DNA of 64,000 bases from Ilumatobacter fluminis (GTDB lineage Bacteria > Actinomycetota > Acidimicrobiia > Acidimicrobiales > Ilumatobacteraceae): assembly GCF_004364865.1 (NCBI RefSeq), contig NZ_SOAU01000001.1:4620001-4684000 (forward strand), read 5' to 3'. The notes under the pieces were generated by a model. It had not been told where the DNA came from, made no database searches, and was given only the letters and a program-made list of their open reading frames with translations. Below, in pieces: positions 1 to 64,000 of this stretch. The translations under genes and the position numbers were made by a program. Position 1 is the first letter of the stretch. Each line of letters opens with the position of its first letter.

Positions 1-86
1 CCCTCGACGTCCTGCGCGAGGGCTCGGCCATGTGCGGCGTCCCCGAAGAAGCCGTCGAAGCCGCCATCGCCGCCCAGTTCGGCTGA
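1..86 (+). CDS. C-terminal end of an unidentified protein (cut by the window edge)
   Basis: Only the last 27 codons are present, ending in TGA at 84-86. The visible tail contains a Met-Cys-Gly-Val-Pro segment followed by a short Glu/Ala-rich helix that ends Gln-Phe-Gly. That is too little to assign a family. The frame has the GC-rich third positions typical of the other genes here, which is the main reason to believe it is coding. The first palindromic repeat lies about 36 bases downstream and could end its transcription. Confidence 0.45.
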   Translation, partial: LDVLREGSAMCGVPEEAVEAAIAAQFG

Positions 87-121
87 CCCGACCGCTCCAC
101 CCCACGACCCGGCAACCCCGA

Positions 122-170
122 CGAATGCGTGAACAAACTGCGGAATAGTTCCGCAGTTTGTTCATGCGTT
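122..170. repeat. Palindromic repeat, left copy (inverted partner at 1193-1241)
   Basis: The core is a perfect hairpin: a 15-base arm GAACAAACTGCGGAA (131-145), a TAG loop, and the complementary arm (149-163). The 49-base unit is repeated in inverted orientation at 1193-1241, including the outer CGAATGCGT flank; only the three loop bases fail to invert. It abuts the stop codon of the minus-strand gene at 172-1107, so it may also act as that gene's terminator. The inverted pair around one gene looks like the ends of a small mobile unit, but no transposase is present. Confidence 0.85.
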
Positions 171-171
171 G

Positions 172-1107
172 TCAGGCGGCGAGGGTGCGGCGGCGGAGGT
201 CGACCAGCTCGACGAGTTCGGCGATCACCGCCTCGAAGCGCTCACGGATCTCCTGATCGGTGACCCGGTCGACCTGCCAGTGGATGCGACGGAGCTGGCG
301 GTCGCGCCCCTTGTCGTGCTGAGCGTCGAGCCGCCCGCCGTGCCACATCACGTGATCGATCTCGAGCGCCCATCGGATGTCGGGAAGCGCACCGTCGGGA
401 TGGATCACGATCCCGTTCCGCAGCCGGATCGGATGTTGCCGGACGATCCCGGTCACACCACGAGCTTCCAGCGCTTTCAGCACTCGGAGCTCGAGGCCCG
501 AGCCCGCCGGCTTCTGCCAGGGCTCGCGTTGGCTAAGCACCCGATTCACCCGTGCCATGCCCGGCCGACCACGTGCCGACATCCGTCGCGCCATTGCCCA
601 GACCGTCGGCACGCTCGCATGATGGTCGAGCACCCATTCCGTGAGCCGCTCGAACCGTTCATCGTCGAGGTCGCGTGCGCAGTCGAACCAGGCCCGGACA
701 GGTGAGGCGACGCGGATGCCGTCGGGCCGGTCGACCCAGTCGGTCGAGTCGAGCACGTTCGTCCGGCGGAGGAGAACGCCGTGGGTGATCGGGGTCCGGT
801 CGTGCTCGATCAGCACGATCGGCTCGTCCGGGCGGAACACGTGGCGGAACTCCCACAGTCGAGCCGCCGCCGCGCCGGTGATCACCACCGCCGGGTCGGC
901 AGCGCACGCAGCAGCACACCGAGCCTCGAACGTGTCGGGTGACGTAGCGACGCGGAGCACGCCGTGGTGCACGCGCACGAGCGAACCCGTCGCCAACTGG
1001 TAGCGGATTGCGTGGCTACTCCAGCCATCGGCGGCAAGCTGGTCGAGCGTGACGATGCCGTGCCGCTCGGCGACGAGAGCGGCGAGTCGGGAAGACAGTT
1101 GGGCCAT
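172..1107 (-). CDS. AbiEi-antitoxin-like / DUF559 nuclease-fold protein
   Basis: A 311-residue protein. The N-terminal ~60 residues (LAALVAERHGIVTLDQL and following) resemble the winged-helix domain of type IV AbiEi-like antitoxins. The last ~110 residues resemble the DUF559/Vsr-like restriction-endonuclease fold common in actinobacteria: an Arg-rich segment, a LEIDHVMWHGG segment that may hold the acidic active-site residues, then a Lys-Gly-Arg-Asp-Arg stretch. Its cellular role is unknown; defence or toxin-antitoxin functions are proposed for relatives. No partner toxin gene is adjacent. The gene is bracketed by inverted copies of a 49-base palindromic repeat, which suggests it moved as a unit. 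The ATG at 1107 is supported by homology to the usual N-terminus. Family assignment is fairly confident, function is not. Confidence 0.75.
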   Translation of the reverse strand: MAQLSSRLAALVAERHGIVTLDQLAADGWSSHAIRYQLATGSLVRVHHGVLRVATSPDTFEARCAAACAADPAVVITGAAAARLWEFRHVFRPDEPIVLIEHDRTPITHGVLLRRTNVLDSTDWVDRPDGIRVASPVRAWFDCARDLDDERFERLTEWVLDHHASVPTVWAMARRMSARGRPGMARVNRVLSQREPWQKPAGSGLELRVLKALEARGVTGIVRQHPIRLRNGIVIHPDGALPDIRWALEIDHVMWHGGRLDAQHDKGRDRQLRRIHWQVDRVTDQEIRERFEAVIAELVELVDLRRRTLAA

Positions 1108-1192
1108 GGCGTACCTCCAGGAAAACCGGATGGGCCGACGGCCAACGTCACCGACGGTACCGACTTCGGTCGCCCACCCCTCCCATCCGGCG

Positions 1193-1241
1193 AACGCATG
1201 AACAAACTGCGGAATAGTTCCGCAGTTTGTTCACGCATTCG
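1193..1241. repeat. Palindromic repeat, right copy (inverted partner at 122-170)
   Basis: The arms are at 1200-1214 and 1218-1232 with a TAG loop. The flanking bases ACGCATTCG (right) and CGAACGCAT (left) are the inverted form of the flanks of the left copy. It lies between the divergent genes starting at 1107 (minus) and 1296 (plus), a position where a plain transcription terminator would not be expected, so a repeat-element reading fits better. Confidence 0.85.
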
Positions 1242-1295
1242 CTCGGAGGTGGGGGCGCGGGGTGATCTTCTGGGTTCGGTGACACACTGGCGCCG

Positions 1296-2120
1296 ATGTC
1301 GAACGTGCCGTACGACAACTCACCGGCCGCGGGGCCTCCGCCCAACGAACGCTGGAACGTCAACATGCCCGCCGTGATCGGCGTGGTCTTCGTGTTCCTG
1401 CTCGGCGTCATCATCTGGGTCATCACCTCGACCGGCGGCGACGACCAGGTCGCCACCGACACGAGCATCGAGAGCACGTCGACGATCGCTCTCACCACAA
1501 CGACCAGCAGCACGGTGCCGGGCACCACCACGCCCGTCCCACTCCCGGTGCTCACGACGGTGTCACCCACGACACAACCCGCTCCAGCACCAACCACGCC
1601 GCCCACCCCGGCCCCGACGGCAGCACCGACCCCGACGCCGACACCGGCACCCACGGCTGCGCCCACGACCGCCCGGCCGACCACGACCACGACACCGGCA
1701 CCACCCCCGACGCCGACCACGTCACCCGACTCCGAACCCGGCGCGGTCCCCGGCGACCTCGGCATCGACGACTACCCGATGCAGCAGCCGGCGTGTGACG
1801 AGTCGTACATCACGATCATCGCCTCGGCCGTCGGCGCCCAGGCGACGCCCGGCGGCATCGAAGCCGTCCTCGAGCAGTACGACGGGTCGAACTACCTCCG
1901 CACCGACCAGACGTGCCCGTCGCTCAACCCGTCGGTCGACGGCCAGCCGATCTATGTCGTCTACTTCGGTCCGTTCCCGAACGCCGACGACGCCTGCACC
2001 GCCCGCGCCGACGGCACCGAGGGCTCGTACGCCCGTCAGCTGAGCGACGACCTCCCACCGAACCACACCGTCGGCTGCCCACCCCTCGAGGGCGACGACG
2101 ACGACACCGACGACGACTGA
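1296..2120 (+). CDS. Single-pass membrane protein with Thr/Pro linker and SPOR-like C-terminus
   Basis: A 274-residue protein. A short cytoplasmic N-terminus is followed by one membrane segment at about residues 26-44 and a long Thr/Pro/Ala-rich linker (about 50-150). The folded C-terminal domain (about 165-262) ends in an acidic tail. In that domain, YVVYFGPFPNADDAC closely resembles the last strand and helix of SPOR domains, which bind denuded peptidoglycan at the division site, so an envelope role facing outward is inferred. Four Cys residues in the domain could form disulfides. Its linker is shared in style, but not in exact sequence, with the next gene downstream. Not recognised as a named gene. 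Confidence 0.7.
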   Translation: MSNVPYDNSPAAGPPPNERWNVNMPAVIGVVFVFLLGVIIWVITSTGGDDQVATDTSIESTSTIALTTTTSSTVPGTTTPVPLPVLTTVSPTTQPAPAPTTPPTPAPTAAPTPTPTPAPTAAPTTARPTTTTTPAPPPTPTTSPDSEPGAVPGDLGIDDYPMQQPACDESYITIIASAVGAQATPGGIEAVLEQYDGSNYLRTDQTCPSLNPSVDGQPIYVVYFGPFPNADDACTARADGTEGSYARQLSDDLPPNHTVGCPPLEGDDDDTDDD

Positions 2121-2216
2121 GCTCGCCGTCGCCGGGCGTCGCCGGACGTAGCGGCCGCCACCGGCGAGCTGCTCGACTCGAGAACCGGCTCAAGCCGACG
2201 GCGGGACCGGCCGATG

Positions 2217-2255
2217 GTCACCCGTCGAGTCGTTCGGAACCCCCGGACGGGTGAC
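2217..2255 (+). promoter_or_regulatory. Hairpin in the leader of the LPSTG gene
   Basis: A perfect 10-base stem, GTCACCCGTC (2217-2226) with GACGGGTGAC (2246-2255), encloses a 19-base loop. A second short stem, CCCGG/CCGGG, follows at about 2263-2281. Both lie between the preceding gene and the GTG at 2301. They could terminate transcription from the upstream gene or form a structured leader. I do not recognise a known riboswitch class. Confidence 0.45.
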
Positions 2256-2300
2256 ATGGACCGCCCGGAAGGTTTGCCGGGCCGATCGAAGGGAAGCGGA

Positions 2301-3701
2301 GTGTCGAACAGGACTGTTGTGGATGAACGCGTACGTGTGCGGCGTCGAGTCGCCGGGCTACTCACCGGCGTGCTCGTCGCCGCAACGGCGATCACGGCGT
2401 CGGGAGGATCGGGCCAGGCAGCGAACCCGGGAGGAGCGACCAACTTCGACATCACGCCGGGCGGTCAGCTCGTGATCGATCTTCCCGCAGCATGTGGAGA
2501 CACCCCGTTCGGTGCGACGTACACGGTGACGAACACCGTCGACTTCTCGACTGCGCACGACAACCGGACGACCCTTCGGGTCACGCACACCGGATCGTCC
2601 GTGTCGCCCGGCGCCTGGCTCGGTCGCGTCGACCTCGACCTCGACGACCCGCAGCTCGGCCTGATGGGAACCTGCGGCCTCGACTTCTACCAAGTCGGAA
2701 CGCCCGCCACGACGACCACGACCACGACCACCCTCGCACCTACCACCACAACAACCACCACGACGGTCGCACCCACCACCACCACCACCGTCGCACCCAC
2801 CACCACGACCACCACGACCACCACGACGGTCGCACCCACCACCACCACGACCGTCGCACCCACCACCACGACGACCGTCGCACCCACCACCACGACGACC
2901 GTCGCACCCACCACCACGACCACGACGACCACCGCTCGGACGGTTCGGACCCTGACGGTCAGGTTCTCCTTCGCGGTCAGCATGAACCTCATCGACACCG
3001 ACAAGAAAGCAGAGCGGCTCGTCGACGTGCTGAAGCGCGAGTTCTCTCTGGCGCTCGACGTGGACTTCGAAGCCATCGGTAGCACGATCACCGTGACGTC
3101 ATCGAACGGTCCGGTGCCACCACATGCGGCTGCCGGGTTCCGGAGCCAGGAACGCGTCGCCGCCGCCGACACCTCGGCCCTGACCGTCGCCATCGAGATC
3201 CCGGCCGACACCACCGACTTCGTCCTCGCCGTCCCCGGCTTCGTGCCCGTCACCGTGCCGGCGACCGCCGACTCGGCCGACGTGACCCTCACGGCCGACG
3301 GCCGCCTCGCCGGACGACTCGTCACCTCTGCCGGCACACCCGTCTCCGAAACGCCCGTCACCCTCGTGTGGGCCGGCTACGACGGCACGCCCGGCACCGC
3401 TGACGACATCGACGTGCAGATCGCGACCGGTGCCGACGGCAGCTGGGACCTGTCCGGGATGCCGACCGGTACGTGGACCGTCCTCGCCGCCGACGGCACC
3501 ACGCTCGGCACGGCGACCGTCACCTCGTCGTCCGACTCGACCACGTTCACGATCGACGCGGCGCCGACGGACACGCCGGCCCCCGTCGACACGCTCCCGA
3601 GCACTGGTTCCGGCACCGGCTCACAGACCGCTGCAGCGGCGTCGCTGATCCTGCTCGGTCTCGGCGCACTCGTCGTGTCCCGCCGCCGCTCCATCGCCTG
3701 A
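2301..3701 (+). CDS. LPXTG-type cell-wall-anchored surface protein with Thr-rich repeats
   Basis: A 466-residue exported protein. The GTG at 2301 follows a purine-rich GGGAAGCGGA and gives a basic N-terminus plus a hydrophobic signal peptide (about residues 14-40). Domains: an Ig-like region (about 45-135), a Thr/Val/Ala/Pro repeat stalk (about 136-213), a mixed domain, then a Cna-B/SdrD-like beta-sandwich (about 330-420, with the characteristic short turn GYDGTPGTADD). The C-terminus is a full sorting signal: LPSTG at about 432-436, a hydrophobic span, then a short Arg-rich tail. Sortase attachment to peptidoglycan is therefore expected. No sortase gene is in the window. The stalk is encoded by a 24-base tandem repeat and may vary in length between strains. 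Confidence 0.8.
   Translation: MSNRTVVDERVRVRRRVAGLLTGVLVAATAITASGGSGQAANPGGATNFDITPGGQLVIDLPAACGDTPFGATYTVTNTVDFSTAHDNRTTLRVTHTGSSVSPGAWLGRVDLDLDDPQLGLMGTCGLDFYQVGTPATTTTTTTTLAPTTTTTTTTVAPTTTTTVAPTTTTTTTTTTVAPTTTTTVAPTTTTTVAPTTTTTVAPTTTTTTTTARTVRTLTVRFSFAVSMNLIDTDKKAERLVDVLKREFSLALDVDFEAIGSTITVTSSNGPVPPHAAAGFRSQERVAAADTSALTVAIEIPADTTDFVLAVPGFVPVTVPATADSADVTLTADGRLAGRLVTSAGTPVSETPVTLVWAGYDGTPGTADDIDVQIATGADGSWDLSGMPTGTWTVLAADGTTLGTATVTSSSDSTTFTIDAAPTDTPAPVDTLPSTGSGTGSQTAAAASLILLGLGALVVSRRRSIA
2710..2935 (+). repeat. In-frame minisatellite encoding a Thr-rich stalk
   Basis: Imperfect tandem units of about 24 bases encode Thr-Thr-Thr-Val-Ala-Pro-Thr-Thr. The last four units are nearly identical at the nucleotide level (2840-2925). 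The whole array is a multiple of three, so copy-number change would lengthen or shorten the stalk without breaking the frame. Confidence 0.85.
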
Positions 3702-3841
3702 GAACCGATCGCCGGATGACGGCGGCAGCGACGGGACGGTCCCGGCTGCGCCGCACTGGGCGAACGACATCGGCCCGTACGCCCGAAGGGCGGGGAGTCC
3801 TCCCCATCGCCTCGCCGGCGGCGAGAGGGCACGATCGTCAC

Positions 3842-4600
3842 ATGACGACTCGTGCCCTCTCGACGGCACCGTTCGGTCTGGCGACCCGCGCCGGCCGTCG
3901 ACGCGACACCAACCAGGACGCAGCCCTCACCGGGCCGACCTGGTTCGTCGTCGCCGACGGCATGGGCGGCCATCGCCGCGGCGACATCGCCAGCCGGGCC
4001 GTGATCGACACGTTCACCCAGTCGACGGTCCTCGGCGACACCCGCACAGCGGTCGAGGCCGCGTGTGAGGACGCGCACACGGCGATCCGACGCGCCGCAG
4101 CCTCGGCCGACGAACCCGGGATGGGCAGCACCGTGGTCGGCCTCGTCGAGACGGGCGCCGGCGTCGTGGTCTTCCACGTCGGTGACGCCCGCTGCTACCG
4201 CCTCGTCGGCGGCGAACTCCGACTCCTCACCCGCGATCACTCGCACGTGCAGGAACTGATCGACGCCGGTCGACTCACCACCGAACAGGCCCGCACCCAC
4301 CCGCTCCGCAACGTCGTCACCCGAGCGCTCGGCCTCGACGGCGACCACACCCCCGATCTCGTCCACGTCGACCCGCGACCCAGCCGGTTCCTGCTCTGCA
4401 GCGACGGTCTCACGGCCGAACTCGGCCCCCGCACGATCGGCCGAACACTCGCCGGGATCGAGCGTCCCGACGAGGCCGCCGAACGGCTCGTTGCACTCGC
4501 CTTCGACGGTGATGCCCACGACGACACCACCGCACTCGTCGTCGACACCCCCACGATCGGCGACAATGGTCGCGACGCCGACCCGGAGGTCGGCCGATGA
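3842..4600 (+). CDS. PP2C-family Ser/Thr protein phosphatase
   Basis: A 252-residue soluble phosphatase of the PPM/PP2C family, which removes phosphate from Ser/Thr in a Mn/Mg-dependent reaction. Metal-binding motifs are present: TNQDAA near residue 23, VVADGMGGH near 36, LLCSDGLT near 185 and a final HDDTTALVV near 225. There is no membrane segment, unlike the transmembrane PstP of mycobacteria. The ATG at 3842 fits the usual N-terminus of the family. It overlaps the next gene by four bases (ATGA), and together with the FHA protein and the kinase it forms a phosphorylation module; the kinase is its likely counterpart. Confidence 0.92.
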   Translation: MTTRALSTAPFGLATRAGRRRDTNQDAALTGPTWFVVADGMGGHRRGDIASRAVIDTFTQSTVLGDTRTAVEAACEDAHTAIRRAAASADEPGMGSTVVGLVETGAGVVVFHVGDARCYRLVGGELRLLTRDHSHVQELIDAGRLTTEQARTHPLRNVVTRALGLDGDHTPDLVHVDPRPSRFLLCSDGLTAELGPRTIGRTLAGIERPDEAAERLVALAFDGDAHDDTTALVVDTPTIGDNGRDADPEVGR

Positions 4601-5379
4601 CCGTCATGAGCCCGACCGACACCACACCGTCCGCAACGCCCGACGTCACGGACGGCGACACGAACGCCACCCACACCGGTGACGGCGCGACGTCGCTGCT
4701 CGTCGAGTTCTGCGGCGAGGTGGTCGCCGTCGACCGCACCCCGTTCACGATCGGCCGCGACGCCGACTACGTCATCGACGACGAGAACCGCTTCCTCCAC
4801 CGCCACTTCGTCCGGCTCGATCAGCACGGCCCGGTGTGGGTGCTGCACAACGTCGGCGACCAGCTCTCGGCGACCGTGTCCGACACCGACGGCCTCCTCG
4901 AGGCGTTCCTCGCCCCGGGCGCCGCGCTGCCACTCGTGTTCGAACGCACCGTCGTGCGCTTCACGGCCGGGCCGACCACCTACGAGTTCACGATCCGGAT
5001 GGCCGACGCCGCGTTCCAGTCGGTGCGCGTCGACGAGACGCCGGGCGGCGACACCACCATCGGCCGCGTCGCGATGACCCCCGACCAGCTGCGGCTCGTC
5101 CTCGCCCTCGCGGAGCCGAACCTGCAGGGTGGCGGCCGCCCCGGCACGGCGATGCCCTCGTCGGCGCAAGCGGCCGAACGACTGGGCTGGACCACGACCA
5201 AGTTCAACCGCAAGCTCGACAACGTGTGCCAGAAGCTCACCGCCCAGGGCGTGCGCGGCCTCCATGGCGAGCCGGGCCGGCTGGCGTCCAACCGTCGAGC
5301 TCGGCTGGTCGAGTACGCGTTGGCGATGCGCCTCGTCACCCGCGACGACCTCCATCTCCTCGACCAGGACGAGGGCTGA
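4597..5379 (+). CDS. FHA-domain protein with C-terminal helical/winged-helix region
   Basis: A 260-residue protein translationally coupled to the phosphatase. After a disordered Thr/Asp-rich start it has a compact FHA fold at about residues 34-130, with the FTIGRDADYVIDDE segment and a downstream RFLHRHFVRL segment equivalent to the phosphothreonine-binding GR...SRxH motif (the usual Ser before Arg is here Leu-His). The C-terminal half (about 145-255) looks like a helix-turn-helix region around GWTTTKFNRKLDNVCQKL. FHA domains dock phosphorylated kinases or substrates, so this is probably the adaptor of the PP2C-kinase pair. The altered binding motif leaves phosphopeptide binding unproven. Confidence 0.8.
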   Translation: MTVMSPTDTTPSATPDVTDGDTNATHTGDGATSLLVEFCGEVVAVDRTPFTIGRDADYVIDDENRFLHRHFVRLDQHGPVWVLHNVGDQLSATVSDTDGLLEAFLAPGAALPLVFERTVVRFTAGPTTYEFTIRMADAAFQSVRVDETPGGDTTIGRVAMTPDQLRLVLALAEPNLQGGGRPGTAMPSSAQAAERLGWTTTKFNRKLDNVCQKLTAQGVRGLHGEPGRLASNRRARLVEYALAMRLVTRDDLHLLDQDEG

Positions 5380-5392
5380 CGCCGGTCACCCG

Positions 5393-7036
5393 ATGCGCAT
5401 CGAGGGGTTCGACGACTTCCGCCCGATCGGACACGGCGGCCTCGGCGACGTCTATCGCGCGGAACGCCTGTCGACCGGCGGTCCCGTCGCCATCAAGGTG
5501 CTGCGCGACGTGTCCGACTCGTCGGTCGCGTGGCATCGAACCCGTCGCGAGCTGACGGCGCTCGTGTCACTGAGTGGCCACGCTCACGTGATCCGGCTGC
5601 TCGAGCTCCTCGACCTGCCGACCGGGCCGGCGCTCGTGATGGAGTACGCGCCCGGCGGATCGGTCGCCGACCTGCTGGCAGCGCGCCCGGACGACACGCT
5701 CGACGTCGCCGAGATCGTGTTGATCGGACGCCAGGCGGCCGACGCACTCGACGCTGCCCACGACCAGGACATCGTCCACCGCGACGTGAAGCCGCAGAAC
5801 CTCCTGATCGACGGCTACGGACAGATCAAGCTGTGCGATTTCGGGATCGCCTCGCTCACCCGCTCCGAGGAGTTCCGCACCAGGACGAGCGCGTTGTCGA
5901 TGCGGTACGCGAGCCCCGAAGACCTCGACGAGGACGCCGAGGTCGGCCCGGCGTCCGACGTGTACAGCCTCGGCGCCACGCTCCTCCACCTCGCGCACGG
6001 CGCGCCGCCGACGTTGAAGGAGCGGCTGGCGTCGTGGCACCCGACCGACTCCCACGACGACGGTGCCGACGCCGATCGGGCGGCGCTCGACCAGGTGATC
6101 GCTGCGTGCCTTCATCCCGAACCGAGCGAGCGCCCGACGGCGGCCGACGTGCTCGACCGGCTCGAGGAACTCGACTGGCAACTCACCGATCGGTGCCGCG
6201 CCCTGCCGGTGGTCGAACCCACCGACGAGGCGCGGGCACCGCACCTCGTCGAAGCGGACCAGAACGACGTCGGCGAGCCCGTCGACGTCACCGGTGACGT
6301 CCGAGGCGAGCCGGTGGCTCCCGTAGCGGCGGCTGCCCTGTTCGGTGACGACACGTCTGCGTCGACCGTGCTCCGACCCGACCGTCCGCGCCCGGCGGCC
6401 CGACCCGACCCGACTCCCACCCGCCGCGATCAACGTTGGCCGTGGATCGTCGCCGCGATCGCCGTGGCGGCCCTCGTGGGTGTCGGGCTCGCACTGCTCT
6501 GGCCGAACGACGCCGACGCCCCCGAGTCGAGCACCGGCGACACGACCGCCGACGCCGTGCCGCCACCGACCGAACCGACCGTCACGCCCGCAACGACGGC
6601 GTCGACCGCGGCGGCGCCGGCCGTGTCGTTCGTCGAGCGACCGAGCGATGTACCCGAGCTCGGCGGCGACGACATCACGTGGCCGTTCGGGCCGGTCGGC
6701 GAGTGCCTCGTCCTCGAAGCCGGCGCCGACACGCTGACGCCGATCGGCTGCGACGAGCCGCACGACCTCCAACGGTTCGAGGTCGACTCGCTCGACGCAG
6801 CTACCTTCCCGCCCGATGCGGCGTTCGTCGCCGATGCCGTCGGGGCCGGAACGAACGACGCCTGCCGGGCCGCCTTCATCGACTTCGTCGGCAGCGACCC
6901 GGGCACCAGCGAGTTCGAGATCGCCGTCACCCGCCCGTCGGCCGACACGTGGGCCGACGGCGACCGCGGCTACCAGTGCCTGCTCGGCCTCCCCGACGCC
7001 CGCCTCGTCGGCGATGCCGCCGGCTCCGGCCAGTAG
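5393..7036 (+). CDS. Transmembrane Ser/Thr protein kinase (PknB type) with septum-formation-like ectodomain
   Basis: A 547-residue receptor-like kinase. The kinase domain (about 1-265) has a glycine loop, the ATP-binding Lys at about 35, HRD at 129-131 with the following KPQN, and DFG at 149-151, so it should be active. A disordered linker leads to one membrane span at about 349-371 and a Thr/Ala-rich stalk. The ectodomain (about 425-547) has GECLVLEAG, then GCDEPHDLQRFEV and two further Cys, the pattern of the small Septum_form/DUF4190-type extracellular domain. There are no PASTA repeats. It starts 14 bases after the FHA gene and completes the phosphatase-FHA-kinase operon. What the ectodomain senses is unknown. 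Confidence 0.92.
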   Translation: MRIEGFDDFRPIGHGGLGDVYRAERLSTGGPVAIKVLRDVSDSSVAWHRTRRELTALVSLSGHAHVIRLLELLDLPTGPALVMEYAPGGSVADLLAARPDDTLDVAEIVLIGRQAADALDAAHDQDIVHRDVKPQNLLIDGYGQIKLCDFGIASLTRSEEFRTRTSALSMRYASPEDLDEDAEVGPASDVYSLGATLLHLAHGAPPTLKERLASWHPTDSHDDGADADRAALDQVIAACLHPEPSERPTAADVLDRLEELDWQLTDRCRALPVVEPTDEARAPHLVEADQNDVGEPVDVTGDVRGEPVAPVAAAALFGDDTSASTVLRPDRPRPAARPDPTPTRRDQRWPWIVAAIAVAALVGVGLALLWPNDADAPESSTGDTTADAVPPPTEPTVTPATTASTAAAPAVSFVERPSDVPELGGDDITWPFGPVGECLVLEAGADTLTPIGCDEPHDLQRFEVDSLDAATFPPDAAFVADAVGAGTNDACRAAFIDFVGSDPGTSEFEIAVTRPSADTWADGDRGYQCLLGLPDARLVGDAAGSGQ

Positions 7037-7043
7037 CCCCCTC

Positions 7044-7092
7044 GTTCATGTCGCGCTCAGTTCCGATGAGGGGTCGAATTCGCGACATGAAC
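7044..7092. terminator. Inverted repeat between the kinase gene and the tRNA cluster
   Basis: Perfect 12-base arms GTTCATGTCGCG (7044-7055) and CGCGACATGAAC (7081-7092) are separated by 25 bases. It lies eight bases after the kinase stop codon and downstream of the minus-strand tRNA cluster, so it could end transcription from both sides. There is no T-run. Confidence 0.5.
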
Positions 7093-7096
7093 GCAC

Positions 7097-7126
7097 AACA
7101 CCCCCCGCCTGACGGCGAGGGGTGTT
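7097..7126 (-). terminator. Probable terminator of the tRNA cluster
   Basis: A GC-rich hairpin: AACACCCC and a GCC/GGC extension on one side pair with GGGGTGTT on the other around a TGAC loop. It lies just past the 3' end of tRNA-Phe on the minus strand. There is no clear U-run, as is usual in high-GC actinobacteria. Confidence 0.55.
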
Positions 7127-7131
7127 CGGTG

Positions 7132-7204
7132 TGGTCGAGACCGGCGTCGATCCGGTGACCCCACGCTTTTCAGGCGTGTGCTCTGCCAACTGAGCTACTC
7201 GACC
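7132..7204 (-). tRNA. tRNA-Phe (GAA)
   Basis: A 73-base cloverleaf. The acceptor strands GGTCGAG/CTCGACC pair perfectly. The anticodon stem CACGC/GCGTG carries loop CTGAAAA, giving anticodon GAA. The discriminator base is A and CCA is not encoded, so the CCA-adding enzyme at 41017-42438 would be needed. The T loop begins with A rather than T, a small oddity. It is the third gene of a Glu-Asp-Phe cluster. Confidence 0.95.
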
Positions 7205-7264
7205 AAGCCGACCCACCAAAGTGGGCCGTATGTGCAACAGGGCCGCTCGAAAGCGGCCCTGTAG

Positions 7265-7338
7265 CGGTCCCGACGGGACTCGAACCCGCGACCTCCGGCG
7301 TGACAGGCCGGCACTCTAACCAACTGAGCTACGAGACC
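7265..7338 (-). tRNA. tRNA-Asp (GTC)
   Basis: A 74-base cloverleaf. The acceptor strands GGTCTCG/CGGGACC include one G-T pair, and the anticodon stem CCGGC/GCCGG carries loop CTGTCAC, giving anticodon GTC. The T arm GCGGGTTCGAGTCCCGT is canonical. CCA is not encoded. It is the middle gene of the cluster. Confidence 0.96.
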
Positions 7339-7351
7339 AAGTTGTATGTGG

Positions 7352-7424
7352 CACCCCCAACGGGATTCGAACCCGTGCCGCCACCTTGAAAGGGTGGTGT
7401 CCTAGGCCACTAGACGATGGGGGC
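7352..7424 (-). tRNA. tRNA-Glu (TTC)
   Basis: A 73-base cloverleaf. The anticodon stem CCACC/GGTGG carries loop CTTTCAA, giving anticodon TTC. The acceptor GCCCCCA pairs with TGGGGGT with a G-T pair at the first position, as often in bacterial tRNA-Glu. It is the promoter-proximal gene of the minus-strand Glu-Asp-Phe cluster; the roughly 100 bases up to plsY must hold divergent promoters. Confidence 0.96.
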
Positions 7425-7524
7425 TTGGAGCCTCATCTTCGTTGAGGAGCGACGAAAACCTAGCAGGCGTCTCGGAAAACTCCACCCTGAGATGAAACGG
7501 ATCTGGTCATCTAACGTACCGCCG

Positions 7525-8187
7525 ATGCGTGCCCGCTCCCTCCTCGCCGCCGCGGCGATCGGCTATCTGCTCGGCACGTTCCCCACCGCCGACCTCGTGG
7601 CCAGGCGGGCATCGGCCGGTCGCGTCGACCTCCGACGCTCCGGATCGGGCAACCCCGGCACCATGAACGCCGTCAACGTGCTCGGCGCGAAGGCCGGCGC
7701 CGCGGTGCTCGTGGGTGACCTCGGCAAGGGAGCGCTGGCATCGGTCGTCGGCGGTGCGGTCGCCGGGCCCGTCGGGGCCCACGTCGGTGGGAGCGCCTCC
7801 GTGATCGGCCACTGCTACCCCGCGTGGAACGGGTTCCGGGGTGGGAAGGGTGTCGCCGCCAGCGTCGGCCAATGCCTCGTCACCTTCCCCGCCTATTTCC
7901 CGATCGACCTCGCCGTCGGCGCCGCCACGGCGGCGATGCCGTGGTGGCGTCAGCGGGCGTTCGGGGCGACGATGGTGTCGTCGGCGTGCTGGGTCGCCGG
8001 CGGCGTCGTGTGGTGGCGCCGCGGGTGGAGCAACGGCTGGGGCCCGACGCCGAGCGCCGCCCTGCCCATCGCCGCCGCGGTGAGCAGCGCGGTGATCGCG
8101 GAACGTTTCGCCGCCGGACAGCGTTCCCACCATCATGGCCACCACCGCGACGACCACCGCGACGACCACGACCAGCACGAGGGCTGA
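7525..8187 (+). CDS. plsY: PlsY-type acyl-phosphate:glycerol-3-phosphate acyltransferase
   Basis: A 220-residue multi-span membrane enzyme of the PlsY family, which acylates glycerol-3-phosphate with acyl-phosphate in the first step of phospholipid synthesis. Conserved motifs are visible: GYLLGTFPTA near residue 12, SGSGNPGTMNA near 40 and GFRGGKGVAAS near 108. The ATG at 7525 places the first membrane span at the usual distance. The last ~25 residues form an unusual His/Asp-rich tail that could bind metal. The next gene, seven bases downstream, encodes a DegV/FakB-type fatty-acid-binding protein, which fits a shared pathway from bound fatty acid to acyl-phosphate to lysophosphatidic acid. 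Confidence 0.88.
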   Translation: MRARSLLAAAAIGYLLGTFPTADLVARRASAGRVDLRRSGSGNPGTMNAVNVLGAKAGAAVLVGDLGKGALASVVGGAVAGPVGAHVGGSASVIGHCYPAWNGFRGGKGVAASVGQCLVTFPAYFPIDLAVGAATAAMPWWRQRAFGATMVSSACWVAGGVVWWRRGWSNGWGPTPSAALPIAAAVSSAVIAERFAAGQRSHHHGHHRDDHRDDHDQHEG

Positions 8188-8193
8188 CCTCGC

Positions 8194-9090
8194 ATGACCG
8201 CCGACGACACGACGCCGACACCGACATCGACCACGTCGGGCGGTTCGACGGTCGGCATCGTCACCGACTCGAACAGCCAGCTGACCGCCGATCTGGCCGA
8301 ACGTTTCGACGTCGAGGTGGTGCCGATGACCGTGACCGTCGACGGCATCGACCACCTCGAAGGCGTCGACCTCGACGCCGACGGCTTCTACGGGTTCTTC
8401 GACGGCCGACCGCCCGAGGTGTCGACCAGTCAGCCGTCACCGGGCAGCTTCGCGATCGCCTACCGGCGACTCGTCGACCGGGGCTGCACCGAGATCTGGT
8501 CGATCCACATCGCCGAGGCGATGTCGGGCACCGTCGCGTCGGCCCAGCTCGGTGCCGGCGAGGTCGACGTGCCGGTGCACGTGATCGACACCGGTAGTGC
8601 CAGCTTCGGCGTCGGGGCGTGCGTCTGGGCCGCCGGCGTGGTTCGCGATCGTGGTGGCGACGTCGACGACGTCCGCCGCCGCATCGAGTCGTTCGTCGGC
8701 AGGCTCGGCACGACCTTCATGGTCGGGGTGCCCTTGCTCGTCGAGCGTGGCGGTCGGGCCGGCGACCTCGAGATCCCCGGCGAGGCGATCTCGGTGCTGG
8801 CGATGAACGACGGCGACGTGCGCGTGCTCGAACAGGTCAGCACGGTCGAGGACACGATCGACGTCATGTCGACCTACGCGGCATCATGGGTCGAGCGCGA
8901 ACCCGGTGGCGTCACCGTGGCGATCGGGACCGCCGACGAACCGAGCCGTCCGCTGAGCGACCGTTTGGCAGCGGCACTCACCGACGTGCCGGGCATCGAC
9001 GACGTCGTGCACTACCGGGTCGGACCGTCGGTCGGCGCCCACACCGGACCGGGCACGTTCGGGCTGTTCGTCTTCCCGACGATACGCTGA
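8194..9090 (+). CDS. DegV/FakB-family fatty-acid-binding protein
   Basis: A 298-residue soluble protein of the DegV family. Members bind a fatty acid and, in the known FakA/FakB system, present it for phosphorylation. Diagnostic segments are GIVTDSNSQLTADLAE near residue 20, the TSQPSPGSF loop near 75, a Ser/Gly-rich SGTVASAQ segment and the C-terminal GPSVGAHTGPGTFGLF. It is preceded by plsY with a seven-base gap and is probably cotranscribed. No FakA-type kinase gene is in the window. A second family member lies at 45740-46573. Confidence 0.9.
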   Translation: MTADDTTPTPTSTTSGGSTVGIVTDSNSQLTADLAERFDVEVVPMTVTVDGIDHLEGVDLDADGFYGFFDGRPPEVSTSQPSPGSFAIAYRRLVDRGCTEIWSIHIAEAMSGTVASAQLGAGEVDVPVHVIDTGSASFGVGACVWAAGVVRDRGGDVDDVRRRIESFVGRLGTTFMVGVPLLVERGGRAGDLEIPGEAISVLAMNDGDVRVLEQVSTVEDTIDVMSTYAASWVEREPGGVTVAIGTADEPSRPLSDRLAAALTDVPGIDDVVHYRVGPSVGAHTGPGTFGLFVFPTIR

Positions 9091-9115
9091 CCCGTCGCGA
9101 GTCGTGGCCGACGGC

Positions 9116-9853
9116 TCAGCGCTGCTCGGTCGACAACATGGCGATCTCGACCAGGTCGACACCAGCGGGCTGCGCCAGCGCATGGACGACGTTCGCGGCG
9201 ACCGCCTCGGGCGGCAGCCCCTGCGTCGACACGGCCGTCTGGTACTGCTCGCGTGTGGCGTCGTCCTCGACACCGTCGAAGATCGGCGTGTTCACGAAGC
9301 CCGGCGAAATCACCGTCACTCGAACACCTTCCGGGCCGAGTTCTTCACGCAAGCTGTCCGACAGGACATGGACGGCGAACTTCGACGCCGAGTAGAAGCC
9401 CATCGCGACCGACGATCGGCGCCGGCCCGACATCGACGACAGCACGATCACGTCGGCGGTCTCGGCCGCCCGCAATCGGCCGAGCGCTCCATGAACGGTG
9501 TTGAGCACGCCCATGACGTTCACGTCGAACATGACCTGCCAGTCGTCGGGCGAGGTCTCGAGGATCCCGCCCGGGCGGACGAGCCCGGCCGAGCAGACGA
9601 CGGCGTCGAGACCGCCCAGCTCGTCCGCAGCCCGCTCGATCGCGGCAGCGAGGGCGTCGGCGTCGGTGACGTCGGCAGGAGCCGCGATAGCGGTATCACC
9701 GAGGCGTTCGGCCTGCTCCGCCAACGCCTCGGCCGATCGGGCCACCAGCGCGACCCGTCCCCCGGCGGCGACGACCGCGTCGGCGATCGCCGACCCGATC
9801 CCCGAACTCGCGCCCGTGATCAACACCCGACGTCCGTCCAACGCTCCTGTCAT
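9116..9853 (-). CDS. Short-chain dehydrogenase/reductase
   Basis: A 245-residue classical SDR oxidoreductase. It has the NAD(P)-binding TGASSGIGSA at about residues 13-22, a downstream DVTDADAL segment, a Ser in the LSSMSG strand, and the catalytic YSASK at about 150-154. The ATG at 9853 is chosen because further upstream codons give no homologous sequence. An Arg two positions past the first strand (VARS) suggests NADP preference. The substrate cannot be told from sequence. It is convergent with the degV gene, and a repeat element lies just upstream. Confidence 0.9.
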   Translation of the reverse strand: MTGALDGRRVLITGASSGIGSAIADAVVAAGGRVALVARSAEALAEQAERLGDTAIAAPADVTDADALAAAIERAADELGGLDAVVCSAGLVRPGGILETSPDDWQVMFDVNVMGVLNTVHGALGRLRAAETADVIVLSSMSGRRRSSVAMGFYSASKFAVHVLSDSLREELGPEGVRVTVISPGFVNTPIFDGVEDDATREQYQTAVSTQGLPPEAVAANVVHALAQPAGVDLVEIAMLSTEQR

Positions 9854-9885
9854 GCCGCCCATCCTCCCACGAACCCCCACCACGA

Positions 9886-10009
9886 ACAGATGGGGTCAGG
9901 CACCTTCTGTGCCACCGGCCGCCTGAACAGGTGAGGTCAGGCACCTTCTGTGCCACCGACCGCCTGACGCCACAGCCGGCCTGAACAGAAGGTGCCTGAC
10001 CCCATCTGT
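9886..10009. repeat. GGGGTCAGGCACC-type inverted repeat element
   Basis: Perfect 25-base arms (9886-9910 and 9985-10009) begin with ACAGATGGGGTCAGGCACC. Between them lies a further partial copy (9933-9951). Two direct copies of a roughly 30-base stretch (TCAGGCACCTTCTGTGCCAC core, starting at 9896 and 9937) make up the left half. The same core forms the element at 30331-30446. It sits between two minus-strand genes. The layout resembles REP/BIME-type intergenic repeats. Confidence 0.9.
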
Positions 10010-10020
10010 CAACCGACCGC

Positions 10021-10521
10021 TCAGAGGGGTTTGGCCATGAGGCTGACGAGGGCTCCGTAGCTGGTCTCTCGTTGGCCGACCTCGACGAACCCCAGCGCGG
10101 CGTGGAACGCCAGCGAGTTGTCGTTGCGGGGGCGCAGGTTCACCTCGAGCGTGAACTGCTCGGCGTCGGCGCAGCGCTCGGCGGCGAGACGCTCCACCTC
10201 GGCGTACAAGCGACGGCCCAGCCCACGCCGCTGGAACGACGGAGCGATCGCGATCCGGTCGAGATAGACGAACGAGTCGTACCGCTCGTCGAACCACCGG
10301 TAGTTGCCCGACTCGTACTCGGTGCCGGGTTCGAGCACCATGCAAAACCCGCCGATCGTGCTCTCCCCGACCTCGTCATCGACGGCGACGAGTGCGATCG
10401 TCGACAACTCGCCGATGCGGGCCAACGCCTCCGGCGTCTCCTCACCGACGGCGGGCACCTCGGCCTGATTGATCGCGTGGATGGCGGCGAGGTCGGCAGC
10501 GGTGTAGTCGCGGATGCGCAT
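10021..10521 (-). CDS. GNAT-family N-acetyltransferase
   Basis: A 166-residue acetyltransferase of the GNAT fold. The N-terminal MRIRDYTAADLAAIHAIN is a typical first strand and helix. The acetyl-CoA-binding motif A is IAPSFQRRGLGRRLYAE at about residues 93-109, and ALGFVEVG near 148 is the usual closing segment. The ATG at 10521 fits the family start. The substrate is not predictable. It stands alone between the repeat element and a small membrane-protein gene. Confidence 0.9.
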   Translation of the reverse strand: MRIRDYTAADLAAIHAINQAEVPAVGEETPEALARIGELSTIALVAVDDEVGESTIGGFCMVLEPGTEYESGNYRWFDERYDSFVYLDRIAIAPSFQRRGLGRRLYAEVERLAAERCADAEQFTLEVNLRPRNDNSLAFHAALGFVEVGQRETSYGALVSLMAKPL

Positions 10522-10550
10522 GGGCGCCGACGGTAGACCGCGAGTGGCGG

Positions 10551-10748
10551 CTACGCCGAGACCGTTGCGTTCTCGTCGTCGAGCGGGGCGACCTGGGCGA
10601 AGCGGGCGTGCAGCCGCTCGTGCAGGTCGCGGATGTCGCCGTCGACGTACTCGCGCCGAGACCGCTGCACCTGTCGAGCACCGAGGGTGACACCCACGGC
10701 GACACCACCGATCAGTCCGGCCAGGCCCACGATCTTCCACCAGCGCAC
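10551..10748 (-). CDS. Small single-pass membrane protein, unknown function
   Basis: A 65-residue protein with one membrane helix near the start (about residues 5-24) followed by a charged, probably helical tail (RSRREYVDGDIRDLHERLHARF). It begins about 20 bases from the divergent gene at 10769 and ends 30 bases before the GNAT start, so the two minus-strand genes may be cotranscribed. No family recognised; support is codon use and the clean membrane-helix-plus-tail design. Confidence 0.6.
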   Translation of the reverse strand: MRWWKIVGLAGLIGGVAVGVTLGARQVQRSRREYVDGDIRDLHERLHARFAQVAPLDDENATVSA

Positions 10749-10768
10749 GATCGGTACTGTAGGCCGCC

Positions 10769-11431
10769 ATGACCGATCAGCAGACCGGCTCGATCACGCT
10801 CACCGAGGCAACAGCGGTCGCGCGCACCGGCGACATCTGGTTGTTCCGCGGCCGGTCGGCGGCCGACAAGGCGATCCGGGCAGCGACGAACAGCCCGGTC
10901 AACCACGTCGGCATGGTCGTCGCGATCGACGATCTGCCACCCCTGATGTGGCACGCCGAACTCGGTCGCTCACTGCCCGACGTGTGGACCGGTGAGCACC
11001 AGCGCGGCACCCAGCTGCACCGGATGGCCGATGCCGTGTCGGTGTGGCACCACAAGTATGGCCAGGACGCGTGGATGCGTCCGATCGACATCGAGGTCAC
11101 CCGAGCGCAGGAAGACGCCGTGCTGCGGACCATCGACGAGCTCGACGGCAGCGCGTTCCCGCGCACCCGGTCGCTCGCCACCGGCTGGGTGAAGGGTCGG
11201 GCGCGACGCAAGACGTCGCTCGAGGCGCTGTTCTGCGCCGAGGTCGTCGCGATCACGCTCGAACGGATGGGACTGCTGTCGGGCGAGCGGCCACCCAACT
11301 GGTACGACCCCGGCAAGTTCTGGAGCGGCGACCACCTCCGCCTCGACGGCGCCTCGCTCGGCGACGAGATCGCCGTCACCGACATCGGCGAGTACCTGCC
11401 GCCCACTCCGCCCGATCCCGACGACGCCTGA
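10769..11431 (+). CDS. YiiX/YebB-like permuted NlpC/P60 (papain-fold) hydrolase
   Basis: A 220-residue protein with the circularly permuted papain-like layout of the YaeF/YiiX family. GDIWLFRGRSAADKAI leads to the conserved His in NHVGMVV (about residue 47), and a Cys follows much later in ALFCAEVVA (about 156), the reverse order of classical NlpC/P60. Relatives are amidases or thiol hydrolases acting on lipids or peptidoglycan. There is no signal peptide, so a cytoplasmic location is likely. A catalytic role is inferred from these residues only. Confidence 0.7.
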   Translation: MTDQQTGSITLTEATAVARTGDIWLFRGRSAADKAIRAATNSPVNHVGMVVAIDDLPPLMWHAELGRSLPDVWTGEHQRGTQLHRMADAVSVWHHKYGQDAWMRPIDIEVTRAQEDAVLRTIDELDGSAFPRTRSLATGWVKGRARRKTSLEALFCAEVVAITLERMGLLSGERPPNWYDPGKFWSGDHLRLDGASLGDEIAVTDIGEYLPPTPPDPDDA

Positions 11432-11457
11432 ACCGTCGTGAGCGGCCCACCCCGACC

Positions 11458-11488
11458 TTGACTTCAACCATGGTTGAAGTCGTACCGT
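11458..11488 (+). promoter_or_regulatory. MerR/SoxR-type promoter with 19-base spacer and palindromic operator
   Basis: A TTGACT -35 box (11458-11463) and a TACCGT -10 box (11483-11488) are 19 bases apart, the over-long spacer typical of MerR-family promoters. The spacer is filled by a perfect palindrome with core TTCAACCATGGTTGAA, symmetric over 11460-11481. Activators of this family bind and twist such DNA to allow transcription. It lies about 80 bases upstream of the ABC-2 exporter operon. No MerR-family gene is in the window. Confidence 0.75.
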
Positions 11489-11564
11489 GCCGGCCGTGCA
11501 CGGACGAGCCGCACCCGAACCGACCCGCAGCGAGACGTCGACGACCGGTAGCGTCGCTGCGGTC

Positions 11565-12503
11565 ATGACCCCTCCCGAACCCTCCCCGCTCATCGAGGCA
11601 CACGACCTCGTCAAGCGCTTCGGCGACTTCACCGCCGTCGGCGGCATCGACATCGAGGTGCGGCCCGGCGAGTCGTTCGGCTTCCTCGGCCCGAACGGCG
11701 CCGGCAAGTCGTCGACGATGCGGATGATCGGCTGCGTGTCGCCGCCCACCAGCGGCAACCTGAGCATCTTCGGGCTCGACGCAGCGACGCAGGGCAAGGA
11801 GATCCGGGGCCGAATGGGCGTCGTGCCCCAGCTCGACCAGCTCGACGAACAGCTCACGGTCATGGACAACCTGATCGTCTACGGCCGCTACTTCGACATC
11901 CCCCGCGCCGAGTGCAAGCGACGGGCCAAGGAACTGCTCGACTTCGTCCAGCTCACCGACCGCGCCGACAGCAAGATCGAACCACTGTCGGGCGGCATGA
12001 AGCGACGCGTCTCGATCGCCCGCTCGCTCATCAACGAACCCGACCTGCTGCTGCTCGACGAGCCCACCACCGGCCTCGACCCCCAGGCACGCCACGTGCT
12101 GTGGGACCGCCTGTACCGGCTCAAGCAGCAGGGCGTCACGCTCGTGCTCACCACCCACTACATGGACGAAGCCGAGCAGCTGTGCGACCGCCTCGTCGTG
12201 ATGGACGGCGGCCGCTTCGTCGCCGAGGGGTCACCGGCCGAGCTGATCCGCGAACATTCGCCCCGCGAGGTGCTCGAGCTGCGCTACCCCGCCGGCACCA
12301 ACGAGGACCACGCATTCGAGGTCGACGGCATCGGGCACCGCCAGGAGATCCTCCCCGACCGCATCCTCATCTACGCCGACGACGGCGAGGTCGCCCTCAA
12401 GGAGGTGCACGCCCGCGGCAGCATCCCCGAGTCGGTGCTCGTGCGGCGCAGCTCGCTCGAAGACGTGTTCCTCAAGCTCACCGGCCGCTCCCTGGTCGAC
12501 TGA
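11565..12503 (+). CDS. ABC-2 exporter ATP-binding protein (DrrA/NodI type)
   Basis: A 312-residue ATPase. It has Walker A GPNGAGKSS near residue 45, signature LSGGMKRR near 143, Walker B LLLLDEPTTGLD near 162 and the switch His in TTHYMDEAE near 200. The C-terminal ~90 residues form the regulatory extension seen in daunorubicin/NodI-type exporters. The ATG at 11565 is preferred over one at 11487 because the predicted promoter would start transcription at about 11495. Two different permease genes follow, giving a complete exporter, presumably for a drug, lipid or polysaccharide, and probably induced through the MerR-type promoter. Confidence 0.93.
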   Translation: MTPPEPSPLIEAHDLVKRFGDFTAVGGIDIEVRPGESFGFLGPNGAGKSSTMRMIGCVSPPTSGNLSIFGLDAATQGKEIRGRMGVVPQLDQLDEQLTVMDNLIVYGRYFDIPRAECKRRAKELLDFVQLTDRADSKIEPLSGGMKRRVSIARSLINEPDLLLLDEPTTGLDPQARHVLWDRLYRLKQQGVTLVLTTHYMDEAEQLCDRLVVMDGGRFVAEGSPAELIREHSPREVLELRYPAGTNEDHAFEVDGIGHRQEILPDRILIYADDGEVALKEVHARGSIPESVLVRRSSLEDVFLKLTGRSLVD

Positions 12504-12545
12504 CGTGAGGCCTTCGACCCGCCGACCGCACCCGGGACGACCGGC

Positions 12546-13328
12546 GTGAGCACCCCCGCATCGATCCGCGCCTGGGAGGCGCACGTCACGCTGTACCGCA
12601 GCGTGTGGAAGTCGAACGTGATGGGGTCGTTCGTGCAGCCGCTGCTGTACCTGCTCGGGATGGGGCTCGGCGTCGGCGCTCTCGTCGACGACGGCAACCA
12701 GAACGAGACCCTCCTCGACGGGCTCACCTACTTCCAGTTCCTCGCACCGGCGCTGCTCGCGACCACGGCGATGATGATCGCGTCGAACGAGGCGCTGTGG
12801 CCGGTGCTCGGCGGCTTCAAGTGGTGGAAGAAGTTCCACTCCGAGGCGGCGACGCCGCTCACCCCGAACGAGATCGCCGGCGGCGTCGCGCTCTGGCAGA
12901 TCACCAAGTCGTTCATCGCCGTGTTCGGCGTGGCGGCCGTGCTGCTGATCTTCCCCGACACCCGGTCGTGGGGCGTCCTGCTCGCGATCGTGTTCGGCAC
13001 CCTCACCGGCGCCGCGTTCGCCGCACCGATCAGCGCCTGGTCGGCCAGCCGCGAGACCGACCACTCGTTCCCGACGATCAACCGGTTCGTCATCGTCCCG
13101 CTGTTCTTGTTCGGCGGCGCCTTCTATCCGATCAGTCAGCTGCCCGACTGGATGGAGACCGTGGCGATCGCCACCCCGCTGTGGCACGGCGTCGAACTGT
13201 GCCGCAACTCGGTCTACGACCGGCTCGAACTGTGGCCGACCGTCGGCCACATCGCCTACCTCGTTGCCATGGCCGCCGTCGGGTGGCTGCTCGCCGCACG
13301 CTCGTTCCGACGGAGGCTGACGCAATGA
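12546..13328 (+). CDS. ABC-2 type permease, first subunit
   Basis: A 260-residue membrane protein with about six spans. It has the family's long N-terminal amphipathic segment, a PLLYLLGMGLGVGALV span near residue 35, and the typical GGAFYPISQLPDW segment near 190 of DrrB/NodJ-like permeases. The start is GTG. Its gene overlaps the second permease by four bases (ATGA). The two permeases are clearly paralogous (compare [16 protein letters not shown] in the next one), so the exporter is probably a heterodimer of membrane subunits. Confidence 0.9.
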   Translation: MSTPASIRAWEAHVTLYRSVWKSNVMGSFVQPLLYLLGMGLGVGALVDDGNQNETLLDGLTYFQFLAPALLATTAMMIASNEALWPVLGGFKWWKKFHSEAATPLTPNEIAGGVALWQITKSFIAVFGVAAVLLIFPDTRSWGVLLAIVFGTLTGAAFAAPISAWSASRETDHSFPTINRFVIVPLFLFGGAFYPISQLPDWMETVAIATPLWHGVELCRNSVYDRLELWPTVGHIAYLVAMAAVGWLLAARSFRRRLTQ

Positions 13329-14137
13329 GCGTGATCGACGCGACGCCGCTGCGGATCGTCCCGCCCCAGATCCGCCACGCCCGCCGTCCCCAGCGGATGC
13401 TCGAACGACAGTGGATGGTCAACCGCGCCGGCGGCTGGGCGATCTTCGTCACCGGCTTCTTCGAGCCGCTGTTCTACCTGCTGTCGATCCGCGTCGGATT
13501 CGGCGCCCTCGTCGGCGACGTCGACGACAACGGCACCCTCATCCCCTACGCCGAGTTCGTCGCACCCGCGCTGATGGCCGCATCCGCGATGAACGGTGCC
13601 GTGTACGAGTCGACGATGAACATCTTCTTCAAGTTGAAGTACGAAAAGTTGTACGACGCCGTGCTCGCCACACCGATGACGTCGGGCGACGTCGCGCTCG
13701 GCGAGATCCTCAACGCGACGATCCGTGGCGCCGTGTATTCGGCGGCGTTCCTCGCGACGATGGGGGTGCTCGACATGACGGCGTCGTGGTGGTCGCTGCT
13801 GATGCTGCCGGTCGCCGTGCTGATCGCGTTCTCGTTCAGCGCGATCGGGATGGCGGCGACGACGTTCATGCGGTCGTGGGCCGACTTCGAGTACGTGCCG
13901 TCGGTGATGCTGCCGCTGTTCCTGTTCTCGGCGACGTTCTACCCCCTGTCGTCGTACGGCGACTGGGCGTGGGTGGTGCAGTTCAGCCCGCTGTACCACG
14001 GCGTGGCGACCATGCGGGGCCTCAACAACGGCGACCTGACGTGGGCCATGCTCGCACACATCGGCGTGCTCGTCGCGCTGGCGATCGGCGGCCTCACCCT
14101 GACCGCCCGACGGATCGAACGCCTCCTCCTGCGCTGA
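13325..14137 (+). CDS. ABC-2 type permease, second subunit
   Basis: A 270-residue paralogue of the preceding permease with the same span pattern, a [19 protein letters not shown] first span and a [15 protein letters not shown] segment near 200. It is translationally coupled to the first permease through ATGA. The short N-terminal cytoplasmic region carries the [13 protein letters not shown] amphipathic stretch. It closes the three-gene exporter operon. Confidence 0.9.
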
Positions 14138-14181
14138 CGTCGCCGTTTCGACACCCGCTCGTTCGGGTAGCCGCTCGTTCG

Positions 14182-14493
14182 ATGAGCGAGGTGGAACGAA
14201 CGCCCGACGGTCGATACATCGTCGTCGACGGACGACGCTGGCGCGCCACCGACCCGTCGCTGCCCGAGGAACTCGCGACGGAGTTGCGACACGCGTTGAT
14301 GAGCGCCCGGCGCGCCGTCGGTGCGGCTCGCGGATCCGGCGACGAGGATGCCGAACGGACGGCACGCGACGCCGTGCACGATGCCAAGATCGCCCTGGGC
14401 GAACGCGGCCACCCCTGGTGGGAACCCCCCGACGCCGACGCCGACCGAGCCCGCGCCGAAGCCACCGAACGAACCCTCACTCGCCACCGCTGA
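14182..14493 (+). CDS. Small conserved protein often annotated 'biopolymer transporter Tol'
   Basis: A 103-residue soluble protein. The segment [20 protein letters not shown] near the start, followed by a helical [15 protein letters not shown] and a [16 protein letters not shown] ending, matches a small conserved family found in actinobacteria and proteobacteria. Database entries often call it 'biopolymer transporter Tol', but nothing in the sequence supports transport. The function is unknown. It begins 44 bases after the permease operon and may be read from it. Confidence 0.75.
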
Positions 14494-14511
14494 TCGCAGT
14501 CCGAAAGCAGT

Positions 14512-14652
14512 CGGGTCGGGTGTCGGAGGGAACGGCGACGGAGTCGACGTTTCCGAAGATCACCCGACTCCGGCGCCGCGAGTACGCGTCCGGGTCGGGT
14601 GATCTCCCGAAACGCCTCGGCTGCGCCTCGGTGTTCCGTACGACACCCGACC
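14512..14652. repeat. Nested inverted repeats between the small conserved gene and msrA
   Basis: Outer arms: TCGGGTCGGGTGTCG-type (14512-14526) with CGACACCCGACCC (14640-14652). Inner arms: AGATCACCCGAC (14557-14568) with GTCGGGTGATCT (14594-14605). The 242-base gene-free interval 14494-14735 is largely taken up by this structure. It looks like another intergenic repeat family. Confidence 0.65.
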
Positions 14653-14735
14653 CGCATGATCCGGCGGGGCGAAACGATTCGCGAACTCGGGTGGGGCGAC
14701 CTGGCAGGCGTTGTGGGTGGTCGTACGCTGGAAGC

Positions 14736-15428
14736 ATGTTCTCGCGCGAAAAGACTCGGATGATCACCCCCGACGAAGCGCTGCCCGGTCGCGACACGCC
14801 GCTGCAGGTCAACCCCGAGCACGTGGTGCTCGGCACGCCGATCGTGCCGCCGTTCCCCGACGGCACCGAACAGATCGTCGTCGCCATGGGCTGCTTCTGG
14901 GGCGCCGAACGCATCTTCTGGCAGCTCCCCGGCGTTTACACCACCGCCGCCGGCTACATGGGCGGCTGGACGAAGCACCCCACCTACGAGGAGACGTGCA
15001 CCGCCCGCACCGGCCACACCGAGTCGGTGCTCGTCGTGTACGACCCCGCGCAGATCACCGTCGACCAGCTCATGAAGGCGTTCTGGGAGAACCACGATCC
15101 CACCACCGCCAACCGTCAGGGCAACGACATCGGTACCCAGTACCGCTCGGCGGTGTTCACGAGCACGCAGGAGCAGCTCGACGCCGTGCTGGCATCGCGA
15201 GACCGGTACCAGGCGGCGCTGACCGCTGCCGGCTACGGCGAGATCACGACCCAGATCGCCCTCGCCGACGAGGCCGGCGACGGGGTCTTCTACTACGCCG
15301 AGGACTACCACCAGGGCTACCTCCACAAGAACCCGCGGGGCTACTGCAACCACGGCTTCTGCCAGGTCGGCTACGACCTCGAGGCCCACGGCCAGGGCAC
15401 GGCCCGCGCCATCCTCCCCGACGCCTGA
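14736..15428 (+). CDS. msrA: Peptide methionine (S)-S-oxide reductase
   Basis: A 230-residue MsrA, which reduces methionine-S-sulfoxide in proteins. The catalytic Cys lies in [11 protein letters not shown] near residue 53. The family segments [27 protein letters not shown] and [16 protein letters not shown] follow. The last two, and a C-terminal CNHGFC pair, supply possible resolving cysteines recycled by thioredoxin, which is encoded at 51599-51937. The N-terminal extension before the domain is of the length seen in other actinobacterial MsrA. The gene is monocistronic. Confidence 0.95.
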
Positions 15429-15465
15429 CCCGACGCCCGCCCCCCGGTGAGCCGCGGGGCCGCCG

Positions 15466-15570
15466 ACGATCTCGGCGGCTCTCGTCCGGCAACCCGGACC
15501 CGACTCACCGAGAACCCGAGCTCGCTCACCGACCCACGATCTCGGCGGCTCTCGTCCGGCAACCCGGACC
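15466..15570. repeat. Two 35-base direct repeats, 70-base period
   Basis: Identical 35-base copies at 15466-15500 and 15536-15570, core CTCGGCGGCTCTCGTCCGGC, are each followed by a similar CACCGAGAAC segment. Each unit also has a small GTCCGG/CCGGAC hairpin. They lie just after msrA and before a small stress-type gene. Possibly a remnant of a tandem intergenic repeat family. Confidence 0.8.
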
Positions 15571-15726
15571 GAACCCACCGAGAACGTGGGGGGGTCGTGG
15601 CGGGTCGGAGTCGCTCGGGTGGGTGACGCCGTCCAACCCGGTGTTTACCCGCCGGTAAGGTGGCGGCCACGCAGCAATCACGACGACGCTGCGGCCACCC
15701 CCACGACCCAGCGAGGAGACACGCAG

Positions 15727-16011
15727 ATGGCCGGATTCATGGACAAGCTCAAGGACACCTTCGGCAAGGCGAAGGACAAGTTCGACGAGACGATGGACAG
15801 CGAGCAGGTCGAGAAGGCCAAGGCCAAGACGAAGGACCTCGCCGGCAAGGCCACCGCCACGGCGAAGGACACCTACGAGAAGGTGTCCGACAAGGCCAAG
15901 GGCGAGGACAAGCCCGAGAACATCAGCGGCCCCGAAGCCCTCGCCGACGAGGCGCCGACCACCGACACCCCGACCGCCGAGGCAGCGGCAGCCGACGACG
16001 ACAACGCCTGA
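15727..16011 (+). CDS. Small Lys-rich amphipathic protein (Rv0909-type antitoxin-like / CsbD-like)
   Basis: A 94-residue protein starting at the ATG after a GAGGAG-type ribosome site. Residues 1-60 are a long Lys/Asp/Ala amphipathic helix with repeated Lys-Ala-Lys-Asp units, like the LEA/CsbD-type and Rv0909-type 'antitoxin' families. The C-terminal third is an acidic Ala/Asp/Thr tail. No toxin gene is adjacent. It is followed by a strong hairpin, so it is probably a single-gene, well-expressed unit. Function is unknown; a stress-protective role is only a guess. Confidence 0.65.
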   Translation: MAGFMDKLKDTFGKAKDKFDETMDSEQVEKAKAKTKDLAGKATATAKDTYEKVSDKAKGEDKPENISGPEALADEAPTTDTPTAEAAAADDDNA

Positions 16012-16030
16012 TCACACGCACGCATCACCG

Positions 16031-16058
16031 ACGGGCCACCCGGCAACGGGTGGCCCGT
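16031..16058. terminator. Strong hairpin terminator
   Basis: A perfect 12-base stem ACGGGCCACCCG (16031-16042) with CGGGTGGCCCGT (16047-16058) and a GCAA tetraloop. It lies between two convergent genes and can serve both. There is no long T-run. Confidence 0.85.
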
Positions 16059-16114
16059 TGCGCGTCCCGAGCCAGACGACACCGACTGACCTCCCGATCG
16101 GTGGCGCGGCCGAC

Positions 16115-17962
16115 TCAGGGGAGGCCGACGCGGAGTTGGGCGGCGTAGCGGCCGTCGCGGTCGAGCAGCTCCTCGTGCGAGCCGAGTTCGACGATGCGGC
16201 CCGCCTCGAGGAACGCGATCCGGTCGGCCGATCGCACGGTCGACAGGCGATGCGCGATCACGATCGCCGTCCGCCCGTGCAACGCGGCGTCGATCGACGC
16301 CTGCACCTGCGCTTCGTTGTCGTTGTCGAGATGGCTGGTCGCCTCGTCGAGGATCATGATCGCCGGGTTCCTCAGCAACAGCCGGGCGATCGCCACCCGC
16401 TGCTTCTCGCCCCCGCTCAGGCGGTAGCCGCGCTCACCGACGATCGTGTCGTACCCGTCGGGCAGCGCCGCGATCGTCTCGTGGATGCGGGCCGCACGGC
16501 ACGCCTCGATCAGGTCGACCTCGGTCGCGTCGGGGCGGGCGTAGCGGAGGTTGTCGGCAATCGACTCGTGGAACAGGTGCGGGTCTTGAGCGACGACACC
16601 GATCGACCCGCGCAGCGACGCGAGCGTGAGATCGCGCACGTCGACCCCGTCGACGAGCACCGCCCCCTCACTGACGTCGTACAGGCGCGGCACCAGCGAC
16701 ACCAGCGTGCTCTTGCCGGCGCCCGATGCGCCGACCAGCGCCAGCGTCTCGCCGGGCGCGACCCGGAGCGACAGTCCCGCCAGCACGTCGACGTCGGGGT
16801 CGGCACCCGGGATCGCCTGCGTCTCCATCGACGCGATCGCCGAATCGGCGGCGGGCGGATACCGGAAGGTGACGTCACGCAACTCGACCTCGCCACGCGG
16901 CGACACCAAGTCGACGGCACCGGGACGGTCGTGGATCGGTTCGGGAGCGTCGAGCACCTCGAAGACCCGTTCGAACGACACCATCGAGGTCATCAGGTCG
17001 ACGCGGGCGTTCGTCAGGCCGGTGAGCGGCTGGTACACGCGCGTGACCAACGCGGCGAGGGCGACGAGGGTCCCGGCCGTGATGTCACCGCTGACGACGA
17101 GCTGACCGCCAATGCCGTAGATCGCGGCCGTGCCCACCGCGGCGACGAGGCCGAGCGCCACGAAGAAGACACGGCCGAGCATCGCCGACCGCACGCCCGC
17201 ATCGCGGACGGCGTGGGCACGGACGTCGAACTGCGACTGCTCACGATCGAGCGTGCCGAACAGCTTGACGAGCATCGCGCCCGACACGTTGAACCGCTCG
17301 GTCATCTGGGTGTTCATCGCGGCGTTGTGCTGCATCTGATCACGCGAGATGTCCTGCAGTCGCCGCCCGACACGCCGCGCCGGCACGATGAAGACCGGCA
17401 ACACGATCAGGGCGAGGATCGTGAGGCGCCACTCGAGCGCGAGCATCGCGGCGAGTGTGGTGACGAGCACGACGACGTTGCTGACGACACTGCCGAGCGT
17501 GGAGGTGACGGCGCTCTGGGCCCCGATCACGTCGTTGTTGAGGCGGCTCGTGATGGTGCCGGTCGGGGTGCGGGTGAAGAAGGCGAGCGGCAGCCGTTGC
17601 ACCTTGGCGAACAGGGCACTGCGCAGATCGGCGATGAGCCCTTCGCCCACACGGGCGCTGCACCAACGCTGGAAGATCTGCAGCACGGCGTCGGTCAGCG
17701 CAGCGGCGACCGCGATGCCGGCCAACCACCAGATCTGACCCCGGTCCTCGTTCGGGATCGCGTCGTCGAGGATCGCCCGGACGACGAACGGCGGCACGAG
17801 CGCCAGGAGTGCGGCGAGCAGGATCGCGCCGAGGAACAAGAAGATCGTGCCCCGATACGGGCGGGCGAATCCCCATACGCGCCGCATCGTGTCGCGGCCG
17901 ACCGCCGCGTCCTTCACGGCGTCGGTGTCGCGGGGCATCATGTGGTGGGGACCCATCCGCAC
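16115..17962 (-). CDS. ABC exporter half-transporter (MsbA/MdlB-like)
   Basis: A 615-residue membrane-ATPase fusion: a six-span exporter domain (about residues 25-335) followed by a nucleotide-binding domain with Walker A GASGAGKST near 408, signature LSGGEKQR near 510, Walker B IMILDEATSHLD near 530 and switch His in IAHRLST. All catalytic residues are canonical, so it probably works as a homodimer, in contrast to the pair at 26779-30329. The start is ambiguous: GTG at 17962 or ATG codons at 17956 and 17941. The substrate is unknown; lipid or drug is usual for the family. Confidence 0.92.
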   Translation of the reverse strand: MRMGPHHMMPRDTDAVKDAAVGRDTMRRVWGFARPYRGTIFLFLGAILLAALLALVPPFVVRAILDDAIPNEDRGQIWWLAGIAVAAALTDAVLQIFQRWCSARVGEGLIADLRSALFAKVQRLPLAFFTRTPTGTITSRLNNDVIGAQSAVTSTLGSVVSNVVVLVTTLAAMLALEWRLTILALIVLPVFIVPARRVGRRLQDISRDQMQHNAAMNTQMTERFNVSGAMLVKLFGTLDREQSQFDVRAHAVRDAGVRSAMLGRVFFVALGLVAAVGTAAIYGIGGQLVVSGDITAGTLVALAALVTRVYQPLTGLTNARVDLMTSMVSFERVFEVLDAPEPIHDRPGAVDLVSPRGEVELRDVTFRYPPAADSAIASMETQAIPGADPDVDVLAGLSLRVAPGETLALVGASGAGKSTLVSLVPRLYDVSEGAVLVDGVDVRDLTLASLRGSIGVVAQDPHLFHESIADNLRYARPDATEVDLIEACRAARIHETIAALPDGYDTIVGERGYRLSGGEKQRVAIARLLLRNPAIMILDEATSHLDNDNEAQVQASIDAALHGRTAIVIAHRLSTVRSADRIAFLEAGRIVELGSHEELLDRDGRYAAQLRVGLP

Positions 17963-18068
17963 ACCAGCAGGCTACGAGCACGGATCGGCAGCGACGCCTG
18001 AGATCGAGCCGAGACGGATCGGGCCCGCTCCACCGCACGAACCGGGTCGGCCCCTACGCTGCTCGGCT

Positions 18069-19676
18069 ATGACCGGGCGTACGCGAGCGGCGGTGGCCGC
18101 CATCACCCTGACCTCCCTCGCACTGTCGGCGTGCAGCTCCGGCTCCGACGACGACGCAGCACCGGAGTCGACCGAGGCGTCACCGACCACCGACGCCGAG
18201 CCGGCCGATGAACCCGCGACCGACGATGTCGACGAACCGGCCGACGACGGTGACGCCGACGAGCAGACCGACGAGCCGGCCTCCGGCGACGAGCCCGACA
18301 CGTTCGAGGTGGCGCCGATCGAGTGGAGCGAGTTCGACGACGACGTCGACGTCGCCACCGTGTCGGTGCCGGTCGACTACGAGAACCCCGGTGGCGACCA
18401 GTTCGAGTTGTTCGTCGCCCGACACCGAGCCCTCGACCAGGACGAGCGGATCGGCTCGCTCCTCATCAACCCGGGCGGACCCGGCTTCGGCGGATCCGAC
18501 TACGCACTGTTCGCGACCCAGGTGTTCGATCGCGACCTGCTCGACCACTTCGACATCGTCGGCTGGGATCCGCGCGGCACCGGTGAGTCGGAACCGGCGA
18601 TCGACTGCATCGACGACTTCGACCCGTACTTCACCGCCGTCGACCTCACACCCGAGACCGAGGAAGACCGCACCAACGCCGTCGGCGTCGCGGCCAACTT
18701 CGTCGAGGCGTGCGAGACGAACAACGCCGGCTACTTCGAGTACGTCGGCACCAACAACTCGGCTCGCGACATCGACGCGTTGCGACAGGCGCTCGGCGAG
18801 GACGAGATCTCGTACTTCGGGTTCAGCTACGGCAGCGAGCTGGGTGCCACCTGGGCGACCCTGTTCCCCGACACCGTGCGCGCCGCCGTGCTCGACGGCG
18901 CTGCCGACCCGAACGCCGACGCCCTCGAGGGATCGCTGCAGCAGATGGCCGGCTTCCAGGCGTCGCTCGAGACGTTCCTCTCTCGCTGCAGCGCCGACAG
19001 CAGCTGCGAGTTCCACAACGACGGCGACGCCGAGACGGCGTTCGTCGACCTGCTGGCGTCGCTCGACGCCGAACCGTCCGACGTCGAGCCCGATCGGCCG
19101 CCGGTGAACCGCGACGTCGCCCTCGTCGCCACGATCCAGGCGATGTACTCCGAGTCGTTCTGGCCGGCGCTCGAACGTGCGCTGGCCGACGCTGCGAACG
19201 GCGACGCCGCCGGCCTGCTCGCGCTCAACGACGCGTACTACCAACGCCAGTCCGACGGCACCTACGGCAACGAACTCGAGGCGTTCCAGGTGATCTCGTG
19301 CGCCGACACCGCCGACCGCGAGACGGTCGAGGAGGCCGACGCCGAGGTCGCACAGTTCCGCGAGGTCGCACCCCTGCTCGTGCCCGAGGGCTCGATCGGC
19401 AGCTACTTCTGCACCTTCTTCGACACACCGCTCGACCCACGTGTCGACATCACCGGTGCCGGAGCCGGACCGATCGTCGTGATCGGCACGACCGGCGACC
19501 CGGCGACGCCGTTCGAGTCGACGGTGCGCATGGCCGAGACGCTCGAGGACGGCCGCCTCGTCATCGTCGAGGCCGACCAGCACACCGGCTACGGCGTGAA
19601 CCGGTGCGTGATCGATGTCGTCAACGACTACCTCGTCGATCTGAACGCACCCGAGTCCGGCACCGAGTGTCGCTGA
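18069..19676 (+). CDS. Secreted TAP-like alpha/beta-hydrolase lipoprotein (peptidase)
   Basis: A 535-residue exported enzyme. The signal peptide ends in a lipobox LSAC at about residues 18-21, then an acidic Asp/Glu/Pro-rich linker runs to about 80. The hydrolase core has an oxyanion segment LLINPGGPGFGGSDY, a DPRGTG motif, the nucleophile Ser in FGFSYGSELG near 252, and a late GTTGDPATPF then HTGYG supplying the Asp and His. This is the layout of Streptomyces tripeptidyl aminopeptidase-like hydrolases with a TAP C-terminal domain. It probably cleaves short peptides at the outer membrane face. It is divergent from the ABC exporter gene. Confidence 0.9.
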   Translation: MTGRTRAAVAAITLTSLALSACSSGSDDDAAPESTEASPTTDAEPADEPATDDVDEPADDGDADEQTDEPASGDEPDTFEVAPIEWSEFDDDVDVATVSVPVDYENPGGDQFELFVARHRALDQDERIGSLLINPGGPGFGGSDYALFATQVFDRDLLDHFDIVGWDPRGTGESEPAIDCIDDFDPYFTAVDLTPETEEDRTNAVGVAANFVEACETNNAGYFEYVGTNNSARDIDALRQALGEDEISYFGFSYGSELGATWATLFPDTVRAAVLDGAADPNADALEGSLQQMAGFQASLETFLSRCSADSSCEFHNDGDAETAFVDLLASLDAEPSDVEPDRPPVNRDVALVATIQAMYSESFWPALERALADAANGDAAGLLALNDAYYQRQSDGTYGNELEAFQVISCADTADRETVEEADAEVAQFREVAPLLVPEGSIGSYFCTFFDTPLDPRVDITGAGAGPIVVIGTTGDPATPFESTVRMAETLEDGRLVIVEADQHTGYGVNRCVIDVVNDYLVDLNAPESGTECR

Positions 19677-19769
19677 CTCGACGGCGCTGACACCGGCGGC
19701 GACACCACGACCCGATCCCGGACGCGCAACGACGCCGGCCGCACGTGGCGGACCGGCGTCGTCGTCTGG

Positions 19770-19854
19770 CGGAGAGGGTGGGATTTGAACCCACGGACGC
19801 TTGCACGTCGCACGCTTTCGAGGCGTGTCCCTTCGGCCACTCGGGCACCTCTCC
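19770..19854 (-). tRNA. tRNA-Ser (CGA)
   Basis: An 85-base class II tRNA with a long variable arm. The acceptor strands GGAGAGG/CCTCTCC pair perfectly. The anticodon stem CACGC/GCGTG carries loop CTCGAAA, giving anticodon CGA. The T arm GTGGGTTCAAATCCCAC is canonical. CCA is not encoded. Confidence 0.95.
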
Positions 19855-20154
19855 GTCGAGCGAGGCTAGCGGGATTCGCGCCCCGTGCGGACAGGTGAGC
19901 CTGCTGCGACGGGGACTCGAACACGCCGCACACCACCGGCCGAGCCGCCGTTCGTGCCACTCGGGGTGCTCCAGCAGCGGTCGCCAGGCGGCTGTCACCA
20001 CCGGTCGTGGTAATTTCTCGCCGCCGGACCGCATCCGTGGTCGCCGATAACACCGGGATTCAAGACCTCGGTGGGATCGGTCGATAGCCAGCCAGGAGAG
20101 GCGGTTCGGTGACGTGACCACGCACCGATGAACAACCGACAAGGAGGGAAACAC
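19855..20154. other. Gene-free stretch with divergent promoters expected
   Basis: These 300 bases separate the minus-strand tRNA-Ser from the plus-strand GTPase gene. I see no credible coding region. A T-arm-like stretch (about 19910-19930) does not fold into a tRNA. The only clear element is the strong AAGGAGGG ribosome-binding site at 20141-20148. Confidence 0.5.
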
Positions 20155-20793
20155 ATGTCGTCGCCCGACACCGGCGCGGACGCGCACGACGACCATGTCG
20201 TCAAGCTCCTCGTCACCGGCCCGTTCAACGCGGGCAAGACCACCCTCATCGGCTCGATCAGCCAGACCCCGGTCGTCGACACCGACGTCGCGACCACCGG
20301 CGACGAAGCCGCGACCAAGCAACGCACGACCGTGGCGATGGACTTCGGCACCTACTCGGTGACCGACGACGAAGGCCGCGTCGAGTTGCTGATGTTCGGC
20401 ACGCCCGGCCAGGCCCGCTTCGCGTTCATGACCGACGTGATGAAGGGCGACGTCGACGCCGTCATCTCGGTGGTCGACGGCAGCGACGACGCCTCGCACC
20501 AGCTCGCCGGTCAGGCGATGCGATCGCTCCTCGCCGATCTGCACACCCCGCTCGTCGTCGCCGTCAACCGCTGCGACGACCCCGACGAGGCGCACCGCAT
20601 CGCACGCCGACTGGGCGCCCTGTCGAACGAGGCCGTCGTGCCGTGCCAGCTGATCCACGGCGAGTCGGCGCGCGACGTCGTCGTCGCCGCACTGATCGCC
20701 GCGCTCGAACGGCTCGAGCGGCCCGACTCGTGGCGCACCCCGCTCCAGCGGGTCATCGACGCCCTGCGCCGCACCGAGGCGGTCGCCGCATGA
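20155..20793 (+). CDS. Small Ras-like GTPase (MglA/COG2229 type)
   Basis: A 212-residue GTPase starting at the ATG after an ideal AAGGAGGG ribosome site. G-motifs are G1 GPFNAGKTT near residue 22, a Thr-rich switch region, G3 GTPG near 83 and G4 NRCD near 142 in place of NKxD. This is the pattern of the MglA-like family used in bacteria for polarity and in Streptomyces conservons for signalling. It overlaps the next gene by four bases (ATGA), whose DUF4388 product may be its effector or regulator. No roadblock/MglB or conservon histidine-kinase gene is adjacent, so this is a different two-gene arrangement. Confidence 0.87.
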   Translation: MSSPDTGADAHDDHVVKLLVTGPFNAGKTTLIGSISQTPVVDTDVATTGDEAATKQRTTVAMDFGTYSVTDDEGRVELLMFGTPGQARFAFMTDVMKGDVDAVISVVDGSDDASHQLAGQAMRSLLADLHTPLVVAVNRCDDPDEAHRIARRLGALSNEAVVPCQLIHGESARDVVVAALIAALERLERPDSWRTPLQRVIDALRRTEAVAA

Positions 20794-22277
20794 CCGAGCA
20801 ACCGCACCCCGACGTGCTCGGGCTGCGGGCATCGCTGCCGGCACCCGGCTGGACGGTCCTCGACACCGCTCGCGAACAGCGCTTCACGGGCGAACTGCGC
20901 GCGCACACCGACAACGGTCTCGAGTTCCACGTGTACGTCGATCGCGGCGACGTGTACTGCGCCGAACGCTCGACCGACCCGACGCTCGGCATCCGCCTCG
21001 TCGAGGCCGGCGCGATCAACACCGCCCAACTCGAGTACGGCATGTTGCGCATCGGTGAGATCGAGCACCTCGGTCGGCTCTTCGACCGTGTGCCGTCGAT
21101 CAACCGCGACGCCGTGTTCGTCCTCAACCAGTTGATGACCGAGGAGACGATGCGCTCGATGGCGGCGCGGTCGATCACCGACGTCGAGGCGACGCCGTAC
21201 CGGCACCACCCGTCGGGCATGCACCGCTGGACGACGCTCGATCTGTCGCGCAGTCCGGCACCGTGGGGCGAGCTCCCCGAGCTGGCACTCCCGGCGCCGG
21301 CGCCCGACGCCCGCCCGGTGTCGGACGAGGAACCGGCGCCCGCTCCGGCGCCCGCTCCAGCTCCGACCACAGAGGCACCCGGTCCCGCTCCCACCGACTC
21401 GGCGGCCGCCCGACCGGCGCCGCCGACGCAGGAGCGACCCGACCTGCAGTCCGACCCGGCGGCCGACCTGTTCCTCGACGACGTCGTCCAGTGGGACGAG
21501 CCGTCGATGCTCGTCAGCACGACGACCAGCACGATCACCGCCGCGACCACGCACGAACGACGGGAGCTGTTCCCGGCCAGTCCGCCGCTGCGCGAGACCG
21601 ATTGGGTCGACGAGCTCGGACCCGACGGCGTTGGCGATGCGCCCGCCGCAGCAGCGACACACGCGAAGCTGCCGCCCGTTGCGGTGCCACCGGTGGAGCA
21701 GTTCGAGGTGATCTGGCCCTCGGGCGAAGTCGACGACGTCACCACCTCCGGGCCGCTCGACCACGGCGATGACACGTCTTCGCCGGAGCCGACGGGTGGC
21801 GACACGACGAACGGGCCGCACGACGACGCCGGTGACGGCATCGACGACGCCGGCGAGCAGCAGACGGAGTCGACCCGGTCGTCGTCGCCCGAACCGACCG
21901 ACGGCACCGACGCAACCGAGCCGGCCGAGTCGACAGGCGATCGCGACGACTCTGTCGACGAACCGGCACCGCACGACGACGCGCTCGCAGTGCGACGGGC
22001 GGTCGCCACGATCGACACCGGATCGCTCGCCGTGCGCCGCCGACTCGCGTCGCCGGGTGAGGATCTGCCGACACCGCCGGGCCGTCTCATCGTCGGCCGC
22101 GACCACCACACGGCCTGGCGGAACGGGAGCGAGCGACCGACCGGATCCGTGTTCGACGCCCAGCCGGCCGAACCGCCGACGGCGCCCGTGCACGACGCAC
22201 CGGCCGACGACGACAACGAGCGGCGCGCCGGCGCCCTGCGTCGCCTGATCGGCAGCCTCCGCAAGACCGACGACTGA
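20790..22277 (+). CDS. DUF4388-type effector with long disordered tail
   Basis: A 495-residue protein translationally coupled to the GTPase. The first ~140 residues (GLRASLPAPGWTVLDTA, an FTGELRAHTDNGLEFHVYVDRGDVY strand pair, RLVEAGAINTAQLE, then IEHLGRLFDRVP) match the DUF4388/PatA N-terminal fold. Some 300 residues of Pro/Ala/Asp/Thr-rich disordered sequence follow. The last ~100 residues regain a mixed composition (SLAVRRRLASPGEDLP) and end in a basic helix GALRRLIGSLRK. DUF4388 proteins often partner with Ras-like GTPases and response regulators. The pairing suggests a polarity or signalling device; the precise role is unknown. Confidence 0.72.
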   Translation: MTEQPHPDVLGLRASLPAPGWTVLDTAREQRFTGELRAHTDNGLEFHVYVDRGDVYCAERSTDPTLGIRLVEAGAINTAQLEYGMLRIGEIEHLGRLFDRVPSINRDAVFVLNQLMTEETMRSMAARSITDVEATPYRHHPSGMHRWTTLDLSRSPAPWGELPELALPAPAPDARPVSDEEPAPAPAPAPAPTTEAPGPAPTDSAAARPAPPTQERPDLQSDPAADLFLDDVVQWDEPSMLVSTTTSTITAATTHERRELFPASPPLRETDWVDELGPDGVGDAPAAAATHAKLPPVAVPPVEQFEVIWPSGEVDDVTTSGPLDHGDDTSSPEPTGGDTTNGPHDDAGDGIDDAGEQQTESTRSSSPEPTDGTDATEPAESTGDRDDSVDEPAPHDDALAVRRAVATIDTGSLAVRRRLASPGEDLPTPPGRLIVGRDHHTAWRNGSERPTGSVFDAQPAEPPTAPVHDAPADDDNERRAGALRRLIGSLRKTDD

Positions 22278-22343
22278 CGCGTCCTGCGCCGATCGCGGCG
22301 GGTCGTCGAGGCCTCGGGGCCTCGGGGCCGAGCGTGAGGAGCG

Positions 22344-23753
22344 TTACACGCCGCCGCTGCGGGCCGCGTTGTCGAACCTCGTGTACTGGCCGAGGAAGAC
22401 GAGCCGCTTGGTGCCGATCGGGCCGGCACGATGCTTCGCGACGATGACCTCGGCCGAACCCTTGTCGGGCGAGTCGGGGTGGTACACCTCGTCGCGGTAC
22501 AGGAACATGACGACGTCGGCGTCCTGCTCGAGCGAACCCGACTCACGCAGGTCGGACAGCATCGGGCGCTTGTCGGCTCGGGCCTCGAGGCTTCGGCTGA
22601 GCTGGCTGGCCGCGATGATCGGAACCTCGAGTTCACGGGCGAGGATTTTCAGGTTTCGGCTGATCTCGCTGACCTCGAGCTGGCGGTTCTCGGAGTTGCC
22701 GGTGCCGCCCATCAGCTGGAGGTAGTCGATCAGGATCAGACCGAGGCCGCCGTAGCGGGCCTTGATGCGACGGGCCTTCGCGCGGATCTCCATCACGGTG
22801 ACGCGCGGGTTGTCGTCGAGGAACAGGGGCACCTCGAGGCGGCCGATCGCCTTGCCGATCTTGGCCCAGTCGGACTCGGCGAGCTTGCCGGTGCGGATCT
22901 TGGTGGAGTCGACCCGCGCCTCGCTGGACAGGATTCGCTGGGTGAGTTCTTGGTGGCCCATCTCGAGCGAGAAGAACAGCACCGGCTTCACCGATTCCAT
23001 CGCGACGTGCGACGCCATGCCGAGCAGGAACGCCGACTTACCCATGGCGGGGCGGGCGCCGACGATGTACAGCGCGTTCTCCTGCAACCCCGACAGCAGT
23101 TCGTCGAGATCGGCGTAGCCGCTCGGGACGCCGGTGATCGTGTCGCCGCGGTCGTAGGTGGCCTGCAGGTGGTCCATCACCTGGGGCAGCAATTCTTCGA
23201 TCTGGCGGGTCGAGTCGGTGACGCGCTGCTCGGCGACGTTGAACACCTTCGACTCGGCCTCGTCGAGCGCCTTCATGACGTCGTCGGGTTCGCTGTAGCC
23301 GATCTCGGCGATGTCGCCGGCGGCGAAGATCAGCTGACGCAGCAGCGCCGTCTCCTGGACGATCTTGGCGTAGTGACCCGCCGACGAGATGGCCGGCGTG
23401 GTGTTCTGCAGTTCGTGCAGCGCGCCAGGCCCGCCGACCTCGTCGATCAGCCCGGCACGGCGCAGCTCGTCGGCGACGGTGACGGTGTCGGCCGGGGCGC
23501 CCTGGGAGTACAGCGAACGGATGGCGTCGAAGATGTGGCGGTTGGCCGGCCGGTAGAAGTCGGCCGGCATGAGGCCCATCTCGCTGACGATGCCGATCGC
23601 TTCGCGAGACAGCAGCATCGCACCGAGCACCGATTCTTCGGCGTCGATGTTGTGCGGCGGGACGCGCCCGCGCGAACTCTGGGATGGTCGTTCGTCGCGT
23701 GGTCGGAAGTCGCCGCCGCTGGTTTCGATGGGGAAGTACTCGTCACCAGCCAT
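22344..23753 (-). CDS. dnaB: Replicative DNA helicase
   Basis: A 469-residue hexameric 5'-3' helicase. The N-terminal DnaG-interacting domain starts at VPPHNIDAEESVLGAMLLS, and the RecA-like domain has Walker A GARPAMGKSAF near residue 230, Walker B LILIDYLQLM near 340 and the SQLSRSLE and DLRESGSLEQDAD motifs. The ATG at 23753 is chosen; upstream codons in frame are not conserved. There is no intein. It lies downstream of rplI on the same strand, separated by a lipoprotein gene, as in many bacteria where rpsF-ssb-rpsR-rplI-dnaB is one neighbourhood. The gene ends after a short Arg-Ser-Gly-Gly-Val tail. Confidence 0.97.
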   Translation of the reverse strand: MAGDEYFPIETSGGDFRPRDERPSQSSRGRVPPHNIDAEESVLGAMLLSREAIGIVSEMGLMPADFYRPANRHIFDAIRSLYSQGAPADTVTVADELRRAGLIDEVGGPGALHELQNTTPAISSAGHYAKIVQETALLRQLIFAAGDIAEIGYSEPDDVMKALDEAESKVFNVAEQRVTDSTRQIEELLPQVMDHLQATYDRGDTITGVPSGYADLDELLSGLQENALYIVGARPAMGKSAFLLGMASHVAMESVKPVLFFSLEMGHQELTQRILSSEARVDSTKIRTGKLAESDWAKIGKAIGRLEVPLFLDDNPRVTVMEIRAKARRIKARYGGLGLILIDYLQLMGGTGNSENRQLEVSEISRNLKILARELEVPIIAASQLSRSLEARADKRPMLSDLRESGSLEQDADVVMFLYRDEVYHPDSPDKGSAEVIVAKHRAGPIGTKRLVFLGQYTRFDNAARSGGV

Positions 23754-23898
23754 GGGGGGACCAGCCTGCCGGGAAACCCCTGTGTGGAGGAAGGGGACAA
23801 GGGTGTGGACTTGCTGTGAATTGCACGTGGACACCGGGGTCGCCCATGTGTACAAGTCTGACGCGGGGGTGCGCGCGAGTTGTGCGACCCCCCGACGG

Positions 23899-24405
23899 TC
23901 ACCCGTTCTGTTCGAGACAGGTGGTGATCTCGGTGATGTCGTCGGGGTTGCCGGTCGACCGGAACACGATGTCGTCGACGCGACCGACCTCGTAGCCCCA
24001 GTCGGAGTCGGTGTAGCCCGCCTCGGCGACGTCGGCCTGCTCCGACGAACCGTAGGCCTCGACCGTGCCGCCCCATCCGGCGCCCTTGCTCCACACGACC
24101 ATGTCGACGATGCCGAGGTTGGCCCGCATGTCGTCGTTCATGCCGGTGTTCGACTCGTCGGGCGCCGTGACCGTCATGCCCGCCGACTCGAGACAGGACT
24201 GCGAGGCAGCGATCAGGCCGCTGCCGCCCTCGTCGACCGTTTCCGCCGTGACCGTCGTGTCGCTCACCGCATCGTCCGCCGAGTCGGCCGACTCCTCGGC
24301 CGAGGCGGCGGGTTCGGCCGCCGGTTCGTCGTCACCCCCGCCGCACGCCGCCAACGAGGCGATCAGCGCCAGCCCGAGAGTCGAATGCCACACACGCTTG
24401 CTCAT
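23899..24405 (-). CDS. Small secreted lipoprotein, unknown function
   Basis: A 168-residue exported protein. The signal peptide from the ATG at 24405 ends in a LAAC lipobox at about residues 17-20. An acidic, Ala/Ser/Asp-rich linker (about 21-55) follows, then a small domain with two Cys (SCLESAGM and the final TCLEQNG) that could form a disulfide. Relatives are uncharacterised. It is inserted between rplI and dnaB and has its own surroundings: a hairpin terminator separates it from rplI. Confidence 0.8.
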   Translation of the reverse strand: MSKRVWHSTLGLALIASLAACGGGDDEPAAEPAASAEESADSADDAVSDTTVTAETVDEGGSGLIAASQSCLESAGMTVTAPDESNTGMNDDMRANLGIVDMVVWSKGAGWGGTVEAYGSSEQADVAEAGYTDSDWGYEVGRVDDIVFRSTGNPDDITEITTCLEQNG

Positions 24406-24502
24406 GGGTCCATCGAACACGGCCGTGGACACGGCCGACAGTGGGCTACCCACCCCACCCCACTCCGGCTACCCGGAGTACATCGATGGGGTCGGGACGC
24501 GA

Positions 24503-24536
24503 CAGAGCCCGGCCTCATCGAGGAGGCCGGGCTCTG
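24503..24536 (-). terminator. Terminator after rplI
   Basis: A perfect 14-base stem CAGAGCCCGGCCTC (24503-24516) with GAGGCCGGGCTCTG (24523-24536) and a six-base loop. A second hairpin with 7-base arms CCCGACT/AGTCGGG lies at 24561-24577. Both lie downstream of rplI on the minus strand and would end the rpsF-ssb-rpsR-rplI transcript. Confidence 0.85.
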
Positions 24537-24676
24537 CAGTACGGACACGTGTCCCGAATTCCCGACTCCGAGTCGGGATCAGATCGTTCGCTCGCCAGGC
24601 AGCCGAGCCCCGAGTTGCCTTCCGGCAACGAGCGGGCGATGGCAACGCCGCGAGCGGGCGATCTGGCCCGACTCGG

Positions 24677-25120
24677 TCAGGCTTCGGTGATGTCGAGGGT
24701 GATGGGGAACGAGACCTCGGGATGGAGGCTCGCCTTCACCTGGTGCTGACCGAGGGTGCGGATCGGATCGTCGATGATGATCGCCTTGCGGTCGATCTCG
24801 ATGCCGGTCTGCTCGGCCACGGCGGCGACGATCTCGGCGTCGTGGATCGAGCCGAACAGCTTGCCGTCGTGCGCCTTGGCGGTGAGCGTGATCACCTTCG
24901 GCACGAGCGTCGAGGCGACGGTCGTGGCGGCCTCGCGGTCGCTCGCGTCACGCAGGTCGCGTGCCTTGCGCATCTTGGCGGCCTGCTCGATCGCGCCGGC
25001 CGACGCCTTGATGCCGTGGCCCTTGGGCAGGAGGAAGTTGCGGGCGTAGCCGTCGGCCACGTCGACGATGTCGCCGCGCTTGCCGAGGCCGTCGATGTCG
25101 TTGCGGAGAATCACCTGCAT
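24677..25120 (-). CDS. rplI: 50S ribosomal protein bL9
   Basis: A 147-residue bL9, normal length. It begins MQVILRNDIDGLGKRGDIVD and carries the family's DGYARNFLLPKG segment near residue 25, the long central helix, and a C-terminal domain with GKLFGSIHDAEI near 95. It starts two bases after the rpsR stop codon, so translation is coupled. It is the last gene of the ribosomal operon. Confidence 0.97.
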   Translation of the reverse strand: MQVILRNDIDGLGKRGDIVDVADGYARNFLLPKGHGIKASAGAIEQAAKMRKARDLRDASDREAATTVASTLVPKVITLTAKAHDGKLFGSIHDAEIVAAVAEQTGIEIDRKAIIIDDPIRTLGQHQVKASLHPEVSFPITLDITEA

Positions 25121-25122
25121 GA

Positions 25123-25542
25123 TCAGTCCTCACCCTCCTGCGTCGGGGCGTCGTCGTTGTCGTCGCCCTCGGCCTCGTTGCCCTCGACCTGGCTGTCGGA
25201 GCCCTCGTCGCGCGGGGGACGACGATCGCCGTCACGACCACCGTCGCGACGGTCGTCGCGGCGGCCGCCACGCGGCGCCGAGGCGACACGGTTGGCGTAG
25301 GGCAGCAGCGCCATCTCGCGGGCGATCTTGATCGCCTTGGCGACCTCGAGCTGCTGCTGACGGTCGTTGCCGCTGACCCGCATGTTGCGGATCTTGGCGC
25401 GGTCGCTCATGAAGCGGCTGAGCAGGTCGACGTCTTTGTAGTCGACGTACTCGACGTCTTCGATGATGAGCGGGCTGGTCTTCTTCTTGTACTTGCGGGG
25501 GTTTTCGGGCTTCCCGCGTCCCCGTTGTGCCTTCTTGGCCAT
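25123..25542 (-). CDS. rpsR: 30S ribosomal protein bS18 with long C-terminal extension
   Basis: A 139-residue protein. Residues 1-85 are a complete bS18 (KKTSPLIIEDVEYVDYKDVD, then DRQQQLEVAKAIKIAREMALLPY). The remaining ~54 residues are extra: first an Arg/Asp/Gly-rich stretch with repeated RRDDRRDGG units, then an acidic Glu/Asp/Asn tail. Usual bS18 is 75-90 residues. The tail is encoded in normal codon usage and runs directly into rplI, so it appears real rather than a read-through. It may interact with rRNA or another factor on the platform. Confidence 0.95.
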   Translation of the reverse strand: MAKKAQRGRGKPENPRKYKKKTSPLIIEDVEYVDYKDVDLLSRFMSDRAKIRNMRVSGNDRQQQLEVAKAIKIAREMALLPYANRVASAPRGGRRDDRRDGGRDGDRRPPRDEGSDSQVEGNEAEGDDNDDAPTQEGED

Positions 25543-25634
25543 GAGTTCAGGTCCTTCCTGGACGATGCAGAGATCGGTTCGTTACGAATGGGCGCCGAGC
25601 GACCGCTCGACGCCGACAGAGGAGTCGGGGCTGA

Positions 25635-26108
25635 TCAGAAGGGTTCTTCGTCGCCGTAGACCGGATCGGGCTGACGGCCACCGCCGCCACCGCCACCGCC
25701 GGAGAAGCCACCGCCGCCGCCTTGACCGCCGCCCCCACCCTGACGGGAGGTGCGCTCGATCTGGGCCTGGGCCCAGCGGAGGCTCGGTGCGCAATCGTCG
25801 ACGTCGATCTCGATCGAGGTGCGCTTGTTGCCATCGCGGTCTTCCCAGTCGCGCGACCGGACCGAGCCGGTCACCACGACGCGGGTGCCCTTGGAGATGG
25901 TCGCAGCGATGTTCTCACCGAGGTCACGCCAGGCCGAGCAGTTGAAGAACGTCGTTTCGCCGTCTTCCCACTCGCCCGTCTGGGGGTTACGCCGACGCGG
26001 GGTCCAAGCGACGCCGAACGAGCAGACGGCGGTGCCGCCGGTCGTGAAGCGCAGCTCGGGATCGCGGGTGACGTTCCCGATGATCTGGACGAAATTGTCG
26101 TTGGCCAT
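25635..26108 (-). CDS. ssb: Single-stranded DNA-binding protein
   Basis: A 157-residue SSB. The OB fold spans about residues 1-108 (NFVQIIGNVTRDPELRFTTGG, then a WRDLGENIA helix and RVVVTGSVRSRDWEDRDG). A Gly-rich linker (about 120-148) leads to the acidic tip DEEPF that recruits DNA-processing proteins. It lies between rpsF and rpsR, the standard position. Confidence 0.97.
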   Translation of the reverse strand: MANDNFVQIIGNVTRDPELRFTTGGTAVCSFGVAWTPRRRNPQTGEWEDGETTFFNCSAWRDLGENIAATISKGTRVVVTGSVRSRDWEDRDGNKRTSIEIDVDDCAPSLRWAQAQIERTSRQGGGGGQGGGGGFSGGGGGGGGRQPDPVYGDEEPF

Positions 26109-26146
26109 GATGGCTCCCTTCGTGTTCGCCTGTCAGCCGGGGCTGA

Positions 26147-26476
26147 TCAGGCCGTGACCGCCATGCCGCGGCGAGCAGCCTCGGCGTCGGGCAGTCGGAT
26201 CAGCTTGTGGCGGACGACTTCGTCCGCGAGGCGGAGCTGGCGCTCGAGTTCGTCGAGGGCGCCACCGTCGGCGACACACTCGACCACGAAGTAGAAGCCG
26301 GCTTCCCTCTTGTTGATCGGGTAGGCGAATGCTCGCTTGCCCCACCAATCGGGCTTGCCGTGCAGGACTCCCCCGGCCTTGTCGATCTCGTCGGACACCA
26401 TCTTGGTGAACGCCTGGGCCTTGGGTTCGTCGACGTCACCGTCGATGATGACCATCAGTTCGTAAGCACGCGTCAT
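26147..26476 (-). CDS. rpsF: 30S ribosomal protein bS6
   Basis: A 109-residue bS6 from the ATG at 26476. It begins MTRAYELMVIIDGDVDE and has the KRAFAYPINKREAGFYFVVE segment of the family near residue 55. A short C-terminal tail follows. It is the first gene of the rpsF-ssb-rpsR-rplI operon. bS6 pairs with bS18, and that complex can repress this operon in other bacteria by binding its leader. Confidence 0.96.
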   Translation of the reverse strand: MTRAYELMVIIDGDVDEPKAQAFTKMVSDEIDKAGGVLHGKPDWWGKRAFAYPINKREAGFYFVVECVADGGALDELERQLRLADEVVRHKLIRLPDAEAARRGMAVTA

Positions 26477-26503
26477 GCGTGATGCACTCCCTTCGGACTG
26501 CGA

Positions 26504-26521
26504 TCGGGCCCCTCGGCCCGA
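26504..26521 (-). promoter_or_regulatory. Leader hairpin upstream of rpsF
   Basis: A perfect 7-base stem TCGGGCC (26504-26510) and GGCCCGA (26515-26521) with a four-base loop, about 28 bases ahead of the rpsF start. Its place fits an autogenous bS6:bS18 leader site, but the characteristic internal-loop sequence was not identified. Confidence 0.4.
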
Positions 26522-26652
26522 CCTGAGGCTCCCCCGTGCCGTGCGAGGCGTGTGGGAGCAGGGTGAATATGACCCCGCAAGCGTATCGGAGCGAACTCGC
26601 ACATGTGCACGAGCCTGCCACAGGGCTGTGACAGGGTTTCCCGAACCGACAC

Positions 26653-26735
26653 GTCGGATGAGGTCAGACCCCAACCGACGAACCCAGGACTCCCGCATCG
26701 CGAGACTCGTCGGTTGGGGTCTGACCTCATCCGAC
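26653..26735. repeat. GATGAGGTCAGACCCC-type inverted repeat element
   Basis: Perfect 29-base arms (26653-26681 and 26707-26735; core GATGAGGTCAGACCCCAACC) enclose a 25-base loop. A further hairpin with 9-base arms (26731-26739/26748-26756) overlaps the right arm. The element fills much of the 302-base gap between the divergent rpsF and ABC genes. It is related in layout to the GGGGTCAGGCACC elements and shares its outer GTCGGATG bases with the palindrome at 46591. Confidence 0.9.
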
Positions 26736-26778
26736 AACCGACATGCGGGTTGTCGGGGTGTGCTGGTAGAAACGCTCC

Positions 26779-28515
26779 GTGAGTCGCGCTCGGCGGTACG
26801 CCCGTTTCGTCCGCGAACTCGTCGGTCTCCACCCGAAACTGTTCGCGGCGGCGGTCGCCGGCGCGTTCGTCTTCGCCCTGTTCACCGTCGCGTCCAGCAT
26901 GGCGATCGAGTGGGTGATCGACGAGGTCGTGCTGCCCGCCTTCGAACCGGGTGGTGTGAGCCGCAGCACCCTCGTCGCCGGCTGCGCCCTGATCATCGGC
27001 GTCGGCGTCGTCCGCGCCACCGGCGTCGTCATGCGGCGCTCGTTCGCCGGCATGACCCAGTGGCGTGTCGCCGAGACCTTGTCCGACCGGGTGAGCGAAC
27101 GCTTCATCCGCCAGCCGGCCAGCTGGCACCGCCGCCAGAGCGACGGCCAGCTCGTCGCCCGAGCCGGCGTCGACGTCGAGACCTCGATCAGCGCTCTCGC
27201 GCCGATCCCGTTCGCATGCGGCACCGTCCTGCTGATCTTCGTGTCGGCGGCCTACCTGCTCGCCACCGACCTCGTGCTCGGCGCGGTCGCCGTGTCGATC
27301 TTCCCGGTCCTGATCATCCTCAACGTGATCTACCAGCACCGTGTCGACGCCCACTTCGACAACGCCCAGCAGGCACTCGGCGAGTTCTCCGGTGCCGTGC
27401 ACGAGAGCTTCGAGGCGGTCCAGCTCGTCAAGGCGTACGGCGCGGGCGAACGCGAGACGCAGCGCCTGTCGACCATGGCGTCGAAGATCCGCGATGCACG
27501 CGTCCGCGCCGTCTACCTGCGCGGCACGTTCGAGGCGTTTCTCGAGTCGATCCCGTCGCTCACGAACATCGGCCTCGTCGTGCTCGGCGCCAGCCGGGTG
27601 CAGTCGGGCGACCTGACGATCGGCCAGCTGTCGGGCTTCATCTTCATGTTCACGCTGCTGGTGTTCCCGCTCCGGATCATCGGCTACGCCCTGTCGGAGC
27701 TGCCCCACGCCGACGCCGGCTACCGCCGCGTGAAAGCCGTGCTCGACGAGCCGCTCGACCCCGACCCACGTGACTCGATCGGCCACACCCACGGCGAACT
27801 CGCCGTGCAGCTCGACGGTGCGTCGTACACGTACCCCGGCGAGTCGTCACCGGTCGTCCACCCCGCCGACCTGCTCGTGCCGCGAGGCACCGTCACCGCC
27901 ATCGTCGGAGCGACCGGTGCCGGCAAGAGCACGATGGTCGACCTCATCGGCGGTGTGCTGCCTGCCACGGCGGGGACGGTCTCGGTCACACCCGGACCGA
28001 CCGCGATCGTGTTCCAGGAGGCCTTCCTGTTCGGCGGCACGGTCCGCGACAACGTGACGGTCGGTCTCGACGTCACCGACGACCAGGTGTGGGAGGCGCT
28101 CGGCTGGGCATGCGCCGACGGCTTCGTCCGCGACCTGCCCGACGGTCTCGACACCGCCGTGGGCGAACGCGGCGTCACCTTGTCGGGCGGCCAGCGTCAG
28201 CGCATCGCACTCGCACGCGCCCTGGTCCGGCGGCCCGCCCTGCTGCTGCTCGACGACACCACCTCAGCGCTCGACCCGGCGACCGAACTCGCCGTGCTCG
28301 ACAACCTGCGCACTGCGCTCGAGCACACCTCGATCGTGATGGTCGCCTCCCGCCCCTCCACCATCGCCCTCGCCGACGACGTGTTGTTCATGGCGCAGGG
28401 CCGCATCCTCGACCACGGCAAACACGAGCGGCTCATGCACGACGTGCCCGACTACCGAGAACTCGTCGAAGCGTTCGAGACCGACCGCGCAGCACCGGCC
28501 GGAGGTGCGTCGTGA
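26779..28515 (+). CDS. Heterodimeric ABC exporter subunit with degenerate ATP site
   Basis: A 578-residue six-span exporter half with a fused ATPase. Walker A GATGAGKST (near residue 375) and signature LSGGQRQR (near 472) are intact. However, Walker B reads LLLLDDTTSAL, so the catalytic Glu is Asp, and the switch His is lost (VASRPST instead of AHRLST). These are the marks of the degenerate-site subunit of a heterodimeric exporter. The start is GTG at 26779. The next gene overlaps by four bases and encodes the complementary half. The substrate is unknown. Confidence 0.92.
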   Translation: MSRARRYARFVRELVGLHPKLFAAAVAGAFVFALFTVASSMAIEWVIDEVVLPAFEPGGVSRSTLVAGCALIIGVGVVRATGVVMRRSFAGMTQWRVAETLSDRVSERFIRQPASWHRRQSDGQLVARAGVDVETSISALAPIPFACGTVLLIFVSAAYLLATDLVLGAVAVSIFPVLIILNVIYQHRVDAHFDNAQQALGEFSGAVHESFEAVQLVKAYGAGERETQRLSTMASKIRDARVRAVYLRGTFEAFLESIPSLTNIGLVVLGASRVQSGDLTIGQLSGFIFMFTLLVFPLRIIGYALSELPHADAGYRRVKAVLDEPLDPDPRDSIGHTHGELAVQLDGASYTYPGESSPVVHPADLLVPRGTVTAIVGATGAGKSTMVDLIGGVLPATAGTVSVTPGPTAIVFQEAFLFGGTVRDNVTVGLDVTDDQVWEALGWACADGFVRDLPDGLDTAVGERGVTLSGGQRQRIALARALVRRPALLLLDDTTSALDPATELAVLDNLRTALEHTSIVMVASRPSTIALADDVLFMAQGRILDHGKHERLMHDVPDYRELVEAFETDRAAPAGGAS

Positions 28516-30329
28516 CCCACCACGTGATGACCGAACCGATCGGCCGCTTCTCCGCCTCCGGCACCATCGGCCGCGGCCTCCAGGAGGCACCGATCCTGCG
28601 CCAGGGCCTCGCGCTCACCTGGCTCCTCGCCGCCGTCGGCGCCGGTGGCCGCGTCATCGTGCCGATCGTCATCCAGCAGGCGATCGACCGCGGCCTCGAC
28701 GACAGCGGGTCTGGCATCAGCGTCGACATGTCGTTCGTCGCCTGGTGCGCCGTGATCGGCATCGTCGCCCAACTGATCGCGGCGGTGAGCCAACGCACCG
28801 CGATCGTCCGCCTCGGCACACGCAGCGAGCAGGCCCTCAACGACCTGCGGACGCGGCTCATCAACCACATCCACAAGATCAGCCTCGCCGACCACAACGA
28901 GGAACGTCGCGGCGCGCTCGTCGCCCGCACCACCAGCGACATCGAGACCCTCGCCGAGTTCTTCCGATGGGGAGGCCTCGCCTGGCTGATCAACGGCACC
29001 CTGATGGTGATCGTCGCGGGCGTCATGCTCGCCTACAACTGGCTGCTCGCCCTGATCGCGATCGGGTTCGCGATCCCGCTCTTCATCGTGCTGCAAGCCG
29101 TGCAGCGTCACCTGGTGAAGGCCTACGAGACGGCACGTCGTCGCGTCGGCGACATGCTCGGCTCCGTCAGCGAACTCGTCACCGGCGCCGAGACGATTCG
29201 CGAGTACGACGCCGGCGACATGCTGCTCGAACGGAACAACGAGCTGGTGAAGAAGCGATCCGACGCCCAGATCCGCGGCGGCATCATCGGTGCGTTCCTG
29301 TTCCCGCTCGGCGAGGTGTTCTCGGTCGTCACGATCGCCACCATCGTCGCGGTCGGCGTCGGCATCGGCCCAGGCGGCGGGCTCACGTCGGGTGCCCTGA
29401 TCGGCTTCATCTTCCTCACGTACCGGTTCCTCGAACCGATCGCCGAGTTCACCGAGGTGCTCGACCAGACCCAGACCGCCGTGGCGGGCCTGCGCCGCGT
29501 GCTCGGCGTGCTCGACATCCCCGTCGAACCGCCACCGCCCGAACACCCACGCCCCCTGCCCGCCGGCCGCCTCGACATCGACATCGACGACGTCACCTTC
29601 GCCTACCGCAGCCGCGGCGTGCGCACCGGCTCCGACGATGTCGTGCTCGAACACATCTCGATCCACATCCCCGCCGGCCAGCAGGTGGCGATGGTCGGTG
29701 CGACCGGTTCGGGCAAGACCACGCTGGGCCGCCTCATCGCCCGCATGGCCGACCCGATCGCCGGCGACATCCGCCTCGGCGGGGTGCCGCTCAGCCAGGT
29801 GGCCGACGCCGATCTGCGCTCCCGGCTCGTCGTCGTGGCGCAGGAACCATTCCTCTTCGACGACTCGATCTACGCGAACGCCGTGTTCTCCGAGCCCGAC
29901 ACCAGCCGAGCACAGGTCGATCGGCTCGTCGACACGCTCGACATCCGTGACTGGATCGACTCGTTGCCCGAGGGTCTCGACACCCGGGTCGGCGAACGAG
30001 GCGACGCGCTCTCGGCCGGCGAACGTCAGCTCGTCGCGCTCTTGCGTGCCGGCGTCGCCGACCCCGACGTGCTGATCCTCGACGAGGCGACCTCGTCGGT
30101 CGACGCGCTCACCGAGGTGCGCACGTCACGCGCCCTCCAGCACCTCGCCGAAGGCCGGACCACCATCGCGATCGCACACCGCCTGTCGACGGCGGCGCGC
30201 GCCGACCGGGTGCTGGTGCTCGACCACGGCCGGCTCGTGGAAGACGGCCACCACGACGAGCTCCTCACCGCCGACGGCCCGTACCGCCGGCTGTACGACG
30301 CCTGGCTCGCCGCCACCTCCACCACCTGA
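28512..30329 (+). CDS. Heterodimeric ABC exporter subunit, catalytic partner
   Basis: A 605-residue six-span exporter half. The GTG at 28512 overlaps the previous stop (GTGA) and follows a GGAGG site inside the upstream gene. Walker A GATGSGKTT (near residue 395), Walker B VLILDEATSSVD with the catalytic Glu, and AHRLST are intact, but the signature is LSAGERQ rather than LSGGQ. In a heterodimer this weak signature faces the Walker B of the first subunit, completing one degenerate and one working ATP site. The two genes are therefore one transporter. Confidence 0.93.
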   Translation: MTHHVMTEPIGRFSASGTIGRGLQEAPILRQGLALTWLLAAVGAGGRVIVPIVIQQAIDRGLDDSGSGISVDMSFVAWCAVIGIVAQLIAAVSQRTAIVRLGTRSEQALNDLRTRLINHIHKISLADHNEERRGALVARTTSDIETLAEFFRWGGLAWLINGTLMVIVAGVMLAYNWLLALIAIGFAIPLFIVLQAVQRHLVKAYETARRRVGDMLGSVSELVTGAETIREYDAGDMLLERNNELVKKRSDAQIRGGIIGAFLFPLGEVFSVVTIATIVAVGVGIGPGGGLTSGALIGFIFLTYRFLEPIAEFTEVLDQTQTAVAGLRRVLGVLDIPVEPPPPEHPRPLPAGRLDIDIDDVTFAYRSRGVRTGSDDVVLEHISIHIPAGQQVAMVGATGSGKTTLGRLIARMADPIAGDIRLGGVPLSQVADADLRSRLVVVAQEPFLFDDSIYANAVFSEPDTSRAQVDRLVDTLDIRDWIDSLPEGLDTRVGERGDALSAGERQLVALLRAGVADPDVLILDEATSSVDALTEVRTSRALQHLAEGRTTIAIAHRLSTAARADRVLVLDHGRLVEDGHHDELLTADGPYRRLYDAWLAATSTT

Positions 30330-30330
30330 C

Positions 30331-30446
30331 CAGATGGGGTCAGGCACCTTCTGTTCAGCTCCTGAACAGAAGGGGTCAGGCACCTTCTGTTCAACTGGTG
30401 GTGATGACCGATCGGTCAGGGAACAGAAGGTGCCTGACCCCATCTG
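30331..30446. repeat. GGGGTCAGGCACC-type inverted repeat element, second copy
   Basis: Perfect 26-base arms (30331-30356 and 30421-30446; core AGATGGGGTCAGGCACCTTC) with a middle partial copy (30364-30391) that forms its own GAACAGAA/TTCTGTTC hairpin. It begins one base after the ABC gene's stop codon and could also serve as its terminator. Same family as 9886-10009. Confidence 0.9.
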
Positions 30447-30506
30447 TTTCGGGGACCGGTGCCGCGGGTAGGCCCGGGTGTCAGCGACACGAGGAGGAAC
30501 CTCGAC

Positions 30507-30851
30507 ATGGCAGACCCGTACGTCATCACGTCACCGTGCATCGACACCAAGGACAAGGCCTGTGTGGAGGTGTGTCCGGTGCAGTGCATCTACGAGATCC
30601 GCGACGGCAAGCTCGTCTCCGAGTTCCCCGACGGCGAGGTCGCCAACGAGCACCAGCCGCACCCCGACCTGCAGCACCTGCACGGCGACTCGATGCTCTA
30701 CATCAATCCGGACGAGTGCACGGCGTGCGACGCCTGCATGCCGGTGTGTCCGGTCGACGCCATCTTCCCCGGCGACCAGGTGCCCGACGACGAAGCCGAG
30801 TTCGTCGACGTCAACCGGTTCGTCTTCGCCGAAGCGACCGCCACCGCCTGA
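30507..30851 (+). CDS. fdxA: Seven-iron ferredoxin (FdxA type)
   Basis: A 114-residue 3Fe-4S/4Fe-4S ferredoxin after a GAGGAGG ribosome site. The N-terminal cluster Cys lie in SPCIDTKDKACVEVCPVQCIY, the second set in CTACDACMPVCPVDAIF. In the first set the spacing between the initial Cys residues is longer than in a plain 4Fe-4S motif, as in FdxA. The middle linker carries an unusual His-rich QPHPDLQHLHGDS stretch. It donates electrons to cytosolic redox enzymes. It is monocistronic, with a convergent lipoprotein gene downstream. Confidence 0.93.
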   Translation: MADPYVITSPCIDTKDKACVEVCPVQCIYEIRDGKLVSEFPDGEVANEHQPHPDLQHLHGDSMLYINPDECTACDACMPVCPVDAIFPGDQVPDDEAEFVDVNRFVFAEATATA

Positions 30852-30861
30852 CCGGCGGTCA

Positions 30862-31521
30862 CTATTCGCAGGCGAGGGTGGTGAGTCGGAGGCGGCTGCC
30901 CTCGGCGATGCCGAGGGCGTCGAGGCCGCCTTGCACCGTCTCGATCGCGACGAGGAACTGCGGAGCGGTCGGGTACACCGGGCACGGGTCGGCCTCGCAC
31001 GGCTCCATGTCGAACGAGTCGAGGTAGCCACCTTGCTCGTCGAAGAACGCGATCGAGAGCGGCAGCGGCGTGTTCTTCATCCAGAACGTGCCGGTGTGCG
31101 GCGCGCCGTAGACGAACGCCATCCCGTCGCCGTCGCCGAGATCGGTGACGCCCATCAAGCCCTGTGCTCGCGACCGCGACGAGTCGGCCATCCACAGGCA
31201 CAACTCGCACACCTCGCCGTCGGCGGTGGTCACGGTGGCCCGCACCCGGTCGAACCCCTCCGGTGTCACCGACTCGGCCGGCACCGTGGTGCTCGCCGGC
31301 TCGGTGCTCGCGAGCTCGGTGCCGGCTGGATCGGTGACTGCCGGTTCGGTGCTTGCGGTTTCGGCGTTCGCCGTGACGGTCGGCTCGGTCGCCACGAGCG
31401 GTGTCGTCGGCGCCGTGTCGACGAGGGTCGAGGCGACAGCGGTGGCATCACCCGACCCGTCGTCGGACGAGCAGCCGACCAATCCGGCCACCAGCATCAA
31501 GGTCACGAGCACGCCACGCAT
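30862..31521 (-). CDS. DUF192 lipoprotein
   Basis: A 219-residue exported lipoprotein. The lipobox LVGC lies at about residues 14-17, followed by a Thr/Ala/Glu-rich linker to about 85. The C-terminal domain has DUF192 hallmarks: SRSRAQGLMGVTDLGDGDGMAF and FWMKNTPLPLSIAFFDEQG, then a short PC.VYPTAPQ.LVAIE. DUF192 is a widespread small beta-domain of unknown function. Six Cys after the lipobox suggest disulfides outside the cell. Confidence 0.9.
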   Translation of the reverse strand: MRGVLVTLMLVAGLVGCSSDDGSGDATAVASTLVDTAPTTPLVATEPTVTANAETASTEPAVTDPAGTELASTEPASTTVPAESVTPEGFDRVRATVTTADGEVCELCLWMADSSRSRAQGLMGVTDLGDGDGMAFVYGAPHTGTFWMKNTPLPLSIAFFDEQGGYLDSFDMEPCEADPCPVYPTAPQFLVAIETVQGGLDALGIAEGSRLRLTTLACE

Positions 31522-31586
31522 CGGCCATGCAGGCTAGGCCTCGTCCACATCGGACACCCGTCGCCCGAGCCCGTATCGTCGTGATC

Positions 31587-31766
31587 ATGACGAGTGCGCT
31601 CATCTGCGAGTCGTGCGGCGCCGACGCCGACGAACTCCACCCGGTCCGACGCAAATACGTGACGATCGGATCGTGGGATCAGGAGGCGGGCGAGCGCGTC
31701 GTCGACGAGGTCGAGCGCTGGTGCTTCTCGTGCCTCACCCAGTACCCCCACGAACCGGCCGTGTAG
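31587..31766 (+). CDS. Small Cys-rich (zinc-ribbon-like) protein
   Basis: A 59-residue protein with two CxxC pairs, ICESCGAD at the start and WCFSCLTQYP near the end, spaced as in a small zinc ribbon. Between them lies a charged VRRKYVTIGSWDQEAGERVVDEVERW segment. Similar short proteins occur in actinobacteria without known function. The ATG lies 65 bases from the divergent lipoprotein gene. Confidence 0.65.
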   Translation: MTSALICESCGADADELHPVRRKYVTIGSWDQEAGERVVDEVERWCFSCLTQYPHEPAV

Positions 31767-31793
31767 CCGACAGCTCAGGGGGTCGATCGCGCG

Positions 31794-32780
31794 TCAGCGC
31801 AGCGCGACGACGCTGCGGCCCTTGGCCTTGCCGGCGAGAATGTCGGTGAGGACCGTGTCGAGATCGTCGAGGGTCACGTCGTGGCCGATCGCGTCGAGAT
31901 TCGACGGCTTCAGGTCGGAGCCGATGCGGGCCCATGCCGCGCGGCGCCGCGCGATGTCCATCTCGACCGAGTCGATACCGAGCAGGTTGACGCCACGGAG
32001 GATGAACGGCAGCACGGTGGTCGGCAGGCCGGGGCCACCGGTGAGCCCGCTCGCTGCGACCGAACCGCCGTAGTGCACCTGCTTCAGCACGTTCGCCAGC
32101 GTGACACCGCCCACGCAGTCGACCGCGCCGGCCCACCGCGTCGACTCGAGCGGACGCTTCGATTCCTCCGAGAACTCGGCCCGGTCGATCACGTCGGAGG
32201 CGCCGAGGCCACGCAGGAAGTCGGCGGCGTCGGCCTTGCCGCTGCTGGCGACGACCTCGTACCCGAGGTTCGACAAGATGTCGACGGCGGTCGAGCCCAC
32301 ACCACCGGTGGCACCGGTGACGAGCACCGGACCGGCGTCGGGTGTGACGCCGTGATCCTGCAGGGCGATCACCGACAGGGCGGCGGTGAAGCCGCCGGTG
32401 CCGACCACCATCGAGTCGCGCAACGACAAGCCGTCGGGCAACGCCACCAGCCAGTCGGCGGGGACGCGGGCGAGTTCGGCGTAGCCGCCGTGGCGCGACA
32501 CGCCGATGCCGTAACCGTGGGCGATCACCTCGGTGCCGGCCGGCATACCCGGCGCGTCCTCGAGCAACACACCGCTCAGGTCGACACCCGGGACGATCGG
32601 TGAGATGCGGGCGACCTTGCCGGTCGGGGTGGAGGCCAGGCCGTCCTTGTAGTTGACGCTCGACCAATGCACCTCGACGAGCACACCGTCATCGGGCAGA
32701 TCGTCGGTGGTGAGCGTGGTCACCCCACGCTCGACCGCTTCGCCGTCGGTGACCGCCTGAAAACCCCGGAACTCCGTCAT
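31794..32780 (-). CDS. acuI: AcuI/YhdH-type NADPH-dependent acrylyl-CoA reductase (MDR family)
   Basis: A 328-residue zinc-independent medium-chain reductase. The N-terminal catalytic domain has VEVHWSSVNYKDGLA and IVPGVDLSG, and the nucleotide fold has VLVTGATGGVGSTAVDIL near residue 150. The C-terminal GRSVVALR ending and overall length match AcuI/YhdH, which reduces acryloyl-CoA to propionyl-CoA, part of acrylate and 3-hydroxypropionate/DMSP catabolism. A broader quinone-reductase-like role cannot be excluded. The ATG at 32780 fits the conserved start. The mftD-like gene lies 31 bases upstream on the same strand and the pair may be cotranscribed. Confidence 0.9.
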   Translation of the reverse strand: MTEFRGFQAVTDGEAVERGVTTLTTDDLPDDGVLVEVHWSSVNYKDGLASTPTGKVARISPIVPGVDLSGVLLEDAPGMPAGTEVIAHGYGIGVSRHGGYAELARVPADWLVALPDGLSLRDSMVVGTGGFTAALSVIALQDHGVTPDAGPVLVTGATGGVGSTAVDILSNLGYEVVASSGKADAADFLRGLGASDVIDRAEFSEESKRPLESTRWAGAVDCVGGVTLANVLKQVHYGGSVAASGLTGGPGLPTTVLPFILRGVNLLGIDSVEMDIARRRAAWARIGSDLKPSNLDAIGHDVTLDDLDTVLTDILAGKAKGRSVVALR

Positions 32781-32811
32781 GCCGCCACCGTACCGACCAC
32801 GCCTCGCCGCT

Positions 32812-33972
32812 TCAGCGTTCGAAGTTGTCGGGGATGAGGAGGTCGTCGGGGGACAGGTCGTCGATCGACGACCTGCCGAGGCCCAACATGGCCGAGTCGA
32901 TGCCCATCCGGAGGATGTCGAGCACGTTCTCGACGCCGGCCTGACCGTTGGCGGCGAGGCCCCACAGGTAGGCACGGCCGATCATCGTCGCCTTGGCGCC
33001 GAGCGCCAGTGCCTTCACGACGTCGCTGCCGCGGCGGATGCCGCCGTCCATCACGACGTCGACCTGGTCTCCGACCGCCGCGGCGATGCCGGGCAGCACC
33101 CGCATCGGCGACGGTGTGCCGTCGAGGTTGTTGCCGCCGTGGTTCGACACCGAGATGGCGGTCGCGCCGGCGTCGACCGCCCGCTTGGCCTCGTCGACGC
33201 GCATGATGCCCTTGACCATGAACTCGCCGCCCCACTGCTCGCGCAGCCAGGCGATGTCGTCCCACGTGGGCGGCGGCGTGCCCATCCAGGTGCCGTACGC
33301 CTCGAAGAACCCGGGCACGCGCTCACCGGGCTGGACGAAGTTCGGCACACCGAGACCGGGCAGCGCGCCCGTGCGCACCCACTCCCACAGCCACAGCGGC
33401 TTCACGGCCACTTCGGGTGCGTGCTTGGCCATCGTGCGCAGGCTCATGTCCTGCGGGATGTCGGGGCTGCCCCAGTCGCGGCTGTGCACGAACGACCAGT
33501 CGAGGGTGACGATCAGGCCGACCGCGCCGTTTGCCTTGGCACGGTCGAGCCGAGCCGCCATCGAGTCGCGATCGCCCGCCCAGTAGATCTGGAAGAACGT
33601 CTGCGGGTTCGCGGCGATGACCTCTTCGATCGGCTTGCTGGCGAACGACGACAGTCCCATCGCGATGCCGCGGGCGGCGGCCGCACGAGCCACGGCGACC
33701 TCACCGTCGGGATGGACGGCCTGCACGCCGGTCGGCGAGATCATCACCGGCATCGACAGCGGCTGGCCCATGACCTCGGTTGCCATGGCCCGTTCGGCCG
33801 GCTGACCGGCGGTGAGCGGCTTCACGCCGAGCTCGCGGAACGCCGCCTCGTTGTCGTCGAGCGTCTGGCCGCGCTCGGTGCCGGCGACGAGCGCCTTGTA
33901 GACCGAACGGGGGAGGAGCCGCTTCGCGCGCCGCTGCGCGACTGCGACCGATTCGAACCAGCTGTTGGGCAT
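32812..33972 (-). CDS. mftD: MftD-type FMN enzyme (pre-mycofactocin synthase homologue)
   Basis: A 386-residue FMN-dependent alpha-hydroxy-acid-oxidase-family protein. It follows mycobacterial MftD (Rv0694) closely through its length: an N-terminal SWFESVAVAQRRAKR, then ISPTGVQAVHPDGEVAVARA, ASKPIEEVIAANPQTFFQ, a SVSNHGGNNLDGTPSP active-site loop, DGGIRRGSDVVKALALG and GRAYLWGLAANGQAGVENVL. MftD converts the Val-Tyr-derived intermediate to pre-mycofactocin in redox-cofactor synthesis. No mftA, B, C, E or F gene is nearby; the neighbour is an AcuI-type reductase. It is either a detached mycofactocin gene or a repurposed paralogue. Assignment to the subfamily rests on remembered sequence, so an LldD-type lactate oxidase role remains possible. 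Confidence 0.8.
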   Translation of the reverse strand: MPNSWFESVAVAQRRAKRLLPRSVYKALVAGTERGQTLDDNEAAFRELGVKPLTAGQPAERAMATEVMGQPLSMPVMISPTGVQAVHPDGEVAVARAAAARGIAMGLSSFASKPIEEVIAANPQTFFQIYWAGDRDSMAARLDRAKANGAVGLIVTLDWSFVHSRDWGSPDIPQDMSLRTMAKHAPEVAVKPLWLWEWVRTGALPGLGVPNFVQPGERVPGFFEAYGTWMGTPPPTWDDIAWLREQWGGEFMVKGIMRVDEAKRAVDAGATAISVSNHGGNNLDGTPSPMRVLPGIAAAVGDQVDVVMDGGIRRGSDVVKALALGAKATMIGRAYLWGLAANGQAGVENVLDILRMGIDSAMLGLGRSSIDDLSPDDLLIPDNFER

Positions 33973-34075
33973 GGGCCGAGCGTAGGGGTGCCATCGCCCG
34001 GACCGGCAATCCGGGACCGGCGATCCGGGAGGGGCGATCGGTCGACCGGGTGGACCGCGGTCGTCGACGGGCTGG

Positions 34076-34474
34076 TCAGACCGGGATGATGCGGAGCAGG
34101 TGGTGCCAGCGGCACTCGGGGCACGCCTCGACGACGTAGGCGGTCATCTCACCGCCGTACTTGCGCAGCATGCGACGCAGATCGCGGATCTCCTTCGCCG
34201 TCGACACGCACTTGCCCGACGCCGGGAGCCGATGACCGAACACGTAGGTGACGATCGACAGCTTCGATTCTTCGCAGATCGGGCATTCGGCCGCCGTCTC
34301 GGTGCCGACGTTCCGGGCGGCACGGATGAGCTCGGGGTGGGCGTCGCACACCTCGGTGCGCGAGATGCGCCCCAGCCGCACCTGATTGATCAGCATCCGG
34401 CGTGCCAGCCGATGGTCGACGATGCCGCGTTGGGGCTGTTCGCCTCCACGCAACGCACCGACCGAGAAGCCCAT
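34076..34474 (-). CDS. DUF5318 zinc-ribbon protein
   Basis: A 132-residue soluble protein. After a short basic start (DHRLARRMLINQVRLGRISRTEVCDAHPEL) it has a Cys set in AECPICEESKL near residue 60 and CPECRW near 122, forming a probable zinc ribbon. This is the DUF5318 family, restricted to actinobacteria and of unknown role. The ATG at 34474 fits the family start. It is divergent from a secreted-protein gene. Confidence 0.82.
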   Translation of the reverse strand: MGFSVGALRGGEQPQRGIVDHRLARRMLINQVRLGRISRTEVCDAHPELIRAARNVGTETAAECPICEESKLSIVTYVFGHRLPASGKCVSTAKEIRDLRRMLRKYGGEMTAYVVEACPECRWHHLLRIIPV

Positions 34475-34581
34475 ACATCGAGCATAGATGCTCCCGCCCG
34501 ACCTGCCTCCGGCGCACCCACGCGCCCGCCCGTCGAGCGCCGGCGGCCGCCCTCCGCCCGCCTTGTTAAGGTGCAACGCCA

Positions 34582-35841
34582 ATGGGCGGACGACTTCGGC
34601 GGAAGCGACTGCGCGGTGCGGCGATCCTCACCGTCGTCGCGGGACTGTTGGTGGCGGCGACACCGCGCGTCGACGCGAGCACCGACGAACCGGCGGTCGA
34701 GACGTTCCCGCTCGAGGTCGGACCGTGGCTGGCCGTCGGCTACGCGTTCGGTGCAGCCACGGCAACGCAAGACGGCATCACGATCACCTGGGACGGCAGC
34801 ATCCCCGCCGACTTCGAGTTCAGCGTGTTCGACGACGACACCGCCGAGGGCACCTGGGCGCACCAGGGCGAGGCGACGATGGAGTTCTCCGGATCCGCGG
34901 GTGGGGCGACGCTGTCCGCCGTCGCCGACCTCACGTTCGCCGGTGGTGGTCCGATCGGGGGCAGCAACGAGCAACTGGTGCTCAGCGGCAACTCGTCGAC
35001 GACCGGCCAGGTCCGGGTCGACGTCGCCGGCGCCGCACGGTCGATGTCGATCGACAATGCGAACACGATCAGCCCCATCGCGCTGGAGGTCGAGTCGACG
35101 ACGTGCGACGAGGCCTACGGCCGTTGGGCGTACGCCGTCGAGCAGGAGTTCGACACCCTCGGATGGGACGCGACGTTCGACGGCTACTGGTTCGGCTATC
35201 GACAGTCGGCCGAGGTGACCGACGGGATCGACCAGCTCCTCGACGCCGCAACCGTCGACGGCGCCGATGTCACGAGCCGCGCCAAGATCCTCGAACTCGC
35301 CGCCAGCCTCCTGCAGGAGTACAACTCGTTCGCCGGGGCGGGCAGCTGGACCTTCGACCAGGTCGCGTCGCTCGGCGCCCGGACTGAGGCCGTCCTCACG
35401 ACCTTGCGCAACCTGTCGGAGTGCGACCGACGGCTCTACGGACCCGACAACGTCGAGACCTTCATCAACGGGCTGACGTTCGTCATCCAGAACCTCATCA
35501 TCTCGACCGCCGGCCAGGACGCCATGACGTCGACCCAGTTCCAGCACCTCGTCCACCTCGGGGTCCGCAACGCCGCGATCGGTCCGGGCTCGCCGAACCC
35601 CTTCTACGCCGACGCCGCCCTCAACACCCTCATCGACGGTGGGAGCCGGATCCTCGCCGCCAACGTCGACCCGGCCGACGGGCTGATCGCGATCAACGAC
35701 GACACCCGCCGCGTGATGGCGATCGGGGCGGCGATGGGGTGGACGTACGAGGTCGACGGCGTCCCGTACGACGCCCGCGCCGTGTACCAGACCGACCTGG
35801 GCGAGAGCTGGGAAGGCGCCGTGCCGGGAGCGGACGAGTGA
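34582..35841 (+). CDS. Secreted protein of unknown function
   Basis: A 419-residue exported protein. A basic N-terminus with a hydrophobic core and Ala-Ser-type cleavage region (about residues 1-32) forms a signal peptide. Residues 40-170 are predicted beta-rich (repeated short strands with Gly/Thr), and residues 175-410 mainly helical with two conserved-looking Cys (STTCDEAYG and LSECDRRLYG). No family recognised. Its last codons overlap the following lipoprotein gene by four bases, so the two proteins probably work together outside the cell. Confidence 0.75.
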   Translation: MGGRLRRKRLRGAAILTVVAGLLVAATPRVDASTDEPAVETFPLEVGPWLAVGYAFGAATATQDGITITWDGSIPADFEFSVFDDDTAEGTWAHQGEATMEFSGSAGGATLSAVADLTFAGGGPIGGSNEQLVLSGNSSTTGQVRVDVAGAARSMSIDNANTISPIALEVESTTCDEAYGRWAYAVEQEFDTLGWDATFDGYWFGYRQSAEVTDGIDQLLDAATVDGADVTSRAKILELAASLLQEYNSFAGAGSWTFDQVASLGARTEAVLTTLRNLSECDRRLYGPDNVETFINGLTFVIQNLIISTAGQDAMTSTQFQHLVHLGVRNAAIGPGSPNPFYADAALNTLIDGGSRILAANVDPADGLIAINDDTRRVMAIGAAMGWTYEVDGVPYDARAVYQTDLGESWEGAVPGADE

Positions 35842-36428
35842 CCGCCCGACGCCTCGTGGCGGCCGCCGCTGCGCTGCTGCTCGTCGCCGGCTGCGCGTCC
35901 GGCGACGACGACACGGCGACCGACGGCGACACGACCTCCGACGGCGACACGACCACCGTCGTGGACACGGCGGCGGACGACAGCCCCGACGACACGAGCG
36001 CCGTCACCACGCCGGCCGACACCGACTCGACCGCCGCGACGACCGAGCCTGCGTCGCCCGCCACCACCGCCCCGACGGCGACCACACAGCCCATCGCCAC
36101 CACGGTGCCGCCCGAACCGTTCTACGGCGACTTCGAGGTCGTCATCGCACAGCACACCCCGGAATCGGGCGGCGGGCTCCGACCACGCCTGATCTGGGAT
36201 GCGGTCGACGGCGCCGATCACTACGCCGTCTACCTCTACGCACCGTCCGGCGAGGCGTATTGGGCGTGGCGAGGACGCGAGACCGAGGTGTTCGTGGGCG
36301 GCGCGACCCAACTGGCCGACGGGTCACCCGGACCCAGCGTCTCCGACGGCATGAGTTGGGCGGTCGTCGCGTACGACGCCGATCTCCTTCCCGTGGCCGC
36401 CAGCCCGATGCGTTCCATCACACCCTGA
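35838..36428 (+). CDS. Secreted lipoprotein, coupled to the preceding gene
   Basis: A 196-residue lipoprotein. GTG at 35838 overlaps the upstream stop (GTGA). The signal peptide ends in the lipobox VAGC at about residues 16-19. A long Asp/Thr/Ala linker (about 20-90) precedes a C-terminal domain with ISxxPRLIWDAVDGADHYAVYLYAP-like strands, reminiscent of a fibronectin III-type fold (conserved Trp, then Tyr-x-Val-Tyr). Function unknown. Confidence 0.8.
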   Translation: MTARRLVAAAAALLLVAGCASGDDDTATDGDTTSDGDTTTVVDTAADDSPDDTSAVTTPADTDSTAATTEPASPATTAPTATTQPIATTVPPEPFYGDFEVVIAQHTPESGGGLRPRLIWDAVDGADHYAVYLYAPSGEAYWAWRGRETEVFVGGATQLADGSPGPSVSDGMSWAVVAYDADLLPVAASPMRSITP

Positions 36429-36489
36429 GCCCGTCACCCCGCAGCGAGCGATCCCGTCCGAACCGGGCGAGATCCGGCAAACTGGTGCC

Positions 36490-37083
36490 GTGACCACGTC
36501 AGTGATCAGATTCGGCCGAGACATCCCGACCGACGCAGAGCTGCGCGTCTGCGGCGACATCGGCGACGGCAAGCGCGCACTCGAACTCGGCGTCAGCCGC
36601 GAACAGAACGCCTTGGCGTTCGCATCGTGCGGCGCCCGATCGATCGCCGTCGATCCCGACGAGTCGAAGATCGAGGCGTTGCGCAGCGCTGCCGCCGAGG
36701 CGGAGGTGACCGTCCAGGGCATCACGACCGAGCTCGCCGACCTCGGCGCGATCAGCAGCGCGTCGCTCGACCTCGTGGTGGCCAACCACTCGCTCCTCGA
36801 CGTCGACGACCTGGGCCGCTTGCTGCGCCAGGTGCACCGGGTGATGCGATCGGGCAAGCCGTTCGTGATCGCCGTGCCGCACCCGTTCGCCCGGGTCTAC
36901 ACGACCGACGAGATGGGTTCGAAGGTGCATCCGTACGGCACCGTGGGTCGCACGATCGGCGACTGGTTCATCCATCTGGCGCGCTCCAACTTCCGAGTCG
37001 ACCAGATCCTCGAACTGGGTGTCAGCGAGATCAGCCCGGTGCCGACCACCCTGATCCTGCGGGCGGTCAAAGAAGGCGACTGA
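36490..37083 (+). CDS. Class I SAM-dependent methyltransferase
   Basis: A 197-residue Rossmann-fold methyltransferase. The SAM-binding motif I is ALELGVSREQNALAFASCGA near residue 33, with an acidic strand end VDPDESKIEAL. Motif IV is LDLVVANHSLLDVDDL near 96. It lacks any extra substrate domain, so the target cannot be named. The start is GTG at 36490. It stands alone between a lipoprotein gene and the DUF2252 gene. Confidence 0.85.
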   Translation: MTTSVIRFGRDIPTDAELRVCGDIGDGKRALELGVSREQNALAFASCGARSIAVDPDESKIEALRSAAAEAEVTVQGITTELADLGAISSASLDLVVANHSLLDVDDLGRLLRQVHRVMRSGKPFVIAVPHPFARVYTTDEMGSKVHPYGTVGRTIGDWFIHLARSNFRVDQILELGVSEISPVPTTLILRAVKEGD

Positions 37084-37167
37084 CACTCGGCACGTCCCCA
37101 TCGTGGACGTGAGTTCGGGACCAACGGCCCGTCGACGGGCAGTCCGGCGACGCAGTACCGTCGAGCC

Positions 37168-38604
37168 GTGACCAACCAACTCCCGGCCCCGGTCACCCCC
37201 CGAACCGGACGATCCCACGAGTCGGCGGGCGACGCCGTCCGCCGATCCGCCACGACCACGGCGTCCGACCGACGCTCGTTCGGTGTCGAACGCCGACGCG
37301 ACGTCCCGCTCGACGAGCACGCACGAGTCCCGACCGAACGCGGCGATCCCGTCGCGATCCTCGCCGGGCAGGACACGAACCGACTCGCCTCCCTCGTCCC
37401 GATCCGCCACGGCCGCATGAGCGCCAGCGCGTTCACGTTCTACCGCGGGGCAGCGGCCGTCATGGCCGACGATCTCTCGACGGTCCCGTCGAGCGGGCTG
37501 TGGGTCCAGCTGTGCGGCGACGCCCACCTGTCGAACTTCGGCGTGTTCAACGGGCCCGACCGCCGACTGGTGTTCGATGTCAACGACTTCGACGAGACGC
37601 TGCCCGGTCCGTTCGAGTGGGACGTCAAACGACTGGCCGCCTCGATGGTCGTCGCCGCCCGCGCCAACGAGCTCGGCGAGAGCAAGGCCCGCCGCGCCGC
37701 GCTCGCCGCCGTCGCCGGCTACCGCGACGCGATCGCGAAGCTCGCCGTCGTCGACCCGCTCGAGCTCTACTACTTCCGCCTCGAGGTCGACGAGATCATC
37801 GCCCGGTTGCGCTCGGAGGGTCGCAAACACGCCGACAAGCTGATCGGCAAGGCTCGCAAGAAGAACAGTCTGCGTGCCGTGTCGAAGCTCACGAACGAGG
37901 TCGACGGTCGCCTCCGCTTCGTCGACGACCCGCCGCTCGTCGAACGACTGCCCGACCTCGACGACGACGAACGCGACGACATCCGATCGTTCTTCGAGCA
38001 GTACCTCGCCACGCTGCCGCTCTCGCGCCGTCGGGTCCTCGAGCGCTACCGGACCGTCGACGTCGCCCGCAAGGTCGTCGGGGTCGGCAGTGTCGGCACT
38101 CGCTGCCTGATCTTGCTGTGCACCACCGCCGACGGCGACCCGCTGGTGCTGCAGTTCAAGGAGGCGACGGCGTCGGTGCTCGAACCGGCCCTCGAACCGA
38201 GCGCGTTCGACACCGCCGGTGAACGCGTCGTACAGGGGCAGCGCCTCATGCAGGCCGCCGGCGACGTCTTCCTCGGCTGGTCGCGGTTCACCTACACGAG
38301 CACCGGCCAGACCGCCGACTTCTACTTCCGGCAACTCTGGGACGGCAAGGGATCGTGGCCGATCGAGGAACTCGGCGGCAAAGCACTCCGCATCTACGGC
38401 GACCTGTGCGGTCGGACCCTCGCGGTCGCCCACGCACGCACCGGTGACGCCGCAGCGATCACCGGGTACCTCGGCGACGACGCGACCTTCGACGAGGCGG
38501 TCGCCGACTTCTCCGAGCGCTACGCCGATCTCACCGACGACGACCACCGTCGCCACCTGGCGGCGATCGACGACGGCACGATCGACGCGGTCCGCGACAT
38601 CTGA
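37168..38604 (+). CDS. DUF2252 protein (kinase-like fold, unknown substrate)
   Basis: A 478-residue cytosolic protein of the DUF2252 family. Hallmarks are MSASAFTFYRGAAAVMADDL, GDAHLSNFGVF near residue 115 followed by FDVNDFDETLPGPFEWD, and LQFKEA near 331. The fold is related to aminoglycoside-phosphotransferase-type kinases, with GDAHLSNF corresponding to the HGDxxxxN loop and DVNDFDE to the metal-binding Asp. The substrate is not known. The start is GTG at 37168. A strong convergent terminator follows. Confidence 0.9.
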   Translation: MTNQLPAPVTPRTGRSHESAGDAVRRSATTTASDRRSFGVERRRDVPLDEHARVPTERGDPVAILAGQDTNRLASLVPIRHGRMSASAFTFYRGAAAVMADDLSTVPSSGLWVQLCGDAHLSNFGVFNGPDRRLVFDVNDFDETLPGPFEWDVKRLAASMVVAARANELGESKARRAALAAVAGYRDAIAKLAVVDPLELYYFRLEVDEIIARLRSEGRKHADKLIGKARKKNSLRAVSKLTNEVDGRLRFVDDPPLVERLPDLDDDERDDIRSFFEQYLATLPLSRRRVLERYRTVDVARKVVGVGSVGTRCLILLCTTADGDPLVLQFKEATASVLEPALEPSAFDTAGERVVQGQRLMQAAGDVFLGWSRFTYTSTGQTADFYFRQLWDGKGSWPIEELGGKALRIYGDLCGRTLAVAHARTGDAAAITGYLGDDATFDEAVADFSERYADLTDDDHRRHLAAIDDGTIDAVRDI

Positions 38605-38650
38605 CGAAACGGTGGAATCGCGCACCGGAGCGGGTCGGACGGCGGAGCCT

Positions 38651-38684
38651 GCGGGTGAGCGTGAGGGGGTTTGCGCTCACCCGC
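38651..38684. terminator. Convergent terminator
   Basis: An 11-base stem GCGGGTGAGCG (38651-38661) with CGCTCACCCGC (38674-38684) and a 12-base loop containing GGGGGTTT. It lies between the DUF2252 gene (plus) and the GGDEF-EAL gene (minus). Confidence 0.75.
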
Positions 38685-38784
38685 CGGCTCGACGCCTGAC
38701 GACCAACCTACGGGCCGGATCCGACGCGCGTGTTTCGTCCCGGTGAACTCTCGCGCCGATGTGGCGAGGGTCACGCAGGCGTCG

Positions 38785-40944
38785 TCAGACGCCGGCGCGT
38801 TCCGACTCGATGAGCGCGGCCGGACGGGGCCGGCCGAACAGGTATCCCTGCCCCTTGTCGCACCCGAGTTCGCGCAGCCGGTTCAGCTGCAGGGGCGACT
38901 CGATGCCTTCGGCCACGACACTCAACCCGAGTGACTGTCCGAGCCGGACGACCGCCTCGACGATCGTCGAGTCCTCCTGCTCGATGCCGAGCCCGGCGAC
39001 GAACGAGCGGTCGATCTTGATCGTCTCCACCGGGAACCGCTTCAGGTACGTGAGCGACGAGTAGCCGGTGCCGAAGTCGTCGACCGACAGGTGCAGGCCC
39101 AGGCTGCGCAGCTCACGCAACGCCACGCTGGCCGCTTTCACATCGGAGAGCAGCGCGGTCTCGGTGATCTCCAGCCACACCTTGTCGGCGTCGGTGCCGG
39201 TCTCGGCGAGCGCCTCCGACACGGTGTCGAAGAAGCCGGGGTCGACGAGCTGGCGGGTGCCGACGTTCACCGACAGATAGCAGTCGGCGAAGGGCAGGTC
39301 GGACGCCTGCCACGCCGCCAGCTGCGCGAGCGAGTCGCGCAGGATCCGGTTGCCGAGATCGGTCAGCAGTCCCGACTCCTCGGCCAACGGGAGGAACTCA
39401 CCCGGTGGCAGCAGACCGCGGTCGGGGTGCAGCCATCGGCACAGCACCTCGTACCCCTGGATGCGACCCGACGGCAGGTCGACGATCGGCTGGAAGTACG
39501 GCACGATCTCGCCGCGCTCGATCCCGCGTCGCAGCTCGCCCGTCGTCTTGAGCGCCTTCACGCCGGTCACGTGGCTGCCGGCCTCGAACGCCTCGACGCA
39601 GTCGCGGCCACGAGCCTTGGCCCGGTACATGGCGGCGTCGGCGTCGCGCAGCATGTCGTTCGGTGACATGCCGACCTCGTAGTTGGTCGAGTACCCGATC
39701 GAGGCGGTGACGTACAGGTCGTGCTCGTCGATCGTGACCGGCGGATGTACCGCACGTCGGAGCCGCTCGGCAACGTCGACCGGCTCGCCGCGCAGCATCA
39801 CGACGAACTCGTCGCCGCCGAAGCGGGCGAGCACGTCGTCGTCACGCAACGCCGACGAGAGACGCCGGGCGATCTCGCGGATCAGCTGGTCGCCGACCTC
39901 GTGCCCCAGGCTGTCGTTGACGACCTTGAACTGGTCGACGTCGACGAACAGCACCGCCACGTCGTTGATCTCGGCGGTCGCCAACCGGTCGGCGAGCTTG
40001 TGCATCATGAACGACCGGTTGGGTAGCCCCGTCAGTTCGTCGTGACGTGCCGCGTACCGGAGCTGGGCGGCGGCGCGGCGCTGCTCGGTGACGTCCTCGA
40101 CATGGGTGATCGCCAGCATCTGGCCGTCGTCCTCGGTGGTCGACACCCTGGTGCGGGCCCACACGAACTCGCCGTCACGTCGGCGGTACCGCTGGTCGAT
40201 CCGGAACGAGTCGACGATGCCGAGTTCGAGCCGGGCGCGATGCGGCTGCGCCGCACGCACGTCGTCGGGATGGGTGAACTCGCGCAGGGTGCAGCCGACC
40301 AACTCGTTGACGTCGTAGCGGAGCATGTCGGCGAGCGACTGGTTGGCGTCGACGATGCGCCCGTCGTCGAGCCGCACCAGGGCCATCCCGGTCGGTGCCG
40401 ACTGGAACGCCTGATGGAACCGCTTGCGCGCCTGGCTCAGCTCGCGGGCCTGCTGCTCGCGTTCGGAGATGTCGCGGAACCGCACGACGAGACGCGACTC
40501 CTGATCGAACACGGTGGTCTGACGCGGCAGGTGGAACGACGCCTCGATCACGGCGCGTTCGGTCGCGCCGGTGTGGACCTGCATCTGGATCGGCTCGACG
40601 TCGTCGCCGGTGAAGGCACGCTGCAATCCGGCGAGCAGGTCGGCCTGATCATCGGTCTCGACGTAGTCGGCGAGGTGGGTGTCGACCATCGCCCGACGAG
40701 TCAGGTCGAACATCGCGAGCGCAGCGGCGTTGGTCGAGCGGACGATGCCGTCACGGTCGACGAGCATCACCGCCTCGGGCAGTTCGTCGAGCAGGCGTCG
40801 CACCTCGGCCTCGGCCGATTCGACCACGGCGAGCTGCCGGTTCATCCGAACCGTCTGACGCCGCGTGTTCCAGACGCTCGCCGAGAGCGCCAGCACCGAG
40901 ACGGTGCCGATGACGACCAGGGTGGTGTCAGCGCTCAGGTTCAC
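38785..40944 (-). CDS. PAS-PAS-GGDEF-EAL cyclic-di-GMP protein
   Basis: A 719-residue protein. An N-terminal hydrophobic segment (about residues 6-25) anchors it. Two PAS domains follow (about 45-150 and 175-295). The diguanylate cyclase domain has an intact GGDEF near 375, preceded by the RDDD inhibitory site. The phosphodiesterase domain (about 470-715) has EVL instead of EAL in YEVLCRW, with intact DDFGTGYSS and an AEGIES Glu, so hydrolysis is likely. The protein may synthesise or degrade c-di-GMP depending on PAS input. It is the only c-di-GMP gene in the window. The last residues lie near a terminator shared with DUF2252. Confidence 0.93.
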   Translation of the reverse strand: MNLSADTTLVVIGTVSVLALSASVWNTRRQTVRMNRQLAVVESAEAEVRRLLDELPEAVMLVDRDGIVRSTNAAALAMFDLTRRAMVDTHLADYVETDDQADLLAGLQRAFTGDDVEPIQMQVHTGATERAVIEASFHLPRQTTVFDQESRLVVRFRDISEREQQARELSQARKRFHQAFQSAPTGMALVRLDDGRIVDANQSLADMLRYDVNELVGCTLREFTHPDDVRAAQPHRARLELGIVDSFRIDQRYRRRDGEFVWARTRVSTTEDDGQMLAITHVEDVTEQRRAAAQLRYAARHDELTGLPNRSFMMHKLADRLATAEINDVAVLFVDVDQFKVVNDSLGHEVGDQLIREIARRLSSALRDDDVLARFGGDEFVVMLRGEPVDVAERLRRAVHPPVTIDEHDLYVTASIGYSTNYEVGMSPNDMLRDADAAMYRAKARGRDCVEAFEAGSHVTGVKALKTTGELRRGIERGEIVPYFQPIVDLPSGRIQGYEVLCRWLHPDRGLLPPGEFLPLAEESGLLTDLGNRILRDSLAQLAAWQASDLPFADCYLSVNVGTRQLVDPGFFDTVSEALAETGTDADKVWLEITETALLSDVKAASVALRELRSLGLHLSVDDFGTGYSSLTYLKRFPVETIKIDRSFVAGLGIEQEDSTIVEAVVRLGQSLGLSVVAEGIESPLQLNRLRELGCDKGQGYLFGRPRPAALIESERAGV

Positions 40945-41016
40945 GTGACGAGGTTAGGGCCGCGCGCCGGGTGAGATCGGGGATAGCAGTGTGATCAGGT
41001 TCGACGACGGGCCGTG

Positions 41017-42438
41017 TCAGGAACGGGCGGCCCACCACTCGTCGAGGCGTCGGGTGACCTCGTCCTCACCGAGGATCCCCTCGTCGAGGCGGATGTCGAG
41101 GAGGAACTGGAGCGCCTCGCCGACCTCACGACCGGGGCCGATGCCGAGATGGTCCATCACGGCCTTGCCGTCGAGCTCGGGTCGGATCTTGGCGATCTCC
41201 TCGGCCTCGGCGAGTTCGGCGATGCGCTCCTCGAGATCGTCCATCCGCTTCGACAAGGTGCGGGCCTTGCGCTCGTTGCGGGTCGTGCAGTCGCAACGCG
41301 TCAGGACGTTCAGCTCGTGGAGCAGGTCGCCGGCGTCGCGCACGTACCGTCGCACGGCCGCATCGCTCCACCCCAGGCGGTACGTGTGGAATCGGAGATG
41401 CAGCGCGACCAGCTCGGTCACGGCGGCGACGTCGTCGTTCGAGTAGCGCAGCGCCGTCATCCGCTTCTTGGTCATCCGCGCACCGACCGCGTCGTGGTGG
41501 TGGAACGTGGTGCCCTTGCCCTCGAGATAGCCGCGGGTGCGCGGCTTGCCGATGTCGTGGAACAGTGCTGCGAGGCGAACCAGCCGGAAGTCGAACTCGG
41601 GCCGGTCGTCGGGCTGCTCGTGCGGCGGCCGGACGTTCTCGACGACCGCGATCGAGTGGGTGAGGACGTCCTTGTGACGATGGATCGGATCGTGCTCGAG
41701 GCGCATCGCCGACAGCTCCGGCAGGAACTCGTCGGCGAGACCGGTGTCGTGCAGGAACCAGAGCCCCGCCGCGGGATGGTCGACGGTGATCAGCTTGTCG
41801 AACTCGTCGCGAATGCGCTCGGCCGACACGATCTCCATCCGTGCGCGCATCGTCTCGACGGCCGCGACGAGTTCGTCGGTCGGTGTCAGTTCGAACCGGG
41901 CGATGAACCGGGCGGCGCGCAGCATGCGGAGCGGGTCGTCGCTGAAGCTGATGTCGGGGCCGAGCGGGGTACGCAGCACCCGCTGCATCAGATCGGCTGC
42001 TCCGCCGTGCGGATCGACGAGGGTGGGGGTGGCGCCGCCGGTCAGCTCGAGCGCCATCGCGTTGATCGTGAAGTCGCGTCGGGCGAGGTCGGTCTCGATG
42101 TCGTCGGAGTAGGTGACGTGGGGCTTGCGCGAGTCGTCGGCGTAGATCTCGGCCCGGAACGTCGTGATCTCGTAGGTGCGGTCGCCGAACTTGGCGCCGA
42201 TCGTGCCGAACCGCTCCCCCTGTGTCCAGATCGCGTCGGCCCATCCCTCGATGCACGCCTTGATGGCATCCGGTCGGGCGTCGGTCGTCAGGTCGAGGTC
42301 GAAGTCGCTCCGCCCGGTGTCGACGAGCAGGTCGCGGACCGTTCCGCCCACCAGGTAGAGCCGATGACCCGCCTGCTCGAACCGTTCGGCGACGGGTCGG
42401 AGTTCGTCGAGAACAGGGGCGAAGCGGTCCGGGATCAT
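41017..42438 (-). CDS. cca: CCA-adding tRNA nucleotidyltransferase with HD domain
   Basis: A 473-residue class II nucleotidyltransferase that adds the 3' CCA to tRNAs. The catalytic LVGGTVRDLLVDTGRSDFDLD is near residue 30, with the DxD metal pair in the last four residues. A template segment ERFGTIGA and a DLARRDFTINAMAL motif follow. An HD domain (ALFHDIGKPRTR near 288, HHHDAVG near 310) supplies extra phosphohydrolase activity in relatives. None of the four tRNAs here encodes CCA. In mycobacteria this gene opens the same conserved block that leads to dnaA. Confidence 0.96.
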   Translation of the reverse strand: MIPDRFAPVLDELRPVAERFEQAGHRLYLVGGTVRDLLVDTGRSDFDLDLTTDARPDAIKACIEGWADAIWTQGERFGTIGAKFGDRTYEITTFRAEIYADDSRKPHVTYSDDIETDLARRDFTINAMALELTGGATPTLVDPHGGAADLMQRVLRTPLGPDISFSDDPLRMLRAARFIARFELTPTDELVAAVETMRARMEIVSAERIRDEFDKLITVDHPAAGLWFLHDTGLADEFLPELSAMRLEHDPIHRHKDVLTHSIAVVENVRPPHEQPDDRPEFDFRLVRLAALFHDIGKPRTRGYLEGKGTTFHHHDAVGARMTKKRMTALRYSNDDVAAVTELVALHLRFHTYRLGWSDAAVRRYVRDAGDLLHELNVLTRCDCTTRNERKARTLSKRMDDLEERIAELAEAEEIAKIRPELDGKAVMDHLGIGPGREVGEALQFLLDIRLDEGILGEDEVTRRLDEWWAARS

Positions 42439-42553
42439 GGCCCGACCAGGCTAACGAGCCGACGGCAGGCCAGGCACGAACGACCCATGATCACGAGGTG
42501 ACGCAGGCGGGGCGCCCAGGAAAACGCTCGTCGAGCGGACTACCGTTTCGCGC

Positions 42554-43270
42554 GTGAATCAATCTGCGGTGCGGACCACCAGGCCCGTGGCACGCACATG
42601 GCGGATGCGTGCGTGGCCGAGCGACGCATCCGTCGCGCACCTGATCTTCACCGACCATCAGCACCTCCCGTCGCGCGACGAACTCGACGACGCAATCGCC
42701 CACGCGATCCGCAAGGGCGCCCGCGCGATTCGGACCTCGGCGATGTTCCCGGGCGCGGCCGACGTCGTGCTCGCCGACGGCTTCGATGTGATCGACCGCC
42801 TGGCACTGCTCGCGTTCGATCTCGACACCGAACTCCCCGAGCTGCGCGGCGAGGTGCAGCTCGGTCGGCTCCGACCGTGGCACCTCACCCCGTGCAGCCA
42901 GATCGATCGTGAGTCGTTCGGATTGCTGTGGGGCAACTCGGCGACGAGCCTGCGCGACATTCGCCACGCCACGCCCAGTTCGTCGTCGCGCGTTGCCCGA
43001 TCCAATGACGGGATCATCGGATTCGCGATCTCCGGGGCCGCCGGCGACCACGGCTACCTGCAGCGACTCGCCGTCCGGCCCGATGCCCGCCGACGTGGCG
43101 CCGGACACGATCTGGTCGTCGACGCCTTGCGCTGGATGCAGCGCCGGAGCGCCGATCAGGCGCTCGTCAACACCGGCGTCACCAACGATGCCGCGCTGAG
43201 CCTGTACCGGTCGCTCGGCTTCGTCGACCTGACCGACGAACTCGTGATCGCCGAGCGTCGGCTCACCTGA
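42554..43270 (+). CDS. GNAT-family N-acetyltransferase, two-domain
   Basis: A 238-residue protein. The C-terminal half is a complete GNAT domain with motif A QRLAVRPDARRRGAGHDLVVD near residue 165 and a final ALSLYRSLGFVDLTDEL. The N-terminal half (about 1-110) looks like a divergent GNAT repeat. The start is GTG at 42554. It is divergent from the CCA gene and four bases ahead of the large secreted protein. In mycobacteria a NUDIX gene sits here, so the position has been replaced. Confidence 0.85.
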   Translation: MNQSAVRTTRPVARTWRMRAWPSDASVAHLIFTDHQHLPSRDELDDAIAHAIRKGARAIRTSAMFPGAADVVLADGFDVIDRLALLAFDLDTELPELRGEVQLGRLRPWHLTPCSQIDRESFGLLWGNSATSLRDIRHATPSSSSRVARSNDGIIGFAISGAAGDHGYLQRLAVRPDARRRGAGHDLVVDALRWMQRRSADQALVNTGVTNDAALSLYRSLGFVDLTDELVIAERRLT

Positions 43271-43273
43271 CCC

Positions 43274-45727
43274 GTGGCGCGTCTCCGCAGCATCGCGTCG
43301 ATCACGGCGGCCTTCGTCGTCGCGCTGGTCACGGTCGCAGTGGTCACCGTGGCCGGTACCGCATCGTCGGCGCGGCCCGCCCAATCGTCCGACACGTCCG
43401 ACACGGCTGACACGTCCGACGGCATGTCGCTGCTCGACGAGACCTACACCGTCGACCCGGGCGGCACCGTGCGCCTCTCGTTGCTCGTGACCGGCGACGT
43501 CCCCGAGATCACCACCACGAACACGACCACCACGACGACCACCACCACGACGACGACGACCACCACCACGACGACGGTCCCCACCACCGTGCCCGGGCAG
43601 GTGGAGCCGCCGCCCGCACCCGAGCCGACGACACCGGCGGCGACGGTGCCGACCACCGAACCGGCCCCGACCCCGACGGTGCCGGCCGGTCCCGAGATGG
43701 TCGTCCAGGTCCGCGCCCACGCCTCCGTCGAGTCACGCGCCGAGGTCGACGCGGTCGACGACGGCGACCCGGGTCCCATCATCGACATCGTCCAGTTCGA
43801 TCTCGACGACGTCGCCCGGGTCGACGAGGCGACCGGCGACCGCATCGTCGACCTCCAGATCGAACTCACCGAGACCGGGACCGACTTCGATCGGCTCGAC
43901 CTCACCGAGGCCGGGGTGTACCCACTCACGGTCCAGATCCGGCGCGACGGCCGCATCGCCGCCGACCACACGACCTTCATCGAGGTGCTCGACACCTCAC
44001 GGTTCGGTCGCGGACCACTCACCTATGCCGTGTTCGCCGCGATCGACGACTTCGGACCGACACCGACCGAGGCACAACTCGACGACGCACGCACCCAGCT
44101 CGAACGCGTCGCCGAGCTGGTCGACGCCGTCGACGGGCCCGTCACCCTCTCCCTGCCACCGACCGTCGTCACCGAGTTCGTCGCGACCGAGCCCGCAGCG
44201 ATCGAACGGCTGCAGGCGGCGCTCGGGCCCGGCGACCTGCTGCTGGCGTTGCCCGACGTCGAGCTCGACCCGTCGTCCGCCGCCTCGGTCGACCTCGTCG
44301 GCACGTTCACCGACCGGGTCGTCGTCGGCGAGGAACTCCTCACCCGGACGTTCCCCGGCGTGCCGATCGCCCGGTCGGCGTGGCCGGTCACCACCGACAT
44401 CACCCCCGACGGCGCAGCGACGTTGCGCGACCTCGGCATCCCGCTCCTCGTCGTGTCCCAGGAGCGGTACCTCGAGTTCGACGACAACATCGGCGCGTTC
44501 GTCGACACGACGCTGCTGTCGGGCGCCGAACTCCCCGACCGGTCCCTGATGCGGATGATCATCGTCGATGCGATCGACGAGCGTCTCGCCGGCGACGTCG
44601 ACGACCGCTTCAATGCCACCGAGCGCGCCGTCCGGGTCGTGGCCGGCACCGGCGCCGTCCGCTACGGGCTCGAGCCCGATCTACGCGGCATGGTGCTCAC
44701 GGCCCCCGACCTGTCGGCCCCCGACGGTGCGACACTCGCCGAGGTCGAACGCTTCGTCGGCTCCCATCCCGAACTCGGTTTCGACGCGATCTCGCGGCTG
44801 TCCCAGATCAACACGTTCTTCGTCGACCACGAACCCCACACGGTGCAGCTCGACGCCGAACCACCCGTCGAACTCGAGCCCCGTGTCGACCGTGCCGGCG
44901 CCTCGCGGCTCCTCGCCGACGACACGACCTCGATGCTGCCGACCGACGACGAGCGTCCGACCGAATGGGAGACGTCGCTACAGCTGGCGATGTCGACCGG
45001 GCTGACATCGGTCGAAGCCGACTCGATCATCACGGCGGTCGACGACGACATCGCATCGGTCCGCGCCGCGATCCTGCCTCCCGAGGCGTACCAGTTCACG
45101 ATCGCCGGTCGCCAGGCCGACGTGCCGGTCCGGATCGAGAACACCGGGTCGACACCGATGACCGTCGTCGTGCGGCTCACCTCCGACAAGTTGTCGGTGC
45201 CCGGCGGCGACGTGACCGCCGTGCTGGCCCCTGGCGACGTCACCGACGTGGTGGTCCCGGTCGAGACGCGATCGAACGGCCTGTTCCCGGTCATGGTCGA
45301 GGTGCGCACCCCGGTCGGCAACCTGCTCACCGAACCGGTCGAGATGACCGCCCGGGTCACCAGCCTGAGCGGCCTCGGTCGGGTCGTCACCGTCGGCGCG
45401 CTCCTGGTGCTGCTGAGCTGGTGGTACAGCTACTTCCGTCGGCGCCGCGCCGAGACGATGGCCGCAGCGTCGAGCCGTCACCCGTCGAACGGCGACGCGG
45501 GAGTCCACGCCGGCGACGAGCACGGCGACCAGCACGACGGCGAGTCGACGGGAGCGACCGACACGACCGGAGCAGACGAGCGGGCCCCGGCGTGGCCGGG
45601 CCGCCTCGGGGCCAACGGTTCACACCGCGCCGGCACCGGCACCGGCAGCCGAACCGATACCACGACCGACACCCCGACCGGCAGCAACGACGGCGTCCCC
45701 GAGACAGCACCGGCCGAACCGGAGTAA
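43274..45727 (+). CDS. Large secreted/membrane protein at the Rv3909 (DUF6049) position
   Basis: An 817-residue envelope protein. A signal peptide (about residues 1-35) is followed by a short segment and a 20-residue poly-Thr run (about 79-98) with a Pro-rich stalk. The mature domain is large and beta-rich (about 140-710), ending in an IENTGSTPMTVVVRLTSDK Ig-like part. One membrane span (LVLLSWWYSYF) at about 712-730 is followed by a cytoplasmic basic patch and a disordered tail. Position, size and topology match the secreted protein that precedes MurJ in actinobacteria; sequence alone would not name it. It starts GTG at 43274, four bases past the GNAT gene. Confidence 0.75.
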   Translation: MARLRSIASITAAFVVALVTVAVVTVAGTASSARPAQSSDTSDTADTSDGMSLLDETYTVDPGGTVRLSLLVTGDVPEITTTNTTTTTTTTTTTTTTTTTTVPTTVPGQVEPPPAPEPTTPAATVPTTEPAPTPTVPAGPEMVVQVRAHASVESRAEVDAVDDGDPGPIIDIVQFDLDDVARVDEATGDRIVDLQIELTETGTDFDRLDLTEAGVYPLTVQIRRDGRIAADHTTFIEVLDTSRFGRGPLTYAVFAAIDDFGPTPTEAQLDDARTQLERVAELVDAVDGPVTLSLPPTVVTEFVATEPAAIERLQAALGPGDLLLALPDVELDPSSAASVDLVGTFTDRVVVGEELLTRTFPGVPIARSAWPVTTDITPDGAATLRDLGIPLLVVSQERYLEFDDNIGAFVDTTLLSGAELPDRSLMRMIIVDAIDERLAGDVDDRFNATERAVRVVAGTGAVRYGLEPDLRGMVLTAPDLSAPDGATLAEVERFVGSHPELGFDAISRLSQINTFFVDHEPHTVQLDAEPPVELEPRVDRAGASRLLADDTTSMLPTDDERPTEWETSLQLAMSTGLTSVEADSIITAVDDDIASVRAAILPPEAYQFTIAGRQADVPVRIENTGSTPMTVVVRLTSDKLSVPGGDVTAVLAPGDVTDVVVPVETRSNGLFPVMVEVRTPVGNLLTEPVEMTARVTSLSGLGRVVTVGALLVLLSWWYSYFRRRRAETMAAASSRHPSNGDAGVHAGDEHGDQHDGESTGATDTTGADERAPAWPGRLGANGSHRAGTGTGSRTDTTTDTPTGSNDGVPETAPAEPE

Positions 45728-45739
45728 GATCCGGACCCC

Positions 45740-46573
45740 GTGAGTGTCCGTATCGTCACCGATTCGTCCTGCGACCTGCCCGAGTCCGTCGTCACCGACC
45801 TCGGCGTGCGCGTCGTCCCGCTCTCGATCCGCTTCGGCGACGACGAGTTCATCGATCGCGAGGAGCTGTCCACCGAACAGTTCTGGCAGAAGTGCGCAGC
45901 GCAGGACGCCCTTCCCGAGACCGCGGCGCCCGCGCCCGGCCAGTTCGAGAAGGTCTACCGCGAGCTCGCCGACGACGGCGCCACCGGCATCGTCGTCATC
46001 AGCCTGTCGGGCAAGCTGTCCGCGACCATGCAGAGCGCCGAGCTCGCCGCCCGCTCGGTGTCGGAGACGATCGACGTCCGCGTCGTCGACAGCCGCAGCG
46101 TCACGCTCGGTGTCGGCACCATGGTCATCGCCGCTGCACGCGCCGCCGGCGAGGGTGCCTCGCTCGACGAGGTCGAGAACATGTCGACCGACCGCGCCAA
46201 CCGCACGCACGTGTTCGGCGCCCTCGACACCCTCGAGAACCTCAAGAAGGGCGGCCGCATCGGTGGCGCCAAGGCACTGCTCGCGACGGCCCTCGCCATC
46301 AAGCCGATCGTCGAGGTCGTCGACGGTGAGGTCGCCCAGGCCGGCAAGCAGCGCACGCGCAGCAAGGCGCTGAAGTTCCTCGTCGACAAGGTGAAGTCGT
46401 ACGGCGACGACGTCAACGACCTCGCGGTGCTCCACGCCGATTGCGACGACGTCGACGAGTTCGTCGCCATGCTCCAGCCCCTGTACGACGGCGAGATCGT
46501 GATCGGCGACATCGGCCCCGTCATCGGTACCCACACCGGCCAGGGCACGATCGGCGTCGCCTTCAGCTCCTGA
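45740..46573 (+). CDS. DegV/FakB-family fatty-acid-binding protein, second copy
   Basis: A 277-residue DegV protein. It opens SVRIVTDSSCDLPESVV and has the ETAAPAPGQFEKVY loop near residue 60, SLSGKLSATMQSAE near 90, a LENLKKGGRIGGAK segment near 170 and the closing GPVIGTHTGQGTIGVAF. It lies between the large secreted protein and the Ser/Thr kinase, where mycobacteria have murJ. It starts GTG 12 bases after the upstream stop. FakB-type proteins feed exogenous fatty acid to lipid synthesis; its link to envelope growth here is inference. Compare plsY-degV at 7525-9090. Confidence 0.92.
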   Translation: MSVRIVTDSSCDLPESVVTDLGVRVVPLSIRFGDDEFIDREELSTEQFWQKCAAQDALPETAAPAPGQFEKVYRELADDGATGIVVISLSGKLSATMQSAELAARSVSETIDVRVVDSRSVTLGVGTMVIAAARAAGEGASLDEVENMSTDRANRTHVFGALDTLENLKKGGRIGGAKALLATALAIKPIVEVVDGEVAQAGKQRTRSKALKFLVDKVKSYGDDVNDLAVLHADCDDVDEFVAMLQPLYDGEIVIGDIGPVIGTHTGQGTIGVAFSS

Positions 46574-46590
46574 ACGCCGGTTGATGTCTC

Positions 46591-46611
46591 GGATGATGTC
46601 AGACATCATCC
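46591..46611. repeat. 21-base palindrome between degV and the kinase gene
   Basis: GGATGATGTC-A-GACATCATCC is symmetric about base 46601, with partly matching flanks (ATGTC at left, CGACAT at right). It resembles a minimal form of the GGATGAGGTCAGAC arms at 26653-26735. It lies 17 bases after the degV stop codon, so it may end that transcript or act as a binding site ahead of the kinase. Confidence 0.65.
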
Positions 46612-46660
46612 GACATTGCCCTGATACCGCAGGACTCGCCCACTAGCGTGGCGGACGATC

Positions 46661-48412
46661 ATGGCGTCGTCGGCAGCACCTCCTCCTCGCGCACCGGTAG
46701 GTGAACTGCTCGCGGGCCGGTATCGGCTCGAGCGTCGCATCGGCCAGGGCGGCATGGCCGAGGTGTGGGTCGCCACCGACACCGACCTCGATCGCCGCGT
46801 CGCGGTCAAGTGGTTGAAGACCAACCTGGCGAGCGATCCGATCGTCGCCGAACGGTTCCGTCGCGAAGCGATCGCCGTCGCACGACTCAACCACCCGAAC
46901 ATCGTCGGCGTGCACGACGTCGTCGCCCACGAGGGTCGCCAGGCCGTCGTCATGCAACTGGTCGACGGCAAGAGCCTCCGCCAACTGCTCGACAGCCAGA
47001 AGCGGCTCGGGCCCGAACTCACGATCCACATCGGCGCCGCGATCGCCGGTGCACTCGACGAGGCGCATCGCAACGGGTTCGTCCACCGCGACGTCAAGCC
47101 CGGCAACATCCTCGTCACCTCCGACGGTCGCGTGCTGCTCACCGACTTCGGCATCGCCAAGGGGTTGCAGCCGGGCGACGAAGACCTCACCAGCGACAAC
47201 GTGATGATGGGTACGGCCAAGTACCTGTCGCCCGAGCAGGTGCGAGGCCGCCGACTCGACGGTCGCGCCGACCTCTACTCGCTGGCGCTCGTGCTCTACG
47301 AATGCCTCGCCGGGCGCGTCCCGTTCCTGGGCGAGACCGACGCCGACACGGCCCTGGCCCGCCTGCAGCGCGACCCCACCGATCTCGGGCACCTGCGGCC
47401 CACCCTGCCGATCGGCCTCGTCAACCTGATCCACAAGACGCTGGCCCGCAACCCGGCCCACCGGCCCCAGACCGGCAGCGACCTGCGAGCGGCCCTGCTC
47501 GCGGTCGACACCTCTCCCCCACCGATCGACGGCACCCCGGCCGAACCTCCGCCGCGGATCGCCAACCCGCCGACGCGTGCCCTCGGCGCCGGTCCCGGCG
47601 TGCCGGGCGACCCGCACATCAGCGGTGCCGTTCCCGTCACGCGCACCGACGACCGCACCCCGGCCACTGCTCCCGCACCCGAGACCGAGCAGCGCGACCC
47701 GACACCCGCCGGCCCGGTGCCGGTCGGGACGCCGGCCCGACAGGACGCCCAGCGGTGGACGCCGTCACTCGTGGTCGTCGGCGGTCTCGTGGTGATCGCG
47801 CTCGTCGTCGCCGGTGCGCTGTTCGTCGGGCTCAACCAGGGCGACTCGGCCGACGACCTCACGATCGAGACGATCGTGCCCGCCGACGAACCCGACGCGG
47901 TCGCCGACGAGCAGATCGACGACGCCACCGACGAGGCAGGCGACGTCGCTGCCGGCCCGGTGTCGATCGTCGACGTCCTGGCCTGGGACCCCGACGGCAC
48001 CAACGGCACCGAGAACAACGGCCAGGCGTCACTCGCGCTGGCCGACGGCAGCACCTCGACCGCCTGGCCGACCGAGTGCTACAGCGACAAGTACCTGGGC
48101 GGCAAGCGGGGTGTGGGCCTGATCCTCAGCCTGTCCGCACCCTCGGCCGGTCGACTCAGCGTCGACGCCCTCAACGGCCCGTACCAGCTCGAGGTCTACG
48201 CCAGCACCGACGAGGCGGCACCCGCCGATCTCGACGGCTGGACGCGGATCGGCGACAACAACTTCGGGGACGACCCGGCGACGGTGACCACCGACGTCGA
48301 CGTGGCCGCCACGCACCTCCTGCTCTGGCTCACCGAGCTCGGGCCCGACGATGCGTGCAGCAATGCCAACCCCTATCGGGGTCGGCTCGGAGAAGTCAGC
48401 TACCAGCCGTGA
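46661..48412 (+). CDS. Transmembrane Ser/Thr kinase with discoidin-like ectodomain, at the MurJ position
   Basis: A 583-residue receptor-type kinase. The kinase domain (about 20-290) has a glycine loop GQGGMAEVW, Lys 50 in VAVK, HRDVKP near 142 and DFG near 161, so it should be catalytically active. A Pro-rich linker leads to a membrane span (about 366-391). The ectodomain (about 430-583) resembles the extracellular beta-sandwich at the C-terminus of mycobacterial Rv3910, whose intracellular domain is a pseudokinase fused to MurJ. Here the flippase part is absent and the kinase appears live. It is translationally coupled (GTGA) to the downstream sigma-factor gene. Confidence 0.9.
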   Translation: MASSAAPPPRAPVGELLAGRYRLERRIGQGGMAEVWVATDTDLDRRVAVKWLKTNLASDPIVAERFRREAIAVARLNHPNIVGVHDVVAHEGRQAVVMQLVDGKSLRQLLDSQKRLGPELTIHIGAAIAGALDEAHRNGFVHRDVKPGNILVTSDGRVLLTDFGIAKGLQPGDEDLTSDNVMMGTAKYLSPEQVRGRRLDGRADLYSLALVLYECLAGRVPFLGETDADTALARLQRDPTDLGHLRPTLPIGLVNLIHKTLARNPAHRPQTGSDLRAALLAVDTSPPPIDGTPAEPPPRIANPPTRALGAGPGVPGDPHISGAVPVTRTDDRTPATAPAPETEQRDPTPAGPVPVGTPARQDAQRWTPSLVVVGGLVVIALVVAGALFVGLNQGDSADDLTIETIVPADEPDAVADEQIDDATDEAGDVAAGPVSIVDVLAWDPDGTNGTENNGQASLALADGSTSTAWPTECYSDKYLGGKRGVGLILSLSAPSAGRLSVDALNGPYQLEVYASTDEAAPADLDGWTRIGDNNFGDDPATVTTDVDVAATHLLLWLTELGPDDACSNANPYRGRLGEVSYQP

Positions 48413-49044
48413 CCGCGTTCGAACGGTCGGACGACGAACTCGTCTCGGCCGCCCGCCAGGGTGACGCGGCCGCGATGGACGCCTTGCTCCGGCGTCACTA
48501 CGACCGGGTGCACGCGGTGTGCCGCCGCATCGCCGGGTCGACCCGCGACGCCGACGACGCGGCGCAGGAGGCGATGATCCGCATCGTCCGCAATCTCGAC
48601 AAGTTCGACGGCCGCTCCGCGTTCGGCACCTGGGCGTACCGGATCGCCACGAACACCTCGCTCGACGAACTCCGCAAGCGCAAGCGCCGACCGCAGCTGC
48701 ACAGCGTGCCCGACGACGACGAGCAGCACGGCATGCCCGAGCAGGCCGACGAGCTGTCGCACCGGGTCGTGGAGTCGGTCGCGGATCGCCTCGCGATCGA
48801 CGATGCCCTCGCCGAACTCCCCGACGACTTCCGCATCCCCGTGGTGATGCGCGACGTCGGCGACCTCGACTACGCCGAGATCGCGGACGAACTCGGCGTG
48901 CCGGTCGGTACCGTCAAGTCCCGCATCGCCAGAGGCCGGAAGATGCTCGTCGAACGACTCGGGAACCGGACACCCGACCCGGAACGTCCAACTCCTGAAC
49001 GTCGCGACGGGCCCCCTCCCCCACGACCACCTGACACGACATGA
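48409..49044 (+). CDS. ECF sigma factor (SigM-like)
   Basis: A 211-residue extracytoplasmic-function sigma factor. Region 2 spans about residues 10-90, with DADDAAQEAMIRIVRNL and GRSAFGTWAYRIATN, and region 4 about 130-185 has DFRIPVVMRDVGDLDYAEIADELGVPVGTVKSRIARGR. A Pro-rich tail follows. Its GTG overlaps the kinase stop (GTGA), and the downstream anti-sigma gene overlaps its own stop (ATGA). Position between the kinase and trxB matches mycobacterial sigM, so sigM is a reasonable but unproven name. Envelope stress is its likely input. Confidence 0.9.
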   Translation: MTAFERSDDELVSAARQGDAAAMDALLRRHYDRVHAVCRRIAGSTRDADDAAQEAMIRIVRNLDKFDGRSAFGTWAYRIATNTSLDELRKRKRRPQLHSVPDDDEQHGMPEQADELSHRVVESVADRLAIDDALAELPDDFRIPVVMRDVGDLDYAEIADELGVPVGTVKSRIARGRKMLVERLGNRTPDPERPTPERRDGPPPPRPPDTT

Positions 49045-50033
49045 TGCACGATCCCGACACGCTTGCGAGCGCCTATCTCGACGGTGAACTGACCGACGAC
49101 GAACGGCGAGCCGCAGAGGCCGACCCGGCAGTGATGGCCGAGGTCGAGCAGTTGCGCGCACTCCGGGCCGGCATCGCCGAGGTCGAACCGCCATCGGACG
49201 GCGCCCGTGAGGCGGCGATCGGCGCAGCCATGGCGGCCTTCCACGAGCAGTTCGCAGCAGCGCCGGAACCGGCCGTGCCGGCCGAACCCGACGCCGTCGT
49301 GGTGCCGCTGTGGCAGCGCTTCGCCAGCCCGCAGTGGCTCGGCACCGCAGCCGCGGCGCTCGTGCTGGTCGTCGGTGTCGGCGTGATCGTCACCCGCAGC
49401 GGGGGCGACGACGACAGCCTCGACACTGCCGGCGACGAGACGGCCGACATGGTGCTCGCCGACGAACCGGCCGACGACGCGCTCGATCTTCCCGACGCCG
49501 ATGCCGACCGGATGACCGAGTCGGAGATGGCCGACGAGGTGTTCGCCGCCGAGGCCGAGAGCGACGACATGGGCGCCGACGACATGGAGATGGCCGACGA
49601 ACCCGCGGAAGAGCCCGCCGAGGAACCGGCCGAGGAGTCGGCCGACGTCGCCGAGGGCGACGACATGGATTCGGGCGACGCCGAGATGGCCGACGAACCA
49701 GCGAGCGACGGCGAGGACGCCACCGGCGCAGCAGCAGGCCCGCCGGCGCTCGACGACCCCTCGCTCCATTTCGAGTTCGAGGTTCCCATCATGGGTCCGC
49801 TCCAGCTCCGCGCTGCCGGGTGGTACCTGCTCGCCGAGCGCGCCGAGGGCGCACTCGGCCCCACACCCGAGTACCGCTGCGAGTTCTACAACGTGCTCGG
49901 TGCCGCGCTGCTCGACGACGACGGCGAGATCCGAGAGGTCCTCATCGAGATCGACGAGATCGAGCGGGTCGTCCACGCCGTCGATCGCGACGAGTGCATC
50001 GTCGTGCTCAGCGTCGACCTCGACGAACGCTGA
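49041..50033 (+). CDS. Transmembrane anti-sigma factor with acidic ectodomain
   Basis: A 330-residue membrane protein. The N-terminal LASAYLDGELTDDERRAAE is an anti-sigma (zinc-less ZAS-like) domain of about 60 residues. A cytoplasmic linker leads to one membrane span (about 97-117). The exterior begins with a very acidic repeat-rich stretch (about 120-235, many EEPAEEPA and MADE units) and ends in a compact domain with two Cys (YRCEFYN, DECIVVL). Coupling to the sigma gene (ATGA) supports its assignment. What releases the sigma factor is not known. Confidence 0.85.
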   Translation: MMHDPDTLASAYLDGELTDDERRAAEADPAVMAEVEQLRALRAGIAEVEPPSDGAREAAIGAAMAAFHEQFAAAPEPAVPAEPDAVVVPLWQRFASPQWLGTAAAALVLVVGVGVIVTRSGGDDDSLDTAGDETADMVLADEPADDALDLPDADADRMTESEMADEVFAAEAESDDMGADDMEMADEPAEEPAEEPAEESADVAEGDDMDSGDAEMADEPASDGEDATGAAAGPPALDDPSLHFEFEVPIMGPLQLRAAGWYLLAERAEGALGPTPEYRCEFYNVLGAALLDDDGEIREVLIEIDEIERVVHAVDRDECIVVLSVDLDER

Positions 50034-50128
50034 CTCGCCGACGAACGCCATCGGACCCGACGAGCCCGATGCGGATCACCCGAACGGATCTGGCCGGGCC
50101 GGGTACCGGCGCGGCTAGTCTCGTCGTC

Positions 50129-50449
50129 ATGCCGGGCAATCCGCTGACCGACGACAACTGGGCCAACGAGGTCACCGACCAGATCACCGAGTTCGTCGGG
50201 ACGGTCCGTCAGAAGACCACCGACAACGCGATCGTCGTCGTTCGTGGTGTGGTGTTCGGCCTCCTGGCAGCCTTCATCGGGTTCGCCCTGCTGATCCTGT
50301 TCCTCATCTTCGCCACGCGTGGCCTGCAGTCGCTGTTCAACCTGTTCCTGTCGTGGGAACGAGCGGTGTACGTGAGCTACTTCGTGCTCGGGGGAATCTT
50401 GTCGATCGTCGGGTTGTTGCTCATGAAGAAGCGCACCAGCGCGTTCTGA
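50129..50449 (+). CDS. Small two-span membrane protein
   Basis: A 106-residue protein. An amphipathic start (TDDNWANEVTDQITEFVGTVRQK) leads to two membrane helices (about residues 35-60 and 78-98) and a Lys-rich tail MKKRTSAF. The pattern resembles the small holin-superfamily-like membrane proteins of actinobacteria, without clear homology. It lies between the anti-sigma gene and trxB, a slot that varies between genera. Confidence 0.75.
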   Translation: MPGNPLTDDNWANEVTDQITEFVGTVRQKTTDNAIVVVRGVVFGLLAAFIGFALLILFLIFATRGLQSLFNLFLSWERAVYVSYFVLGGILSIVGLLLMKKRTSAF

Positions 50450-50477
50450 ACGCCCCCAGCATCCACGGAGTCCAAGC

Positions 50478-51428
50478 ATGTCCGACGTTCGCAACGTCAT
50501 CATCGTCGGGTCCGGTCCCGCCGGCCTCACGGCCGCGATCTACACCGCCCGCGCCAACCTCGCCCCCCTCGTGATCGAGGGTGAGCCGTCGTCCACCTCC
50601 GACCAGCCGGGCGGCCAGCTCATGCTGACCACCGAGGTCGAGAACTTCCCCGGGTTCCCCGAGGGCATCATGGGCCCCGAGCTCATGATGAACTTCCGCA
50701 AGCAGGCCGAGCGCTTCGGTGCCGACTTCCTCACCGAGAAGGTCACCAAGGTCGATCTCAGCGAACGCCCCTTCAAGGTGTGGGTCCGCGACGACCTGTA
50801 CCAGGCCGATGCGATCATCGTGTCCACCGGCGCCCGCTCCCTCATGCTCGGCCTCGAGGCCGAGACGCGCCTGCTCGGACACGGCCTGTCCACCTGCGCC
50901 ACCTGCGACGGCTTCTTCTTCCGTGGCCAGAACATCGCCGTGGTCGGCGGTGGCGATTCGGCGATCGAAGAAGCCACGTTCCTCACGAAGTTCGCCGACA
51001 AGGTCACGATCATCCACCGTCGCGACGAGCTGCGCGCCAGCAAGATCATGCAGGAGCGAGCCTTCGCCAACCCGAAGATCGACTTCCTGTGGAACCACAC
51101 CGTCACCGACATCCACGGCGACGGCTCGGTCACCGGGGTGCAGGTCACCAACACGGTCGACGGCACGGTGAGCGATCTCGACGTCACCGGCGTGTTCGTG
51201 GCGATCGGCCACCGTCCCAACACCGACCTGTTCGCCGGCCAGCTGCAGCTCGAGGACAACGGCTACCTCACGACGATGCCCGATTCGAGCTACACCAACA
51301 TCGCGGGTGTCTTCGCCTGCGGCGACGTGCAGGATCACACCTACCGCCAGGCGATCACCGCCGCCGGTTCGGGTTGCATGGCGGCGATCGACGCCGAACG
51401 CTGGCTCGAAGCCCAGCACGACGCCTGA
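50478..51428 (+). CDS. trxB: Thioredoxin reductase
   Basis: A 316-residue FAD/NADPH enzyme that reduces thioredoxin. The FAD-binding GSGPAGLTAAIY is near residue 14, the redox pair CATC lies in STCATCDGFFF near 136, and the NADPH fold VVGGGDSAIEE is near 156. The C-terminal GVFACGDVQDHTYRQAITAAGSG binds the flavin again. Its partner trxA starts 170 bases downstream after a hairpin. Position next to the sigma factor matches mycobacteria, where SigM-type factors respond to envelope or redox stress. Confidence 0.97.
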   Translation: MSDVRNVIIVGSGPAGLTAAIYTARANLAPLVIEGEPSSTSDQPGGQLMLTTEVENFPGFPEGIMGPELMMNFRKQAERFGADFLTEKVTKVDLSERPFKVWVRDDLYQADAIIVSTGARSLMLGLEAETRLLGHGLSTCATCDGFFFRGQNIAVVGGGDSAIEEATFLTKFADKVTIIHRRDELRASKIMQERAFANPKIDFLWNHTVTDIHGDGSVTGVQVTNTVDGTVSDLDVTGVFVAIGHRPNTDLFAGQLQLEDNGYLTTMPDSSYTNIAGVFACGDVQDHTYRQAITAAGSGCMAAIDAERWLEAQHDA

Positions 51429-51502
51429 TCTCGGCGCTCGTTCCGACCCCCTCTCGACCCCGGCGCTGGCTCGAACAGCGCGTCAGCCGATCCCCGATCG
51501 CA

Positions 51503-51531
51503 CCATTCCCGATCACATCGGTCGGGAATGG
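51503..51531 (+). terminator. Hairpin between trxB and trxA
   Basis: A perfect 10-base stem CCATTCCCGA (51503-51512) with TCGGGAATGG (51522-51531) and a nine-base loop. It lies 68 bases upstream of trxA, so it may attenuate read-through from trxB or be part of the trxA control region. Confidence 0.55.
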
Positions 51532-51598
51532 ATCGGTCGGTCGTGGGGTTTCTCCTCACTACACTCGCTGTACCGGCGACCGATCCAAAGGACGTGAC

Positions 51599-51937
51599 AT
51601 GGCCAACGGCATCACCAACCTCACCACCGCGACATTCGACGAGACCGTCGCGGGTTCGAGCACCCCGGTGCTCGTCGATTTCTGGGCGGAATGGTGCGGG
51701 CCCTGCAAGCAGATCGCCCCGATCCTCGAAGAGCTCGCCGGCGAACTCGACGGGCAGCTCCAGATCACGAAGCTGAACGTCGACGAGAACCCCGACATCG
51801 CCATGCGCTACCAGGTCATGAGCATCCCGACGCTCCTGGTCATCGACGGTGGCGACGTGAAGAAGAAGATCGTCGGCGCCAAGGGCAAGGGCGCCCTCCT
51901 GCAGGAGCTCGACGAATTCCTGGCGACCTCCCACTGA
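51599..51937 (+). CDS. trxA: Thioredoxin
   Basis: A 112-residue thioredoxin with the active site WCGPCK near residue 32, preceded by VLVDFWAE and followed by the cis-Pro segment SIPTLLVIDGG near 75. All family residues are present. The last codons lie directly against the cwlM reading frame (51961), leaving no room for a promoter, so the two genes are transcriptionally coupled. Confidence 0.97.
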   Translation: MANGITNLTTATFDETVAGSSTPVLVDFWAEWCGPCKQIAPILEELAGELDGQLQITKLNVDENPDIAMRYQVMSIPTLLVIDGGDVKKKIVGAKGKGALLQELDEFLATSH

Positions 51938-51960
51938 CGCCGGGTCAGCGCGGCGAGGCC

Positions 51961-52897
51961 GTGCGCGACCTGCAACGCCGCCTCGGTGCCGCCGGGTTCG
52001 CTCCCGACGGCGCCGAGGCGGGTTTTTTTTTGCGCGTCCACGGAACAGGCCCTGCGTGACTTCCAAGCCCATCGCGGCGTCCGCACCACCGGTGAGTGCG
52101 ACGACGAGACGTGGCGTGCCCTCGTGGAAGCGACATGGAAGCTCGGCGACCGGCTGCTCATGCACGTCGCCCCCAACCTGCGTGGCGACGACGTCGGTGA
52201 GCTCCAGGCCTCGCTGGCCCGCCTCGGCTTCGACTCCGGTCGGGTCGACGGCATCTTCGGACCCTCGACGGCGCATGCCGTCGAAGACTTCCAGCACAAC
52301 TGCGGTCTGTACGTCGACGGGGTGTGTGGCCCCGACACCGTGCGGGCCCTGAACGTCCTGGCACGCCAGACGGGCACCGGCCCCGGCATCACCGCCGTCC
52401 GCGAGCTCGCCTCTCTCACGGCCACGGCACGGAGCCTGGCCGACCTGCGGGTCGTCGTCGGCCAGTTCGGCGGGCTCAGCGGCCTCAGCCGGCAGCTGAT
52501 CCAGGCGCTCCGCCACCGCAGCGCCACCGTGGTGGCCAGCGACGAGCCCGACGCGAGTGCCCAGGCCGTGGCCGCCAACCGTTTTGCCGCCACGGTGTAC
52601 ATCGGCTTCGAGGCGACGCCCGAGTCCGACCCGACGGTGCACTTCTACCAGGTGCCCCAGTTCGAATCGGTCGGGGGACGAGCCCTGGCGACCCGGATCG
52701 CCGACGCGTGCGCCACCACAGCCGCCGTCACCCCCTCGGTGCACGGGATGCGACTCCCGATCCTGCGAGAGACCCGGATGCCGGCGGTGCTGTTCACCGT
52801 CGGCGACGCCCATCGCGCCCTCGACGACGCGCCGCGCCTCGTCGAAGCCGTGGTCGAGGCACTCGAGCGCTGGGCTGCCACCCCCCTCGACGACTGA
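51961..52897 (+). CDS. cwlM: CwlM homologue, reading frame interrupted at a T9 run
   Basis: A peptidoglycan-binding protein of the N-acetylmuramoyl-L-alanine-amidase family. The first peptidoglycan-binding motif (VRDLQRRLGAAGF) is in one frame up to the run of nine T (52023-52031); the rest (TEQALRDFQAHRG and a second PG-binding repeat, LQASLARLGFDSGRVDG) is in the next frame, so a single T less would restore one protein. The catalytic domain (about 52400-52890) lacks the DPGHG zinc motif and the catalytic Glu (LFTVGD instead of the usual VE), so it is probably non-catalytic, like mycobacterial CwlM that regulates MurA. The start is uncertain: CTG at 51934 or GTG at 51961. Without slippage or a sequencing error, the intact part would begin near 51986. 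Confidence 0.8.
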
Positions 52898-52943
52898 TCC
52901 GGTCGCTCGGTCGGCGTACGTCGTCCTCCACCGCCGAACTGCG

Positions 52944-53145
52944 TTATCCACAAGGTTGTCCCCTGCCTGTGGTTGACGTTGAGCCCCGGATCCACGCTTT
53001 GCGCGCGATCTGTGTGCATAACCGCCGTATTTCTCACATCTGGTGTGTCGAGCGTCACACAATGACAGCAAGTCTCACGTCGCGTCTGTGGATGATGTTG
53101 AGAGTCGTGGGGACAACCTCACGCGCGGGTCGAAGGTTGTCCACA
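52944..53145. promoter_or_regulatory. DnaA-box cluster between cwlM and parB
   Basis: Boxes of TTWTNCACA form: TTATCCACA (52944-52952, plus), TTATGCACA (53013-53021, minus) and TTGTCCACA (53137-53145, plus). A one-mismatch box TGTGGATGA lies at 53087-53095. The gap (52898-53195) is 298 bases, contains a moderately AT-rich part (about 53017-53070), and separates the convergent cwlM and parB genes, so it cannot be explained as a promoter. It could be an origin element or a DnaA-titrating site. Confidence 0.65.
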
Positions 53146-53195
53146 AGACGGGCGACGCCGCATTGAGGTGCTGTTTGCCCGCTGCGTTCAGCGCG

Positions 53196-54146
53196 TCACT
53201 CAGCGTCGGTGTCGGGCTCGGTCATCCGGCGGTAGATCCGCTCCAGATCTTCGAGATCCGCGAACTCGATCGCGATCTTGCCCTTCTTCGCACCCATCTG
53301 CACCTGGACACGCGTCGCCAGATGATCGGCCAGCAACTCCTCGAGTTCGAGCAAGCCGGGCGGTCGCAACCGAGTGGTCGGCGCAACGCCGGCGCCATCG
53401 AGCGACGGCTCGGGTGACGGTGCGTCGGACGGTCGCGGCTCGGGTTCGTCGGCGACCGGTGCCTGCGGCAGTCCCCCGTTCTTGACGGCGAGCTCGACCA
53501 TCCGGACCGTCCACCCTTCGTCGACCGCGCGCTCGGCGATCGAGGCCTGGAGGGCACGGTCCGGCGTGCCGAGCAGGGCGCGGGCATGCCCGGCCGACAG
53601 CCGACCATCCGCCAGCAGATGCTGGATCGTCGGTGGGAGACCGAGCAGCCGCAGCGTGTTGGTCACGGCCGAGCGGCTCTTGCCGACGCGATCGGCGACA
53701 TCCTCGTGGGTGAGCTCGAAGTCCTCGATCAGCTGCTGATACGCCGCCGCCTCTTCGAGCGGGGTGAGATCTTGGCGATGCAGGTTCTCGACCAACGCCT
53801 GCTCGACCGACGACAGATCGTCGGTCGTCCGCACGACGGCCGGGACGGCCGCCAAGCCGGCACGGGTCGCAGCACGCCAGCGCCGCTCCCCCGCCACGAG
53901 TTCGAACCCGTCCTCGACCTCGCGCACGAGGATTGGCTGCAGCACGCCGATCTGCTGGATCGACGCCGTCAACTCGGCCAGCGACTCCTCGTCGAAGTGC
54001 ACGCGTGGCTGATGCGGGTTCGGGACGATGTCGGCGATCGGGATCTCACGCAGCACCGCCGTGTCGTCACCACCGCCCGGTGTCGCCTCACCGGGTGGGA
54101 TCAGCGAACTCAAGCCCTTGCCGAGTCCTCCACTACGCCGGGCCAT
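53196..54146 (-). CDS. parB: Chromosome-partitioning protein ParB
   Basis: A 316-residue ParB. It starts at ATG 54146 with an ideal AAGGAGGTG ribosome site. The N-terminal ParB/Srx domain has NPHQPRVHFDEESLAELTASI and VAGERRWRAATRAGL near residue 70; the CTP-binding GERRWRA motif is intact. A helix-turn-helix follows (THEDVADRVGKSRSAVTNTLRLL near 150). After a Pro/Ser linker, the C-terminal domain (about 255-310) mediates dimerisation. It overlaps the parA stop codon by 14 bases. Six parS-like targets lie just beyond parA. Confidence 0.96.
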   Translation of the reverse strand: MARRSGGLGKGLSSLIPPGEATPGGGDDTAVLREIPIADIVPNPHQPRVHFDEESLAELTASIQQIGVLQPILVREVEDGFELVAGERRWRAATRAGLAAVPAVVRTTDDLSSVEQALVENLHRQDLTPLEEAAAYQQLIEDFELTHEDVADRVGKSRSAVTNTLRLLGLPPTIQHLLADGRLSAGHARALLGTPDRALQASIAERAVDEGWTVRMVELAVKNGGLPQAPVADEPEPRPSDAPSPEPSLDGAGVAPTTRLRPPGLLELEELLADHLATRVQVQMGAKKGKIAIEFADLEDLERIYRRMTEPDTDAE

Positions 54147-54936
54147 GGTGCACCTCCTTCGCGACGTCGCGATACGCGACGGCGCCGTTCGAGCGGGGGT
54201 CATAGACGATGATCGGCTGGCCGAACGACGGCGCCTCCGACAGGCGGACCGAACGAGGGACCACCGGACGGACCACCTTCTCGCCGAAGTGGTCACGCAC
54301 TTCGGCGACGACCTGTTCCGAGAGCTTGGTACGAGCGTCGTACATGACGCACACGATCGTCGAGACATCGAGATCGGGGTTCAGATTGCGCTTCACCAGG
54401 TCGACGTTGCGCAGCAACTGACCGAGTCCTTCGAGCGCGTAGTACTCGGTCTGGATCGGGACGAGCACCTCACTCGCCGCCGCCAGTCCGTTGACCGTCA
54501 GCAGGCCGAGCGTGGGCGGGCAGTCGATGAGGACATAGTCGTAATCGTCGATCACCGCCGCGATCGCCTGACGGAGCCGTGTTTCGCGAGAGAACGCCGG
54601 GACCAGCTCGATCTCGGCACCCGCCAGGTCGAGACTGGCCGGCGCGACGAACAGCCCACGGACGTCGGTCGGCTCGATCACGTTCTCGAGCGGCTCGTCG
54701 TGCATGAGTACGTGGTACATCGAGACCTCGAGCCCACGATTCTCGATGCCCAGACCCGTGGACGCATTGCCCTGCGGGTCGAGATCGATCACCAGGGTGC
54801 GGAGTCCGAGTTCGGCGAGACACGCACCCAGGTTGATCGTCGTCGTCGTCTTGCCGACGCCACCTTTCTGGTTGGCAACGGCGATGACACGGGGGAGTTC
54901 TCGAACCGGCGGCCGAGGAGCAGCTGCGGCATCCAT
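54133..54936 (-). CDS. parA: Chromosome-partitioning ATPase ParA
   Basis: A 267-residue ParA. The ATG at 54936 gives a short basic start, then the deviant Walker A KGGVGKTTT at about residues 24-32 and a Walker B-type VLIDCPPTLGLLT near 130. The product forms ATP-dependent dimers on DNA that move ParB-parS complexes. A frame open further upstream to 55050 contains two parS copies read as codons, so it is not used as coding sequence. It overlaps parB and is probably cotranscribed with it. Confidence 0.96.
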   Translation of the reverse strand: MDAAAAPRPPVRELPRVIAVANQKGGVGKTTTTINLGACLAELGLRTLVIDLDPQGNASTGLGIENRGLEVSMYHVLMHDEPLENVIEPTDVRGLFVAPASLDLAGAEIELVPAFSRETRLRQAIAAVIDDYDYVLIDCPPTLGLLTVNGLAAASEVLVPIQTEYYALEGLGQLLRNVDLVKRNLNPDLDVSTIVCVMYDARTKLSEQVVAEVRDHFGEKVVRPVVPRSVRLSEAPSFGQPIIVYDPRSNGAVAYRDVAKEVHHGPA

Positions 54937-54988
54937 CGCCCGCCATTCTGCCCGCTCCAGACCGCAGAACCGCGGATAGACCCCGGAA

Positions 54989-55004
54989 TGTTCCACGTGA
55001 AACC
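54989..55004. promoter_or_regulatory. parS: parS-like site 1
   Basis: TGTTCCACGTGAAACC, two changes from the consensus TGTTTCACGTGAAACA. It lies 53 bases upstream of the parA start codon, so ParB binding here could also control parAB. Confidence 0.8.
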
Positions 55005-55033
55005 AAACGAGCTGCGGTCTCCACACCGCAGGC

Positions 55034-55049
55034 TGTTTCACGTGAAACA
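55034..55049. promoter_or_regulatory. parS: parS site 2, perfect consensus
   Basis: TGTTTCACGTGAAACA, a perfect 16-base palindrome and exact match to the bacterial parS consensus, 45 bases beyond site 1. Confidence 0.95.
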
Positions 55050-55177
55050 TGTCGTTCCCTTCGGGTCAGCTCTCGGAGGTGCCGGAGAGGAACGAGCCGC
55101 GCGGATCAGCTGACCTGGATCCGTATCGACGACCAGTGCGAGAACGAGCCGTCGAGCCAGGCCAACAGCGCCGAGGA

Positions 55178-55193
55178 CGTTTCACGTGAACAC
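55178..55193. promoter_or_regulatory. parS: parS-like site 3
   Basis: CGTTTCACGTGAACAC has the central CACGTG and left half intact, right half changed. It begins one of the duplicated units: CGCATTCCGGACAGG follows shortly after. Confidence 0.75.
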
Positions 55194-55331
55194 GTCAACG
55201 CATTCCGGACAGGCATCACGGTCACGGGAAAGGAGCGACACCGTGCGGATCACCCTGACCCGGTACCGTTCGGCGAACCACCGGTGAACATGCCGGCGAG
55301 CCAGACGATGGGGGCCGGGGGTCAGGTGGTG

Positions 55332-55347
55332 CGTTTCACGTGAAACA
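55332..55347. promoter_or_regulatory. parS: parS site 4
   Basis: CGTTTCACGTGAAACA, one change from consensus at the first base. Confidence 0.9.
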
Positions 55348-55443
55348 TGCGGCGGAGCTTCCCGGGAGATGACCTGGTCCGGAGCCCGGCGCGTCAACCA
55401 CCGGGAACGAGCCGGCGTATCCGACCGCAGGACCCCGGAGGCG

Positions 55444-55459
55444 CGTTTCACGTGAAACA
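55444..55459. promoter_or_regulatory. parS: parS site 5
   Basis: CGTTTCACGTGAAACA, identical to site 4. It is followed by AGTTCAGCGCATTCCGGACA, which also follows site 6. Confidence 0.9.
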
Positions 55460-55628
55460 GTTCAGCGCATTCCGGACAGGTACCGCCGGCGAAGCCTCGT
55501 CCTACCGAAACGCACGGCGAGGGGGAGCCGCTACCGGCAGATCGCTTGACCCATTGCCCGGCGCGTCAGCCACGGGAACGAATCGTCGTACCCCACAACA
55601 GGACCCCGGAGTCAGGTGACCGCCGGGA

Positions 55629-55653
55629 ACGACTCGCCCAGAGGGCGAGTCGT
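55629..55653. terminator. Hairpin inside the parS region
   Basis: A perfect 11-base stem ACGACTCGCCC (55629-55639) with GGGCGAGTCGT (55643-55653) and a three-base loop, flanked by CAGGTGACC and CACCTGACC. It could be an rsmG terminator or one more repeat element. Confidence 0.55.
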
Positions 55654-55679
55654 CACCTCTGGCACCTGACCCGGAGGCG

Positions 55680-55695
55680 CGTTTCTCGTGAAACA
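55680..55695. promoter_or_regulatory. parS: Degenerate parS site 6
   Basis: CGTTTCTCGTGAAACA has the central CACGTG changed to CTCGTG. It is a decayed copy of site 5 within the second duplicated unit and may bind ParB weakly or not at all. Confidence 0.65.
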
Positions 55696-55903
55696 GTTCA
55701 GCGCATTCCGGACAGGTGTCGCGGGCGACGGCGACGGACGAGCCGCTACCGGCAGATCACTTGACCCATTGCCCGGCGTGTCAGCCACGGGAACGAATCG
55801 TCGTACCCGACCAGAGACCCCGGTGGCGTTCGCCGAACCACCGGCGGAGCGTCGTACCAGCCGGGGCGGAACACGCCGTCGAGCCAGACCTAACGACGGT
55901 TCG

Positions 55904-56443
55904 TCAGGGGGCGTCGAAGCGGATGACTGTGCCCGTGCGGGTGGGGGAGAGGTGGAGCTCGTCGAGGAGCTCGGCCGGCCAGCGGTCACCCGTCGGCGGC
56001 TCACTGATCACGATGCAGCCGCCCGGCCGCACACAGCCTGCTGCCGTTCGGAGCGTGAACTCGGGCGGTCCGAAGCCACGAGCGGTCACGATGTCGAACC
56101 CAGGGTCGACGCCGTCGGTCACCTCACGCACGACCTCGTCGGCGTCACGACAGGCGACCGATACCTGCTCGAAGCCCAGGCGCCGGACCGCTCGCTCGAG
56201 GAAGTCGGTCCGCTTCTGCCGACGGTCGAGCAACACGATCTCCAGATCAGGCCGGGCGTCGGCGACCACCAGACCCGGCAAACCGCCGCCGCTGCCGAGG
56301 TCGAGGAGTCGGCCGGAACGATCGCCGATGGCGGTGACGTACTGTTCGGCGTGGGCGACCGCCTCATCGATGGCGCGGTCGCCGAAAAAGCCGAAACGCT
56401 GCGCCTGGCGCAGCGTTTCGAACAGATCAGGGTGACGATCCAC
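55904..56443 (-). CDS. rsmG: 16S rRNA (guanine527-N7)-methyltransferase
   Basis: A 179-residue RsmG (GidB), slightly short for the family. The SAM-binding GRLLDLGSGGGLPGLVVA is near residue 45, followed by LLDRRQKRTDFLERAV and an FDIVTARGFGPPE segment near 117. It methylates G527 of 16S rRNA. The start is GTG at 56443, three bases after the jag stop codon. In actinobacteria it normally lies between jag and parA, as here. Confidence 0.95.
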   Translation of the reverse strand: MDRHPDLFETLRQAQRFGFFGDRAIDEAVAHAEQYVTAIGDRSGRLLDLGSGGGLPGLVVADARPDLEIVLLDRRQKRTDFLERAVRRLGFEQVSVACRDADEVVREVTDGVDPGFDIVTARGFGPPEFTLRTAAGCVRPGGCIVISEPPTGDRWPAELLDELHLSPTRTGTVIRFDAP

Positions 56444-56445
56444 GA

Positions 56446-57384
56446 TCAGGCGGGGCTGATGACCACCCGGCGGTTGGGCTCGTCGCCTTCGGACCGGCTG
56501 GTCACACCGTCGATCTCGGTGATCGCATCGTGGACGACCTTGCGGTCGGCCGACGACATCGGCTCGAGCGCCTTGGTGCTGCCGGCCTCGATCACCTGGT
56601 TCGCAACGGCGACGGCGAACTTCTCGAGTGCGCCCTTGCGCTTCTCGCGGTAGCCGCCGACGTCGATCCGCAGGCGGGTCTCGTGATCGCCCAGGCGGCG
56701 CTGCGACGAGACACGGGCCAGGTCTTGGACGGCGGTGAGGGTGCGGCCGCCGGGGCCGACCAGCAGGCCGAGTTCGTCGCCGGACACCCGGACGTCGATC
56801 TCGGTGCCGTCGATCTCGACGTCGGTCGTGGCCTCGGCACCGAACGCCGTGGCGAGCCCGCTCATGAACGCCACTGCGGCGTCACCGACTTCTTGCGGCG
56901 AGACCTCGGTCTCGGTTCCGTTGTCTTCCATGGCGGCATGCTCCTTGTCTGTCCGCTGGCGCTTCGAGCGCCCCCGTTGGCCGTTCGACGACCGTTGCTG
57001 ATCCTGTTGAGGCGTGCGGGCCTGCTTGGCGTCGGCCTGGTCGTCGGTCGCCGTGGCGACGGCACCACCGTCGTCGTTGCCGGCGTCGTTCTGATGCTTG
57101 CTCCGGTTGTCGTTCCGGTTGTCGTTCCGGTTGTCGTTGCGGTCACGACCGCCGCGCTTCGACTTGTTCCCGCGGCGGCGATCACGGCGGTCCTGCTTCG
57201 GACGCACCTGCGCCGGCTTGACGCGGGCCCGGACGCGAGCCTCGCTCTTCACCCGACCGAACAAGCCGGTCTTGGCCTCTTCGACGACCTCGAACTCGGC
57301 ATCGTCACGTGCCACGCCGAGCTGATCGAGTGCCAGCTCCTTGGCTTCATCCACCGTCTTGCCGGTGGTCACGACCCATTCCAT
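56446..57384 (-). CDS. jag: RNA-binding protein Jag/KhpB
   Basis: A 312-residue protein. A Jag-N domain (about 1-52, EWVVTTGKTVDEAKELALDQLG) is followed by a long charged linker with three tandem RNDN units (57100-57135) and many Gln/Arg/Lys. A KH domain (about 185-240, with LLVGPGGRTL) and an R3H domain (about 245-312) end it. KhpB binds RNA and affects cell elongation in other bacteria. The linker is much longer than usual. It is part of the yidC-jag-rsmG run on the minus strand. Confidence 0.94.
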   Translation of the reverse strand: MEWVVTTGKTVDEAKELALDQLGVARDDAEFEVVEEAKTGLFGRVKSEARVRARVKPAQVRPKQDRRDRRRGNKSKRGGRDRNDNRNDNRNDNRSKHQNDAGNDDGGAVATATDDQADAKQARTPQQDQQRSSNGQRGRSKRQRTDKEHAAMEDNGTETEVSPQEVGDAAVAFMSGLATAFGAEATTDVEIDGTEIDVRVSGDELGLLVGPGGRTLTAVQDLARVSSQRRLGDHETRLRIDVGGYREKRKGALEKFAVAVANQVIEAGSTKALEPMSSADRKVVHDAITEIDGVTSRSEGDEPNRRVVISPA

Positions 57385-57414
57385 GTTGCTCCTTGTGCCT
57401 GATTGACGAGCGCG

Positions 57415-58515
57415 TCACTTCTTCTTGTGGCGTTTCGTCGACGTCGGCCGCTGCCGCGACGACGATCCGCCCTTTGCGCTCGGGGTGGGTCGGTTCTTCG
57501 GGGCTGTGGTGCGCTTGGTCGGGCGGACCTGATCGTTCGAGTTCGACTTCGCCGACTTGGACGTGGCGTCCTTCGAACGATCCTTGGCCTTCGACTGAGC
57601 TTGCTTGGCCTCGGCGAGGTCACGGCGAGCCTTGGCGAGTGCACCGCCGCCGCCATCGGCCTTGGCCATCTCGCGAGCCTTCTCGCTCGCCGCCTGGGCC
57701 TGCCGGCCGAGCGACTCGTCGCCCGCGTAGAACCGCTTGGTGATGTAGAGCTGTTGCAGGATCCGAAGGATCGACTGCACGATGTAGTAGACGACCAGGC
57801 CGAGCAGGAAGAACACCTGGAACACGGCGAACGCGACCGGCAGGTACTGCATCAGCTTCTGCTGGGTCGGCGACATGGTCGGGCTCACGGCGGCTCGAGC
57901 GGCCACCATGCGCTGCTGGACGAAGTAGAGGGCACCGAGCGCCACGACGAGCGCCGCGTAGATGAGGCCTCGGGTGAAGTCGGTGCCGAGCATCTCGGCG
58001 GGGGAGACCGACAGGTCGAGCCCGAACGACTCCATGTGCTCGGAACGCACCAGCGACTGGTACATGTCGGAGCCCTCCGACAGGTATCGGGGCACGAAGC
58101 CGATCGGCCCGGTGTCACCGGCGGCGTTGAGCACGGTCTGGGCCATGAGCTCGTTGCCGCCGTCGGGCTTGTAGGTCAGGCCGTGCAGGACGCGGAACAT
58201 GATGATGAACACCGGCATCTGGGCGACCAGGGGCAGGCACGAGGCCATCGGGTTGACCTTGTGCTCCTGGTAGAGCTTCATCATCTCTTCGTTGAGCTTC
58301 TGGCGGTCGTCCTTGTACTCCGCCTGCAGGCGGCGCATCTCGGGGGCCAGGCGCTGCATCTCGAGCATGCCCTTGGTGCTCTTGAGGATCAGCGGGGTCA
58401 CCAGCAGCATCACGATCACGGCGATCAACGCGATCGCCAGCGCGTAGTTGCTGGTCAGGGCGTACAGCCACGCCAGGAGGGCGGCCGGGTACTCGAAGAA
58501 GTCGATGGCGAGCAT
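57415..58515 (-). CDS. yidC: Membrane protein insertase YidC
   Basis: A 366-residue insertase that places proteins into the membrane with or without Sec. The N-terminal span (TSNYALAIALIAVIVMLLVTPL) and the cytoplasmic hairpin (LEMQRLAPEMRRLQAEYKDDRQKLNEEMMKLYQEH) match the family, followed by PLVAQMPVFIIMFRVLHG and later spans around residues 170-265. The last ~100 residues are a Lys/Arg-rich tail that probably contacts the ribosome. The large periplasmic domain of Gram-negative YidC is absent, as usual in Gram-positives. Confidence 0.96.
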   Translation of the reverse strand: MLAIDFFEYPAALLAWLYALTSNYALAIALIAVIVMLLVTPLILKSTKGMLEMQRLAPEMRRLQAEYKDDRQKLNEEMMKLYQEHKVNPMASCLPLVAQMPVFIIMFRVLHGLTYKPDGGNELMAQTVLNAAGDTGPIGFVPRYLSEGSDMYQSLVRSEHMESFGLDLSVSPAEMLGTDFTRGLIYAALVVALGALYFVQQRMVAARAAVSPTMSPTQQKLMQYLPVAFAVFQVFFLLGLVVYYIVQSILRILQQLYITKRFYAGDESLGRQAQAASEKAREMAKADGGGGALAKARRDLAEAKQAQSKAKDRSKDATSKSAKSNSNDQVRPTKRTTAPKNRPTPSAKGGSSSRQRPTSTKRHKKK

Positions 58516-58518
58516 GGA

Positions 58519-58812
58519 TCAGTGCTCCAGATGATCGTGCGGGGGTGGAACCGGGTCGAACCCGGACGGGCCGAGTGGGCGGCAACGCAGCAGCCGACGC
58601 ATCGTCAGCCACGACCCGCGACCGGCACCGTGCAGGTGGATCGCCTCGGCGCCGTACTCGGAACAGGACGGGAAGAAACGGCACGGCGACGGGCGCCCTT
58701 CGAAGGCGCGCTGGTACGCACCGATACCGCGGAGGAGCAGGCGTTGAGCGGGGGAGTGGTCCGGAAGATCGACGTGTGCCGTCGTCACATCGGACCCCTC
58801 GACCGTCGTCAC
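58519..58812 (-). CDS. yidD: Membrane protein insertion efficiency factor YidD
   Basis: A 97-residue YidD. The family core is RLLLRGIGAYQRAFEG then CRFFPSCSEYGAEAIHLHG with two Cys, and RRLLRCRPLG with a third. The start is GTG at 58812, overlapping the rnpA stop (GTGA). An N-terminal segment of ~25 residues precedes the conserved part. A later GTG at 58788 is possible. It assists YidC, which starts four bases downstream. Confidence 0.93.
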   Translation of the reverse strand: MTTVEGSDVTTAHVDLPDHSPAQRLLLRGIGAYQRAFEGRPSPCRFFPSCSEYGAEAIHLHGAGRGSWLTMRRLLRCRPLGPSGFDPVPPPHDHLEH

Positions 58813-59153
58813 GACGACGTCGGTGTGCTCGTGGCAGCACGGAGCAACTGCTCGATCTCCGTGCGCAGTTGATCGAACGTCAGTTCGGTCGCTGTCGGCT
58901 TCGCGCCGATCAGCAACAGTCCCGGGGGCAGCGGCTCTCGCTGATCGAGATGCCGCACGATCTCCCGGAGTCGGCGACGCAGACGATTCCGCGTCACCGC
59001 CGGACCGCAGGCGCGCCCGATCGAGTACGCCACGCGTGTCGCGTTCGAACTCGGTTGCGGACACCAGCTGCACCAGAGGGACGATCGACGGATTCGTCGC
59101 CCGTCACGCGACAGGGTGCTGAAGGCGTGACGGCCGTGAATCCGTTGGATCAA
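58809..59153 (-). CDS. rnpA: Ribonuclease P protein component
   Basis: A 114-residue RNase P protein, which helps the RNase P RNA trim tRNA 5' ends. The start is TTG at 59153, overlapping the rpmH stop (TTGA), and gives the typical [19 protein letters not shown] opening. The conserved [13 protein letters not shown] helix near residue 60 binds RNA. It ends in the GTGA overlap with yidD. The RNase P RNA gene is not in this window. Confidence 0.94.
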
Positions 59154-59284
59154 GCCGAGAGTCGGGCGCGGCCCTTGGCGCGACGGTTCTTGATGATGTT
59201 CCGTCCGGCGCGGGTGCTCATGCGAGCACGGAAGCCGTGCTTCTTCGCACGACGCTGGGCATTGGGTTGAAAAGTACGCTTCAT
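59150..59284 (-). CDS. rpmH: 50S ribosomal protein bL34
   Basis: A 44-residue bL34, complete and typical ([20 protein letters not shown], then [17 protein letters not shown]). It is the first gene of the minus-strand rpmH-rnpA-yidD-yidC-jag-rsmG-parA-parB run, diverging from dnaA across 513 bases that hold both promoters. Confidence 0.97.
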
Positions 59285-59685
59285 GGTCGTCTCCTGGTCG
59301 GCCGAGCGGCAGCAGGGCCGGCCGACACGTTGTGATGCACTGATGGGCCCGCCCGCGGGCGCGCCCTTTCGACCTGACAAGGCTACGGGCGCGCGCCGAC
59401 CAGTGCCAACCATCCGGGAATTCCCATTGCAACCGCATCCGGCGACCACCGGGACCGCTCCCAACCGCCCGTCGACCCGCACCGTGTCCGTTGTCGTGCC
59501 ATGTGTCCACAGGGACACCTGGCCCCCGGCCGCGACGTCGGCGGTGATGCCGCGAGGAGGTGCCCGGTGAGACCCTGACCAGGGGCGACACCGCCGGACC
59601 GCGGATTTCCCCAATCCCATTGCCTGCGCCGTTTCGACGATGTGGGGGAACGTGGTAGGTTGCGACGCCTGCCGTGACAGGACCC

Positions 59686-59705
59686 TTGTCCACACCTGTG
59701 GACAA
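59686..59705. promoter_or_regulatory. DnaA boxes upstream of dnaA
   Basis: The 513-base rpmH-dnaA gap (59285-59797) holds two DnaA boxes in opposite orientation, TTGTCCACA (59686-59694) and TGTGGACAA (59697-59705), plus weaker GTGTCCACA (about 59503) and TGTGGACGC (about 59709) copies. They lie about 95 bases before the dnaA start and probably control dnaA expression by its own product. No gene is seen in this gap. Confidence 0.75.
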
Positions 59706-59797
59706 CCGTGTGGACGCCGAAGGCATCGGGTCCGACCACCGGTTCGAGCGTCGTCACGGCGCGAGATCCACAGACCGGAGACCACGCAGGAGGTGGG

Positions 59798-61210
59798 ATG
59801 AGCGATCAAGACGAAGTGTGGACCGCCGTTGCTCAGATCCTGCGCTCCCAGCTCACCGAATCGGTCTGGTACTCCACCTTCGCCGAGGTCGTCCCCCAGC
59901 TCGACGACGACCATCAGCAGCTCGTCATCCAGGTGCCGAGCACCCTGGCGCGGGAACGGATCCTCACCCGCTACCAACCCCTGATCACCGACGCGATGGC
60001 CGATCTCGGGTTCTCCGATCGCCGGTTCGATGTCATCATCGGCGGTGCCGAGCGACCCGAACACACGGGCGAGGTGCCGGTGATCAACACCCTGATCCCC
60101 ACCGCCGAACCGGTCGCCGAAACCGAGTCACCCCAGGTCAGCGGGGTCACAACCGACCCGAACGCCGCCCTCGACGACGCCGGACTGAATCCTCGGTACA
60201 CCTTCGAGACGTTCGTGAAGGGTGCATCCAACCAGTTCGCGCTGGCTGCTGCCCTGCGCGTCGCCGAGACACCCGCTCGCAGCTACAACCCGCTGTTCAT
60301 CTACGGTTCGGCCGGTCTCGGCAAGACCCACCTGCTGCACGCGATCGGCCACTACGTCCACTCGAACTACCAGCACCACGTCGTGCGGTATGTGTCGACC
60401 GAGACGTTCATGAACGAGTACGTCGACGCGATCCGCTCGAACTCGATGGCCGGCCTCCGTCGCCGCTACCGCGAGATCGACGTCCTGCTCATCGACGACG
60501 TCCAATTCCTCGAAGGCAAAGAAGGCCTCCAGGAGGAGTTCTTCCACACCTTCAACTCGCTGCACGGCGCGAACAAGCAGATCGTCATCAGCTCCGACCG
60601 CATGCCCGACGCGATCCCGACGCTCGAGGAACGCCTGCGTGGGCGGTTCAAGTGGGGGCTGATCACCGACATCCAGCCCCCCGACATGGAGACCCGTCTC
60701 GCGATCCTCCGCAACAAGGCCGAACGCGAGAAGGTGCGGGTGCCCGCCGAGACCCTCGAGTTCATCGCCTCGAAGATCGCCACCAACATCCGCGAACTCG
60801 AAGGCGCCCTCATCCGCGTCACCGCGTACGCCAGCCTGAGCGGTGCACCGATCACGACCGAGCTCGCCCAGCAGCAGCTCCACGATCTCCTCACCGACAT
60901 CGAGGTCAAGCCACGCACCGACGAGGAACTGCTGGCCGAGATCGCCCGCATCCTCAACTTCGACGTCGAAGCCCTGAAGGGCAAGAGCCGGCAGCGGCCA
61001 CTCGTCACCGCCCGCCAGATCGCGATGTACGTGTTCCGCGAGCAGACCGACCTGAGCTATCCGTCGATCGCCCGCCTGTTCGGCGGCCGCGACCACACGA
61101 CGGTGATCCACGCCGTCGAGAAGATCCAGCGTCAGATGGGTGAACGCCAGGCGATCTACGAACAGGTCACCGACGTCATCCAGAAACTCAAGATGGCGTC
61201 CCCGTCATGA
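59798..61210 (+). CDS. dnaA: Chromosomal replication initiator DnaA
   Basis: A 470-residue DnaA. The start at ATG 59798 follows AGGAGGTGG. Domain I is about residues 1-85 ([21 protein letters not shown]), domain II is short and poorly conserved, and the ATPase has Walker [10 protein letters not shown] near 170, Walker [12 protein letters not shown] near 230 and the sensor segments. The DNA-binding domain carries the DnaA signature [19 protein letters not shown] near 425. It binds boxes on either side of its gene. Confidence 0.98.
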
Positions 61211-61498
61211 GTCGGCACCGATCCGACCATCGCCTCGTCACTCGGACGACGGCGCCCGTTCGCCCCGTGGACACCTTGTGGACGCGCCACGGGACAACGC
61301 GTGTCGTTCCCGTGGACAACGCGACGTCATCCACCGAACTACATCACCGTCATCCGCGCGGTGGGGACGACGGTGGACAACAGCGCGCGGCCGCGCGTAG
61401 CCCCTACGCTGGGCGAATCGTGGGTTGTCCACAATCCACAGCACCTCTTACTAGTACTAATTCGATACACACCACATTGTGAGGAGAAGGGTCGCACT
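61211..61498. promoter_or_regulatory. oriC: Probable oriC between dnaA and dnaN
   Basis: A 288-base gap with one perfect DnaA box TTGTCCACA (61425-61433), near-matches CGTGGACAA (61311-61319) and GGTGGACAA (61372-61380), and further GTGGAC half-matches at about 61267 and 61278. An AT-rich patch at about 61446-61480 near the dnaN start is the only such patch nearby and could be the unwinding element. The position is standard for actinobacterial oriC. Confidence 0.8.
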
Positions 61499-62596
61499 GT
61501 GAAGTTCCGTTGCGAGCGTGAGATTCTGGCCGAGGCGTTGACGACCGCCGGCCGTGCAGCGACCAGTCGGACCGGCACGTTGCCGGTGCTGTCGGGCGTG
61601 CGACTCGATGTTGCCGGGGGCGAGTTGACCGTCACCGGTACCGACCTCGAGTTGACGATCCGGCTGACCGTCCCGGTCCACAGCGATCAGGACGGATCGG
61701 CCGTGGTGCCGGCCCGCCTGATCAGCGACATCGTCCGGGCACTGCCCGCCGGTGCCGTCGAGATCAGTCTCGGCGACGACGAGATGGCGATCAGCGCCGG
61801 TCGGTCGCAGTTCTCGGTCCGGCCGCTGTCGCTCAGCGACTACCCGGCCCAGGCCGAGCCCGACGCCGAGCCGGTCACCCTCCAGTCGAGCGAGGTGTCC
61901 GACGCACTCCGCCAGGTCGTGCGTGCCGCGTCGACCGACGACGCCCGTGCGGTGCTCACCGGTGTGCTCATCGCTGCCGACGACGAGGGCCTGAAGATGG
62001 TCGCCACCGACTCGTACCGACTGGCCGTGCGCGACCTGCCCCAGTCGTCGATGCTCGGCTCGGGCCAGAAGGTGCTCGTCCCCGGTCGTGCCCTCGCCGA
62101 GTTGCAGCGCATCCTCTCCTCCGGCGACGACGAACTCACCGTTCGGCTCGGCACCCGCGAGGCCGTGTTCGAAGCCGGCGAGACCCGACTCACCACCCGC
62201 CTGATCGAGGGTGAGTACCCGAACTACCGCAACCTGTTGCCGTCGGCGTACCCGAACCTGCTCACCGTGGGCCGCGAGGCACTCCTCGAGGCGTTGCGAC
62301 GCGTGAAGATCCTCGCCCAGGACTCGACGCCGGTGCGGCTCACCCTCGCCGGTGACACCCTGCAGCTCACCGCCATCACCCAGGACGTCGGCAACGCCCA
62401 CGAGGAGATCGACGCCAGCTACGACGGTGCCGAGATGACCGTGGCGTTCAACCCCGACTACCTGGCGTCGGGCATCGACGCGGTCGAGGGTGACGAGGTG
62501 ACCCTCGCGACGATGGACCCGATGAAGCCGGCAGTGCTCCGCGGCGTCGGCCACGACGAGTACCTCTACCTCCTCATGCCCGTCCGCGTGCCGTAA
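61499..62596 (+). CDS. dnaN: DNA polymerase III beta clamp
   Basis: A 365-residue sliding clamp. The GTG at 61499 follows a GAGGAGAAGG ribosome site and gives the family start KFRCEREILAEALTTAGRA. Three repeated clamp domains of about 120 residues follow, including LSGVRLDVAGGELTVTGTDLE near 37 and the C-terminal DEYLYLLMPVRVP. It keeps the polymerase on DNA. It is transcribed away from dnaA through the origin region. Confidence 0.97.
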   Translation: MKFRCEREILAEALTTAGRAATSRTGTLPVLSGVRLDVAGGELTVTGTDLELTIRLTVPVHSDQDGSAVVPARLISDIVRALPAGAVEISLGDDEMAISAGRSQFSVRPLSLSDYPAQAEPDAEPVTLQSSEVSDALRQVVRAASTDDARAVLTGVLIAADDEGLKMVATDSYRLAVRDLPQSSMLGSGQKVLVPGRALAELQRILSSGDDELTVRLGTREAVFEAGETRLTTRLIEGEYPNYRNLLPSAYPNLLTVGREALLEALRRVKILAQDSTPVRLTLAGDTLQLTAITQDVGNAHEEIDASYDGAEMTVAFNPDYLASGIDAVEGDEVTLATMDPMKPAVLRGVGHDEYLYLLMPVRVP

Positions 62597-62708
62597 CGTC
62601 CGATTTCTCGAACTTGCGCGACCCAGTCGCGCGTCGACGGACCACCTGCTTGGTCGGGTCTCACCTCGTCGAGGGCTCGGCCCCGGGTCGCTCTGGGAAT
62701 GCCGTGCC

Positions 62709-63131
62709 TCAAGCGGGGAGGGTGCTGAGCAGGGTGGCGAGGGCGGTGGGGGCGGCGAGGGGCAGGGTGCTGTGGATGATGATGTGGGCGGCTCGTCGTC
62801 CGCTGGGGCGATAGCGGCGGATCGTGACGATGCCGACGACGAGGTAGACGGCGATGCCGACCGCGGCGCCGATCAGGAACCCCGACACCAGGCCGTCGAG
62901 CTCGCACCAGTCGTCGTACGCAGTGCAGTCGGCGTTGACCGACCGGCTGATCGTCACGCCGATCGCGGTGCCGATCGCACCACCGATGCCGGTGGCCAAC
63001 GTGGCCGCCAACACGCACAGCGCGACGGGATGCATCGACCGACCCTGATCGCCGGTGTCGAGACGACCGGGCTGCTCGATCACGGGCGTCATGGGCGTCG
63101 CGGACGGTGGCGGGGGCGGGAGTGCGTTCAT
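62709..63131 (-). CDS. Multi-span membrane protein between dnaN and recF
   Basis: A 140-residue protein on the minus strand, opposite to its neighbours. A Pro-rich cytoplasmic start leads to two clear membrane spans (about residues 36-63 and 82-106) and a weaker third near the end. A CTAYDDWCELDG loop with two Cys lies between the first two. No family recognised. Most actinobacteria have recF directly after dnaN or a gnd gene here, so this is an insertion. Confidence 0.65.
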   Translation of the reverse strand: MNALPPPPPSATPMTPVIEQPGRLDTGDQGRSMHPVALCVLAATLATGIGGAIGTAIGVTISRSVNADCTAYDDWCELDGLVSGFLIGAAVGIAVYLVVGIVTIRRYRPSGRRAAHIIIHSTLPLAAPTALATLLSTLPA

Positions 63132-63239
63132 GGGTTCCACGCTGAACGATCCGGGCGCTCGGCGATATCCGTCGAATCCCTCATCGGTGCGTAGGGGACC
63201 GTCGTCACCGGGCGGGGGAGCGTTAGCGTCGAGACCGCG

Positions 63240-64000
63240 ATGATCGTCGAGCGGCTCGAACTCACCGACTTCCGGAACTACGAGTCCGCGGCCTTCGATC
63301 TGACCGCGGGCGTCACCGCCGTGATCGGCAAGAACGGCCAGGGCAAGACCAACCTGGCCGAAGCGCTGGCGTTCCTCGCCACGCTCACGAGCTTTCGCGG
63401 CGCCCCTGCCGACGCGCTCTTGCGATCGGGCGCCGAGGCGGCAATCCTGCGGGCGACGCTGCGCGAGGACGACGGCCGCGAGATCCTGATCGAAGCCGAG
63501 CTGCCGCGCACCGGCCGCAACCGGGTGCAGGTCAACCGCCAGAAGCTGCAGCGCACACGCGATCTGCTCGGCGTGATGCGGGTGACCGTGTTCGCGCCCG
63601 ACGACCTCGTCGTCGTGAAGGGCGGCCCCGGCGACCGCCGCCGCTTCCTCGACGACGCCCTGGTCGCGCTCCGCACCAGCTACGACCCGTTGCGTCTCGA
63701 GCTCGACAAGGTGGTCCGGCAGCGCAACACCCTGCTCAAGCAGTCGGGCGGACGCCTGTCGGACGAGGCCGCGGTCACCCTCGACGTGTGGGACGCCCGT
63801 TTCGCCGAGCTCGGTGAGCAGCTCGGCTACGCGCGGGCGACGCTCGTCGCCCGCTGTCAGCCGATGGTGGCCGAGGCGTACGAACAACTCGCCGGCACCG
63901 CCGCCCCGGTCGAGCTGGTGTACGAACCGGCGTGGCGCAACAGCGGCCTCGGCGCTGCACTCGCTGCGTCTCGAGACGACGATGTCCGCCGCGGGGTGTC
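63240..64000 (+). CDS. recF: DNA replication and repair protein RecF (cut by the window end)
   Basis: The first 253 residues of RecF are present and run off the window. ATG at 63240 opens MIVERLELTDFRNYESAAFD, followed by the Walker A GKNGQGKTN at about residues 30-38 and FLATLTSFRGAPADALL. Then comes the VFAPDDLVVVKGGPGDRRRFLD motif near 118-139. RecF loads RecA at gaps during repair. Its place after dnaN is standard. Confidence 0.96.
   Translation, partial: MIVERLELTDFRNYESAAFDLTAGVTAVIGKNGQGKTNLAEALAFLATLTSFRGAPADALLRSGAEAAILRATLREDDGREILIEAELPRTGRNRVQVNRQKLQRTRDLLGVMRVTVFAPDDLVVVKGGPGDRRRFLDDALVALRTSYDPLRLELDKVVRQRNTLLKQSGGRLSDEAAVTLDVWDARFAELGEQLGYARATLVARCQPMVAEAYEQLAGTAAPVELVYEPAWRNSGLGAALAASRDDDVRRGV

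Follow-up and report, generated by a model that had tools for sequence, protein, structure and literature searches.

In ParABS systems, ParB loads at parS sites, spreads or slides over nearby DNA, recruits SMC and is moved by ParA. A REP pair consists of a REP, a linker and an inverted REP, and RAYT-type transposases are believed to mobilize such repeats. At the locus of Ilumatobacter fluminis described here, both kinds of sequence lie side by side. C. glutamicum carries ten parS in a 35-kb region (PMC7083940), Caulobacter five or more close to ori (PMC5815017) and P. aeruginosa four near oriC (PMC4368675); one parS often suffices (PMC7083940, PMC7333895). Two of these papers ask how parS regions expand and why the number of sites varies although one is often enough (PMC5815017, PMC7333895). 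Like these three centromeres, the locus has the general parS sequence, parAB nearby, a position near dnaA and several sites, some of them degenerate. In contrast, its sites lie within one gap, and they alternate with REP segments. The original prediction took parS sites to be usually scattered over several genes, which is true of other bacteria such as C. glutamicum (PMC7083940), but not of the relatives surveyed here, where they are packed in the same gap.

The REP-rayt-REP plan has been described in PMC2817692. As in that REP/BIME and RAYT system, the repeats are inverted imperfect palindromes with more than 100 model matches, and one Y1 gene lies between inverted REPs. Unlike there, the REP segments of this locus are interleaved with parS and mostly eroded. 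The closest arrays, in the Acidimicrobiia genomes G054, G019 and G090, occupy the same gap with several sites, and unit duplication is clear in G054 and G019. However, the REP family present here has no match in these three, either in the gaps or in the genomes (150 candidates scored per genome). Among the open-licence papers listed in literature searches, no account of a parS/REP combination was found, including under the topics of Acidimicrobiia parS, REPIN and RAYT/BIME.

The window, that is, the whole 64-kb stretch of DNA analysed, corresponds to C1:4620001-4684000 in a genome that consists of one contig of 4,775,416 bases. Open reading frames and family models give the gene order trxB, parB, parA, gap, rsmG, jag, yidC, dnaA, dnaN, with the rsmG match below its cut-off. 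The parS block is located between rsmG and parA, at a distance of ~6 kb from the junction of dnaA and dnaN. DnaA (59708-61210) and DnaN (61301-62596) score over their model cut-offs, and with these genes as a proxy for oriC, the block is near the origin. Between the likely start of parA (54936) and rsmG (55904), the gap measures 967 bases (Table 1). The start was set at this ATG because the relatives open with the same MDAA-type residues. The parA reading frame is still open upstream of it, across parS sites 1 and 2 (54937-55050); hence, an automatic annotation could place the start too early. A ParB with three Pfam ParB domains adjoins the sites. Its nearest named records are Ilumatobacter and other Acidimicrobiia MAGs, with a best identity of 88% (records of the genome itself are possibly omitted). 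A coding or RNA explanation of the gap was rejected: the three ORFs in it have no Pfam match above cut-off (one weak match, E 0.12), and an Rfam search of 53000-57000 returned no match.

Table 1. Features of the parAB-rsmG region; positions are those of the window.
Feature	Position	Strand	Basis
parB	53196..54146	-	TIGR00180 over cut-off; Pfam ParB_N, HTH_ParB and ParB_C over cut-off
parA	54133..54936	-	ORF, start position, ends of relatives' gaps; ParA-type family matches all below cut-offs
parS site 1	54989..55004	.	TGTTCCACGTGAAACC; one core mismatch; identical 16-mer ends the G019 gap on the other strand
parS site 2	55034..55049	.	TGTTTCACGTGAAACA; perfect
U0	55063..55167	+	eroded left part of REP pair; profile 36.0 bits; covariance model 27.1 bits (55063-55116)
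parS site 3	55178..55193	.	CGTTTCACGTGAACAC; damage in right half
U1	55229..55328	+	eroded REP-pair segment; profile 18.8 bits; covariance model none
parS site 4	55332..55347	.	CGTTTCACGTGAAACA; perfect core
U2	55365..55441	+	REP-pair segment without first 42 profile positions; profile 23.9 bits; covariance model none
parS site 5	55444..55459	.	CGTTTCACGTGAAACA; perfect core
U3	55514..55673	+	REP pair through right palindrome; profile 89.4 bits (+), 30.3 bits (-); alignment
Intact REP palindrome of U3	55609..55672	-	covariance model 70.9 bits; DNA fold of 55514-55680, z -3.46
parS site 6	55680..55695	.	CGTTTCTCGTGAAACA; damage in centre
U4	55711..55825	+	left part of REP pair, near copy of U3; profile 38.0 bits; covariance model 36.3 bits (55709-55767)
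rsmG	55904..56443	-	upstream border of gap; best NCBIfam match TIGR00138, 66.9 bits, below cut-off of 99.5

With up to two mismatches allowed, TTTCACGTGAAA has six matches in the 64 kb. At the level of the 12-base core, three are perfect (55036, 55334 and 55446) and three have one mismatch (54991, 55180 and 55682). Shuffled windows contain 0.55 core matches on average, and none of 100 shuffles reaches six. The 16-mers extend over 54989-55695, which confirms the predicted six copies, from perfect to decayed, in 707 bases. The whole core GTTTCACGTGAAAC is kept in sites 2, 4 and 5, site 1 is a variant also present in relatives, and sites 3 and 6 are damaged. The genome-wide count for which the original prediction called gives the same picture: in the whole 4.78 Mb, the core with up to one mismatch is found at these six positions, all inside the rsmG-parA gap, and nowhere else. 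As far as the sequence shows, the many additional sites that would have spoken against the proposed compact centromere-type array are therefore absent. When one mismatch is tolerated, the less stringent 14-mer GTTYCACGTGRAAC occurs at eight places in the genome. Four are perfect and located in the gap; the four with one mismatch are site 6 and three places outside the gap (C1:865746, 1341763 and 3763320). The spacings from site to site are uneven (45, 144, 154, 112 and 236). A regular tandem array was rejected, as Tandem Repeats Finder lists none and the spacings vary.

A profile built from ten dispersed REP pairs matches all five segments that follow sites 2 to 6, i.e., the four inter-parS spacers U0 to U3 and the segment U4 after site 6. 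The best match is on the + strand each time, and the best of 200 block shuffles scores 10.0 bits. The spacer between sites 1 and 2 has no match to this profile. U0 to U4 cover 557 of the 967 gap bases. The right palindrome is kept by U3 only and is absent from four of the five segments; U3 also scores on the - strand because a REP pair is inverted, and its eroded left end extends back to ~55472. The covariance model, which is stricter and describes the palindrome, recognizes U3, U4 and U0, and finds no significant match in U1 and U2. In four of the five segments, the left REP starts 27-28 bases past the start of the preceding site (sites 2, 3, 5 and 6), on the same strand; U2 has lost that part. 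Extrapolated from the profile, the offsets are 29 (U0), 24 (U1), 51 (U3) and 29 (U4), the larger value of U3 being due to an insert of ~22 bases.

The likeness of the units reaches beyond the 16-base sites, in agreement with the original prediction. A 59-nt block including parS is 93% alike at 55434 and 55670, an 82-nt block is 91% alike at 55525 and 55740, and GCATTCCGGACAGG is present in three copies. These stretches were rejected as centromere-specific sequence, since the same stretches are dispersed across the genome: a search with 55190-55880 returned at least 111 matches (E up to 10, with 40 of the 163 candidates scored), of which a few lie in the array itself. When 22 copies from the genome are aligned, two inverted imperfect palindromes and a linker emerge, ~180 bases in total, as in REP/BIME sequences. 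In consensus form, the palindrome consists of GGGTCAGGTGCCAGAGGTGACG and CGTTACCGGCGGTCACCTGACCC on the two sides of a variable loop, with 19 base pairs. The covariance model, built from 19 palindromes, one of them from the window, has 131 matches in the same genome with 150 of 10495 candidates scored, in line with a copy number above 100; the count is not exact, as a palindrome may match both strands, nor is it complete. In other members of the genus, the same model finds 89 matches in G112, 62 in G067, 3 in G123 and none in six further genomes (150 candidates scored per genome). In the window, the sole other REP pair found lies at 14512-14653, the only place outside the array above 10 bits by profile.

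One Y1 transposase gene, RAYT-like, was found in the genome (C1:4552074-4552892 of G000; L138:1075-1893), an ORF of 272 residues. Its product matches Pfam Y1_Tnp over cut-off. The sole NCBIfam match, NF047646 (REP-associated tyrosine transposase), scores 53.4 bits, below the cut-off of 80. REPs of opposite orientation flank the gene at 4551956-4552019 (+) and 4552872-4552935 (-), and the latter overlaps with the ORF's end. Short tandem REP pieces, spaced by ~30-35 bases, are visible on either side of it.

For comparison, 80 loci were chosen by ParB likeness alone. Sixty-three were measurable (rsmG and parA placed, gap below 4 kb), and 17 were dropped. With up to three mismatches, parS is present in the rsmG-parA gap of 61 of these 63 loci; therefore, packing in this gap is the norm among these relatives. 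Two sites are most frequent (32 loci), before one (15), three (7), four (5), seven (2) and none (2). In total, the relatives' gaps hold 134 sites, compared to a shuffle mean of 0.045, an excess of more than 100-fold. Counted in the same way, the window has five sites, the 1462-base gap of G019 has six, and the genus gaps that could be read contain two to six. The array is thus large, but not alone in its size. A one-mismatch core match is present in nine of ten genomes of the genus, in some not on the par contig; matches on other contigs are seen in G090, G079, G038 and G067. At the family level, a perfect core match is present in 75 of the 200 genomes sampled, with no more than four per genome among those listed.

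The sites in these gaps are not uniform. In G079, G054 and G101 (L167, L168 and L169), the parS copies share the asymmetric variant TGTTTCACGGGAAACA on one strand, two copies each, and G054 has an additional third, more degenerate copy. It looks as if the copies had been homogenized or the preference of ParB had shifted. L098:2479-3880 and the gap of L103, from related records, are longer than 2 kb and have seven sites, mostly of the GTTCCACGTGGAAC type (up to three mismatches), with no clear unit likeness.

Duplicated units are recognizable in few relatives. In G054, parS units of 69 bases are 94% alike and contain no REP. In G019, two sites 140 bases apart have similar flanks, and the only match of its array to its own genome is 34 bases long at E 0.003 (40 of 117 candidates scored). 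Among 68 non-redundant gaps with at least two sites, strong same-side flank likeness is limited to G054 (z 35.3), I. fluminis (21.6) and G019 (11.6). Other raised scores are of the inverted-flank type (e.g., L030, z 12.0; L068, z 10.0) and were left out, as this type responds to a third parS or to a spacer that is palindromic. The idea that visible unit duplication is the rule among the relatives was rejected (three of 68 gaps, that of I. fluminis included). REP next to parS was found in none of 92 other complete gaps (E up to 0.01; some records are duplicates, 88 of 93 being non-redundant), and was thus rejected as a class-wide feature. Since the duplications of G054 and G019 are free of this REP, duplication of parS units has taken place more than once in the genus, with the REP as an ingredient in a single lineage.

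The contig of the sister species (L027, taken as G112:C70) starts within the gap. The parS on it aligns with site 2, and a REP comes after this parS in the way U0 follows site 2; the site-2/REP junction is common to both. REPs flank this site-2-like parS on both sides. At the expected position of site 1, L027 reads TGTTCC and then runs straight into a REP (L027:55-237), and G019 keeps an intact site-1 16-mer near parA. A REP probably landed in site 1, or replaced part of it, in the L027 lineage, as a single event. The extra REP suggests that REPs are able to insert at parS by themselves. In L028 (taken as G067), the 180 bases before parA are present and contain no REP. In the sister genomes G112, G067 and G123, rsmG was found in none of the three and ParB in two, and the parB contigs end inside the gap.

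Linkers were compared for U1 to U4. Those of U3 and U4 are 92% identical, and their best dispersed relatives reach 77% (U3) and 75% (U4). The U2 linker is 77% identical to U3 and 79% to a dispersed copy, the U1 linker 61% to U2 and 67% to a dispersed copy. On the right flank, 12 non-REP bases are identical at sites 5 and 6, and site 3 shares most of them. What sites 5 and 6 share on the left (CCCGGAGGCG) consists in part of REP sequence; site 4 has neither flank in common with them. By these alignments, parS plus REP was duplicated recently to give the units of sites 5 and 6, and the predicted growth by tandem duplication stands for these two. U1 and U2 resemble the array no more than they resemble dispersed copies, and for the older units such growth would follow from order, strand and offset.

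It is probable that the block is a chromosomal ParABS centromere in which an ancestral parS pair was joined by a REP, and a composite unit of parS and REP was then copied in tandem. The ancestral rsmG-parA gap would have contained two parS (sites 1 and 2), like that of many relatives. A REP pair would have come to lie ~12 bases beyond site 2, and the composite unit, parS with the left part of the REP pair, would have given rise to sites 3 to 6. Four of the five segments are without the right REP, a feature for which simple copying of the whole pair does not account. The last duplication (sites 5 and 6) would be recent and the older units eroded. The REPs would be passengers, supplying homology for unequal exchange. 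The block would represent a snapshot of centromere expansion, with units of different ages beside a mobile repeat.

Several points count against this composite-unit copying: the missing right REPs, the lack of a significant covariance-model match in U1 and U2, the flanks of site 4, the extra REP of L027, the absence of REP next to parS from the 92 other complete gaps, and the similarity of U1 and U2, which does not favor the array over dispersed copies. The last of these fits another route: parS would have multiplied by other means, and REP pairs would have been inserted independently beside the sites, by a transposase that perhaps favors palindromes like parS. The extra REP of L027 at the expected site 1, seen against the intact 16-mer of G019, speaks for such insertions as well, and for the older units, repeated REP insertion beside parS is a live rival. 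For the array, however, this course of events is unlikely: all five segments are on the same strand, four of them keep the 27-28 base offset, sites 5 and 6 have the 12-base non-REP flank in common, and none of the dispersed copies compared comes nearly as close to U3 or U4 as these two do to each other. It is rather more doubtful that RAYT and REP drive the growth of the centromere, with REPs landing at or beside parS, and REP exchange or the transposase multiplying the parS and REP units. If so, centromere copy number would evolve through a mobile element.

Composite-unit copying is compatible with a neutral view of its products, in which the centromere function lies with one to three sites and the others are decaying copies without a role. 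Two of the six sites are damaged, the number of sites varies in the readable genus gaps, and in C. glutamicum, a single parS suffices and sites with three or more mismatches recruited no ParB (PMC7083940). Yet sites 2, 4 and 5 keep the whole core, although identity among the U1, U2 and U3 linkers is just 53-77%, which fits selection on the sites. A purely neutral by-product is quite improbable. The style of plasmid centromeres, which the original prediction had invoked, is unsupported given the chromosomal neighborhood and the use of the same gap by nearly all measurable relatives. Compact repeated sites directly upstream of parAB would suit a plasmid-derived or plasmid-style locus captured by the chromosome, and ParA and ParB do show some weak similarity to plasmid RepA/RepB models. 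However, these matches are below cut-off and TIGR00180 is over it, the sites have the chromosomal parS sequence rather than a repeat of their own with plasmid-type Par proteins, and the gene order near dnaA is chromosomal. Such a capture is strongly disfavored, with hardly any chance of being correct.

By analogy with studied ParABS systems, ParB would load at this gap, recruit SMC and let ParA move the origin. To judge by their motifs, sites 2, 4 and 5 would do most of the ParB loading, with sites 3 and 6 weak, and one merged ParB peak would be expected over the array. The REPs most likely make no specific contribution. For REP/BIME sequences, binding by gyrase, IHF and DNA polymerase I is reported (PMC2817692), and binding by such proteins could, by analogy, affect topology. 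The array is genuine and chromosomal, and neither its location nor its type is out of the ordinary; its unusual features are the interleaving with a mobile repeat and the differing age of its units.

In I. fluminis, G054 and G019, parS units are caught after tandem duplication, each with a different unit sequence. With three gaps built of different duplicated units, a single genus makes it possible to test whether centromeres grow by duplicating units locally. In one lineage, the REPs bring in additional homology and perhaps also a cause that lies in a mobile element.
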